Part shown: positions 1-43,285 of the stretch, in pieces
Position numbering within the stretch: position 1 is the first letter of the stretch
How the letters are laid out: the number at the start of each line of letters is the position of its first letter
Origin: a virus
Reading direction: 5' to 3' (one strand)
Length of the DNA stretch: 43,285 nucleotides
IMG/VR virus record: IMGVR_UViG_3300020193_000041
Location: 1-43,285 of that record
The notes under the pieces: model-generated
Told to the model about the DNA's origin: nothing
What the model saw: only the letters and a program-made list of their open reading frames with translations
The model's database searches: none
Made by a program: the position numbers and the translations under genes

Positions 1-34
1 TTGAGGAAGCAGAGTAACTGCTAAAATAGGTGTT

Positions 35-634
35 ATGCCACGCAAGGGTATAAGTCCACGTCGTCAGCGTGGATTACCAACAGGGTATAATCTAACAGAA
101 CGTCTTGAAGAGGGCAGGGCTGACATCCTCAAACGTGAGGAAGAACGAAAAAAGAGGGTTGCTGGCACACAAATTTCAGGAGGCGTGGCTCTTGACGAAG
201 AGGGTCGCCCAATTGTTGAAGATAACAAACCAGTTCAAGATATTGATACTACTCTATTTAGAACCGTTACCGTTGCTCAAATTGCCAACAAACCAGACAA
301 CCCAGCAAACTATGGTCAGGGACCTGCTGGAAGTACGAGGCTATGTTCACATAAATTTATCATAGACCAACCAATGTTTGACTTGTATGGTTCTAAAGTG
401 GGCTACATCCTTGTCCGATTTCATAAAAACGGGCGACGTGGACCTGATTGGGTGTATGGTCCCGTTGACGCTTCTGTATATCAACAGTTTGCCGCAAGTG
501 GTTCAAAAGGACATTTTATCAATACTACGTTAAACGGGTACGGATATCGTCCCGCAGGTGAAACAGAATTTGCCGACCAATTCTCCGATTTCCCAGCCAA
601 CAGCGGAACAGACTCTGCGGGCATTAAACTGTAA
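35..634 (+). CDS. KTSC-domain protein
   Basis: The protein has 199 residues. The C-terminal part (about residues 115-172) looks like a KTSC domain, a short alpha/beta domain found in phage and bacterial proteins. It has Y-G-P-V near 141-144, then Y149 and a run F-A-A-S-G-S-K-G-H-F-I-N. The N-terminus (1-45) is highly basic and charged (PRKGISPRRQR), which suggests nucleic-acid contact or a disordered tail. The family has no firm function; some members are fused to lysyl-tRNA synthetases or nucleases. The gene sits two genes upstream of the large terminase, so a packaging-related role is possible but unproven. The preceding bases 1-17 read Glu-Glu-Ala-Glu-stop and are probably the end of an upstream gene. 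Confidence 0.75.
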   Translation: MPRKGISPRRQRGLPTGYNLTERLEEGRADILKREEERKKRVAGTQISGGVALDEEGRPIVEDNKPVQDIDTTLFRTVTVAQIANKPDNPANYGQGPAGSTRLCSHKFIIDQPMFDLYGSKVGYILVRFHKNGRRGPDWVYGPVDASVYQQFAASGSKGHFINTTLNGYGYRPAGETEFADQFSDFPANSGTDSAGIKL

Positions 635-637
635 CCT

Positions 638-1048
638 ATGCACAAATTAGTTGGATATGGCATCTTTTGGACGTTTGTTGTATCGTTGTTGTTGTCAACC
701 ATTTCCATCGTTACTATTTCGTTCTTTTCCGTTTTCTTTGTTCCAATGGCGGTGTTGTCTGGGGTCTACGTTTTTAGCGGAACCTTGAACCTGGTTCAGG
801 GGGTTGGGTTTGTTTATTGGGTTACACGGGATACACATAGAGGTTTTTCACTGTCCATTGCCTTCATGCGTGAGACGGATTACCCATGGAGGACTGGACG
901 TGGCGTTCAGATTGGATTTGGTAAATACTCGTTTCAATTGGGGATTTGTCGCAAAAACAAAACAGAGACGGAGACAGAGGGTTTGATGCGTGCCGTAAAA
1001 GGTCGCAAACTTCACTACCAACCAAAGGAGATACGGGAATGGATTTAA
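638..1048 (+). CDS. Small membrane protein, unknown function
   Basis: The protein has 136 residues. The first 65 or so are strongly hydrophobic (FWTFVVSLLLSTISIVTISF, then FFVPMAVLSGVYVFSG), consistent with two transmembrane helices. The rest is soluble and basic. It starts three bases after the preceding stop, with no obvious Shine-Dalgarno, so translation is probably coupled. Its 3' end overlaps the start of the next gene by 10 bases. I do not recognise a family. Confidence 0.65.
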   Translation: MHKLVGYGIFWTFVVSLLLSTISIVTISFFSVFFVPMAVLSGVYVFSGTLNLVQGVGFVYWVTRDTHRGFSLSIAFMRETDYPWRTGRGVQIGFGKYSFQLGICRKNKTETETEGLMRAVKGRKLHYQPKEIREWI

Positions 1049-1275
1049 CATGGAGTGTTTGGAAAAAACAAAAAGACTCAATTAGTATTCCATCACGTAT
1101 TACACGTTTGGACAAGGCGGCACTTCTTGATTGGTATAACACCACCATTATGGAACTTGGTGCGGCGTTTGACCGTTACCGTTACCACGGCAAGGACTTT
1201 GCACAATTAGAAGAATTGGTGGAGATTTTTAATAGTCTCCACAGGGAGATTGTTGCTCGTGAGCGAAATAGTTGA
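1039..1275 (+). CDS. Small protein upstream of terminase
   Basis: The protein has 78 residues. The ATG at 1039 is preceded by AAAGGAG at 1024-1030 with good spacing, so this start is preferred over upstream in-frame codons. The protein is helical and soluble (WSVWKKQKDSISIPSRITRL, later ELVEIFNSLHREIVARERNS). It overlaps the end of the membrane-protein gene and the start of the terminase gene. Its position directly before TerL invites comparison with small terminases, but it is short and lacks a visible HTH, so function is left open. Confidence 0.65.
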   Translation: MDLTWSVWKKQKDSISIPSRITRLDKAALLDWYNTTIMELGAAFDRYRYHGKDFAQLEELVEIFNSLHREIVARERNS

Positions 1276-2827
1276 AGACCTTGAAAATGAAGTTCCAGAC
1301 CTTGAGGAATTGTTGCCAGAGTTGGATGAGGCGTCGGAAACGTTCGTAGACCAACTTGTCAAAAAACTCATTATATTTACTGAGGAATTTTGCAATATTG
1401 AGTTTTTCCCTTATCAGGTACCAATTGCCTATCGTATCATTGAGTCAATAGTATTGGGAGATGGTGACGAGGTGACCGTTATTGGTTGCCGACAGTCGGG
1501 TAAGTCAGAAGTGCTGTCTGGCGTAATGGCATCAATGATGGTCATTCTTCCTAAACTTTCTGCTGTTTATCCAACGTGGTTAGACAAATTTGAAAGAGGG
1601 TTTTGGTGTGGCGTATTTGCCCCAACAGAAGACCAAGCCGACACGGTTTTTAGCCGCATCGTTACCAAACTTACCAGTGAGCATGCCTTAAACTTTCTTC
1701 TTGACCCTGAGATTGACGATAAAGCGGCCTCTGGTGGGGTGCGTGGTAAAGGTAAACTTATAACATTAAAGAACGCTGGTTCTCTTTGCCGCATGCAAAC
1801 GTGCAATCCCAAAGCCAAGATTGAGTCAAAAACATATCATTTTGTTTTGATAGACGAATGTCAAGAGGCAGATGAGTTTGTCATTACCAAATCTATTAAA
1901 CCAATGTTGGCTTTTAATAACGGAAGTATTTGTCTTACTGGAACCGCTTCTAGAAACAAATCCTATTTTTACAAAATGATTCAGTTCAATAAACGAAGAG
2001 GCGTCAATGGTGGTAAAAAAAACCGACAGGCGCACTTTGAATATGACTGGCGTGTTGCCTCTAAATACAACAATAATTATGGAAAGTTTATTTCTAAAGA
2101 ACGGGTTCGCATTGGTGAAGATTCTGACGAATTTCAAATGTCATATTGCAATCGTTGGATTCTTGAAAAAGGTATGTTTGTTACCGAAGAACGGTTGCAA
2201 CGATTGTATGACGTTTCAATGCCATTAGTAAAAGAATGGTGGAGAAGTCCATTAGTTGCTGGTATTGACGTGGCACGGTCTACGGACTCAACGGTGGTGA
2301 CAGTTGTGTGGGTGGATTGGCAACACCCAGACCCGTTTGGTTTTTATGAACATCGTGTTTTAAATTGGTTAGAATTAAACAATCAAGAGTGGGAACAACA
2401 GTATTTTCAGATAGTTGACTTCCTTCGTCACTATGAAATAATGCGGTTGGGTGTTGACTCGCAGGGTGTCGGCGGGGCTGTCGCTGAGCGTTTACAATTA
2501 CTTCTTTCAGACATGGAAGTCATTCCCATGTCCTCTGATTCTAAAGCCCAACATGAACGTTGGGTGCATTTGACAGAGTTAATACAACGAGACCAACTAA
2601 TAATACCTGCCCATGCTAAAGCACGTCGTACACGAAGTTGGAAGAGGTTTTCCCAACAAATGGCTGACCTTGAAAAGGTTTACAAAGGTCCTTATTTGCT
2701 TGCCGCTGCTCCAGATGAAAAAGGCGCATTTGACGACTACCCAGATTCGCTTGCTCTCGCTTGTGCCATGACGGTACATGAAACCATGCCAGAAGTACAG
2801 GTGGGTGTCTCCCCATTTTATCGGTAA
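1259..2827 (+). CDS. terL: Terminase large subunit
   Basis: This is the ATPase-nuclease that pumps DNA into the prohead. With the GTG start at 1259 (AGGGAG at 1243-1248 upstream) it has 522 residues; TTG codons at 1250 and 1253 are alternatives too close to the ribosome site. Walker A is GCRQSGKS (about 76-83), Walker B is VLIDE (about 196-200), and the coupling motif LTGTA lies near 226. The RNase H-like nuclease carries AGIDVA (D about 337), GVDSQGVGG (D about 400) and a C-terminal DDYPDSLALA. Length and motif order match typical phage TerL. The start overlaps the previous gene by 17 bases. Confidence 0.95.
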   Translation: MSEIVEDLENEVPDLEELLPELDEASETFVDQLVKKLIIFTEEFCNIEFFPYQVPIAYRIIESIVLGDGDEVTVIGCRQSGKSEVLSGVMASMMVILPKLSAVYPTWLDKFERGFWCGVFAPTEDQADTVFSRIVTKLTSEHALNFLLDPEIDDKAASGGVRGKGKLITLKNAGSLCRMQTCNPKAKIESKTYHFVLIDECQEADEFVITKSIKPMLAFNNGSICLTGTASRNKSYFYKMIQFNKRRGVNGGKKNRQAHFEYDWRVASKYNNNYGKFISKERVRIGEDSDEFQMSYCNRWILEKGMFVTEERLQRLYDVSMPLVKEWWRSPLVAGIDVARSTDSTVVTVVWVDWQHPDPFGFYEHRVLNWLELNNQEWEQQYFQIVDFLRHYEIMRLGVDSQGVGGAVAERLQLLLSDMEVIPMSSDSKAQHERWVHLTELIQRDQLIIPAHAKARRTRSWKRFSQQMADLEKVYKGPYLLAAAPDEKGAFDDYPDSLALACAMTVHETMPEVQVGVSPFYR

Positions 2828-2887
2828 GTTGTATTTAAAAGTGGTAAAGTAGAAGTACATAATATCCCACCTTCGGAGGATTAATCA

Positions 2888-3328
2888 ATGCAAGACCAAG
2901 ACCAAGACCAAACCAACAATCTGGCAGTTGCACCACAGAACCCATACCCAGAGAGTGGTCGCAGGGAAATCGTATTCCAGCGCACGATGGCTCCAAGCAT
3001 TCCTGGAAACAAAGGACCGCTTCGCTTTGAAGAAGGCGTGGCGACGGACACCGATGTTCCGAACGACTTTTCAGTCGGTGCGTACATGGACACTGCCTCA
3101 TCCCCGATGCGACAGAACCACAACAATCCTGAGATGTTTTACAAGCATGCGGAAGACACCATGCGTGAGCGTGCTCATGTCGGCTCAGCCTCGTGGATTG
3201 AAGCCCCTGCTCTTCTCCAGGATTTCGTGATTGGCGCAATGGCTGGTGATGGTATGCCGACGTTTGAGATAGAAGTAAATAGCGGCTCCCATATGAACAG
3301 GCCGAATCCAACAGTCGTTTCTGACTAA
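2888..3328 (+). CDS. Hypothetical protein after terminase
   Basis: The protein has 146 residues and a clear ribosome site (CGGAGGA about 2875-2881) before the ATG. The N-terminus is a low-complexity run of D-Q pairs (MQDQDQDQTNN). The rest is polar with no membrane segment and no motif I recognise. Codon use is richer in C/G than in its neighbours, resembling the capsid gene, which may indicate high expression and a virion role. It follows TerL after a 60-base gap that contains a TATA-like box. Confidence 0.65.
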   Translation: MQDQDQDQTNNLAVAPQNPYPESGRREIVFQRTMAPSIPGNKGPLRFEEGVATDTDVPNDFSVGAYMDTASSPMRQNHNNPEMFYKHAEDTMRERAHVGSASWIEAPALLQDFVIGAMAGDGMPTFEIEVNSGSHMNRPNPTVVSD

Positions 3329-3351
3329 CTACAGCCCAACGGGTAACAGTC

Positions 3352-3915
3352 GTGGCTGGTTACAGGGGCGCCCCAGCAGGTAGAAGTGCTGACCCTAGAA
3401 AAGTCATTATTCCATTAACCACTTCGCTGTCTGGTATCCCTATTGCGGGGTCATATCAAGGCGGTGGTTTATACGACTTTTCGGCAATGAAGAAGGCACG
3501 TTGGTCGGAGTTTTACGGAACCCAGCACAGTCACAAAAATCTTGGTTATGACTACAACTTTAAAAACAAGTTTGCAAAAAACGATAGTGGTCGTCGTGTT
3601 GGCTTTATTGGTGGTAGTTATCAGTATGCTCGTCGTGAATCCAGTAGTGCAAAGGTTCTTCAGGACCCGACTGACATATTCAAGCCGCACAAAGCATTTA
3701 CTAGAATAAAAGGTGCTGGGGTTGCTCCACGAATTCGTTTTATTGACACTGCTCGTATGCGGTCACGGGCCAAAAACGTGTACAACAGAGCAAATCCACA
3801 AAACATCAATGAACTTGACCTTCAACGAAAAGTGGACTATCAAGAAATTAAGGAACTACGTGGCGAGCAGTTTGGACCAAAAAACCGTGGTATGAGTTTT
3901 GGAAGATTGCGATGA
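3352..3915 (+). CDS. Basic hypothetical protein
   Basis: The protein has 187 residues and a GTG start. It is rich in Arg, Lys, Gly and Tyr throughout (for example GYRGAPAGRSADPRK at the N-terminus, MSFGRLR at the C-terminus), with no transmembrane segment. The composition would suit a DNA- or RNA-contacting or virion-internal protein, but there is no recognisable domain. The start has only a weak upstream purine run, so the true start could differ. Its stop overlaps the ATG of the next gene by four bases. Confidence 0.6.
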   Translation: MAGYRGAPAGRSADPRKVIIPLTTSLSGIPIAGSYQGGGLYDFSAMKKARWSEFYGTQHSHKNLGYDYNFKNKFAKNDSGRRVGFIGGSYQYARRESSSAKVLQDPTDIFKPHKAFTRIKGAGVAPRIRFIDTARMRSRAKNVYNRANPQNINELDLQRKVDYQEIKELRGEQFGPKNRGMSFGRLR

Positions 3916-4130
3916 ACGAAGCCTGGGTTGCAGTCACCGTCGCCGCCATTCCAGTGTTTGGCGCAGGAATTGGTTGGTTAATTAAATTTGTATTGGCCTT
4001 TCGTGAGGAAAATAGAAACGACCACAGCGCTGTCATGGTTGCAATTAACGACTTAAAAGCCGATGTTCGTGAGGTGAAGGGCGACCTGCGTGACCATGTT
4101 AAATGGCATTTTCGTAAGAAAACTAAATAA
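3912..4130 (+). CDS. Small membrane protein, holin/XhlA-like layout
   Basis: The protein has 72 residues: one N-terminal transmembrane helix (about residues 4-30, VAVTVAAIPVFGAGIGWLIK) followed by a charged amphipathic helix (NDLKADVREVKGDLRDHVKW). A single membrane segment followed by a soluble helix is common among small lysis-cassette proteins. It starts with an ATGA overlap and is followed by a second membrane protein and then the endolysin. The position supports a lysis role; direct homology is not shown. Confidence 0.6.
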   Translation: MNEAWVAVTVAAIPVFGAGIGWLIKFVLAFREENRNDHSAVMVAINDLKADVREVKGDLRDHVKWHFRKKTK

Positions 4131-4135
4131 ACTAT

Positions 4136-4381
4136 ATGAGCACATTCAAAAATATACTACTTCGCATACTTGCAACGTTTGCTGCCAGCGGTCTTGGAGT
4201 TATAGGTGCTGGAACTATCGCTGGCGTCCCCGTATGGAAATCCGCATTCATGGCGGGCATTGCTGGGGTTGCCCACGTTATTGAAGGTCTGTCACGTGAA
4301 TTTTTGGATGATGGAAAACTTGATACTGAAGAAATTAATAAAGTGTTTTCAAAGGTTGACAAGAAAGCACCAGCGGAATAA
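4136..4381 (+). CDS. Putative holin
   Basis: The protein has 81 residues. Hydrophobic segments at about 7-29 (LLRILATFAASGLGVIGAGT) and 32-50 (VPVWKSAFMAGIAGVAHVIE) form a probable two-helix hairpin. A charged C-terminal tail follows (DDGKLDTEEINKVFSK). Size and two-helix topology match small phage holins, and the endolysin gene follows within 100 bases. Holins permeabilise the cell membrane to release the endolysin. Three other small membrane proteins in the window also qualify, so the specific assignment is tentative. Confidence 0.6.
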   Translation: MSTFKNILLRILATFAASGLGVIGAGTIAGVPVWKSAFMAGIAGVAHVIEGLSREFLDDGKLDTEEINKVFSKVDKKAPAE

Positions 4382-4476
4382 AAAGGTTGTTGAAGAATGA
4401 CTTTAGGCAGTCAGTTTAAAAACACGACGAAAAAATAGATGATATGAAATTAAGTACGAGGATTAGGAAATTAAAC

Positions 4477-5283
4477 ATGTCCAAAAAAGTTGATTGGGAC
4501 TACGTTGTTCCAGTAAAGATGCCTGCTGACTTGAAGGGCGTACAGCCTGGTAGGTTGCCTGAGCACTTACTTCGCCCCGCCGCTGGTGGTGGGAAACTAC
4601 ACTGGCTTGCCGCAGCAGCGTGGGCTGCGATGGTTGAAAAGGCTGGGGCAGACGGCGTTGAATTAAAGCCCGTTTCGGCAGGAGACACGTACCGCACATA
4701 CGAGTCACAACTTGCGGCGTTCAAACAACGTTATACCAAAGAGCCAAACGGCAATGCAACAAGGACGTTTGAAGGTGTTAAGTGGTACAAGAAAGACCCC
4801 AAACTTGCCAGCCTTGCGGCTCCTGGGACTTCGCAGCACAATAGCGGATTGGCGGTTGACGTTCATACTGCTGCTGAAACAAGGCGTCTTAAGTGGCTCA
4901 TTGACAACGTTAAGACATTTGGTTTTAGTTGGGAAGTCGTCCCAGAGGAACCGTGGCATCTGCGCTATGTATGCGGTGATGAAGTTCCTACTGCTGTTAA
5001 AGCATACATGGATAAAAATGGAATTAAGGCTCCAGAAGGCAAGGCTGCTGCCACTGTCGTTGCTGTTGAAAAAGACGACGGTGGTTTGAAATTGAAACTA
5101 GGCGACAAAGGCGACAAAGTAAAACAAATGCAGGAGTTGCTTACTAAAAAAGGCTTTGCTTGTATTACGGATGGAGATTTTGGTCCCGCTACTGAAAAAG
5201 CCCTCAATTACTTTAAAAAGGCTGCTAGTCTACAAATCAATGGTATTTGTAATCAACGCACATGGGATGCCCTCATTGCGTAA
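4477..5283 (+). CDS. Endolysin: M15 peptidase plus peptidoglycan-binding domain
   Basis: This is a cell-wall hydrolase of VanY/D-Ala-D-Ala carboxypeptidase type, acting on peptidoglycan stem peptides. The zinc-binding pattern is visible as SQHNSGLAVDVH (about 120-131) and EPWHLRY (about 156-162). The C-terminal part (about 202-267) is a PG_binding_1 repeat: LKLGDKGDKVKQMQELL, then DGDFGPATEKALNYF and RTWDALI. The chosen ATG at 4477 follows AGGAAA at 4465-4470; an in-frame ATG at 4444 would add 11 residues but lacks a ribosome site. No signal peptide is visible, so a holin would be needed. A related M15-like domain is embedded in the tape measure protein at about 19.8-20.1 kb. Confidence 0.9.
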   Translation: MSKKVDWDYVVPVKMPADLKGVQPGRLPEHLLRPAAGGGKLHWLAAAAWAAMVEKAGADGVELKPVSAGDTYRTYESQLAAFKQRYTKEPNGNATRTFEGVKWYKKDPKLASLAAPGTSQHNSGLAVDVHTAAETRRLKWLIDNVKTFGFSWEVVPEEPWHLRYVCGDEVPTAVKAYMDKNGIKAPEGKAAATVVAVEKDDGGLKLKLGDKGDKVKQMQELLTKKGFACITDGDFGPATEKALNYFKKAASLQINGICNQRTWDALIA

Positions 5284-5307
5284 TTTGGTTATAACTTGGA
5301 GTACAAT

Positions 5308-5592
5308 ATGGACGAGTCATCGTTACTGACAGACCTTACAAATCAATTAAAAGAGGATAAAACTCATCCTTGCAAAATAGGTAGGTTGATTAACTCTTTG
5401 GAAGGTGATGAACGTGGGGCTTTAGTAAAGGCCGTTCACCTCATTCGCACATCAAACTTTAATGGTAAAAACAGGTCGCATAGCAGTGTGTGGCTTGCTA
5501 AAGTGTTACGTAAGAATGGTTATCAAATAAGCGTCAGTACCGTACAACGACACGTGAATAAGGAGTGCTCTTGTGACCAATCTGAAGAATGA
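5308..5592 (+). CDS. Small helix-turn-helix protein
   Basis: The protein has 94 residues from the ATG at 5308, which has TGGAG at 5297-5301 upstream; an in-frame TTG at 5296 is less likely. The central and C-terminal part reads as an HTH-like helix pair: SSVWLAKVLRKNGYQISVST then VQRHVNKECSC. It may bind DNA. It overlaps the start of the metallophosphoesterase gene by 20 bases, so the two are probably co-translated. Function unknown. Confidence 0.65.
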   Translation: MDESSLLTDLTNQLKEDKTHPCKIGRLINSLEGDERGALVKAVHLIRTSNFNGKNRSHSSVWLAKVLRKNGYQISVSTVQRHVNKECSCDQSEE

Positions 5593-6724
5593 CTTGAACG
5601 AACCAGAAAATCGTGAAAAAGTGTTGGGCGATTTGCTTGACTTGCTCAAACGAAAGAACATAGACATTGCCGATATTGGTGACGTCAGCCGTGTTTCCAT
5701 TTATCAGTCGTTAACAAAGAATGAAGAAGGTGAAGCAGAAATACACGACCTTGCTGCAATTCAATTTTCTCCAACATGGGACAGTGGTCCAAAATGGCCT
5801 GTAATTCAACAAGGTCCTGCAATAAAACTGCCAGTCAAAAAAACACGAGCGTTGAAAAAATCAAAGTTCAAAAAATGCGTAGTGATTCCAGATGCACAGA
5901 TTGGCTACTACCGTGGTCATGATGGTGCTTTAGAACCTACTCACGACGAGAGTGCAATCAAAATCGTCCTTGATTTGATTCGTTACGTAGAACCAAATGT
6001 CGTTATTTGTGTTGGTGACAACCTTGACCTTCCTGAAATGGGCAAGTACCTAACCACTCCTGCGTATCAAAAAACCACACAGGCGGCAATAGACAGGGCT
6101 TCTTTACTATGTGCCGAACTTCGTGACGCTGCACCGTACGCAAAGATTTCTTGGCTTGCGGGCAACCATGAAGAGCGCATGCCAAAGTATCTTCTTAACA
6201 ACGCCGTAGCAGCGTATGGTTTACGCAAAGGAAATATGCCGCAATCGTGGCCCGTTCTCACTGTCCCTTATCTGTGTCGTATGGATGATTACAAGGTGGA
6301 ATATCGCCCTGGCTATCCTGCGTCCGATTATTGGATTAACGAGAAACTTAGAATTATTCACGGTGACCGTGTGAAGTCTTCTGGTTCAACGGCTCACATT
6401 TATTTGAACAACGAAAAGACAAGCGTCATCTATGGACATATCCACCGCATTGAAACTGCGTTTAAAACTCGTGAGGACTTTGATGGTCCTCGCACTATTA
6501 TGGCTGCTTCCCCTGGCTGTCTTGCTCGCATTGACGGTGTTGTACCGTCTACAAAAAGTGGTGTGGACCTTGACGGACGTCCAATTGTTCGGTACGAAAA
6601 TTGGCAACAAGGAATAGGAATTGTCACATATGAAGACAGTGGAGACCACAAGTTTTCGTACGAAGTGGTGCCAATTTACAATGGATGGGGCATGTACCGA
6701 GGTACCGAGTTTGTTGCTAACTGA
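5573..6724 (+). CDS. Calcineurin-like metallophosphoesterase
   Basis: The protein has 383 residues and a GTG start. It carries the full motif series of the metallophosphoesterase superfamily: PDAQIG (D107), VGDNLD (G148-D149), GNHEER (197-202), HGD (263-265) and GHIH (288-291). The first motif has D-A-Q instead of D-x-H, a substitution also seen in some other phage members. Members hydrolyse phosphomonoesters, phosphodiesters or nucleic acids, and the substrate here cannot be predicted. The N-terminal 100 residues are charged and precede the catalytic fold. It overlaps the upstream HTH gene and lies two bases before the HslV-like gene. Confidence 0.88.
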   Translation: MTNLKNDLNEPENREKVLGDLLDLLKRKNIDIADIGDVSRVSIYQSLTKNEEGEAEIHDLAAIQFSPTWDSGPKWPVIQQGPAIKLPVKKTRALKKSKFKKCVVIPDAQIGYYRGHDGALEPTHDESAIKIVLDLIRYVEPNVVICVGDNLDLPEMGKYLTTPAYQKTTQAAIDRASLLCAELRDAAPYAKISWLAGNHEERMPKYLLNNAVAAYGLRKGNMPQSWPVLTVPYLCRMDDYKVEYRPGYPASDYWINEKLRIIHGDRVKSSGSTAHIYLNNEKTSVIYGHIHRIETAFKTREDFDGPRTIMAASPGCLARIDGVVPSTKSGVDLDGRPIVRYENWQQGIGIVTYEDSGDHKFSYEVVPIYNGWGMYRGTEFVAN

Positions 6725-6726
6725 CC

Positions 6727-7353
6727 ATGACAACCATTGTTGGTATTCAAGGAGATGAGTTTGCGGTAATCTGCGCTGACTCCCGTGTCACAACGAGTGA
6801 TGATTCTTCCCATATAGGAACGCTGCGGGAAGGTTCTGGAAAACTGGCACAAAACGGAAATTACATCATTGGTGCCGCTGGAGACGTTCGTGCTATCAAC
6901 ATTCTGCACCACGTCTTCCAACCACCCACCCCTCCACAAAACCTTCGTAGTAGAAAGTTAGACCAATTCTTTACGTCAAAGTTTGTGCCGTCTTTGCGGG
7001 AATGCTTTGATTCTCAGGGATATTCGGTTCCTGAACGTGAGGACAAGGAACACATTGCCGAACAGGGGTCATCAATTATTGTTGCTATTAATTCTCAAAT
7101 ATACGTAGTTGAGTCCGATTATTCGTGGTCATCAGAAGCATCTGGACTATATTCGTTGGGAAGCGGGTCGTCATTTGCTCTGGGCGCTATGTCAGTATTA
7201 GTTCGTAACAAAAAACTCAATTCTCAACAAGCAAAAAGCCTTGCTTTACGTGCGTTGGCTGTTTCTTCAAAATACGACCCTGGTACTGGCGCACCGTATC
7301 AAGCGTTTGTGCAAGGACAGAAAATTGGCACAAAACGACGTAAAGCGGTATAA
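6727..7353 (+). CDS. HslV/proteasome beta-like threonine peptidase
   Basis: The protein has 208 residues. After removal of Met1 the chain would start TTIVGIQ, the expected N-terminal Thr nucleophile of Ntn proteases. Asp at mature position 17 lies in VICADSRVT, matching the catalytic Asp17 of HslV and 20S beta subunits. A Lys before LAQNGNYIIGAAG corresponds to Lys33, about five residues later than in HslV because of an insertion. LGSGSSFALGAMSVL matches the HslV GSGG-x-A region around Ser125. Length is close to proteasome beta subunits and slightly longer than HslV. No HslU/ClpX-type ATPase is in the window. The gene lies between a metallophosphoesterase and the portal cluster; a prohead-maturation or host-protein-degrading role is inference. 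Confidence 0.85.
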   Translation: MTTIVGIQGDEFAVICADSRVTTSDDSSHIGTLREGSGKLAQNGNYIIGAAGDVRAINILHHVFQPPTPPQNLRSRKLDQFFTSKFVPSLRECFDSQGYSVPEREDKEHIAEQGSSIIVAINSQIYVVESDYSWSSEASGLYSLGSGSSFALGAMSVLVRNKKLNSQQAKSLALRALAVSSKYDPGTGAPYQAFVQGQKIGTKRRKAV

Positions 7354-7354
7354 T
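7325..7354 (+). promoter_or_regulatory. Sigma70-type promoter candidate
   Basis: TTGGCA at 7325-7330 (5 of 6 matches to TTGACA) and a perfect TATAAT at 7349-7354 are separated by 18 bases. It overlaps the end of the HslV-like gene and would start transcription near 7361, about 20 bases before the next ATG. It could drive the membrane protein-portal-scaffold-capsid genes. Confidence 0.5.
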
Positions 7355-7380
7355 TATCATAATCACCTATAGGAGAAACT

Positions 7381-7686
7381 ATGTCAAATAAATTAAAAGT
7401 AGCAGCACTAGCCGACGTCGCAACCAAGGGTGGAGCAGCGGGAATTGTTTCCTATCTGCTTGCTTTTTGGGAACTTGACCCTGCTCTTAACATCGTGGTC
7501 CTTCCTATCCTTCTGTACTTGCTCAATGCCGCAAGTACGTGGGTTGGAGACCCCACCGTCGCAAACTTCTTTGTTAACCAAAGCAAAGTTGTTGAAGCAG
7601 CCGTCAAGGAAACTGTTGCCCAACCAACCTCAGTTGCACAGATTCCTGCTGTTAAAAAGGCCGCTTCTAAGAGAAAAAAGAAGTAA
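7381..7686 (+). CDS. Small membrane protein before portal
   Basis: The protein has 101 residues and a good ribosome site (TAGGAGAA) before the ATG. Hydrophobic stretches at about 20-32 (AAGIVSYLLAFWEL) and 36-52 (LNIVVLPILLYLLNAASTWV) suggest two membrane helices. The soluble tail ends in a run of Lys/Arg (KKAASKRKKK). Topology is compatible with a holin or a membrane-anchored accessory factor. It is placed directly after the promoter candidate and 7 bases before the portal gene, away from the endolysin. Function unknown. Confidence 0.6.
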   Translation: MSNKLKVAALADVATKGGAAGIVSYLLAFWELDPALNIVVLPILLYLLNAASTWVGDPTVANFFVNQSKVVEAAVKETVAQPTSVAQIPAVKKAASKRKKK

Positions 7687-7693
7687 TTAATAA

Positions 7694-9376
7694 ATGGCAA
7701 TTGACTTTTGGTCACCATCCTATCGTGCCGCCGCCAGTGACCTGACGGTAGCCATCAGCCCATTGGGGTTGGTGGAACTTGCTGATGAAGAGTTTGAGGT
7801 TCATGGTCCACGTTTGAACCGCTACTCATCGGCATGGGCGTGGTACTTGGGTCATCACTGGGCGTACCGACGTGAGATGGGCGAGTCTGCCTTTTATCTC
7901 AACTACGTTCGCACAATGGCGGATTACATTACTAACTTTTGTTTTGGTAAGGGTGTTCAGTTTAAGTGTCCTGAACAAAACACTGCCATCATTCCCCACT
8001 TGTTAGATGACGTTTGGAACGGTCACAACAACAAGCACAAAGTGTTGTGGGAAATGGGGCAATTGGCAGGTGTAACTGGGGACTGCTTTATTAAGGTTGC
8101 TTATGAAGAACCATTTGTAGACAGCGTTGGCGTCCCTCACGAGGGCCGTATTCGTATCATTCCACTTAACCCAGCACACTGCTTTCCTGAATACCATCCG
8201 CATGACCGTGACAGATTGTTAAGGTTTAAACTTAAATATCGTTTCTGGGGAACGTCTGCTGAGGGGACACGACAGGTCTACACCTTTACAGAAATCTTGT
8301 CTGATGAGATGGTACAGCAGTTCATCAATGACGAATTGATTGATGAATACCCCAATGCCATCGGTTCAATTCCAATTGTGCATATTCCCAATGTGAGCAT
8401 TTCATCGTCGCCTTGGGGACAATCGGACGTTTGGGACATCATTCCGTTGAATCGTGAACTTAACGAAAAAATGACGGAAGTATCTGACATTATTAATTAT
8501 CACGCTGCTCCTGTCACCATTATTACTGGTGCTAAAGCAAGTCAACTTGAGCGTGGTCCTAAGAAAGTTTGGGCAGGTTTGCCCAAGGATGCACAAGTAT
8601 TCAACCTTGAATCTCGTGGAGAAATGGCTGGGGCGCTGGAATACATTCAGTTCTTGAAGCGAACGATGCATGAAATTACGGGCATTCCAGAAGCAGCATT
8701 GGGACAATTTCAGCCTGTTTCAAATACCAGCGGTGTGGCTTTGGCTATACAGTACCAGCCGTTGATGAATCGTTACTCAATGAAGAAAACGCACTTCACA
8801 AAAGGACTTGAGCGCACTAACGAACTTATCATTCGTACTGCTGCTATCTTCCGACCAGAAATGCTTGTATACAACCCGATGCGGGCAGCCCGTCCAGAAC
8901 GTGACCATTTAACTCAATTAGACCCAACAGACCCCATTACTTACAAAACTACTATTCATTGGCCTGAACCCCTTCCCGTTGACGTGCTTATCAAACTCAA
9001 CGAGGTGCAAGCAAAGATGGGTCTTGGTTTGGAGTCCAAACGGGGCGCCTTGCGTACCCTTGGCGAGGAGTTCCCGAACGAAAAGATGGAAGAAATCTTT
9101 GAAGAACTCATGGACGATGCTATTGACCAAGGTGCGTTGACCATGCTTAATTCTCAAATCCAAATGGCGATTATGCTCACAACGGGCATGGCGCCAGGGG
9201 GTGAGGGACCCGCAACGACATCGGCAGGTGGTCCTGGCGTGTCATCTACGGGAGATTCTGGAGCGGGCATGCCTGGAACGGCTGTCGGCCCTGTAGAATC
9301 AGAACTGATGAATCAATTGGTTAGTAGGGCTTATGGCGCAAGGTTGGCCCAGCGTCGTAATCCTAGTGAAGAATAA
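7694..9376 (+). CDS. Portal protein
   Basis: The protein has 560 residues. It forms the dodecameric DNA entry ring at the head vertex. The assignment rests on length, on position directly before scaffold and major capsid genes, and on portal-like sequence. The N-terminal wing has aromatic-rich segments (SSAWAWYLGHHWAYRREMGE). The central region includes IPNVSISSSPWGQSDVWDI and LNRELNEKMTEVSDII followed by a helical stem. EITGIPEAALGQFQ with SNTSGVALAIQY is typical of SPP1 gp6/DUF1483-type portals. The C-terminal 60 residues are Gly/Pro/Ser/Thr-rich and probably flexible. Confidence 0.87.
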   Translation: MAIDFWSPSYRAAASDLTVAISPLGLVELADEEFEVHGPRLNRYSSAWAWYLGHHWAYRREMGESAFYLNYVRTMADYITNFCFGKGVQFKCPEQNTAIIPHLLDDVWNGHNNKHKVLWEMGQLAGVTGDCFIKVAYEEPFVDSVGVPHEGRIRIIPLNPAHCFPEYHPHDRDRLLRFKLKYRFWGTSAEGTRQVYTFTEILSDEMVQQFINDELIDEYPNAIGSIPIVHIPNVSISSSPWGQSDVWDIIPLNRELNEKMTEVSDIINYHAAPVTIITGAKASQLERGPKKVWAGLPKDAQVFNLESRGEMAGALEYIQFLKRTMHEITGIPEAALGQFQPVSNTSGVALAIQYQPLMNRYSMKKTHFTKGLERTNELIIRTAAIFRPEMLVYNPMRAARPERDHLTQLDPTDPITYKTTIHWPEPLPVDVLIKLNEVQAKMGLGLESKRGALRTLGEEFPNEKMEEIFEELMDDAIDQGALTMLNSQIQMAIMLTTGMAPGGEGPATTSAGGPGVSSTGDSGAGMPGTAVGPVESELMNQLVSRAYGARLAQRRNPSEE

Positions 9377-9426
9377 AACGTTTAATTACACAAGTTAATA
9401 TCAGCCAAACTAGCGAGGTAGCACAT

Positions 9427-10227
9427 ATGGCAAAGCAAGCACAGGATGAAGTCGTCATTCCAGTAGAGGCGACTGACGCATTCAAAAATGAGGCTGCTGA
9501 AGTAACTGGTCAGCAGCCGCAAAAGCGAACGTTCACTGAAGACGAAGTGGAAAACATTCGTAAACAGGAAAAGGACAAGTTGTACAAGAAAGTTGATGAT
9601 GCGGATAGTCGTGTCAAAGTCCTTGAACAGCAACTTAAGGTCATGTCAGACGAACGTGAGTCTGCCCTTAAAGAGGCGGAAAAGCGGGCAAAGGCGGAAG
9701 CCAAGGCTATTAAAGAAAAGGAATTTGAGGAACTATCGGCTAAGGAACTACTCCTTCGTCAAGAGACTGAGTTTAATCAAAAACTCAACACGGTTGAGGC
9801 GGAGTGGAGGGCACGTCTTGAGGAAATTGACCGTGACCGTCAGGCACAGGCTGCCCTTTTGGAGAAGGAGCGCCGCCACCAAGAGTTACAAAATTACATT
9901 GGTCGTCGCATGCAAGAAGAACAAGAGTACATCATTCCTGAACTTATTAATCTGGTTAGTGGTTCAAGTGAAGATGAGATTGAATCACAGATTAACAAGT
10001 TCAAGGACGTTAGTTCTGCTATTCTTGAAAATGTTCAAAAGGCGACGGCGGAGACCCAAAGTCGCTTAAAGGGTGCGGGGGTCACAGCCCCACCCGTTGG
10101 GCCAATGGAAACTCAGATGGAACAGCACACGTTAACAGCCGAAGATATTCGGAATATGTCAATGGAACAGTATCAGAAAATGCGTGAAAGACTCTTGAAC
10201 GCACGTTCTTCACGGGGACGTTTTTAA
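9427..10227 (+). CDS. Scaffolding protein
   Basis: The protein has 266 residues and is very rich in Glu, Lys, Gln and Arg. A long coiled coil spans about residues 35-170 (KQEKDKLYKKVDDADSRVKV onward), followed by a compact helical C-terminus (EDIRNMSMEQYQKMRERLLN) with a basic end (ARSSRGRF). This layout and its position between portal and major capsid protein are typical of scaffolding proteins, which guide capsid assembly and leave or are degraded before packaging. No protease domain is visible in it. The ribosome site is GCGAGGTAGC upstream of the ATG. Confidence 0.82.
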   Translation: MAKQAQDEVVIPVEATDAFKNEAAEVTGQQPQKRTFTEDEVENIRKQEKDKLYKKVDDADSRVKVLEQQLKVMSDERESALKEAEKRAKAEAKAIKEKEFEELSAKELLLRQETEFNQKLNTVEAEWRARLEEIDRDRQAQAALLEKERRHQELQNYIGRRMQEEQEYIIPELINLVSGSSEDEIESQINKFKDVSSAILENVQKATAETQSRLKGAGVTAPPVGPMETQMEQHTLTAEDIRNMSMEQYQKMRERLLNARSSRGRF

Positions 10228-10286
10228 CGAAGCCGTTTAGAACAAACAACCAATAAACAACAACTATCTACGGAGGATATTTTCCA

Positions 10287-11375
10287 ATGGCACTTCCAGC
10301 ACCAGCAGGTGGTTCAATCACGGGAGCAAACCTAGCGTCAATTACGACGACTGGCTACTCATCCGATGCCACGCTGTCACCCGCAATTCAGGTAATTTGG
10401 AGCAAGGAAATCTTGTTCCAAGCAATGCCCGTTCTGCGTTTTGAACAATTCGCAGTGAAAAAGACCGAACTTGGCGTGATGCCTGGTCTCACCGTAAACT
10501 TCATGCGTTACACCAACCTTTCAACCAACGCTTCTGTTGGCGCAGAATTGACTGAAGGTGTGCGCTTGGAGCCAAACGCTCTGTCTGCCTCGCAGATTCA
10601 AATTACGGTCAAGGAACAAGGCAACGCACTAGCCGTCACTGAACTGTTGCTCAACGCAGCGTTTGATGACGTCATGGCGTCGGCTTCACGTCTCCTTGGT
10701 CGTCACATGGCACAGTCCATGGACATTCAGGCACGTAACACGCTATACGCTTCAGGAGTCCCATTTGGTGGCGGCTCAGCCGTTCCGCCAAGCGTGGTCT
10801 TTGGTCGTCTGACCAACGGTGCTACCCGTGGTTCCATCGCCCCGTACGAGTACAGCGGCGCTGGCACTGCGGCAGCCCCTGGCTACCTCTCGCCTGCAAC
10901 CATCAAAGATGCAGTTGAGATTTTGGCAGGTCAAAACATTCCTCGCTTGGGCGACACCTACGTGTGCTTCGTCCACCCGTCGCAGAGCCGCTCGCTCCGT
11001 GACTGGCCTGAGTTCATTGAAGTCACCAAGTACGCTGCTCCTGGCAACTTCATGCTGGGTGAAATTGGTCGCCTCTACGACGTTGTGTTCATTGAGACCA
11101 CGCAAGTGCTCAAGGGACCAAACGGTTCGGTGGACGTGAACCCCAGCAGCGCTGGTGTCCAAGACCCGACTGCCGACTCGTACAGCGCCATCATGATTGG
11201 TGACAACGCTTTCGGTCAAGCAATCGCACTTCCTGTTGAACTACGTGACGGTGGCGTCATTGACTTTGGTCGTGAGCACGGTTTGGCATGGTATGCCATC
11301 TGGGGCTTCGGAGTCATCACGCACGAGAGCCGTGTGCTTATCAACACCAAGGGTGGCGCAATCGGGTCCTCCTGA
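10287..11375 (+). CDS. Major capsid protein, N4-gp56 family
   Basis: The protein has 362 residues and forms the icosahedral shell (HK97 fold). Features fit the N4-gp56 family: LRFEQFAVKKTELGVMPG, then VNFMRYTNL, a Gly/Ala-rich P-loop region, DTYVCFVHPSQSRSLRDW, and the end GREHGLAWYAIWGFGV. The gene uses far more C-ending codons than its neighbours (for example AAC, GGC, ACC), consistent with selection for high expression. The leader is A/C-rich and unstructured, with GGAGGA before the ATG. The stop TGA is in a TCC-TCC-TGA context and the +1 frame stays open for 14 more codons. Confidence 0.9.
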   Translation: MALPAPAGGSITGANLASITTTGYSSDATLSPAIQVIWSKEILFQAMPVLRFEQFAVKKTELGVMPGLTVNFMRYTNLSTNASVGAELTEGVRLEPNALSASQIQITVKEQGNALAVTELLLNAAFDDVMASASRLLGRHMAQSMDIQARNTLYASGVPFGGGSAVPPSVVFGRLTNGATRGSIAPYEYSGAGTAAAPGYLSPATIKDAVEILAGQNIPRLGDTYVCFVHPSQSRSLRDWPEFIEVTKYAAPGNFMLGEIGRLYDVVFIETTQVLKGPNGSVDVNPSSAGVQDPTADSYSAIMIGDNAFGQAIALPVELRDGGVIDFGREHGLAWYAIWGFGVITHESRVLINTKGGAIGSS

Positions 11376-11418
11376 TAGCGATAGTTCAGGTAGTTGGGGT
11401 TGGTTGGGTGGTAAGTAA
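11370..11418 (+). other. Possible +1 frameshift extension of the capsid protein
   Basis: If the ribosome skipped the T at 11373 after the Ser codon at 11370-11372, it would add DSDSSGSWGWLGGK and stop at TAA 11416-11418. Phage PSA of Listeria makes longer capsid and tail proteins by +1 shifts at gene ends, so there is precedent. No stimulatory element is certain; a G-rich tract follows at 11389-11411. This is a hypothesis only. Confidence 0.25.
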
Positions 11419-11464
11419 CACCGCCGACCCCGATATACTTATGAAATACAATTAGGAGACAACT

Positions 11465-11701
11465 ATGGCTAGAAAAAATAACCCGTTTGCGGAACCTGTT
11501 GAAGATGAGACTGAGGTTGAAGTTGCAATGCCCGTTCCTACGGAGGAAAGCAACTTAAAACAAGGCCGTATTAAAGGCTCATGGACCATGTATTGGGGTG
11601 GTTCAGTGTATAATTTTGTGGATGGAAAACAATTCAATATTCCTAAAGACTTGTACAACTACCTGCGTAAGAATGGAAATATTTACGACACTCTTGAGTA
11701 G
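11465..11701 (+). CDS. Small protein following capsid gene
   Basis: The protein has 78 residues and a good ribosome site (TTAGGAGAC). The N-terminal half is acidic and probably disordered (EPVEDETEVEVAMPVPTEES). The C-terminal half is compact (YWGGSVYNFVDGKQFNIPKD, LYNYLRKNGNIYDTLE). Similar small genes after the capsid gene in phages often encode head-associated proteins. A TATACT box at 11434-11439 lies 31 bases upstream of the start. No family recognised. Confidence 0.65.
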   Translation: MARKNNPFAEPVEDETEVEVAMPVPTEESNLKQGRIKGSWTMYWGGSVYNFVDGKQFNIPKDLYNYLRKNGNIYDTLE

Positions 11702-11709
11702 GGAGTAAC

Positions 11710-12324
11710 ATGGCAGGGTTTACAATCCCCAACGCCCCAGATACAGATAAATCAACGCTTGACCAGTCTGAGCCAGACCGTGTTGATTTTGAAATTATTG
11801 GGAACCGACGAAAGGGCGTTGTTTCTAACGGTGCGATAACCGCCGTATCTGGTAATATCGTTGCCGTTGCTGCTGGAACCATTGCTTACGAGGGCACAGA
11901 TTATGCTCTTTCTGCCAATGGAGCATACGCCTTATCTGCTGCCCCGTCTTCTGGCAACAGGTTTGACCTTGTGGTTGCCCGTTTTGCAAGCAGCGCAGTA
12001 ACCATTCAAACAATCACTGGAGTTGCAAGCACCACCAATCCTGTGTTTCCACCCCTTCCAAGCGCCGACATTGTGTTGGCAGCAATTTTGCGCCGAACCA
12101 ATGAATCAATTGTTACCAATGACATTATTGATAAGCGTGCCTTTACTCTTTCTAATGTTCCAGTTCCAACAACGCTTGACAGTCTTTCTGATGTTACCGC
12201 CCCTTCTCCATCTACCAACCAAGTGTTGCAGTGGAACGGTTCGGAGTGGGTTAACGCAACAATTGTCACTTCCGTTAGTGGAGACGACGCAAACATCGTT
12301 ATTGCTGGTCAAGTGTATTCCTGA
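11710..12324 (+). CDS. Head fibre or decoration-like protein
   Basis: The protein has 204 residues, with GGGAGTAAC before the ATG. Composition is rich in Ala, Ser, Thr, Val and Asn with regular beta-type stretches (TAVSGNIVAVAAGTIAYEGT, RFDLVVARFASSAVTIQTI). The C-terminal part, TLDSLSDVTAPSPSTNQVLQ followed by WNGSEWVN, is a motif widespread in phage tail and head fibre proteins. It lies in the head cluster, so a head fibre or capsid-decorating protein is the best guess. The stop TGA at 12322 is followed in the same frame by an open stretch to 12486. Confidence 0.6.
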   Translation: MAGFTIPNAPDTDKSTLDQSEPDRVDFEIIGNRRKGVVSNGAITAVSGNIVAVAAGTIAYEGTDYALSANGAYALSAAPSSGNRFDLVVARFASSAVTIQTITGVASTTNPVFPPLPSADIVLAAILRRTNESIVTNDIIDKRAFTLSNVPVPTTLDSLSDVTAPSPSTNQVLQWNGSEWVNATIVTSVSGDDANIVIAGQVYS

Positions 12325-12330
12325 TACGCC

Positions 12331-12486
12331 GTGTCTTTAGAGCGCCCAATTCCACGTCCTACTGGAACGGTTGAGGACATGATAGCCATTAAACGAACAA
12401 CCGTTCGTCGTCACCGTGAGGCGCAACCCTCTATTAACTTTCCAGAACAAGACACTCTTCCTGGTCCAGATTCGTCAGACGAATAA
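12331..12486 (+). CDS. Small protein in frame after the fibre-like gene
   Basis: The reading frame gives 51 residues from a GTG at 12331: basic middle (IKRTTVRRHREAQ) and acidic end (FPEQDTLPGPDSSDE). It lies in the same frame as the preceding gene, separated only by TGA and two codons, and has no Shine-Dalgarno. It ends four bases before the next ATG, so it fills what would otherwise be a 165-base gap. It may be translated by reinitiation, or be a C-terminal extension of the upstream protein by TGA readthrough. Function unknown. Confidence 0.45.
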   Translation: MSLERPIPRPTGTVEDMIAIKRTTVRRHREAQPSINFPEQDTLPGPDSSDE

Positions 12487-12489
12487 CAT

Positions 12490-13299
12490 ATGGCATACTT
12501 TGACCAGGAACTTACGGATAGGATTGCGGAACTAGCACGTTCGTATATTCGTGACTTTCCACGTTTTTTTCAAAGTGCCTTTGACAACGTTTCACGTACC
12601 TACGAACTTGGCTACCCAAACATTGACAAAGACAGTTTGTACATTGCCGTATATACGTCCAATGTTGCAAACGAATTGGCGGCATCAGCGTTTTCGCTAG
12701 ATACACGAAACGGAGTCGTTCGCCTGACTTCAACTCCCGACGCTGGCAGCAGACTCATGGTTGAGGGTTACTATTACGAATGGGTTTCACCCAACGACAT
12801 GACGTATTATGCACAACACGCCATTGAAGAACACGTGTATAACTTAAACATTCCTTTTGAAAACCTGTCCAACATCGTTATCAACACCATTGGATTAGCA
12901 ACCGTAGTCAAGGCACTGTGGTCGTTGCTAGGAGAATACAGCCGTGACATTGACGTCATGACGTCTGAGTCGGTGCATATTCCTGGAAGTCAACGTTACC
13001 GAATGGTGCAAGGCCTTCTTGAGTATTGGCAGAAAGAATACGATAACCATGCCAGGGCACTCAACATCGGTATTCAACGTATTGAGGTTCTCAACCTCAG
13101 CCGTGTCTCTCGTACGACCAACCGCTACGTGCCCATCTATGCTGCCCGTGAGATTGGGGATTACGGTCCGATTAGGCGTGTGTTTCCAGACCGTGATAAG
13201 GGCACTATTGACATCTCTGACCAAGAGGACGACCTGCGTGAAGACGTATTAGTTGATACAACGCCACCAGGCAGTCTTTACAACACTGGGCATTTCTGA
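12490..13299 (+). CDS. Neck/head-tail connector protein (putative)
   Basis: The protein has 269 residues, soluble and mixed alpha/beta, with no motif that names a family. Segments such as MTYYAQHAIEEHVYNLNIPF and LGEYSRDIDVMTSESVHIPG resemble a virion structural protein. It lies between the head genes and a series of small connector genes before the sheath, which is where neck or adaptor proteins are encoded in myoviruses. Its stop overlaps the next ATG by one base. The role is inferred from position only. Confidence 0.6.
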   Translation: MAYFDQELTDRIAELARSYIRDFPRFFQSAFDNVSRTYELGYPNIDKDSLYIAVYTSNVANELAASAFSLDTRNGVVRLTSTPDAGSRLMVEGYYYEWVSPNDMTYYAQHAIEEHVYNLNIPFENLSNIVINTIGLATVVKALWSLLGEYSRDIDVMTSESVHIPGSQRYRMVQGLLEYWQKEYDNHARALNIGIQRIEVLNLSRVSRTTNRYVPIYAAREIGDYGPIRRVFPDRDKGTIDISDQEDDLREDVLVDTTPPGSLYNTGHF

Positions 13300-13838
13300 T
13301 GGATGTTCGTACTGAACTAAATCTTATCCGAAAACACTATCGGGAATACAGCCGACAGGCTGGTGAGCATGTTGTGTATTACGAGTTTTTACCGTTTGGG
13401 GCGGCAGCAAGTGCAAGTGAGTCGTTTTACGACCCTGTATACAACGAAGGTATTGGGGGCGATGGCGGCAGAAAATATAAAGATGGTGTCAGCATCCCCG
13501 TGCTTATGATTACGGAAACAGAGGACCAGAAACGTGCAATTCCAGAAGGTCGTCAACCAATTGAAGTTGCTAATTTTGTAGCATCTGTTGACGAGGTTAG
13601 GCGTGCTGGCATTACCAACTTATTTGAGTATAAACAACACCTCAACGATTTGTTCATTTACGACGGTAGGTACTTTACTGTAACATCGTACAAAGTGCGT
13701 GGTCGCATGAGAGACGACGTTATTATCGTTGTTGAAGGTTTGGAAGTGTATATGAACCAAGAATACCCATTTGACCCTACGACCACGTTCAATGGCGTTT
13801 CGTCTCTGCCTTGGCCTTCCTTGCTTCCTACTATCTGA
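13299..13838 (+). CDS. Head-closure/neck protein (putative)
   Basis: The protein has 179 residues. The C-terminal half is beta-rich (LNDLFIYDGRYFTVTSYKVR, DDVIIVVEGLEVYMNQEYPF), which fits the small beta-barrel head-closure or stopper proteins that seal the portal. It is translationally coupled (TGATGG) to the upstream gene. The assignment rests on size, order (second in the neck cluster) and secondary-structure impression, not on a recognised motif. Confidence 0.55.
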   Translation: MDVRTELNLIRKHYREYSRQAGEHVVYYEFLPFGAAASASESFYDPVYNEGIGGDGGRKYKDGVSIPVLMITETEDQKRAIPEGRQPIEVANFVASVDEVRRAGITNLFEYKQHLNDLFIYDGRYFTVTSYKVRGRMRDDVIIVVEGLEVYMNQEYPFDPTTTFNGVSSLPWPSLLPTI

Positions 13839-13900
13839 TAAACTTGATTTAACTTTGGCGAGCGTCAAAGGGTACAACTGCCTAGAAGAATCGGAGTGCT

Positions 13901-14329
13901 ATGAGCACTATGTCAATGCCGTCTGCCCGTTCTTCTAGACCGTCTTTTTTATCGGGCACTTTAGAAATTGTAAAGTACGCAGAGTTTCTTTCCAAAGAGT
14001 ACGCAAAGGCGTTGGCTAAGTCCATTAAGGAAGTGTCTCAAGAAGAAACCAAAGAACTTCGTAAAAAGGCAAAAGAGTCCAGCACAGCATGGGCACAGGT
14101 GTCGTCTGACCTTGAATCAAGGTACAACGAAAAAACTGGTAATTTTGAATTTGGTGTAATGGACCAACATACAAAGAGCGCCAAAGTAGCCACTGATTTG
14201 GAGTACGGCGTACCAAAACAAAACGCCCCGCAACCCCTGTTGCGTTCCCATACCGTCAGTAATCAAAAAGAACTTGGTGACCGTATTGCTAATAAAGTAC
14301 ACGCTAAACTAAAGGAAAAGTACCGATGA
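13901..14329 (+). CDS. HK97-gp10-like neck/tail completion protein
   Basis: The protein has 142 residues. A long N-terminal helical region (KYAEFLSKEYAKALAKSIKE, then charged ETKELRKKAKES) is followed by a segment DLEYGVPKQNAPQPLLRSH near 105-123. This strongly resembles the conserved LEFGT...P-FLRPA signature of HK97 gp10-type tail completion proteins. The C-terminus is an amphipathic helix with Lys/Arg (ANKVHAKLKEKYR). The ribosome site is CGGAG before the ATG. It overlaps the next gene by four bases (ATGA). Confidence 0.65.
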   Translation: MSTMSMPSARSSRPSFLSGTLEIVKYAEFLSKEYAKALAKSIKEVSQEETKELRKKAKESSTAWAQVSSDLESRYNEKTGNFEFGVMDQHTKSAKVATDLEYGVPKQNAPQPLLRSHTVSNQKELGDRIANKVHAKLKEKYR

Positions 14330-15054
14330 GTCGTGTGGGCTTACTCCTTGCTGAAGATGAGGCTATAAAAGCCATTCTTAGTAATTTAACAGTCACCGAT
14401 GACCGTAATAATTCCCGTTCAGTAGATGTCTTTTTTCGTTATCCAGAAGGCGAAACAGAACGTTCTTATCCGTTTATCACTATTGAACATATTGATATTA
14501 TCCACGCTCGTAACAGACAACACTCCGAATCAGATATCTTTTTTAGGACTGGGGCTGGTAATGCTCCAGCCATTCCAGCCAACTCACCCAATCGTATGGA
14601 TTATTGGCCCAGCGTTTCTACTGACTTTAGTTTTAAAACTGGTAAAAACAATTATGCATACTTGGAAGCCAACGAACACGTGCCAGTGGATTTGCTGTAT
14701 CAGGTATCAACGTTTACCAGAACCGCCTTACATGACCGCCAAATGACCGCAAAGATACTTACTCAGGTGTTCCCTTGGCGTCGTAATTTTATTGACATTG
14801 GTGCTGATAATACCATTCGTCGCTTGGACCTGTTGGACTGGACTACGGCTGACCTACTTGACCCAGAAGCGGGCTACCGAAAGCGCATTTTCCGCAAAGT
14901 TTACACCGTACAAATGACTGCCGAGATTCCATCATCTCATGTCGCTGGTCGCAAAGCGGTGACGAAAGTTATTGGCAATGTTGAGCGAATAAACAGTGTC
15001 AATGGAAGTGTTTACAAGATGGATGAAACCTCATCGGAATCTTTTTCTAATTGA
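14326..15054 (+). CDS. Tail terminator-like protein (putative)
   Basis: The protein has 242 residues. The N-terminal third includes DVFFRYPEGETERSYPFITI followed by IEHIDII, a pattern seen in proteins that cap the tail end near the neck. The middle has LLYQVSTFTRTALHDRQM. It is the last gene before the sheath, where the tail terminator is expected. The family is not certain. An 80-base non-coding gap with a TATACT box at 15108-15113 separates it from the sheath gene. Confidence 0.5.
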   Translation: MSRVGLLLAEDEAIKAILSNLTVTDDRNNSRSVDVFFRYPEGETERSYPFITIEHIDIIHARNRQHSESDIFFRTGAGNAPAIPANSPNRMDYWPSVSTDFSFKTGKNNYAYLEANEHVPVDLLYQVSTFTRTALHDRQMTAKILTQVFPWRRNFIDIGADNTIRRLDLLDWTTADLLDPEAGYRKRIFRKVYTVQMTAEIPSSHVAGRKAVTKVIGNVERINSVNGSVYKMDETSSESFSN

Positions 15055-15134
15055 TGTTTTTATGGATAACCAGCATGCAACAACGTGTAAAGTCCCGTTA
15101 TTTAAGGTATACTTTTTCTAAGGAGTAATTCACA

Positions 15135-16622
15135 ATGGCTTATTCACGACCTGGCGTTTACGTCTCAGAAGGCGCTTTTTCCACCACGTCCACCGTTGGT
15201 GCGGCTACTGTTGCTGCTGGCTTTGTCGGCACGGCTTCTCGTGGTCCAGTTGTCCCAACACGAGTGAACTCGTGGACTGCGTACAAGGCACTGTACGGGG
15301 ACATTGATAGTGCCTACGATTTGCCGTACGCCGTTTATCACTATTTTACAAATGGTGGTCGCAGTGCATTTGTGTCCCGTGTGTATGACTCATCTCATGC
15401 CGCAGCCGCCTCTGTAAACGTGGCTGGAACTGTTAACGGTGGTGGCTCAACTACAGTGTTTAAAGTTTCTGCTGAAAACGCTGGCGTGTGGGGTAACAGC
15501 CTTACTGTTACTACTACTGCTGGTCTTGTCACTGGTAACGAGCCGACATTCAACCTCATTGTAAAACTGGATGGAACGGAGGTTGAGCGTTGGAGTGAGG
15601 TCAGTCTTGACCTATCGTCAAATCGCTATTTGGATACGGTAGTTAACACGTATTCAACGTATATTCGTGTTTCCAACGTTGCTGCGTACACGTCGGCATT
15701 TACCGTTACTGCGGCTGCCAACTCCGCTCTTGCTTCTGGTTCTGATGGAGTCAGCGTTGCAAACAGCGACTGGAATGATGCGGTAAGTCGTTTTGATTCC
15801 GTCACGGAAGAGTTGGTTCTCAACCTTGTCAATATGACGACGGCTGCCGTAGTAAACAACGCTCTCACGTACGCAGAAAACCGTGGTGATGTGTTTGTGG
15901 TCATTGACCCCGCTACGGTTACAAATGGCGCTGATGCTGTTTCAGCAATCAGCGGATACAGTGCGTCTTCGTATGGGGCTGTGTATTACCCCAAATTGAA
16001 GATGGTAGACCCATCTAAGACTGGTGCGGCAGCCATCCGTGACACCGCCCCTGGTGGTGCATTGCTTGGACTATACTCACGTGTTGAGGCTGAGCGAACG
16101 GTTGCCAAAGCACCTGCTGGCTATGCATACGACTTGCGTGGAGCCTTTGGTCTTGTGACCACCTTCACAGAGGCCGAGCAAGGAACAATGTACGACGCAC
16201 ATGTGAACACGCTGAAAGCGGTTCCAGGCGCTGGTGTCATTGTCAATGGTGCTCGTACTTTGAAGAAGACGGACATCACCAAATTTGTTCCAACTCGTCG
16301 TAGTTTGAACTACGTCAAAGCACAGGCCAAACGGTTGACCGAGTTTGCCGTCTTTGAGCCAAACAATGACCGTTTGTGGACAACCATTGAAGTTCGCCTG
16401 TCCAAATTTCTTTCTGAATTCTGGTCGGCAGGTGGACTCAAGGGTGGAACTGCTGCACAAGCGTTTTACATCTTGTGTAATTCAACAAACAACACGTCAA
16501 CCACGATTGAAAACGGGGAAGTCCATGTTGAGGTCGGGGTTGCACTGCAAACTCCCGCCGAATTCATTGTCATTGAAGTCAGCCAGTTCACTGGCGGCTC
16601 TACCCTCACGGAAAACGTCTAA
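15135..16622 (+). CDS. Tail sheath protein
   Basis: The protein has 495 residues. It forms the contractile outer layer of the tail. The N-terminus MAYSRPGVYVSEGAF is the classic start of sheath proteins (x-x-PGVYV-x-E), followed by VAAGFVGTASRGPVVPTRVN and AVYHYFTNGGRSAFVSRVY. The C-terminal domain has FEPNNDRLWTTIEVRLSKFL and EVGVALQTPAEFIVIEVSQ, also typical (the FVVFEPN-LW pattern). Length is usual for the family. The ribosome site is TAAGGAGT. Tube and chaperone genes follow in the expected order. Confidence 0.95.
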   Translation: MAYSRPGVYVSEGAFSTTSTVGAATVAAGFVGTASRGPVVPTRVNSWTAYKALYGDIDSAYDLPYAVYHYFTNGGRSAFVSRVYDSSHAAAASVNVAGTVNGGGSTTVFKVSAENAGVWGNSLTVTTTAGLVTGNEPTFNLIVKLDGTEVERWSEVSLDLSSNRYLDTVVNTYSTYIRVSNVAAYTSAFTVTAAANSALASGSDGVSVANSDWNDAVSRFDSVTEELVLNLVNMTTAAVVNNALTYAENRGDVFVVIDPATVTNGADAVSAISGYSASSYGAVYYPKLKMVDPSKTGAAAIRDTAPGGALLGLYSRVEAERTVAKAPAGYAYDLRGAFGLVTTFTEAEQGTMYDAHVNTLKAVPGAGVIVNGARTLKKTDITKFVPTRRSLNYVKAQAKRLTEFAVFEPNNDRLWTTIEVRLSKFLSEFWSAGGLKGGTAAQAFYILCNSTNNTSTTIENGEVHVEVGVALQTPAEFIVIEVSQFTGGSTLTENV

Positions 16623-16631
16623 GGAGTAATA

Positions 16632-17261
16632 ATGCCTATTTCACAGCGTACAGACCCTCTTCGTAACTTTAAATTTCAAATTCAGATTGTGGGTGATACC
16701 CATTTAACCACTCACACTGGTGGTTTGGGTGGTCTTGGCTTTGCAGAAATGTCGGGACTTAGCGTCACCAACGAACTCATTGCCTACCGTGAGGGCGGCA
16801 TGAACACCCATCCACATAAGATGGTGGGTCAGTCGGACTTTCCGCCAGTTTCGTTCAGTCGTGGTGTGTTTGCCAATCAATCGCAAATGTGGAAATGGCA
16901 GACCTTTATGCATTCGTGGCAGCAGGGAGCAGGGGTGGCAGGAAGCACTGGACTATTGATGATGGGCGGCGCAAATGATTATCGTTGTAACATTATTGTG
17001 AGAGTTTTTGACCACCCCTACACCGCAAATGATAACAATGGCGGTTACTATCAGCGAACTGACCTTCCTGCGGATGATACTAAGCCTGGTGTTGCCCGAC
17101 TTGGTTTTAAACTCTTCAATTGCTGGCCTGGTGTCTTTGCAATGAACGGTCTCAATGCTGGTGATAACGGTATCCTGATTCAACAAATGACTATCCATCA
17201 TGAGGGTTTTGTAATTGCCTTTACTGGAACAGAATTGGATGCGTTAGCACAACTAGGGTAA
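16632..17261 (+). CDS. Tail tube protein, T4 gp19-like
   Basis: The protein has 209 residues. It builds the inner tube that crosses the envelope on contraction. The sequence DPLRNFKFQIQIVGD, then GFAEMSGLSVTNELIAYREG and FPPVSFSRGVF, fits the phage T4 gp19 family, where an N-terminal beta strand is followed by a G-F-x-E-x-S-G-L motif. It lies nine bases after the sheath stop with TAAGGAGT as ribosome site. It is somewhat longer than the average of about 150-170 residues, with an insertion around residues 120-150. Confidence 0.93.
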   Translation: MPISQRTDPLRNFKFQIQIVGDTHLTTHTGGLGGLGFAEMSGLSVTNELIAYREGGMNTHPHKMVGQSDFPPVSFSRGVFANQSQMWKWQTFMHSWQQGAGVAGSTGLLMMGGANDYRCNIIVRVFDHPYTANDNNGGYYQRTDLPADDTKPGVARLGFKLFNCWPGVFAMNGLNAGDNGILIQQMTIHHEGFVIAFTGTELDALAQLG

Positions 17262-17281
17262 TACAACTTTACAAGTTAAAT

Positions 17282-17292
17282 AGGAGCACAAT
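17282..17292 (+). promoter_or_regulatory. Conserved initiation leader AGGAGCACAAT
   Basis: Eleven bases before the chaperone ATG; the same leader occurs at 28924-28934 (AGGAGCACAAC) and 39890-39900 (AGGAGCACAAT). Confidence 0.6.
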
Positions 17293-18090
17293 ATGAACAG
17301 TACACAATCATCGGCTGTCGCTTTTAACGAGGCGTTGGTAGAGCCAGCACCACGTGTAGCCCTTCCAACAAGTCTTAAAGTTGCTTTAATGCGTGGTCTT
17401 TTAAGCCCTCTTGATAACGAATGGCAAATGTCGGCAGTAGTCAGGGAATTAAACGGCACTGATGAGGAGGCGTTGGCGGCTTTTGACGTGCAAAAAGGCG
17501 TATCGTATTCTGAATACATGACGAACATGCTAAAACGAGGCGTGACATCTATTGGAAACATTGATGTGCTAGGTCGTGCAGAAATAATTGATGAACTTAT
17601 CATCGGTGACCGTGACTTGTTGTTTCTTGGCGTGTTAAAAGCGACTTATGGGCGTCATCGTGAGTTTCAAGTATCTTGTCGTGAGTGTGAGGGTAGTAAC
17701 GACGTAACAATGGACCTTGAAAATGATTTTAAAATGGAAGAACCAAAACACGATTTACACGAAACAATGAAAATAAAATTAAAAAACAGCACGGTTGTGG
17801 AATTGAAATATCCAACTGGAGGAGACAGTCAAGTCGCCAGTAAAAGGGGAAAGACTACTGCGGAACAAAATACATACATTATTTCTCGTTGCGTTGTATT
17901 ACAAGGTAAAAATGATAACGACAAAGAGGCGTGGGCAAGGGGATTGTCATTGGCTGACCGTAACAAATTGGTCAAAGCCCTCTTCTCAGCGCAGCCAGGG
18001 CCTCGTATGAAAGAGGTGGAAACCCAATGCGCCCACTGTAATGCTAAAATTGTATTAGCACTAGATTGGGTCTCACTTCTATTTGGCTAA
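17293..18090 (+). CDS. Tail assembly chaperone/baseplate gp26-like protein
   Basis: The protein has 265 residues. It lies between tube and tape measure, the standard place for the tail assembly chaperone, and resembles the phage T4 baseplate gp26-type family. That family has an N-terminal region, a mid-protein zinc knuckle (CRECEG near 133-138) and a C-terminal CAHCNAKI (near 249-256), which together may bind one zinc. IIGDRDLLFLGVLKATYG is characteristic. The ribosome site AGGAGCACAAT before the ATG is repeated at two other genes. Its 3' end overlaps an open frame at 18065-18232 that could be read by frameshift. Confidence 0.75.
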   Translation: MNSTQSSAVAFNEALVEPAPRVALPTSLKVALMRGLLSPLDNEWQMSAVVRELNGTDEEALAAFDVQKGVSYSEYMTNMLKRGVTSIGNIDVLGRAEIIDELIIGDRDLLFLGVLKATYGRHREFQVSCRECEGSNDVTMDLENDFKMEEPKHDLHETMKIKLKNSTVVELKYPTGGDSQVASKRGKTTAEQNTYIISRCVVLQGKNDNDKEAWARGLSLADRNKLVKALFSAQPGPRMKEVETQCAHCNAKIVLALDWVSLLFG

Positions 18091-18232
18091 TCTAGTCAAA
18101 ATATATTGGGAGTACGAAGCGATTGCCTCTACGTATGGAGGTTTTGGTCTAGAAGACCTGAAATCCATGACAGTAAGACAACGAGCGTACTGGTTTCGTA
18201 TGGCTCGTTGGAAAAACTCTACTGGAGGTTAA
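18083..18232 (+). CDS. Second tail-chaperone reading frame (frameshift product or small gene)
   Basis: A frame offset by +1 (equivalently -2) from the upstream gene encodes about 49 residues, ANLVKIYWEYEAIASTYGG, then FGLEDLKSMTVRQRAYWF and RMARWK. The frame opens at 18065 after a TAG and the first near-start codon is TTG at 18083. There is no Shine-Dalgarno. The product has clear coding character and sits just before the tape measure gene. In many phages the second chaperone is made only as a fusion by programmed frameshift. Likely product: an extension of the 265-residue chaperone. The exact shift point, within 18065-18090, is not determined. Confidence 0.65.
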   Translation: MANLVKIYWEYEAIASTYGGFGLEDLKSMTVRQRAYWFRMARWKNSTGG

Positions 18233-18235
18233 TCC

Positions 18236-21103
18236 GTGGTAGACAACAACGAGCCTAACTTAGCAACAGGAGGTCTTGGCGGCAATAGTGCTGCTGAAGG
18301 CACTGCGGCTAGTGCCATGGGCAACTCCGTTGTCAACTCACGACTCAGCGTTGACTTGACCATGCTAAAAGGTCTTAACGAAGAACTTACCAAACTTGAC
18401 AGCAATGTAAAAAAGATTAAAGACAAGTTTAAGGCCCTTACTAAAGAAGCAAAGGACCTTACTACCCAGTTAAATAAAGCAGCCACTGCTGTGGGCAAAG
18501 TGAGTGGTACCGCTGATTCCTCTGGGTACATAGACACGTCAAAAGGTATGCCCCCTGCGGCATCTGCGCCTCCTCCTGGAACTGGTGGTTCTGGAATAAG
18601 CACCGAAGCCGCCGATGCGGTTGCTATTTTGGCTCAATTGGGAATAGGCCCTCCTGGACTTGGAGCAGCAGCCGCAGCCGCAAGTGGTGGTACTAAAACG
18701 GCTGGTGGTGGTAATGCTTTACAAAGGATTACTGGCTCAAAGGGTTTTGAATTTCTACAAATGGCTATTAGAGAAATTGATAACCGTGTAGACAGAAACA
18801 AACAATACGCTTTGCCTGCTGACCGTTTGAGTGTCGTGTTACAACAGCAATACAACATGAGCCAAGGACAAGTACAACGTGATTTGCGTGACCCATTACG
18901 ACAGTACAAACTTGGGTATGGTGGTATCAATGAACTGTTAGCAATGCAGTCTCGTACTGGTTTGAACGCACGCATGCAGGCAGGTTCTATGGAATCATTG
19001 CGTGCATTGACGGGCTATTCAGCAAGTGCTGGAGACGTTACTAATTACATTGAAAGCATGGCGCAGGCCGACACTGTAAACCGAATGTTTATGATGACGG
19101 GAACAAGTCTTTACGGCATTGGTGGTCAACAAAAGTCGGCAATGCAGGTAAATCAAGAACTTATTCAACGGCTTGGTTTGAACAATCGTGAATTAATCCA
19201 AGGTGGTCGTCAGCCTGGGTCGGTTCTTCGCCAACGTTTGTCAATGGCTGGATTGGACGAGGGGGCGCAGGACATGCTCCTTCAATACGCAGAATCTAAT
19301 ATCTCATTTAAAGAACGTGGCGGTCAGGGCTACTACGACCCATCAAATAAAACACACCGTAGCATAATGGGAATTGAAGGAAACTACGCAACTCAAGAGG
19401 AAGAAACTACCCGCACTGAAGTAAGTCGTGAAGAACAAATGTACAAACGACAGGCAGACAACTATGCACAAATGGAAAAGAACCTTCAAGCAACCAACAA
19501 GGCGTTAGAGAAGTTTGAAGACTTTTTGTCAAGCATTATTGGTGCTCGCACCTCAATACGTGGAAACCCAATTGCCAAAATGACACAGATGTTAGGAATG
19601 GGCTTGGCCCCATTCTTTCCGCAGATTGGTATTCCCTTGATGGCTATTGGCGGTGTTCTTGGTGACGGTGGTGAAGGTGCAGGAACAGGACGTATTCAGG
19701 CTAGGAATCCAACTAATAAAGTTCGTGCTGGAAATCAAAACGTTCTTTTGTCACAACTAAAGCCAACGTTGCGTGAGCCGTTGGAGCGTTTGATGACAGA
19801 CCGCCCTGGAATCACCATTATGAAAGGGGGTGCTTACCGAAGCCCGCAAACACAGGACGCATTGTTTAGGTCACGTTACGTTAAAACAGACAGAAAAACA
19901 AACACGTATTTTGAAGGGTCATATTGGGAAAAGAAACCTGGTGAACCAATGACTGCCCCTCCAGGGTTGTCGTACCATGAAATTGGCTTGGCAGCAGACC
20001 TTAACTTTGCATCTAATGAAGATGTAATGTGGTTGCAAAGAAATGCAAGTAAATACGGTCTTGATGAGTTTTCACGTAACGATGAGCCTTGGCACGTTCA
20101 GCCTAGTGTAATTCCTGCCAGTCGTAGAAATTACGAGGAGGGCGGAGCGCCGCTGGGAACTGACCGAAGTGGTATTGGTAGGTATCAATCTGGAACTACT
20201 GGAGAAACTAGGGAAACAAGTCCATATGGTCAAACTGCTGGTCAGATGACTAGTGGTATTGAACTGTCAACGGCGATTAAATCGCAGTTGTCCATTGCTG
20301 AATCCATGGCCTCTTTTGCAGCAGAGCGACAAGTAATCATGTTTGATAATAGTCCAGAAGGTAATTTTGCAGGCGCTGGAGGTGGATTAAATACGGGAAC
20401 GCCAAATAAAGTTGCATACAGCCCTGGTAAAATTCCTCCTGGCTTCTACTACAGAACGACTCCAGCATATGGTGGTTGGGGTTATTTTGTTCCTAAAGAT
20501 TTTAAGGCTGCGGATATAGACGCATTGCTTAAAAATGAAACAGGTGGAAATTATAAAGTAGGTGGTCCATCAACAACTAATTCACACGGAACGTTTTGGG
20601 GTGGTTTTAACATAAGCGACTACAACTGGAATCGCATTAAAAAGGGTCTTGCTGGTCTTTCTACTGATAAAAAAGGATTGCACGGAAGAACTTACGATAC
20701 TTCAAAATGGGCTGACCATGCAAACGATACGATAGCAAATCAAAGATTGGGAGTGGAGTACCATCTTGATTCAGTAATGGCACATGATGGTTATGAGGGA
20801 ATTGTTAAGGGACAAGTTAATTGGCCTGGTGTTGGCAAATTACCGTCAAAATACTTAGGCCCAGGTACTAAAATCTCCACTATTGGTGACCCTTTTGATT
20901 ATTCCCCTAAGCCAACATCGGCTACATCACCAACAACTTCCGCATCTATGAAAGCGGTAACCAACAATTCAACGTTTAATATTAATCCTACAATTAACAT
21001 GACGGCATCTGGTTCTATCCCAATAGATGCCACCAAGTTAGCAAAAGAAGTATCTAAACTTATTGAACGTGAAGTTAAAATGATGAATGTGAGGACATCG
21101 TGA
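18236..21103 (+). CDS. Tape measure protein with muralytic domain
   Basis: The protein has 955 residues and a GTG start with GGAGG at 18224-18228. It sets tail length and may help DNA entry. The N-terminal part has a coiled coil (about 40-90) and an Ala/Gly-rich hydrophobic stretch near 130-150. A second hydrophobic segment at about 455-480 (GMGLAPFFPQIGIPLMAIGG) fits a membrane-inserting region. Residues about 530-625 form an M15 peptidase-like domain: AYRSPQTQ, SYHEIGLAADLN, EPWHVQP. Residues about 755-865 (LLKNETGGNYKVGG, SHGTFWGGFNISDYNW) resemble a lysozyme/transglycosylase-type fold with a possible catalytic Glu in NETGG. The C-terminus is Asn/Thr-rich then helical. Confidence 0.85.
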   Translation: MVDNNEPNLATGGLGGNSAAEGTAASAMGNSVVNSRLSVDLTMLKGLNEELTKLDSNVKKIKDKFKALTKEAKDLTTQLNKAATAVGKVSGTADSSGYIDTSKGMPPAASAPPPGTGGSGISTEAADAVAILAQLGIGPPGLGAAAAAASGGTKTAGGGNALQRITGSKGFEFLQMAIREIDNRVDRNKQYALPADRLSVVLQQQYNMSQGQVQRDLRDPLRQYKLGYGGINELLAMQSRTGLNARMQAGSMESLRALTGYSASAGDVTNYIESMAQADTVNRMFMMTGTSLYGIGGQQKSAMQVNQELIQRLGLNNRELIQGGRQPGSVLRQRLSMAGLDEGAQDMLLQYAESNISFKERGGQGYYDPSNKTHRSIMGIEGNYATQEEETTRTEVSREEQMYKRQADNYAQMEKNLQATNKALEKFEDFLSSIIGARTSIRGNPIAKMTQMLGMGLAPFFPQIGIPLMAIGGVLGDGGEGAGTGRIQARNPTNKVRAGNQNVLLSQLKPTLREPLERLMTDRPGITIMKGGAYRSPQTQDALFRSRYVKTDRKTNTYFEGSYWEKKPGEPMTAPPGLSYHEIGLAADLNFASNEDVMWLQRNASKYGLDEFSRNDEPWHVQPSVIPASRRNYEEGGAPLGTDRSGIGRYQSGTTGETRETSPYGQTAGQMTSGIELSTAIKSQLSIAESMASFAAERQVIMFDNSPEGNFAGAGGGLNTGTPNKVAYSPGKIPPGFYYRTTPAYGGWGYFVPKDFKAADIDALLKNETGGNYKVGGPSTTNSHGTFWGGFNISDYNWNRIKKGLAGLSTDKKGLHGRTYDTSKWADHANDTIANQRLGVEYHLDSVMAHDGYEGIVKGQVNWPGVGKLPSKYLGPGTKISTIGDPFDYSPKPTSATSPTTSASMKAVTNNSTFNINPTINMTASGSIPIDATKLAKEVSKLIEREVKMMNVRTS

Positions 21104-23169
21104 GTAATTATAACCCAACCAGTAAAGATTACGAGGATTTAAAAAATGTCAATTTTCCTAATTATGGAAGACTTTTAGAAAGTCAGGGTAAGCCAGAAGA
21201 TGGTAAGGCCAATCATCCCTTCTTTTTTCCTGGTAGTAAGCCTCCACATATTAACAAAAACATGGGAGGAAAAAACGACGTATTTAGACCGTTGTCAAAA
21301 ATGCGACGTGGTTTTATGCGAAGTATTCTGTTTGACACAGGCGGAAATAACACGGTTCTAGGAACGAAAAGGACTGGTAATGTGCGTTTAAACTTTCAAT
21401 TTAATCCAGAATATATTGAACGTAACGTGGCGCAAAGTCAGGGAGCGGTAAACCCATTGCTGCAAAACCCTGCAAACCTGACTCAGCCTGTTCCAGGAAC
21501 GGCTTCATTTAATTTTACAATGACCTTTAATCGTGAATACGAAGTTGCAAATCGTGACCGAGATTTGGAATTTAGATTTAAAAATGCTCCTGCAAACGAC
21601 CTTACTTTTTCTAGTTCTGCCGATTTTACAACTCAGTCAATGCTTGGGGAATTGAGTAACCCACAATATTCTGGGGTGCTGCACGACCTTTCTATTTTTG
21701 ACAAAATAATTGGTCAAGGTATTTCTCAAGATGTTATAGAGACCATTGCAAAGTTTAATGCAAAAGTTGCTGAAATTCAACAGTCGTTGGCTGGTCAAGG
21801 AACCAACGCAAACCAGAACAATCAATTTGTTCAAGGCACTCCATTTAGTGAAGCCGCTTTTAAAAAAACATTGTCCGAAAAGAACTTTGGAAACTCTGCG
21901 TTTATTAATCCATTACCTGTTCGTATTGTGTTTGGCGATTTGTTTATGGTTGAGGGTTTTGTTACTGGTTCTGCCGTGGCATTCCAAAAGTTTAGCCATC
22001 AAATGATTCCAACAATTTGTCAAGTTAACTGCACGGTTCAGGCGTTGTATTTTGGATTTGCCAAGCGTAAGGCTTTCTTAACGGACAGTTTGGCAGATTG
22101 GTACAAGTCAGTTGTCACGCCATCTTCACAAGGTAGTGCTCAATCAAAAATTGATGCGCTTAAATATGTTAAAGATATTACACATGTGCAAATGTTGTGG
22201 AATCATTCCAATGACGACCCGCCTGCCAGAGGATTATCGGGTGACTATTACAATTTAGACATGCCTAACCAAGATTCTGACTACACAAAAGTGCTGGCCC
22301 CAACTAACACATGGGAAAAAACTAATGGAAGTAATGAGCGTTATGCTGGAAACAGTCAAGGATACATAACGTTGCGTCAGTGGTGGAACACGTTTAGCAA
22401 AATAGAGGACGGTACTAAAATAAACGTTACACCAACAACTGCTAAAACGTATTTAGAAATGGCGGAAGAAAAAGTGTTGGAAGGTCAACTAAGAAACATG
22501 CTGGGAAAAGCGGGAGGAAATCCTGGTGACAGCGATGCCTTTGTACAAAAAACTCAAGTGCCATCGGCTGACGCATTGTATACATACACGCCATTAATGG
22601 TTAGTTTTAGGTTTTTACATCCTTTAGTAAAATCAACTGGAACTCAGCGAGTAGCATCGTTACCAGATAATTCTTTTTTTCATTTGTTTAATTTAGAATT
22701 AACAAAATTGTATATACTTTATTCCTCTAATAAACGAGCACCGCAAAAATACGAAATAGACATTAAAACGTTAAGTTCTCAAGAAATTGACAATTGGTCT
22801 ATTGCTTGGAGAACGTGGGTTCCCGTTGGTAAAAAAATGGCAAACGGTAAAAGTTACACCCCTCATCCACTTGACCCAGGCACAACTAATGGTTGGCGTC
22901 GTCAAGCACCAAAATCAAAAACCGACGCCACCGATTTTTTTAAAGTGTATTGGGTTAGACCAAAAGATACCAGTGACGTTTTACCAAAGGCGTACGACTA
23001 TACTTTATATTATGAATTTGGCATGACTGTAAACAGCAACACGTATAAGTTAACAAATAGAATTACTTCTCAATATACTGATGATGCTCCGTTTTTAGTA
23101 AATAGCCTTAATCCTGCTGTTCAAAACACTATATGGGACTTAACTGTCTCCCCCTTTGGACTTGCATAA
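21100..23169 (+). CDS. Baseplate/tail protein following tape measure
   Basis: The protein has 689 residues and a GTG start overlapping the previous stop (GTGA). The region RIVFGDLFMVEGFVTGSAVA then FQKFSHQMIPTICQVNCTVQ (about 270-315) resembles the XkdP/gp53-type proteins that sit between tape measure and hub and often carry or precede LysM domains. A separate small LysM-like gene follows directly. The remaining sequence is Asn/Lys/Thr-rich and without recognised motif. Position in the baseplate cluster makes a baseplate or tail-tip role likely. Confidence 0.6.
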   Translation: MSNYNPTSKDYEDLKNVNFPNYGRLLESQGKPEDGKANHPFFFPGSKPPHINKNMGGKNDVFRPLSKMRRGFMRSILFDTGGNNTVLGTKRTGNVRLNFQFNPEYIERNVAQSQGAVNPLLQNPANLTQPVPGTASFNFTMTFNREYEVANRDRDLEFRFKNAPANDLTFSSSADFTTQSMLGELSNPQYSGVLHDLSIFDKIIGQGISQDVIETIAKFNAKVAEIQQSLAGQGTNANQNNQFVQGTPFSEAAFKKTLSEKNFGNSAFINPLPVRIVFGDLFMVEGFVTGSAVAFQKFSHQMIPTICQVNCTVQALYFGFAKRKAFLTDSLADWYKSVVTPSSQGSAQSKIDALKYVKDITHVQMLWNHSNDDPPARGLSGDYYNLDMPNQDSDYTKVLAPTNTWEKTNGSNERYAGNSQGYITLRQWWNTFSKIEDGTKINVTPTTAKTYLEMAEEKVLEGQLRNMLGKAGGNPGDSDAFVQKTQVPSADALYTYTPLMVSFRFLHPLVKSTGTQRVASLPDNSFFHLFNLELTKLYILYSSNKRAPQKYEIDIKTLSSQEIDNWSIAWRTWVPVGKKMANGKSYTPHPLDPGTTNGWRRQAPKSKTDATDFFKVYWVRPKDTSDVLPKAYDYTLYYEFGMTVNSNTYKLTNRITSQYTDDAPFLVNSLNPAVQNTIWDLTVSPFGLA

Positions 23170-23414
23170 TGCCTAGATACCTAAACAGTTACGATACAGT
23201 TGACAATGAATCACGTCTTGTATCCCTTCCTAAAAACGTTGTTACTCGTTCGTATTTTACGCATGTAACGGTGCAGGGAGATTCCTTTGCATCACTGGCT
23301 TTAAATTATTTAAACGATGAACAACGTTATTGGATGATTGCCGAACACAATCCACAAATTAAGTTTCCAGATTCTATTAACCCTGGAACCGTCGTAAGGA
23401 TTCCGTTGTTGTGA
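23169..23414 (+). CDS. LysM-like baseplate protein
   Basis: The protein has 81 residues from the ATG at 23169, which overlaps the previous stop by one base; an in-frame ATG at 23133 lies inside the upstream gene and is less likely. The pattern YFTHVTVQGDSFASLALNYL, then YWMIAEHNPQ, IKFPDSINPGTVVRIP, is that of a LysM domain (x-V-x-x-GD-S-x-x-x-IA, N-P-x-x-x-P-x-x-x-x-PG-x-x-x-x-IP). It resembles the T4 gp53-like wedge proteins in tailed phages, which bind in the baseplate or to peptidoglycan. Confidence 0.8.
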   Translation: MPRYLNSYDTVDNESRLVSLPKNVVTRSYFTHVTVQGDSFASLALNYLNDEQRYWMIAEHNPQIKFPDSINPGTVVRIPLL

Positions 23415-24583
23415 TTACAACAAACTTATCTACTCTTGGTATTAAATGGGACGTTCGTCTAGCCGATGCGCCGTTTTCTACTCGCTCTGTTCAACGTATT
23501 AAAGTTTCCTTTTCAGAAAATCAACACGATGTTGCAACACTTGAACTGGTTGGTGTCCCGACTGAGTACATTCATCAATACGTAGACAAACCAATTCAAT
23601 TGGTTGTACAAATTAGCGGAGGTAAACAACTTCAATTTTTTGGGTACGTGTCCCATGTAGAGGCACGTTCAGTGACGCACGAGGGTACTGTTGACCGTCA
23701 ACCTTTTCAACTTTACACCATGGTGTGTATTGGTTCGTCGCATCTTTTGCGTGGCGTAGACTCCACGGCATGGGAAAATGTCTCTTTGGAAACAATTGTT
23801 TCAACGATTGCACGACAACATCGGTTTGGTTACACCATTCCAAAAGATACGTATGTGTTCAAACGACTTGTTCAAACGGAAGAATCTTTATGGAAACTGC
23901 TTGTTAAGGCGTGCAATCAATTAGGTTATTGCGTAACACTTAGCAATGCCCACATCCATATTTGGGATATTGATAAGGCATTTGCACACCAACCTTCGTA
24001 CACCGTACTACAGGGAACGTTAAACAAACAAGTTGTATATTCTCCGTCTCCTGGGGATATTATCTCAATAGAATCAACAATCGGTGCTTCTGATGTTGTG
24101 GCACAAGTTGGTAATAAAACAGTGACGTACTTAAACGACGATGGAACATTGTCTAATGTTGATGCTTTTCAAATAACAGATACGCAATCCACTGCAATTA
24201 CTGAGACAAGTAGGTTCAATAACACTTTGTCGGTCAGCGTAGATTCTTTTGAAAAGGCAAAAAGGTACGTACAATCCAAAATTAAAGAAACGAATCAACA
24301 CTTTGCAGACGTGTTGATTTTTGGAGACCCGTCCATAAGACCTGGTGGAGTTGTCAACATCAACGGATACAAGGGAACATTTGATGGTTTTTGGTATGTT
24401 GAGTCTGTTTCGCACGAATTGTTAACCGACTCATTAACTACATTGTTAAAATTAAAAAAGAAAGGAAATTACGAAGTACTACCTAAGTTTCCATTGGTGC
24501 AGAGGTACGCTCCTGCCCCTTTGCCAATACTTATAAAGAACACGTGGGTTCAACAAAAGGAATACGCAAATGTCTACAACTAA
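23411..24583 (+). CDS. Baseplate hub protein, gpD/gp27-like
   Basis: The protein has 390 residues and a GTG start, overlapping the LysM gene (GTGA). It resembles phage late control gene D/T4 gp27 proteins: a first barrel domain with IKVSFSENQHDVATLELVG and LQFFGYVSHVEARSVTHE, a middle helical part with ESLWKLLVKACNQLGYCVTL, and a second barrel near SVSVDSFEKAKRYVQSKIKE and FWYVESVSHEL. It forms the central hub that carries the spike and connects to the tube. It overlaps the next gene by 14 bases. Confidence 0.87.
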   Translation: MITTNLSTLGIKWDVRLADAPFSTRSVQRIKVSFSENQHDVATLELVGVPTEYIHQYVDKPIQLVVQISGGKQLQFFGYVSHVEARSVTHEGTVDRQPFQLYTMVCIGSSHLLRGVDSTAWENVSLETIVSTIARQHRFGYTIPKDTYVFKRLVQTEESLWKLLVKACNQLGYCVTLSNAHIHIWDIDKAFAHQPSYTVLQGTLNKQVVYSPSPGDIISIESTIGASDVVAQVGNKTVTYLNDDGTLSNVDAFQITDTQSTAITETSRFNNTLSVSVDSFEKAKRYVQSKIKETNQHFADVLIFGDPSIRPGGVVNINGYKGTFDGFWYVESVSHELLTDSLTTLLKLKKKGNYEVLPKFPLVQRYAPAPLPILIKNTWVQQKEYANVYN

Positions 24584-24896
24584 GCACATTCACGGGGTTG
24601 TTTCTGGAGGGCCGCACCGAGCAGTGGTAACTTATGCTGATTCGGCGTCTGGTCAGGTTCGTGTAATAATACCCGCCGTTTTGGGCAACTCCGAGATAGC
24701 GCTGTCATTATTTGGTAGGTCTTTAACAAACTCAGGGTGGTCGGTTCCAGAAGTAGGGAATCAAATACTGGTGGGAACTGACGACAATACGTTTACGAAT
24801 GTCTTCTGGATTCAGACCGAAGGAACGTCTAAACTAGAAGAACGGATTGCCGCCTTGGAAACACAGGTGGCTCAAATACTGGAGGCATTGGCGTGA
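24570..24896 (+). CDS. OB-fold baseplate spike/hub protein
   Basis: The protein has 108 residues. HRAVVTYADSASGQVRVIIP, GWSVPEVGNQILVGTDDN and TFTNVFWI are the typical OB-fold segments of gp5/gpV/VgrG-type spike proteins (VxV-x-P, VGD-V-V-V, V-L). The C-terminus is a short coiled coil (KLEERIAALETQVAQILEAL), which would trimerise the protein. It is short and has no lysozyme or beta-helix spike, so either the spike is minimal or another protein supplies the tip. It follows the hub gene with overlap. Confidence 0.8.
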   Translation: MSTTKHIHGVVSGGPHRAVVTYADSASGQVRVIIPAVLGNSEIALSLFGRSLTNSGWSVPEVGNQILVGTDDNTFTNVFWIQTEGTSKLEERIAALETQVAQILEALA

Positions 24897-25291
24897 AAAC
24901 TTTTAGTGTACCTTTTAGGTTTGAATTTGGGTCGGTTGCTGAAACAAACAGTATTGACAACATTGTAAAACAGCAAATTGCAGATTACTTTATGACAACT
25001 ACTGGCGAACGAATTATGCGTGCTGGATACGGTGGTAATTTGTCATCGTGGATATTTGAAATAGTTGACCCATTGCTTTTGCAAGATTACAGAACAGATG
25101 TATTAAGTGACGTAAACACGTATTTGTCTTTTGGACAAGTAACCGACTTTTACCTACAGGACGAGTCGGACAGCATTTACAATCCCGACAACACAATGAC
25201 GCTTGTTGTTAAGTACGTCGTTGCTCCAAGAACTGTGTCTACGGTAAAATTAACGGTTGGAACAATGTTTACTGAAGAAAGTGAAATCTAA
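24893..25291 (+). CDS. Baseplate wedge protein, gp25-like
   Basis: The protein has 132 residues with a GTG start. It is of the gpW/gp25 family: SIDNIVKQQIADYFMTTTGE, R-I-M-R-A-G-Y-G-G and VDPLLLQDYRTDVLSDVNTY are the conserved parts of these baseplate wedge proteins. They link the wedge to the sheath and nucleate its polymerisation. It overlaps both neighbours by 1-4 bases. Gene order (OB-fold, gp25, J-like) matches other contractile tail systems. Confidence 0.9.
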   Translation: MKTFSVPFRFEFGSVAETNSIDNIVKQQIADYFMTTTGERIMRAGYGGNLSSWIFEIVDPLLLQDYRTDVLSDVNTYLSFGQVTDFYLQDESDSIYNPDNTMTLVVKYVVAPRTVSTVKLTVGTMFTEESEI

Positions 25292-26739
25292 TGGCGTCTA
25301 TCAATTATTCAAATAGGGATTACGAATCAATTAAAAATGATTTGTTGTTGCGTGCCTCTGAGATTGTTCCTGAATGGACTTCCCGTGACCCGTCTGATTT
25401 TGGAGTATTGTTAGTTGACTTGTGGGCTTATTTTGCCGACGTTCTTCATTATTACGTAGACCGTTCTGCTAAAGAGGCTTTTATTACAACGGCTACGCAG
25501 CGTGAATCGTTGTTGGCATTGGCAAGTTTGTTTGACTACGCTCCACAATTACAAACAGCAGCAGCGGCAACTGTTGTTGTAGACGGCTCTAACGTTCCCG
25601 CAAATCAAACAGTAGTTATCCCTTCTGGCACTGTTTTTGTTGCCCCTGCTACAACAACTTCTCCAATTGTGTATTTTTCATCTACCTCTTCGGCTTCGGC
25701 TTCGGCATCACTTAACCCCGCCATTCCTGTTGTAGAAGGACAAATAGTTGTTGATGAAACAGTGGGCACATCTAACGGTCTTGCTAACCAACGATTCTTT
25801 TTGTACTACCCAAACGTAATTGGTAATAGCGTAGCAATTTCTGTTTTAGAAGGCCCCGTTGTAAACGGCAGCCCGTCTGCCGTTGAATATGTGTACATTA
25901 ATAAACTTATTGATGCGGCATCAAATTCAAAAGTGTTCACAGTTAACATTAATGCCGACAACGAAACCGAAATAGTGTTTGGAAACGGAGTCAACGGTAA
26001 GATTCCAAACCCAGGTCAGTCTATTGTTGCGTCCTACCGTTACGGCGTTGGAGCGTCTGGAAACATTGAAATCAACAGGATAACACAGTTTCAAGCGTCA
26101 CCTAGTCAGTACTTGTCAGTGTTTTCGTCTTCGGTTGCGACTGGTGGTTTAAACGCAGAGTCGTTGGAATCACTTCGTGTAAACATTCCTAATGCGTTTG
26201 CTACACAAAACAGAGCGGTATCACTAAGCGATTACAAGGCGCTTGTATTAAACGTAGGTGGTGTTGCAAAGGGCACTGCATCCTACAATTCTGGAACGGT
26301 TACTGTTTATGCCGTGCCGTTTGTAAACAATTATCTAAGTTACGAAAGTGACTCTATTCTTGTTAGTACTGAATTAAGAAACTCAATTGTAAATTATTAC
26401 GAACCACGCCAAATGATTGGGGCAAACGTCACCGCCGCCAGCGTAGTCAACCTTACGGCAGTAAATATTACTACTACAGTAAATGTGTTAGATGGTTTTA
26501 TTGCAAGTAGTGTTCTCACTGACGTTACAAACGCACTCAACACTTTGTTTGAATTTGACAACGTGTTTTTTAATCAAACGTTGTCCAAGGGCACGATTTA
26601 CAGAACAATTATGGATGTTACAGGAGTTGACTACGCCACATTGTCTTTACCAAGCACTGAAACAATAACATCGGGTCAATACGGGTTGCTCAAAAAGGGA
26701 ACGTTTACAATTACCACGGTTGGTGGGGTGACTGGTTAA
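25291..26739 (+). CDS. Baseplate J/gp6-like wedge protein
   Basis: The protein has 482 residues. NRDYESIKNDLLLRASEIVP, DPSDFGVLLVDLWAYFADVL and YYVDRSAKEAFITTATQRES are the N-terminal signature of baseplate J (P2 gpJ, T4 gp6) proteins. The middle has NAESLESLRVNIPNAFATQN followed by RAVSLSDYKALVLNVGGVAK, again a J signature. It forms the ring of the baseplate that opens on contraction. Translationally coupled to gp25 by a TAATG overlap. Confidence 0.93.
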   Translation: MASINYSNRDYESIKNDLLLRASEIVPEWTSRDPSDFGVLLVDLWAYFADVLHYYVDRSAKEAFITTATQRESLLALASLFDYAPQLQTAAAATVVVDGSNVPANQTVVIPSGTVFVAPATTTSPIVYFSSTSSASASASLNPAIPVVEGQIVVDETVGTSNGLANQRFFLYYPNVIGNSVAISVLEGPVVNGSPSAVEYVYINKLIDAASNSKVFTVNINADNETEIVFGNGVNGKIPNPGQSIVASYRYGVGASGNIEINRITQFQASPSQYLSVFSSSVATGGLNAESLESLRVNIPNAFATQNRAVSLSDYKALVLNVGGVAKGTASYNSGTVTVYAVPFVNNYLSYESDSILVSTELRNSIVNYYEPRQMIGANVTAASVVNLTAVNITTTVNVLDGFIASSVLTDVTNALNTLFEFDNVFFNQTLSKGTIYRTIMDVTGVDYATLSLPSTETITSGQYGLLKKGTFTITTVGGVTG

Positions 26740-28671
26740 ATGGCTTTAACTTCCTTTAAACTTCGTAAAACTGATGACGTTGGTTCTTACGTACGTGAAA
26801 CTGACAGGCTTGACTCCGCTCTTCGTAGCGATGACTTTATTCAGCCTAGCGGTGGAGCGGGGTTGGTTACTTTTGAAGTAGTGCCATTTAATGTAGAACA
26901 GGTTACCGTAGGCGGCTTAACAAAACACGAAAGTACTGTGAGACTCAGTTGGGCCATTGAAGACTCTTTGGAAACAAACCCTCAATCTACTGCTCCTGTA
27001 GAGTTGCACATAACCGTTAATCAATACGGAGAACCGCTTACGGTTGAGGATGGCACAAAAGTCATTTTTTACAATCAAACTAACTACAAAGAAAACCACG
27101 ACCATGTAAGTTTATTGTACAAACCAGGAACATGGTTGTACTACGGTTTGTTTTTAAAGTATTCTAACGGAGCAAGTGAGTGGTTTGAGCGCATTGCGTT
27201 GGCAACAATTCAAATACCAAAGTATTATCAGTCTTTAGAAAACCTTTGGAATAGGATTCCTGAATATTATCGTGCCCTTGATTATCAAGTAGGTGGTTCT
27301 CTTCGTTCTTTTTTGTCTCTATTTGGATGGGAGTTAGACCGAGTTCGTTCCCTCGTTGACAGCCTTGCGGTAATTAACGACCCACTTCGTACACCAACAC
27401 CAGCACTTGACGCCGTTGCAAAACAATTAGGAGTTCCGACGTCTAGTGCAGAGGTTGGAACGGCACGACTGCGAAGCGTTTTAAACAATATCTTTAACCT
27501 TCGCCAACAAAAAGGAACGTTTGCAGGAACCGCCTCGTTTATTTCGGCATTGACTGGTTGCAATGTTTCTTATGACTCAGACACGGTTACGTTCAAAGTG
27601 GATACACAACGTATTAACTTAGTCTCTGACCCCAAATTTAGACAACAAAATGTAACCTTTTTTATAGGAACTCCATCTGACGTAGACCGAACCCCATTTA
27701 CGTTGCGTAAAACTGATGGTGGTTCTGCGTTGCGTGACACAACTAGGAACGATGATGCCATTCGTAACTACAACGCAAACCCAACGCCAGACTGCGAGTA
27801 CACAACTAATGTGTTTGTTAATTCTGCGGCGTCCGTTGGATGGGGTGTCTACACCTACGGCGCCGCCTTTAACTCTGCTTCGGCTATTCCCATTATTGAA
27901 AAAGTGAAATACGAAGGTCAGGTAATTGCAGCAGCGTCTGTTTTAGTTGTTAATTCAGGAGGAACGGGTCTTAAAATAACTATTCCATCAAATGCCACTG
28001 GTTCTCAAGTTGTGGTTGTATATGGACGAAAACCTTTTTACTATCGCAATGACGTTGTTTATTACACTTCATTTGACTGTAACTTATCGGGAGCGTCGTT
28101 TGTAAACTTTAGAATGATTGATAATGATAATGTTATTAATTATCTTGAAACAGACCCACCTGACTGTCTTGATGAAGCATTGTATTATGATACTTGGAAT
28201 ATTGAAAGTGCCGCAAATCAAAACATATTTATGTACAGCGTTGATTCTTTTTACAACGCAAGTGCGCCTGGTCTGGCAACTGTGGGACGATTTGCGCTTG
28301 AGCAACCTAAAGACATCAGTAATGTGGAATTTGAAAAAGCGGTAGTTCCAGCGTTGGTGTTTTTAGCCGACCCTGGTGAAACAATCATTGTTTCACGTTG
28401 GCTGATAGAACCAAACGCAATTGGTCGGTACTTTGATGGCGACGACATCTACGGCGGTTTTGTACAGGAAGCCAATCAGTTTAACATTGTTGGTGTGCAT
28501 GACTATCGTTGGGGACCAGATGGCAATAACAACAATGAAGATTTTTCGTACTACACACTAGACTATGACCGTGTGGTTACTGCAACGGAACGCATCGTAG
28601 AAGAGTTTTTGATGCCTGTTAACATGATTGGTCACTACACTATTGACTGGAACGTAATACCAGGAGAATGA
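26740..28671 (+). CDS. Tail protein I-like baseplate protein with internal repeat
   Basis: The protein has 643 residues. The central region (about 165-275) matches P2 gpI-type wedge proteins: NRIPEYYRALDYQVGGSLRS, FLSLFGWELDRVRSLVDSLA, LDAVAKQLGVP, and LRQQKGTFAGTASFISALTG. A short motif occurs twice, at residues 6-33 (FKLRKTDDVGSYVRETDRLD) and 320-346 (FTLRKTDGGSALRDTTRNDD). The C-terminal half is beta-rich and may attach fibres or act as a receptor-binding or connector part. It lies directly after J, as gpI does in P2-like phages. Confidence 0.8.
   Translation: MALTSFKLRKTDDVGSYVRETDRLDSALRSDDFIQPSGGAGLVTFEVVPFNVEQVTVGGLTKHESTVRLSWAIEDSLETNPQSTAPVELHITVNQYGEPLTVEDGTKVIFYNQTNYKENHDHVSLLYKPGTWLYYGLFLKYSNGASEWFERIALATIQIPKYYQSLENLWNRIPEYYRALDYQVGGSLRSFLSLFGWELDRVRSLVDSLAVINDPLRTPTPALDAVAKQLGVPTSSAEVGTARLRSVLNNIFNLRQQKGTFAGTASFISALTGCNVSYDSDTVTFKVDTQRINLVSDPKFRQQNVTFFIGTPSDVDRTPFTLRKTDGGSALRDTTRNDDAIRNYNANPTPDCEYTTNVFVNSAASVGWGVYTYGAAFNSASAIPIIEKVKYEGQVIAAASVLVVNSGGTGLKITIPSNATGSQVVVVYGRKPFYYRNDVVYYTSFDCNLSGASFVNFRMIDNDNVINYLETDPPDCLDEALYYDTWNIESAANQNIFMYSVDSFYNASAPGLATVGRFALEQPKDISNVEFEKAVVPALVFLADPGETIIVSRWLIEPNAIGRYFDGDDIYGGFVQEANQFNIVGVHDYRWGPDGNNNNEDFSYYTLDYDRVVTATERIVEEFLMPVNMIGHYTIDWNVIPGE
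26755..26838 (+). repeat. Copy 1 of a FxLRKTD protein repeat
   Basis: It encodes F-K-L-R-K-T-D then S-Y-V-R-E-T-D-R-L-D-S-A-L-R. The same pattern returns at 27697-27777. Protein-level identity is higher than nucleotide identity, so the repeat is old or selected at the protein level. Confidence 0.55.
27697..27777 (+). repeat. Copy 2 of the FxLRKTD protein repeat
   Basis: It encodes F-T-L-R-K-T-D then S-A-L-R-D-T-T-R-N-D-D-A-I-R, aligned with copy 1 with one small gap. It lies after the gpI-like domain, at the start of the beta-rich half. Confidence 0.55.
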
Positions 28672-28925
28672 TGGAACTTTTAGTTATCGCACTAGCCGTA
28701 TACAAATTTGTACAAATCATTGACATGCTGATGCCGAGGGAAGTGATGCCGTGGGTGAAAGTGGTTGCCACACTTGTCATCTCGTACATTGTTGTCGTGG
28801 TTTTGAGAACTGAAAAAATGTGGATAGACGGCCTCGCTGTTGCCACACTTGCTGGTATAGTTCACAGTGTCATTCGCATGATTACACTAATGGGAGATAT
28901 GGCTAGAACACGTTCACTCAAATAG
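28671..28925 (+). CDS. Small membrane protein at end of tail operon
   Basis: The protein has 84 residues from the ATG at 28671 (GGAG at 28663-28666; an ATG at 28668 is too close). Hydrophobic segments at 2-18 (ELLVIALAVYKFVQII), 28-46 (WVKVVATLVISYIVVVVL) and 53-70 (DGLAVATLAGIVHSVIRM) suggest two or three membrane helices. It may be a holin or a membrane anchor of the virion. It is the last short gene before the module junction. Confidence 0.6.
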   Translation: MELLVIALAVYKFVQIIDMLMPREVMPWVKVVATLVISYIVVVVLRTEKMWIDGLAVATLAGIVHSVIRMITLMGDMARTRSLK

Positions 28926-28934
28926 GAGCACAAC
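28924..28934 (+). promoter_or_regulatory. Conserved initiation leader AGGAGCACAAC
   Basis: Directly precedes the ATG at 28935; one base differs from the copies at 17282 and 39890. Confidence 0.6.
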
Positions 28935-29621
28935 ATGAATCAGTACGTAATCACAGGCACAGGCGACTCGTCATTGTCAGTAATTGAGGACAGTCTGTCC
29001 GATTTGCCAACACCACGCACGTTTCACATCGTTGCAGAAAAGACAAATGCCGAAGGAATCTGTCGTGTTTACGATTGGTTGCTTGACAACGGTGAGAAGT
29101 TTGTTGCGTACCACAATGGCAACGCACCATCTATATTATGTGACAATGCGGTTACGTCGGTTGCCGACAACGACCCTCATTCAACGATTCTCAATGTTGC
29201 AAAAGCAGGAAAAATGGAAGTGCTCTATTTGTGGAACAACGCCGACAACGATGGTTCAACGAACCTTGTCACGTCGTTGATTGACAGAGGACTCACGGTC
29301 ATTGATTTGACGCAGGGTCTTACACCATTTCGTTTAGTTGAGAACTTAAAGAACGATACGGTTGATTCGCTTCCTCCAGTTACTCGCAAAGAGTACGAAG
29401 ACATGCCGATTGCAATGTTGCGTCAGCAGGCAAAAGCGCAGGGCGCAACAGACAAGGAGTTTGTGTCAAAGGAAACCATTATTCAATTTCTTACGGAGGC
29501 GTCAAAAGAAGAAAATGTTTCGGAAGACGACGCCGTAGTCGTAGTGGTTGTGTTCAAAGACCAAACGACAAAGACGTTCAAAAGCACAATTGAAAACATC
29601 AATCTCTTTTTTGGAAAATAG
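28935..29621 (+). CDS. Protein of unknown function with SAP-like C-terminal motif
   Basis: The protein has 228 residues, with AGGAGCACAAC before the ATG, shared with two other genes. The N-terminal 150 residues are alpha/beta with hydrophobic strands (TFHIVAEK, KMEVLYLWNNADND, GLTVIDL), suggesting a Rossmann-like fold. Then MPIAMLRQQAKAQGATDKEF, VSKETIIQFLTEA (about 155-190) resembles a SAP/HeH DNA-binding helix motif. The C-terminus has a Val-rich strand (DDAVVVVVVFKDQTTKTFKS). A DNA-associated role is possible. I do not recognise a named family. Confidence 0.55.
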   Translation: MNQYVITGTGDSSLSVIEDSLSDLPTPRTFHIVAEKTNAEGICRVYDWLLDNGEKFVAYHNGNAPSILCDNAVTSVADNDPHSTILNVAKAGKMEVLYLWNNADNDGSTNLVTSLIDRGLTVIDLTQGLTPFRLVENLKNDTVDSLPPVTRKEYEDMPIAMLRQQAKAQGATDKEFVSKETIIQFLTEASKEENVSEDDAVVVVVVFKDQTTKTFKSTIENINLFFGK

Positions 29622-29696
29622 CACGGGGGGACTGATGGCAGAAAGGAGGTGGAAAAACCACCAGCCCACACCCCGTGCGGCGTTGGACAACACGCC
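29622..29696 (+). other. Structured non-coding junction, possible RNA element
   Basis: Between the late genes and the replication genes lies an 8-bp perfect stem, GCACGGGG (29622-29629) with CCCCGTGC (29671-29678). It encloses a hairpin GGTGG-AAAAA-CCACC (29648-29662), extendable by GG/CC at 29645-29646 and 29665-29666. A second hairpin GGCG-TTG (29679-29685) with CAA-CA-CGCC (29688-29696) follows at once. AAGGAGGTG at 29644-29651 is a perfect Shine-Dalgarno core with no start codon at usable distance. It could be a terminator/attenuator or a small structured RNA. There is no long T-run. Confidence 0.5.
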
Positions 29697-29710
29697 TTCC
29701 TCAGTATAGC
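29683..29710 (+). promoter_or_regulatory. Weak promoter candidate for replication genes
   Basis: TTGGAC at 29683-29688 and TATAGC at 29705-29710 are 16 bases apart, upstream of the initiator gene start at 29738. Both boxes are imperfect and the -35 overlaps the second hairpin. It is listed because a promoter is expected at this module boundary. Confidence 0.25.
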
Positions 29711-29737
29711 AAACAACAAGTCATAAAGGATTCACCA

Positions 29738-30247
29738 TTGGCTAAAAGAAAGTTCTCAGGACCCTTTGTACCCTTTCCACGTTGGGTACTTCAATATCTT
29801 GGCAACGACTCAATAGGCAAGGTAGTATTATTAACAATACTCTTATACATGGATTCTGATACTCAAGAAGTCACCACCTCATACGGTCATGTGGCAAAGT
29901 TGACTGGTTACTCCCGTCGCACCGTTATCCGTGCCGTCAATCGCTTGGTATCTTCCAACGTCTTGATTCGTAAAGCACGCATGGGAAATAAGGGTCAGAT
30001 GAGCAATCGCTACATCGTAAACTTTAATAACCCGTCCACCCTAGTGTCTGTGGAGACACTACCCAGTGTCACGCCTGACACCCCTAGGGGTGACTCCCCA
30101 GACACTCCCCCCAGTGTCTCCCGTGACACCCAATCAAGAATAACTATAAACAAGAATAACCATAACAAGAATCTTCTTTTCAAGAAGGGAGAAAAAGTGA
30201 ACGATGTAACAAGTGGTTATCAAATTGATGGGGAGTTACTGAAGTGA
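29738..30247 (+). CDS. Replication initiator-like winged-helix protein
   Basis: The protein has 169 residues from a TTG at 29738 with AAAGGA at 29725-29730; a GTG at 29675 would add 21 residues but overlaps the structured region. The N-terminal half is a winged helix as in phage replication initiators: GKVVLLTILLYMDSDTQEVT, TSYGHVAKLTGYSRRTVIRA and VNRLVSSNVLIRK. Residues about 102-131 are Pro/Ser/Thr/Asp-rich and repetitive, encoded by a regular palindrome array. An Asn/Lys-rich part and a short C-terminus follow, possibly for loader/helicase contact. Downstream genes are loader, helicase and primase, so a lambda O-like role is likely. The gene ends with a GTGA overlap. Confidence 0.75.
   Translation: MAKRKFSGPFVPFPRWVLQYLGNDSIGKVVLLTILLYMDSDTQEVTTSYGHVAKLTGYSRRTVIRAVNRLVSSNVLIRKARMGNKGQMSNRYIVNFNNPSTLVSVETLPSVTPDTPRGDSPDTPPSVSRDTQSRITINKNNHNKNLLFKKGEKVNDVTSGYQIDGELLK
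30043..30129 (+). repeat. Array of four imperfect palindromes (iteron-like)
   Basis: Units: AGTGTCT-GTGG-AGACACT (30043-30060); GTGTCA-CGCC-TGACAC (30066-30081); GTGACT-CCCC-AGACAC (30090-30105); GTGTCT-CCCG-TGACAC (30114-30129). Arms are 6-7 bases, spacers always 4, and centres 22, 24 and 24 bases apart. An extra CCCCTAGGGG palindrome lies at 30081-30090. Confidence 0.8.
30131..30180 (+). repeat. AT-rich tract with CAAGAATAAC direct repeats
   Basis: CAAGAATAAC occurs at 30135-30144 and 30151-30160, and CAAGAATC at 30166-30173. The tract has 12 G/C in 50 bases, against a clearly GC-rich palindrome array just upstream. A candidate unwinding element. Confidence 0.7.
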
Positions 30248-30606
30248 GCGACGGTTGGGGGAAACCGCTTGGCGCCGACGAAGCCAGCACCATGACAGCC
30301 AAGATGACCACCAAGACCAAGAACACCATGCTTGCGTTGGTCTACCACTTCAACAAGTCCATTGAGTACCCGATGAACAGCGAGGTCAATGCCTTGGCCC
30401 TATCAAAGACGTTTAAAACCCTTCGTGACGGTGGAGCGTCGTATGATGAGTTGCATTCCATGATTGACAGATTCTTCTACGAGATAAAGAAAAAGCCATT
30501 GCCATACGACGTTCCATTGTGGACTGTTTTTATTAAACGTAAGGACAACCTGCTTTCGTGGGTAACGAGGAACAACTCCGATAATAATGTATCGGAGTGG
30601 ATATGA
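30244..30606 (+). CDS. Hypothetical protein in replication operon
   Basis: The protein has 120 residues with a GTG start coupled to the initiator stop (GTGA), preceded by GGGGAG. It is helical and soluble: MTTKTKNTMLALVYHFNKSI, then LSKTFKTLRDGGASYDELHS and MIDRFFYEIKKKPLPYDVPL. No motif is recognised. Its place between the initiator and the helicase loader suggests a primosome accessory factor; this is context only. Confidence 0.6.
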   Translation: MSDGWGKPLGADEASTMTAKMTTKTKNTMLALVYHFNKSIEYPMNSEVNALALSKTFKTLRDGGASYDELHSMIDRFFYEIKKKPLPYDVPLWTVFIKRKDNLLSWVTRNNSDNNVSEWI

Positions 30607-30839
30607 GTGTCTGGTGGTTCTTTGTTGATAAGTTGCAAACATTGTTTCGTGGTTCAATCGTTGACGACGAACCATTGAAAGAAACAGAGGATACTATTGA
30701 GTTGTATCACTGCACGATGTGTGGTACGTTGTTTGCAGACAAGGACTCATATTTGAGACACTTCCGAATGGACACCTGCACGGTTCCGCATACAATCTTT
30801 CCAGAAGAACCTTTTGACTTTAGGACGGACAATGACTGA
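30603..30839 (+). CDS. Small zinc-finger protein
   Basis: The protein has 78 residues from the ATG at 30603 (CGGAG at 30593-30597). A C2H2-like finger is visible: YHCTMCGTLFADKDSYLRHF, then R-M-D-T-C, giving C-x2-C...H-x5-C. The N-terminus is aromatic (MSVWWFFVDKLQ). It could bind DNA or a replication partner. It overlaps the end of the previous gene and the start of the helicase-loader gene. Confidence 0.65.
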   Translation: MSVWWFFVDKLQTLFRGSIVDDEPLKETEDTIELYHCTMCGTLFADKDSYLRHFRMDTCTVPHTIFPEEPFDFRTDND

Positions 30840-31467
30840 ATGGAAAGGCGCTCGTTATTGGAAGAACCGACCAGTAGAGGAGCGTTTGAAGAACGCACGT
30901 ATTCCCAAACGTTTTGAATTAATGACGTTGAGCAACTATGACAAGTCGGTGGGAGACCACGACGTCCATTACGCCGTTACTACATGGTTGAAGCACATTG
31001 ATGAGCATGTCCCCGCAGGAACTGGCTTGTATCTGTTTGGCGGTACGGGTGTCGGCAAAACGCATCTGGCAGTTGGTTTGTTAAAACAGGCGATAAACGA
31101 AAACACCCTCAGCGGTTATTTTATTCCAGTCACTACGTATATTGAGATGATGTATGACGAGTTGAATAATGACGGAGTGCTGCCCGATGAGTATGCTAAT
31201 CCATACATTTCTAAATACGTCAGGTCAGTTTACGACATTGTGGTGCTGGATGGACTTGGGGATGAGAACGAAACGGAGTTCACCACTCGTTCCATTTCTA
31301 ATCTTGTTTACCAACGTGCGAACGCCAATCTTCCCACAATCATCACTAGCCTTTACAACCCCAAGAAACTAACCATGCGCTATGGAGAACGATTTGTGTC
31401 AATACTGCAATCCGTTTGCCGACTTGTCCCCGTAGCGGGGACGGACCAACGTAATGCAAGGAAATGA
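30832..31467 (+). CDS. DnaC-like helicase loader (AAA+ ATPase)
   Basis: The protein has 211 residues from the ATG at 30832 (AGGAC upstream). It is of the DnaC/IstB type AAA+ family: YLFGGTGVGKTHLAVGLL holds Walker A, IVVLDGLGDE holds Walker B, and LPTIITSLYNPKKL holds sensor 1. The C-terminus RYGERFVSILQSVCRLVPV resembles the box VII region (R-I..L...C). It would load the DnaB-like helicase encoded one gene downstream onto origin DNA. Confidence 0.88.
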   Translation: MTEWKGARYWKNRPVEERLKNARIPKRFELMTLSNYDKSVGDHDVHYAVTTWLKHIDEHVPAGTGLYLFGGTGVGKTHLAVGLLKQAINENTLSGYFIPVTTYIEMMYDELNNDGVLPDEYANPYISKYVRSVYDIVVLDGLGDENETEFTTRSISNLVYQRANANLPTIITSLYNPKKLTMRYGERFVSILQSVCRLVPVAGTDQRNARK

Positions 31468-31885
31468 CATTGCGGAATATTCGGTAAGGGGACAGGGCGT
31501 TATATTTGAGGGCGTGTTGGCAACACTCCCCGACAGCCTTATCGCAAAATTCTATAAGCAACGCAACCAGTGGGAACGATATATACAAGCCGTTACACCG
31601 CATGAACTGTCGTTAAAAGCAATGATTGATTCCTCCGTTCGTTTGGGAATAGCAACTGACGTTTATACATTTGTTGACCCAAGGGCAGTCAATCCAATTG
31701 AACAGTGGTTGTCACGAAAGGGGATATCGGTTGCCGTGTTTTATTATATGAACGTAGAAGAGTTGGCGTACGATTTAAAGTTCCAACGCTCGTTGAAAAC
31801 AATCTACGTTGAAAATCAGGAACAAGCCTCTATCATTGGATTGCGTTCGCATGTGGTGGACAAACAGAAAGCGTGGATTGTGTAG
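31454..31885 (+). CDS. Unknown protein between loader and helicase
   Basis: The protein has 143 residues. The C-terminal part (MIDSSVRLGIATDVYTFVDP, PIEQWLSRKGISVAVFYYMN, YDLKFQRSLKTIYVENQEQA) reads as alternating helices and strands, like a truncated HAD-type fold, but catalytic Asp motifs are not evident. The last segment (IIGLRSHVVDKQKAWIV) fits a terminal strand. It overlaps both neighbours by 1-14 bases. A replisome-associated role is guessed from position. Confidence 0.55.
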   Translation: MQGNDIAEYSVRGQGVIFEGVLATLPDSLIAKFYKQRNQWERYIQAVTPHELSLKAMIDSSVRLGIATDVYTFVDPRAVNPIEQWLSRKGISVAVFYYMNVEELAYDLKFQRSLKTIYVENQEQASIIGLRSHVVDKQKAWIV

Positions 31886-33141
31886 TGGCAAGCACTGAAC
31901 ATTTTTTAATCAGCAAAGTCATCAAGGAAAACGAAATCGTTACAGTCGTGGAGGCTGGCTTAAAGCCACAGCACTTTTCCGCACAGTGGTCGGACGTCTG
32001 GCAGTGGTTAGTTACCTATTGGCGTGACCATAGCGCAGTCCCTTCAGAACGAGCGTTCAATCAAGAGTACGCAAACATTTCACTCATTGATGCATCACGT
32101 GAGCAGTTTTCTAATCTCATTGAAGAACTCATCACTTCGTATCGTCATCAAAAAATGGTTGAGACTCTTTCGTCAGCCGTTCCGCTGCTCAACGAAAATG
32201 AAACGCAGGAAGCAATCAACGTTATTGCACAGGGTCTGCAAGTTGCCTCCGCCGATACCGCACGGTTGAGGGACGTTAATCTTATTGAGACGTGGGAACA
32301 ACGTATTGAGCGCTACCTGCTGATGAAGGACACACCTAACGCAATTCGTGGTATTCCAACGGGTTTTCCTGGCCTTGACAGGCTCACTTCAGGATTGCGC
32401 CCTCAGCAATTGGTTACGCTGGTTGGTGAGGCAAAGAAAGGCAAGTCGCTCATTACCCTTATCATTTCCAACGCCATACACAATCACGGCAAGGTTCCCT
32501 TGTATATCTCGTTTGAGATGAGCACAGAAGAGCAATCAGCACGATATGACGCACTCGTCGCAGGCATCTCCCACACCAAATTGATGCGTGGAGACCTTAC
32601 CAATACGGATATTGAACAGATAAGAAAGGCAATATCCATTAGGAAGAACATGCATCCGTTTATTATTTCCGAAGACATATCATCTCTTACTACGGTCAGC
32701 GCCATTGCAGGCAAGATTCAACAACATAAACCCGACGTGTTAGTGATTGACGGCGTATACTTGATGGACGACGAAGAGGGAGAACCCAAAGGCTCACCAC
32801 AGGCACTGACGAACATTACACGTTCTTTAAAAAGACTGGCGCAGCGTTACGACATTCCAATCGTTGGAACTACGCAGGTGCTCAGTTGGAAACTAGGTAA
32901 TCGTAAGAGCAGGCAAATTACCGCCGACGCCATCGGCTACACGTCCTCGTTTGCACAGGACTCAGACTTGGTTATCGGTGTTGAAGCCGACCCAGACATT
33001 GATGACCAAGCAATATTGCGTATCGTACTTGCACGAACGGCGCCAAGGGGTGAAGTAAAAATTAAATGGGATTGGCATAATATGGACTTTTCAGAAGTGG
33101 AGGAAAGCGACCATGATGACAAAGACAACTGGTATTACTAA
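31885..33141 (+). CDS. DnaB-like replicative helicase
   Basis: The protein has 418 residues from the GTG at 31885, overlapping the previous stop (TAGTG); a GTG at 31873 would add four residues. The N-terminal helical domain (about 1-120) is followed by the RecA-like domain. IRGIPTGFPGLDRLTSGLRP is the linker signature, LVGEAKKGKSL holds Walker A (about 181-188), and PDVLVIDGVYLMD holds Walker B. PIVGTTQVLSWK holds motif H3 (T-Q), and the end has R-I-V-L-A-R-T-A-P-R-G-E. It unwinds DNA at the fork and works with the loader and primase. Confidence 0.93.
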   Translation: MASTEHFLISKVIKENEIVTVVEAGLKPQHFSAQWSDVWQWLVTYWRDHSAVPSERAFNQEYANISLIDASREQFSNLIEELITSYRHQKMVETLSSAVPLLNENETQEAINVIAQGLQVASADTARLRDVNLIETWEQRIERYLLMKDTPNAIRGIPTGFPGLDRLTSGLRPQQLVTLVGEAKKGKSLITLIISNAIHNHGKVPLYISFEMSTEEQSARYDALVAGISHTKLMRGDLTNTDIEQIRKAISIRKNMHPFIISEDISSLTTVSAIAGKIQQHKPDVLVIDGVYLMDDEEGEPKGSPQALTNITRSLKRLAQRYDIPIVGTTQVLSWKLGNRKSRQITADAIGYTSSFAQDSDLVIGVEADPDIDDQAILRIVLARTAPRGEVKIKWDWHNMDFSEVEESDHDDKDNWYY

Positions 33142-34036
33142 CTTTCGTGACGTCCTTGACGCATTAGGCGTGGACGTTCGGCGTGAGTCTGGTAACGAGA
33201 TTATTGCTTGCTGTCCAGTCCACGAAAAACGCACTGGCAAACCAGACAACTCCCCATCATGGTCAATGAACGCAAGCACTGGTTTGTGGCTGTGTCATTC
33301 GTGCGGGGCACGGGGCAACCTTCCTCAATTGATTGCCGAAGTAACAGGAAGTTACGAGTCGGTATCAAGCGTTTACAATTTGTTGCTTAACACGGGCTTG
33401 GAGCAATTGATAAAACCAAAGGTCATCAAAGACACAACCACAGCGGATTGGAAGTTGTACATGTCGTACGACCAACCACCGTATGAAGAACTATTGAAAC
33501 GCCGAATCAAAGTCCCCGTTGCTAACAAATATGGCATTCGTTGGGCTACGCATCGTAAGGCATGGATTATTCCTATCATTTCACCAAGTGGTGATTTGAT
33601 GGGCTGGCAAGAGAAGTCACCACATGGCGTGCTCAACCAGCCGACTGGGGTTAGTAAATCAGAAACGTTGTTTGGCATTGATAGGTTCTCCTCACGGGTA
33701 GGCATTTTGGTGGAATCACCGCTGGACGTGGCTAGGTTTTCATCGTCGTTCAACGGCATCCAATGCCTTGCTAGTTTTGGGGTACAGGTGAGCAATAAAC
33801 AGTTACAGTTGTTGGAATCATCGTGCGATGCCCTTATTGTGGCACTGGACAACGATGAGGCAGGAATTACTGTTGGTAAGAAACTAATGACTGTTTTACC
33901 ATCGTTCAGGTACGGTGTAAAATGGATGAAGTATTCTCATACCAAAGCCAAAGACATTGGAGAGATGGACGATTCAGAATTAGCGGTTGCCGTGAAGCAA
34001 GCAACTGCTTTACCATGGTGGATTGATGACGTTTAA
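33113..34036 (+). CDS. DNA primase (zinc-binding plus TOPRIM)
   Basis: The protein has 307 residues. The N-terminal zinc finger is CCPVH (C34, H37) and CHSCG (C61, C64). The catalytic TOPRIM domain is visible as VGILVESPLDVARF (E201, D205) and ALDNDEAG (D246, D248). It is shorter than DnaG and has no C-terminal helicase-binding domain that I can see. It makes RNA primers for polymerase. GGAGG at 33099-33103 supports the ATG at 33113. It overlaps the helicase gene by 29 bases. Confidence 0.92.
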   Translation: MMTKTTGITNFRDVLDALGVDVRRESGNEIIACCPVHEKRTGKPDNSPSWSMNASTGLWLCHSCGARGNLPQLIAEVTGSYESVSSVYNLLLNTGLEQLIKPKVIKDTTTADWKLYMSYDQPPYEELLKRRIKVPVANKYGIRWATHRKAWIIPIISPSGDLMGWQEKSPHGVLNQPTGVSKSETLFGIDRFSSRVGILVESPLDVARFSSSFNGIQCLASFGVQVSNKQLQLLESSCDALIVALDNDEAGITVGKKLMTVLPSFRYGVKWMKYSHTKAKDIGEMDDSELAVAVKQATALPWWIDDV

Positions 34037-35573
34037 AGGAACACTGTACCCGTTTCAAGAAGAGGCACGGGAGAAGATGATTGACCGTGGTCGTATGCTT
34101 CTTGCCGTTGTCATGGGTGGAGGAAAAACAGTTATCACACTTAATACGTTAGAACAGTTGTTTAAAACTGACGAGGTTTCTCGTGTTATTGTTGTGGTGC
34201 CAGCCGCCATTAAATACCAATGGTTGCGTGAGATTAGAAAGTTCACTAATTCACGTGCAGTCGTCATTGACGGCAACGTCAAGGCACGAGAAACCCTGTG
34301 GCGCTCAGCCCTTCGTGCAAAATACGTTGTTGTCAACCCTGAAACTTTGATTAATGATGTTCACTTGTTTAATTCACTTAGGTTTGAAGCAATGGTCATT
34401 GATGAAGCCACCATGATTAAATCGCCTCGTGCCAAACGGTCACGTCTGCTAAAAAAACTAGGAAAGAAATGTCAATATCGTTTTGCACTTACAGGACAAC
34501 CAATTGAAAACAAACCAGAAGAGTTATTTTCCATTATGGAATTTGTAGACGCAAACGTGCTCGGCAAGTTTGACGTGTTTGACAAAACGTTTATTGTTCG
34601 GGATAAGTATGGGAGGCCGACAAGGTATCGCAATTTAAACTTGCTTACCAAATCAATGGAAAAGGCAATGGTTCGCAAAAATAGGAAAGACATTGAGGAC
34701 CAATTGCCCAAGGTCATTTCAACGGTCATTCCCATTCAGTTTGACTACAATGGAGCACAGGCGTATACAAACATTGCAAATGACTTGTTGGCACAGATAA
34801 AGAACGCCTTGAACATGTACGGCAAGGGGTTTGACCTGTGGACGCACTATCACGGCAACCCCGCAGCCAACCAAGCACAAGGGAAAATTATGTCACGTCT
34901 TACCGTGTTACGTATGCTGTGCGACAACCCAATGCTCGTGGACATTTCGGCAACGCAATACACAGATACCAACGCCGATGCAGGAAGTAAGTATGCCAAA
35001 GAGGTAATGGACATGCAATGGCTGACCAAACCGTTTATTACTCCAAAAATGGATGCAATTATTGAGTACATTACTGATATCTTAAGCGAAGACATAAATA
35101 ACAAGGTTGTACTTTTTTCGTTCTTTAAAAGTAATTTAAAGTTGTTGGCTGAGCGTACAAAAAACATAACATCGTGTGTACTATTTACTGGCGACATGGA
35201 TGCATCAGAAAAGGACGCAGCAAAACAAAAGTTTTCTACCGACCCCAAAACCCGCCTGTTCCTGTCATCGGATGCTGGTGGCTACGGTGCAGACCTGCCG
35301 CAAGCCAACTACCTCATTTCCTACGACCTGCCATGGAGTGCTGGAAAGTTGGACCAACGGGAAGCCCGTATTAGTCGTTTATCTTCGCAACACCCCCATG
35401 TTACGATAGCATCTTTTGTTATGAAAGGGAGCATTGAGGAACGTCAGTACGAAATGCTTCAACAAAAAAGAGGCATCAACGAAGCGTTCATTGACAAGGG
35501 TTACGATATGCAAGGTAGATTTGAGTTGACGCTGAGTTCACTAACAGAATTTTTACAACACTCGGAGGTGTGA
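34026..35573 (+). CDS. SNF2-family helicase
   Basis: The protein has 515 residues from the ATG at 34026. It carries superfamily 2 motifs: MGGGKTVITLNTL holds motif I, IVVVPAAIKYQWLREI holds motif Ia, VIDEATMIKSP holds motif II (D-E-A-T), and ALTGQPIENKPEELFSIM holds motif III with the SNF2-like LTGTP pattern. Motif V is seen as FLSSDAGGYGADLPQANYLI and motif VI as Q-R-E-A-R-I-S-R-L. Such phage helicases may remodel protein-DNA complexes or assist recombination. A five-base spacer (35565-35569) after GGAGG leads to the next gene. Confidence 0.9.
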   Translation: MTFKGTLYPFQEEAREKMIDRGRMLLAVVMGGGKTVITLNTLEQLFKTDEVSRVIVVVPAAIKYQWLREIRKFTNSRAVVIDGNVKARETLWRSALRAKYVVVNPETLINDVHLFNSLRFEAMVIDEATMIKSPRAKRSRLLKKLGKKCQYRFALTGQPIENKPEELFSIMEFVDANVLGKFDVFDKTFIVRDKYGRPTRYRNLNLLTKSMEKAMVRKNRKDIEDQLPKVISTVIPIQFDYNGAQAYTNIANDLLAQIKNALNMYGKGFDLWTHYHGNPAANQAQGKIMSRLTVLRMLCDNPMLVDISATQYTDTNADAGSKYAKEVMDMQWLTKPFITPKMDAIIEYITDILSEDINNKVVLFSFFKSNLKLLAERTKNITSCVLFTGDMDASEKDAAKQKFSTDPKTRLFLSSDAGGYGADLPQANYLISYDLPWSAGKLDQREARISRLSSQHPHVTIASFVMKGSIEERQYEMLQQKRGINEAFIDKGYDMQGRFELTLSSLTEFLQHSEV

Positions 35574-35574
35574 A

Positions 35575-35970
35575 ATGTCAGAACAGTTTGATGAAGTGTA
35601 CTATACAAAGATGGTGGAAGAGTTTGTCTCGCAGAAGAAACTGCTTAGTCAACTTGAGGTAAGGGTGGACAAACTTAAGAAAGAACTGAGCAACGTTGTT
35701 GAACAGCACGGAACTATTGATGACAGTGGGCATGTATGGCTCAACGTTGGTGGACACGAACTCAAGCGTGAGCGTCGTGTAAGCAAAACGTTCAATGTCG
35801 CTACCGCAGAAGAATGGGCAAAGGAAAATGGTTTGTGGGATGACGTCAAGGAAGTTGTGGAACGTTTGAGCGAAGACAAGTTGCTTGCCGTTGCGTGGAA
35901 TGATAAGTCCTTGTTGCCTATCGTGCAGAGTTTTTATGTAGAGAAAGAAATATGGGCGTTTAAGGCGTGA
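35575..35970 (+). CDS. Coiled-coil protein in replication operon
   Basis: The protein has 131 residues with a strong ribosome site GGAGGTG (35565-35571). A coiled coil at about 12-45 (SQKKLLSQLEVRVDKLKKEL) is followed by a beta-alpha region (DDSGHVWLNVGGHELKRERR) and a helical end. It resembles small phage proteins often found beside recombination or ssDNA-handling genes, but I cannot name a family. It overlaps the next gene by four bases. Confidence 0.6.
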   Translation: MSEQFDEVYYTKMVEEFVSQKKLLSQLEVRVDKLKKELSNVVEQHGTIDDSGHVWLNVGGHELKRERRVSKTFNVATAEEWAKENGLWDDVKEVVERLSEDKLLAVAWNDKSLLPIVQSFYVEKEIWAFKA

Positions 35971-36395
35971 AAGACCCGTTGTATCGCTTTAATGAACTTT
36001 TAGATTTCCCTGGTGGGCGAACGCCAAAAAACAGGGAAAAGAGGAATATTGCTATTGCAGAAGACCGCTTTAATGGTGTCAAGCCAAAGAATTATATTAT
36101 TAACGGACAAACGGTACAGATGTTCACTATCGGTCAACTCGCCGTAGCACTGAAAAAACGACCATCAACGTTGAGAGTGTGGGAACATCGGGGCTGGCTT
36201 CCCAAAGCCAAGTACCGAACGCCCAAACCCAACAAACAGCAACTTCCAGGAAAACCTTCAAAAGGTAGGAGGCTTTACAGCCTAGAGCAGGTAGAGTTCC
36301 TAGTGGAAGCAATAGACCGTTTCAAGATACATGACATTCACAATGCAGATTGGAATGGTTTCCGTAAACATATAAAAGAGCAATGGCCTCACTAG
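35967..36395 (+). CDS. MerR-like HTH DNA-binding protein
   Basis: The protein has 142 residues with a GTG start. The segment MFTIGQLAVALKKRPSTLRV, then WEHRGWLPKAKYR (about 52-84), followed by GRRLYSLEQVEFL, is the MerR-type winged-helix signature. No metal-binding cysteines or long dimerisation coil follow, so it is not a classical effector-sensing MerR. It may regulate transcription or assist replication. It is coupled to the upstream gene (GTGA). Confidence 0.75.
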   Translation: MKDPLYRFNELLDFPGGRTPKNREKRNIAIAEDRFNGVKPKNYIINGQTVQMFTIGQLAVALKKRPSTLRVWEHRGWLPKAKYRTPKPNKQQLPGKPSKGRRLYSLEQVEFLVEAIDRFKIHDIHNADWNGFRKHIKEQWPH

Positions 36396-36416
36396 ACACA
36401 CAAAGGAAAAAAGAAC

Positions 36417-37094
36417 ATGCCAAGAAAATATGACGTAGATGAAATGACACCCAACACGGAGAAAGATTCTCCGTTTCCAGATGCCCCTGTTGTTGCTGTA
36501 GCCGAACGCAAACTCCTGCGTGGCGGTTGGCAACAAGTTGATGCACTCAAGAGCGCCGACTCCAACTACGCACAGCGCCTCAAGGTCAGCGAGGAAGTAC
36601 AAGTCATCAAGTTCATTGAGGACGAGCCGTACGCCGCATGGCACCAGCATTGGGTTGAGCGTGACGGACAGAAGTCGTTCGTCTGCATCCGTGAATTGGA
36701 AGAGCGTGGCTGCCCGATTTGTGAACTTGGTAATCGTCCCTCACAGCGTGTGGCGTTCAACGTCCTGCTGATGAGCGTCGGTGGACCCTCCGTACTGCGT
36801 TCGTTAGAAATTGGACCACGTGTCGTTGACCAACTCCGCAATCTGAACAAGGCTCCACAGACTGGTCCGTTGACCAAGCACTACTGGGCAATTAGCCGCA
36901 CTGGTAAGGGCGCAACGACGTCGTACAACTTGCAGGCTATTCGTGAGCGTGACATTGCCGAAGAATGGAAGATTGAACCATTGTCCGAAATCATTTTTGC
37001 CAAACACAGGGAAGAGAAGTACGATTCGTCTATCATTAAGGTTCCGACGTACGCTGAACTGCTGGCAATTGCTTCAGAAGACCTTGGTAAATAA
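36417..37094 (+). CDS. Single-stranded DNA-binding protein, gp32-like
   Basis: The protein has 225 residues. Residues about 60-125 look like an OB fold with a zinc site: QVIKFIEDEPYAAWHQHWVE, KSFVCIRELEERGCPICELG, VAFNVLLMSV; Cys at CPIC plus an upstream Cys or His could bind zinc. Such proteins in other phages are annotated as gp32-like ssDNA-binding. The N-terminus is acidic and disordered. Codon use is C-rich, like the capsid gene, which fits the high abundance of an SSB. It lies directly before the polymerase gene. Confidence 0.72.
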   Translation: MPRKYDVDEMTPNTEKDSPFPDAPVVAVAERKLLRGGWQQVDALKSADSNYAQRLKVSEEVQVIKFIEDEPYAAWHQHWVERDGQKSFVCIRELEERGCPICELGNRPSQRVAFNVLLMSVGGPSVLRSLEIGPRVVDQLRNLNKAPQTGPLTKHYWAISRTGKGATTSYNLQAIRERDIAEEWKIEPLSEIIFAKHREEKYDSSIIKVPTYAELLAIASEDLGK

Positions 37095-37097
37095 CCG

Positions 37098-39158
37098 ATG
37101 GGGAGTTCAATTCCTCCCGTCGTAACCACTCTCCAAGAACTGGATGAGTTGATTGAAGTAGTTCGTGGGGTTGGGGCATTTGCCTTTGACGTGGAAACAC
37201 AAACCACGTTGGAGCATCACCCTGACCTTATGGAATACTTGGAAAAGGATTTCCAAGAGCATATCAAGGGTTTAAAAAATAAGAATCCTGACATACTTCA
37301 ACGAGCACACGATAACCTTACCGAACAGTATTTAAAAAACACTGCTGTCAATCCGTTACGTAACGAAGTCTTTTGGATAGGCATTGCCACCAACGGCAGG
37401 TCGTGGGCAATTCCGATGGGACACCGAATCGGAATAATCGTAGAAAAAGAAGAAGTGGGTGACGGTAGTACGGTTCCCCCTACTGGCTTTCGTAAGGTGC
37501 TGAAAAACGGTCAAGAGTCAATGGCTAAGGCTCGTTACGTAAAGCCTGCCGTGTACAAAGAACCACCCAAGCAGTTGTCACGAAGCGAGGTCTTTGAGCG
37601 TCTGCGTCCACTTTTCTTCAGCGACTTTGTAAAGATTGGACATAACGTCAAGTTTGATGCTCGGTCAATTTCAAAGTATTACGGTGAGGTACCACCAGGA
37701 CCGTACGTTGACACGATGATTACCCAACACATCGTGAACGAAAGCCTTTCCAATTACTCATTGGAAACGCTGATTGAGACCAATTACGGGGGTCATAAGG
37801 CTTACGAGAATGGCGGCAAGTTAGGTAAAACCGTTTCAACCACTCCGTTTGACGCCACCGCTCTGTACGTACATAGGGACTCACGTTGGACATGGTTGTT
37901 GTACAAACGATTGCTTAAAAAGGTTAATGCCCACGCTGACCTTACCAAAGTATTGGAACTTGACAACCACGTGTTGGAAGTATTGATGCACATTGAGAAC
38001 GAGGGGATTCCCGTAGACGCCACCAACCTGTCGGCGTTGAGCACTGAGTTGGACAAGGAGATGCAGGACACTCTTAATTCCATTCTTTCGTATGCCCCAG
38101 TTGGTTTTAATCCTGATTCCAACAAACATAAACAGACGTTATTGTTTTCCAAGAAGTCTGAAGGCGGTCTTGGACTAAAGCCATACAAGATGACGGGGAA
38201 GGGAGCACCATCGGTTGACGAAGAGTCTTTAAAGAGTATAAAAAACAAACATCCCGTTGTTCCAATGCTGCTGTCTTGGGCGGAGTTACAAAAATTAAAG
38301 AGCACGTATGTAGACGGTTTGTTGCCCAAGTTGTACAAGGGTCGGCTCCACCCATCGTTCCACCTGCACAGAACAACCACTGGTCGTTTGTCGTCGTCAG
38401 ACCCAAACCTCCAAAACATTCCACGAACATCAAACATCCGTAAGTTGTTCGTAGCCGATGGAACCAACGTTCTTCTGGTTGCCGACTACGACCAGATTGA
38501 ACTACGTATTATGGCGATGTTTAGTCAAGACAGCATATTGCTTCATACGTTTTCCAACGATGAGGACATTCACACGGCAACGGCATCTGCGGTGTTCAAG
38601 AAGAATCCAAAGGATGTAACTTCGGAAGAACGTCAAATTGGAAAAGGTGTTAACTTTTTAACCGCATACGGGGGAGGTTCAATTAAACTTGCCCGTGTCA
38701 CTGGCATTTCTGAAAATGATGCACAGGAAATCCTCAGAAGTTATTACAGGACGTTTTCCGAACTCACGGAATGGAAACATACCCTTGTAGAGAAAGCCCG
38801 CAAAGACGGTTACGTCAGTACGCTGTACGGGCGTCGGCGTCGTCTTCCAGACCTGCGTTCACCTAATAAAGAACTGCGGGCACGTGCAGAGCGTCAGGCA
38901 GTGAACGCCACCGTGCAGGGAACAGCCGCCGACCTTTGTAAACAAGCAATGGTTAATGTTTACCACGCCATGAAGGATACGAGTGTAAAATTGGTAGTAC
39001 AAGTACACGACGAACTTGTGGCTACTGTAAAACAAGATGAGGCACTAACGATAATCAAGCCGTTCCTAGAAGCAATGGGAGACGGCAGAGTTTTAGACAA
39101 GGTTCCCATCAAAGTTTCGCACCGCTTTGCAAAGAGTTGGGCGGAGGCAAAGGATTAA
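37098..39158 (+). CDS. DNA polymerase I-type (PolA) with 3'-5' exonuclease
   Basis: The protein has 686 residues. The exonuclease domain shows FDVETQTT (D31, E33), IGHNVKFDARS and the later YVDTMITQHIVNE. The polymerase domain shows RTTTGRLSSSDPNLQNIP, motif A VADYDQIELRIMAMFS, motif B ERQIGKGVNFLTAYGG and motif C VQVHDELV. Motif A has Asp where many enzymes have Ser (DYSQIELR). There is no 5'-3' exonuclease. It is the likely replicative polymerase. It starts three bases after the SSB stop. Confidence 0.95.
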   Translation: MGSSIPPVVTTLQELDELIEVVRGVGAFAFDVETQTTLEHHPDLMEYLEKDFQEHIKGLKNKNPDILQRAHDNLTEQYLKNTAVNPLRNEVFWIGIATNGRSWAIPMGHRIGIIVEKEEVGDGSTVPPTGFRKVLKNGQESMAKARYVKPAVYKEPPKQLSRSEVFERLRPLFFSDFVKIGHNVKFDARSISKYYGEVPPGPYVDTMITQHIVNESLSNYSLETLIETNYGGHKAYENGGKLGKTVSTTPFDATALYVHRDSRWTWLLYKRLLKKVNAHADLTKVLELDNHVLEVLMHIENEGIPVDATNLSALSTELDKEMQDTLNSILSYAPVGFNPDSNKHKQTLLFSKKSEGGLGLKPYKMTGKGAPSVDEESLKSIKNKHPVVPMLLSWAELQKLKSTYVDGLLPKLYKGRLHPSFHLHRTTTGRLSSSDPNLQNIPRTSNIRKLFVADGTNVLLVADYDQIELRIMAMFSQDSILLHTFSNDEDIHTATASAVFKKNPKDVTSEERQIGKGVNFLTAYGGGSIKLARVTGISENDAQEILRSYYRTFSELTEWKHTLVEKARKDGYVSTLYGRRRRLPDLRSPNKELRARAERQAVNATVQGTAADLCKQAMVNVYHAMKDTSVKLVVQVHDELVATVKQDEALTIIKPFLEAMGDGRVLDKVPIKVSHRFAKSWAEAKD

Positions 39159-39160
39159 AT

Positions 39161-39529
39161 ATGGAAAGCACGATTGCAGATAAAAGACTGTTTTATTTGA
39201 TGTTGTCAATTGCCCAAGGACAAATGTTTGCCAACTTTATGGGATTCTCAACACCGTCAAAGGACGTTGCCGATGCCGAAACCTTTGACATTGCAAGTCG
39301 GTGGGCACTATTCGTTAATCAAGGCATTGCTGACAACACTCAAGAATCTGCGGAATGGATGCTTGATTTATTGGAAAAGAGCGATAAACTAGGCACTCCA
39401 AAAGAAGACCTGATTCCTGTTCTTGCCGCCTATGGCTTGGCGCTAATCAACAGGCTTCTGGAAAGCGGAAATATATCTATTGTAATTGATGAGAAAACTT
39501 TGGAAGAATGGACTAAAGAAGATGAGTGA
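39161..39529 (+). CDS. Helical hypothetical protein
   Basis: The protein has 122 residues from the ATG at 39161 (AAAGGA at 39149-39154). It is almost wholly helical: RLFYLMLSIAQGQMFANFMG, FDIASRWALFVNQGIADNTQ, LIPVLAAYGLALINRLLESG. There is no transmembrane segment of full length and no known motif. It lies between polymerase and a zinc-ribbon gene and overlaps the latter by 8 bases. Confidence 0.6.
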   Translation: MESTIADKRLFYLMLSIAQGQMFANFMGFSTPSKDVADAETFDIASRWALFVNQGIADNTQESAEWMLDLLEKSDKLGTPKEDLIPVLAAYGLALINRLLESGNISIVIDEKTLEEWTKEDE

Positions 39530-39890
39530 TTGGTGGTCTAAAAAGTTAAACGGTGAGAAATCCGCCCCGCAACTAATGTACCCAAATCCAGCGACATACA
39601 GTAACAGACCGCTTCCATCACAACAGCCAGCGCCACGGGCGCCTGTTGAGAATATTGCCGCAGATGCACAAATCGGTATGGGAACCGCTATACGTATTTG
39701 GAAAGGTGGAGAAGCAATGAAACGTGATGGACATTTAATTTGCCCAAATTGCGGTAGTAGGAATGTATTTAGTCGTACTGGTAAAGGTGCAAACAGCATG
39801 ATTCACGGAGCCGCACCAGCACCACATTGTTTTGAATGTGGTTGGAATGGGTTGTATGACCAAGCATCGCAGGTAAACTGGGTTGCATAA
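39522..39890 (+). CDS. Zinc-ribbon protein
   Basis: The protein has 122 residues from the ATG at 39522. The N-terminal 60 residues are Pro/Ala/Asn-rich and probably disordered. A zinc ribbon follows: LICPNCGSRNVFSRTGKG and PHCFECGWNG, i.e. C-x2-C...C-x2-C. It may bind DNA, RNA or RNA polymerase. It lies between a helical protein gene and recA. Confidence 0.68.
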   Translation: MSDWWSKKLNGEKSAPQLMYPNPATYSNRPLPSQQPAPRAPVENIAADAQIGMGTAIRIWKGGEAMKRDGHLICPNCGSRNVFSRTGKGANSMIHGAAPAPHCFECGWNGLYDQASQVNWVA

Positions 39891-39900
39891 GGAGCACAAT
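39890..39900 (+). promoter_or_regulatory. Conserved initiation leader AGGAGCACAAT
   Basis: Directly precedes recA; identical to the copy before the chaperone gene. It confirms the ATG at 39901. Confidence 0.6.
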
Positions 39901-40926
39901 ATGAGAGACTACGAGTCACTGGAATCAATCGTCGCCGCTATTTCTAGGAAGTATGGAGATGATGTACTAATCAAAGGTTCTGAAATTAGGGAAGACGTAC
40001 CACGCATCACTACTGGTATTCTTGCCTTTGACCTGATGCTTGGCGGTGGTTGGCCTCTAAACCAATGGTCAGAAATCATTGGAGAAGAGTCGTCGGGTAA
40101 AACCGCACTGGCATACAAGACCATCGCTGCCAACCAAAAAATCAATCCTAACTTTACCGCATTGTGGATTGCCGCAGAGACGTACGTCCAACAATACGCA
40201 CGAGCCATTGGTGTGGACACTGACCGACTGTGGGTGGTGGAAACCAACATAATGGAACAGGTGTACGACCTTATTATTAAGGCGTTGGATAACCGTGCCG
40301 TTGACATGATTGTCATTGACTCGCTTCCGTCGCTGGTTCCTGGAGACGAGGCTGAGAAAATGATGGAAGACTTCACTGTTGGCTTGGGTGCTCGTTTGAC
40401 TGGTAAGTTCTTTCGCAAGTCATCAAAGGCGCAACGTCGTTCGCTAGTCAACGAGGACAGGGCCTGTACTGGTTTGGTCATCAACCAATGGCGTGAGAAG
40501 ATTGGCGTTATGTGGGGAGACAACCGCACCACACCAGGTGGCAAAGCAAAGAACTTCCATTATTTCAGCCGTATTGAGGTCAAGCGTGACGAATGGCTAA
40601 AGGAAAAAGAAGAAATCATTGGACAAACCATCAAGGCTCGCACCATTAAAAACAAGACTTATCGTCCACAACAAACCGCAGTAGTTGATTTCTACTTCAC
40701 CAGCACGGGTGGCTACCGTCTTGGAGAGTTTGACACCGTTAAGGACGTGGTAAATATCGGCATTGCCGTGGGTCTCATCACACGGGCTGGTCCTTACTAC
40801 TCGTTTGGTGAACAAAAATGGCAAGGTAAAGATGCACTCACTTTTGCTATTCGTGAAAACATTGAATTACAACATACCCTAAAGAACCAAGTATTTGGTT
40901 ATTTCAATTTGACAGTACCAACCTGA
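39901..40926 (+). CDS. recA: RecA/UvsX-like recombinase
   Basis: The protein has 341 residues from the ATG at 39901 with AGGAGCACAAT; in-frame upstream Met codons are not preceded by a ribosome site. Walker A is GEESSGKT (61-68), Walker B is MIVIDSLPSLVP (about 136-147), and L2-like VINQWREKIGVMWGDNRTTP follows. GGKAKNFHYFSRIEVKR is the typical GGxALKFY region. It catalyses strand exchange in recombination-dependent replication and repair. The nuclease genes that follow probably act in the same pathway. Confidence 0.93.
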   Translation: MRDYESLESIVAAISRKYGDDVLIKGSEIREDVPRITTGILAFDLMLGGGWPLNQWSEIIGEESSGKTALAYKTIAANQKINPNFTALWIAAETYVQQYARAIGVDTDRLWVVETNIMEQVYDLIIKALDNRAVDMIVIDSLPSLVPGDEAEKMMEDFTVGLGARLTGKFFRKSSKAQRRSLVNEDRACTGLVINQWREKIGVMWGDNRTTPGGKAKNFHYFSRIEVKRDEWLKEKEEIIGQTIKARTIKNKTYRPQQTAVVDFYFTSTGGYRLGEFDTVKDVVNIGIAVGLITRAGPYYSFGEQKWQGKDALTFAIRENIELQHTLKNQVFGYFNLTVPT

Positions 40927-41282
40927 TGCTTTTTGGAAGCGACGGAGAACGTAAACGACGGCTCAAGAAGTCTCGTAAACAGGAAAAACAGACTGCTGAA
41001 CGTTATAAGGGGAGCAGGAACGCAGGTTCTGGCGCTGGGTGGTTACGTAAGAATGATGTACGAACTAACAGTTTACTGATAGAGAATAAGTTTACTAACA
41101 ACGTTAAACAGTATTCCATTAAGGTAAAGGACATGAGCGAACTACGCAAGCAGGCGTTGATGGAGAACAGAATACCAGTGTTACAGGTTGAGATAGGCGG
41201 GATACACTTTATTACTATGTACGAAGACGATTTTATGGAATACTTCAACGAACAGGAACCATCAATTAAATGGTTGAATTAA
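40926..41282 (+). CDS. PD-(D/E)XK nuclease, resolvase-like
   Basis: The protein has 118 residues, coupled to recA by TGATG. The pattern GSRNAGSGAGWLRKNDVRT then LLIENKFTNN gives the catalytic D44...E53-x-K55, followed by YSIKVKDMSELRKQALMENR and IPVLQVEIGG. This is the layout of small phage Holliday-junction or recombination endonucleases. The N-terminus is strongly basic (KRRLKKSRKQEK). Substrate is not certain. Confidence 0.75.
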   Translation: MLFGSDGERKRRLKKSRKQEKQTAERYKGSRNAGSGAGWLRKNDVRTNSLLIENKFTNNVKQYSIKVKDMSELRKQALMENRIPVLQVEIGGIHFITMYEDDFMEYFNEQEPSIKWLN

Positions 41283-42127
41283 GTAAAGCCGACCTTGCCA
41301 GCATTAAGACGGGCATGAGGGTAAAGGGTCGCCTTATCCCAGTGGTGTTGGCGCAGGCATCTGTGGAAAACAATCAACACAACGAAAAGCGGGATACCAA
41401 ATATTTGCACCCCAGTGATATTTGTAAGCGTGATTGGTGTCCACGCTCTTCCATGTACAAGATGTTTGGTGTGGACGGGGAAATAAAAAAACAGCATGGG
41501 TTTATAACACTAAACATCTTTGCCACTGGTCATATGATTCACAATAAATGGCAGGGTTGGCTTGAGCGTTCTGGTGTCATGAAACAAAGAGAATTGCCCA
41601 TCTTTGACGAAGAGCATCACATTATGGGAACCGCAGATGGGCTGATTGACGATGCTAACGGTCAAGCCATCCTTGAAATCAAGAGCGTGGGGACAGGAAC
41701 CGTTCGTTACGAGAATTATGATTTGTATAAACAGTACGAATCAAAAGAATTAACAGACATAGAACTATTTAAACGAATTCGCCAACCGTTCATTACACAT
41801 CTTCGTCAAATAAACTTGTACATGTACGTGACTGGTATTCATCAAGGCATCATCTTGTACGAATGGAAGGCGACACAAGACTGCAAGGAATTTGAGGTTA
41901 AGTACCAACCTGCTCTCATTCAACACATTCTTGCGGCAGCATCGTTGGTCAAACAACACCTAAAAGACGGTACGTTGATTGACCGACCTGAGTGGGCGTG
42001 GATAAACCATAAAACCTGTAAACAATGTCCGTATCTGGACGTATGCTGGAGGAACGATGTTCATGGAACTAACACAAACAACAAACATAGCAGTGCAGAA
42101 CTTCTTGGAGAAGTTCAATCTTCCTGA
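41270..42127 (+). CDS. Cas4/RecB-type exonuclease
   Basis: The protein has 285 residues. PD-(D/E)XK motifs are GTADGLIDD (D123) and AILEIKSVG (E136, K138). Cysteines C52 and C57 (ICKRDWCPRS) and the C-terminal group in HKTCKQCPYLDVCW would hold an Fe-S cluster as in Cas4 and AddB-type nucleases. No CRISPR array is present, so a phage recombination exonuclease is the better reading. It overlaps both neighbours (13 and 71 bases). Confidence 0.82.
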   Translation: MVELSKADLASIKTGMRVKGRLIPVVLAQASVENNQHNEKRDTKYLHPSDICKRDWCPRSSMYKMFGVDGEIKKQHGFITLNIFATGHMIHNKWQGWLERSGVMKQRELPIFDEEHHIMGTADGLIDDANGQAILEIKSVGTGTVRYENYDLYKQYESKELTDIELFKRIRQPFITHLRQINLYMYVTGIHQGIILYEWKATQDCKEFEVKYQPALIQHILAAASLVKQHLKDGTLIDRPEWAWINHKTCKQCPYLDVCWRNDVHGTNTNNKHSSAELLGEVQSS

Positions 42128-42548
42128 CAGGCCACGTGGCGCCGTGCCCGACATTCCCAGTAACCTTGACGAGTTGTCGGACTCAGACTTGATGGACAAG
42201 TATTCCGAGTTTATGGCGTGGTTGTCGTATTCAAAAACTGAACTTGTTATGGCAGAGATTGACGAGGAACGTTGTGCCAACAACCTTCGGCTCGTAGAAG
42301 CGCAGACCTTGATTGGTCAATGGAGCGGAGAGAAAGGCGACACCGTTACCCTCGCCAAAGCACGCCGTGATGCTAACATACAAGTGCTGGAGACGCAAGA
42401 CAAGCACCTTGGTGCAAGGGCGTATCGCAAATTGGTAGAATCAGTGTTTGAACGATGTGAACGTGGCACTCAAATCCTGTCAAGGGAACTGAGTCGTCGC
42501 ATTAGTACAGCACCACAAGACCGAAGGCTTCATCGCTATCAGCCATGA
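42057..42548 (+). CDS. Helical hypothetical protein
   Basis: The protein has 163 residues. GGAGG at 42048-42052 lies before ATGs at 42057 and 42063, and either could be the start. It overlaps the exonuclease gene by 71 bases, an unusually long overlap here. The middle is a charged helical region (ELVMAEIDEERCANNLRLVE, TLAKARRDANIQVLETQD) with many Arg near the end. It could bind DNA or partner proteins. No family recognised. Confidence 0.65.
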   Translation: MFMELTQTTNIAVQNFLEKFNLPDRPRGAVPDIPSNLDELSDSDLMDKYSEFMAWLSYSKTELVMAEIDEERCANNLRLVEAQTLIGQWSGEKGDTVTLAKARRDANIQVLETQDKHLGARAYRKLVESVFERCERGTQILSRELSRRISTAPQDRRLHRYQP

Positions 42549-42709
42549 TTAAAGTAAGATGTTTAAAGTGCGGCACAATAGTGGAACATAACCCTCGCCA
42601 AATCTCTGGGTGTGGTTGTGACCCCGATGCACCGACTTGGGTTTACATTGAAACAGATGGACGCATTAGAGGTTTTAGCCAAGCCGAATGGGAGAAGATT
42701 GATGGGTAA
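42545..42709 (+). CDS. Small zinc-ribbon protein (DUF7695-like)
   Basis: The protein has 54 residues: MIKVRCLKCGTIVEHNPRQI, SGCGCDPDAPTWVYIETDGR, FSQAEWEKIDG. The C-x2-C and C-x-C pairs form a zinc site, and the whole pattern fits the short phage zinc-ribbon proteins that often accompany nuclease genes. It overlaps the preceding gene by four bases (ATGA) and the next gene by 8. Confidence 0.7.
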   Translation: MIKVRCLKCGTIVEHNPRQISGCGCDPDAPTWVYIETDGRIRGFSQAEWEKIDG

Positions 42710-43067
42710 CAAGCACAAAGCCAAAGGCACGGCATTTGAGACGTTGGTAAAGGAGTACCTCATCTCTAAAGGCTTCTCAGACGCACGGAGAGCCGTTCTC
42801 GCAGGCGAAAACGACACGGGTGATATCCATGGTATACAACAGCGTACAACGCTTCGTAATGCGTGTTTACAATGTAAGAATCAGAAGAAGTGGGATTTGA
42901 GTGGATGGCTCACCGCCACCGTTGAGCAAGCCAAACGACTAAAGGACGCACTACCTGTGTTAATCGTAAAACGTCCAGGCAAGGGTGAAAAGGCACTTGG
43001 TGATTCATATGTCGTGATGAGGCTAGATGACTTTATAGAACTGCTACAAGACGCACAATACAAGTAA
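42702..43067 (+). CDS. Holliday junction resolvase-like PD-(D/E)XK protein
   Basis: The protein has 121 residues from the ATG at 42702 (GGGAG upstream, around 42689-42693). KGTAFETLVKEYLISKGFSD and ARRAVLAGENDTGDIHGI give the conserved Glu and D41, and ACLQCKNQKKWDLSGWL gives Q57-x-K59, as in archaeal Hjc-type enzymes and phage resolvases. The domain fills the protein. It is the third PD-(D/E)XK protein within 2.2 kb. Confidence 0.8.
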   Translation: MGNKHKAKGTAFETLVKEYLISKGFSDARRAVLAGENDTGDIHGIQQRTTLRNACLQCKNQKKWDLSGWLTATVEQAKRLKDALPVLIVKRPGKGEKALGDSYVVMRLDDFIELLQDAQYK

Positions 43068-43103
43068 CCTATATAGGTCACAACTTGATTTATTAGGAGT
43101 ACT

Positions 43104-43285
43104 ATGTCTCAGCAACTAAACGCAAATATAGATGATTTTCTTAAAGTGTCGGGCAGCAGCAACCCGCAAGCGGTTGGCTCCATTCTTGCTCGCTCTGTTG
43201 TTGCAGGCCAGTATCCGAAAGTAAGAGCAATCGGGGCAAGTGCCGTGAATCAAGCGGTCAAGGCATGTGCTATCGCACGTGGCTT
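43104..43285 (+). CDS. SpoVS-like protein (partial, runs off the window)
   Basis: The first 60 residues are visible from the ATG at 43104, with TAGGAG at 43094-43099. FLKVSGSSNPQAVGSILARS and VRAIGASAVNQAVKACAIAR match the SpoVS domain (V-S-G-x-S-x-P-x-x-V-A-x-x-I-A ... AIGAGAVNQAVKAIAIAR). SpoVS is an Alba-like nucleic-acid-binding fold known from sporulating Firmicutes and other bacteria. The 3' end is outside the window. A palindrome CCTATATAGG lies at 43069-43078 upstream. Confidence 0.82.
   Translation, partial: MSQQLNANIDDFLKVSGSSNPQAVGSILARSVVAGQYPKVRAIGASAVNQAVKACAIARG

Follow-up and report, generated by a model that had tools for sequence, protein, structure and literature searches.

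A virus record of 43,285 bases from IMG/VR (hereafter the window) carries, within the gene of an O-like replication initiator, an array of four palindromic iterons followed by an A-rich tract, which very probably constitutes an intragenic origin for theta-type replication, of the lambda/SPP1 kind. The lambda-type features found at this locus comprise dyad iterons in the initiator coding sequence, a tract of low duplex stability, homology of the initiator to O-like proteins, a nearby helicase loader gene and conservation at the DNA level. A lambda-like origin had been proposed in a preliminary description of this DNA, and this reading gains support from the O-like initiator, the lambda-like spacing and the retention of the array while the encoded linker changes. 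The type of origin is itself textbook knowledge; the locus provides a base-resolution, readily testable candidate origin for a widespread, uncultivated phage group and an example of one DNA signal that is kept while its coding meaning, reading frame included, drifts. Additionally, a GTGWC half-site common to distant O-like proteins and an AAGA series in fixed register offer handles on iteron choice by O-type initiators and on DNA opening.

Structure of the iteron array and of the initiator

The array is composed of four 16-bp sites of the form GTGWC-N6-GACAC inside the initiator gene (no strand being assigned to them). Iteron 1 (GTGTCTGTGGAGACAC, 30044-30059) and iteron 2 (GTGTCACGCCTGACAC, 30066-30081) are perfect, with 7-bp arms when 30043/30060 are counted and 6-bp arms, respectively, and iteron 3 (GTGACTCCCCAGACAC, 30090-30105) and iteron 4 (GTGTCTCCCGTGACAC, 30114-30129) contain one A.A and one T.T mismatch, respectively. 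Start-to-start spacing is 22, 24 and 24, with centres of 4 bp in all four sites. Palindromes with arms of 6-7 bases and 4-base centres, set 22-24 bases apart, had been described here earlier and indeed correspond to the four sites at 30044-30129. No further exact site is present outside the array in the 43-kb window, and when nine initiator genes of the family were re-coded synonymously, following the codon usage of the phage (5,000 re-codings per gene, 45,000 in total), four sites were never reached, the maximum being 3 and the typical number 0 or 1. Hence, the array cannot be attributed to chance.

The initiator gene (29738-30247, + strand) begins with a TTG codon and encodes a 169-amino acid protein, which matches eleven PHROG families, nearly all named replication initiation or O-like (best E 3e-13) and including the replication initiation (O-like) families 428, 270, 678 and 391, as well as Pfam HTH_36 (E 4.9e-8). 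Residues 1-99 form a winged-helix domain, which is also obtained in the AlphaFold model, and residues 101-169 a disordered linker and tail, with pLDDT below 50 at residues 101-162; the array occupies codons 103-130. In agreement with the earlier description, the array lies in a winged-helix gene. A fold search of the PDB with the initiator returned generic winged helices only, none at E below 0.001, and a sequence search of solved structures gave no match. No partner-binding domain was detected in the initiator, the part beyond the winged helix being predicted as disordered apart from a conserved C-terminal end (GYxID/YEDxExDxR) that may serve as a contact for the loader or the helicase. In several relatives (L049-L060) the initiator and the product of the next gene share a tail motif, Y[DE]D[LIV]xxDxR[LI], and in the window a related tail, GYQIDGELLK (30215-30247), is found on the initiator only of these two products; the shared motif suggests that both proteins could dock on one partner.

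Conservation of the array in relatives at the DNA level

Scans of IMG/VR with the initiator protein and its profile yielded 37 loci, 22 of these from the first scan, whose initiators are 40-93% identical to that of the window, besides one identical contig. Among these protein-found relatives, every complete gene but one (L023) contains the array, with three strict sites and one degenerate site each in L003, L004 and L053. The exception (L023, 6001-6449) has a single iteron and a frameshift truncating the initiator, with the A-rich tract intact; the single iteron may reflect either a genuine loss of DNA between iterons or a collapse of the array in the assembly. Strict sites are confined to the array in relatives, since 136 of the 138 found in 387 kb lie within it and the 2 elsewhere compare with roughly 1.5 expected.

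At degenerate codons with an identical amino acid in twelve aligned genes, synonymous change is lowest in the A-rich tract (6.8%), followed by the array (22%), the tail (37%) and the winged-helix part (46.5%). The peptide encoded by the array meanwhile has twice the amino acid variability of the winged-helix part. The spacing is 22/24/24 in most relatives, 24/22/24 in L020-L022 and 22/24/23 in L055, L056, L059 and L060, and due to these differences, which include one-base changes, the frame in which a given iteron is translated differs between phages. Conservation at the DNA level combined with such frame changes excludes an explanation by the protein alone. Relatives lacking the palindromes while retaining the linker had been named as evidence against an origin, and the opposite is observed, since the palindromes are kept and the linker is changed, with some frames shifted. 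A search of relatives for spacing maintained despite synonymous drift had also been suggested, and the array persists with reduced synonymous change, at a spacing of 22/24/24 in most relatives.

The fourth base of the half-site is A or T, and the left and right halves vary independently at this position (Fisher p 0.72), which fits recognition of two half-sites by monomers. In one relative (L016) GTGTC is replaced by GTATC together in seven of eight half-sites, and position 61 in the recognition helix is Ile, with Arg in the window; a link between the two changes is suggestive, with L016 as the only case, and the pattern-found loci described below are biased to GTGWC.

Searching IMG/VR by DNA pattern only (iteron 4 followed by CCAANN and AAGA, no coding condition) matched 102 stretches, 80 of them readable. 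Among the readable loci, 71 have at least three iterons and 60 at least four, and 69 of the 80 lie in an open frame with blastp similarity to the window initiator. New spacing classes (30/23/25) were found among these loci, and in some of them (L080, L088, L153 and L132) the pattern lies inside longer O-like initiators of about 270-290 amino acids; in the case of L080 and L132, these initiators match the PHROG replication families of the window's protein. About six matches were without a further iteron; apart from L102, the contig of L023, such iteron-poor matches look like chance occurrences.

The A-rich tract and its AAGA series

The array is followed by an A-rich tract (30130-30185, + strand), a putative unwinding element, which contains two 16-bp direct repeats with 88% identity (AATCAAGAATAACTAT / AAACAAGAATAACCAT). 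It includes the 50 bp of lowest stability within 28935-31900 and ranks among the least stable 0.2% of the window, where about nine other places equal it, so that it is not uniquely unstable. The repeats and the low duplex stability bear out the earlier claim of an AT-rich tract of about 50 bases with direct repeats after the array.

In the window, AAGA occurs in this tract at +6, +22, +37 and +52 nt from iteron 4. In all protein-found arrays checked, the first AAGA is located exactly 6 nt past the last iteron, with more copies within the next 50 nt, repeated at irregular steps and regardless of the codon frame; in pattern-found loci the position of the first AAGA is set by the search pattern and hence provides no evidence. 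Over 21 representative genes, AAGA occurs 90 times in total, as compared to an expectation of 32 from synonymously re-coded genes, for which the highest of 2,000 sums was 46, although these genes are related and the comparison does not rest on independent samples. For lysine, the tract uses AAG 90 times and AAA 14 times, as compared to 89 and 90 times elsewhere in the gene (Fisher p 2e-10, again with related, non-independent genes). In the lambda tract, used as a control, AAGA begins 6 nt past the annotated iteron 4 and further copies follow, which may be a coincidence in so A-rich a tract, and the tract of Escherichia phage mEp010 has no AAGA at +6. A fixed-register AAGA series 6 nt from the last iteron may be new. 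Tentatively, the series could be the phage counterpart of the bacterial DnaA-trio, namely an element for sequence-specific strand capture that the initiator, the loader or the helicase would read on the opened strand, a proposal that we regard as possible and yet rather doubtful.

The replication gene neighbourhood

The initiator stop codon is overlapped by the start codon of a gene (30244-30606, + strand) for a 120-amino acid protein with no family match, all-helical in its model, which is kept together with the initiator in relatives; the idea that it represents a split-off C-terminal domain of O found neither family nor fold support. An 80-amino acid zinc-finger-like protein with a weak C2H2 match is encoded at 30597-30839 and was not detected in more distant relatives. 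Further downstream, all on the + strand, follow genes for a DnaC-like helicase loader (30838-31467, open reading frame listed from 30814; phrog_50, E 9.7e-33, and synteny), a DnaB-like replicative helicase (31873-33141; phrog_19, E 5e-63; DnaB_C, 9.7e-31), a DnaG-type primase with a CHC2 zinc finger and a Toprim domain according to PHROG/Pfam matches (33113-34036) and, by sequence match, a DNA polymerase I-type polymerase (37098-39158). The loader, helicase and primase genes reported as neighbours are thus present, but two short genes (30244-30606 and 30597-30839) separate the initiator from the loader. All loci of sufficient length share the order initiator, 120-amino acid protein, loader, 143-amino acid protein, DnaB-like helicase, primase and SNF2-type helicase. 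The nearest cultured relatives of the helicase and polymerase are from Streptomyces phages, at about 32-34% identity, in whose neighbourhoods loader, helicase and primase are present, with no annotated O-like gene. A prophage search of GTDB genomes for the host revealed no relative.

A conserved RNA-like element is observed at 29620-29700, between the initiator and the gene preceding it, with an outer stem GCACGGGG/CCCCGTGC, an inner stem GAAAGGAGGT...CCAGCCC and then a hairpin GGCGTTGGACAACACGCC. In the 11 aligned sequences it precedes the last iteron by 415-494 bp; it shows compensatory changes at 5 of 20 predicted pairs and has no match in Rfam. Possibly, this element could act as a leader regulating the initiator.

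Alternative explanations of the array

Among the alternatives, regulation of its own operon by the winged-helix protein, with the four sites serving as operators and not as a replication start, survives best and is nevertheless improbable. This possibility was raised together with the origin, and the winged-helix fold does resemble that of transcription regulators and the array could serve as a transcription roadblock. However, the sites are found some 300 bp into the gene, with none near the promoter region or elsewhere in the window, and relatives have essentially no sites beyond the array other than those expected by chance, which weakens the operator explanation. It is further contradicted by the closest families of the protein, which are replication initiators, by the conserved A-rich tract at a fixed 6 nt and by the downstream genes, which encode a replisome.

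Hairpins in the mRNA, acting as antitermination or attenuation sites, are highly improbable, even though perfect palindromes could fold in RNA, since 31 of 82 iteron sites contain an A.A or T.T mismatch, independent of the partner side, and an A.A mismatch is present in every iteron of L054 and L057; such free mismatches are not expected of RNA hairpins, and no T-run follows the array. A partition (centromere-like) or packaging site is equally remote: iteron-like arrays occur at partition sites too, but no partition genes are among the neighbours examined, the array lies within the replication module in all relatives and the gene product is O-like. Finally, that a Ser/Thr/Pro/Asp linker with repeats such as SVTGDT would be encoded by codons palindromic by accident is scarcely conceivable, given amino acids twice as variable as in the winged helix, halved synonymous change, translation of the same DNA in different frames, the failure of synonymous re-coding to restore four sites and the predicted disorder of the linker.

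Proposed mechanism of initiation

For the replication origin, by analogy with lambda O and its iterons and with SPP1 gp38/gp39/gp40, we infer binding, dimer formation, melting, helicase loading and the direction of replication. The winged-helix initiator would bind as a dimer to each of the four iterons (GTGWC-N6-GWCAC) within the gene that encodes it, and the resulting complex would melt the adjoining A-rich tract. The opened strand would then receive the phage DnaB-like helicase from the phage DnaC-like loader, with the phage primase and polymerase acting next. GC skew, which is weakly positive nearly throughout the window with no switch at 30 kb, is uninformative as an origin marker. Besides the missing skew switch, points that weigh against the origin are the other equally unstable places in the window, the single iteron of L023 and an initiator that is much shorter than lambda O and in which no partner-binding domain was detected.

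Comparison with known systems

In SPP1, oriL lies within gene 38 and is bound by gp38; for initiation, gp39 (loader) and gp40 (helicase) are needed (PMC6316719). By its published description, SPP1 resembles the window in having an origin in the initiator gene and a phage-encoded loader and DnaB-type helicase, but it differs in possessing a second origin, oriR, and in relying on the host for primase and polymerase. In the 43-kb window, which is not necessarily a complete genome, there is no second array that would correspond to an SPP1-type second origin.

In lambda, the iterons are bound by dimers of O, and the A+T-rich tract next to them is opened (PMC5043065; PMC7466680). Like the window, the lambda origin has four palindromic iterons in an initiator gene of the O-like family, an A-rich tract and then the loader gene. 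The spacing of the annotated lambda iterons is 20/24/23 as compared to 22/24/24, and their sequence, ATCCCTC...GAGGGA, differs from GTGWC-N6-GWCAC in the window. Furthermore, lambda O has 299 amino acids (coding sequence of 900 bp) as compared to 169, and the window phage encodes a DnaC-like loader and its own helicase, primase and polymerase, whereas lambda uses those of the host.

The iteron motif GTGTCAC was not found together with origin or iteron in literature text, a weak negative as printed sequence is poorly indexed, and the genome paper of Escherichia phage mEp010 leaves iterons unmentioned (PMC11893012). The O protein of this phage, which is grown in E. coli K-12, is longer than the window initiator (330 amino acids, with a C-terminal extension, as compared to 169), and its sites measure 15 bp with an N5 centre as compared to 16 bp with N6. 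Its gene O product is 37.6% identical over 113 amino acids to the window initiator, and at the corresponding position (L061, 4239-4321) the gene contains four sites that share the GTGWC half-site of the window, at a spacing of 23/22/23.
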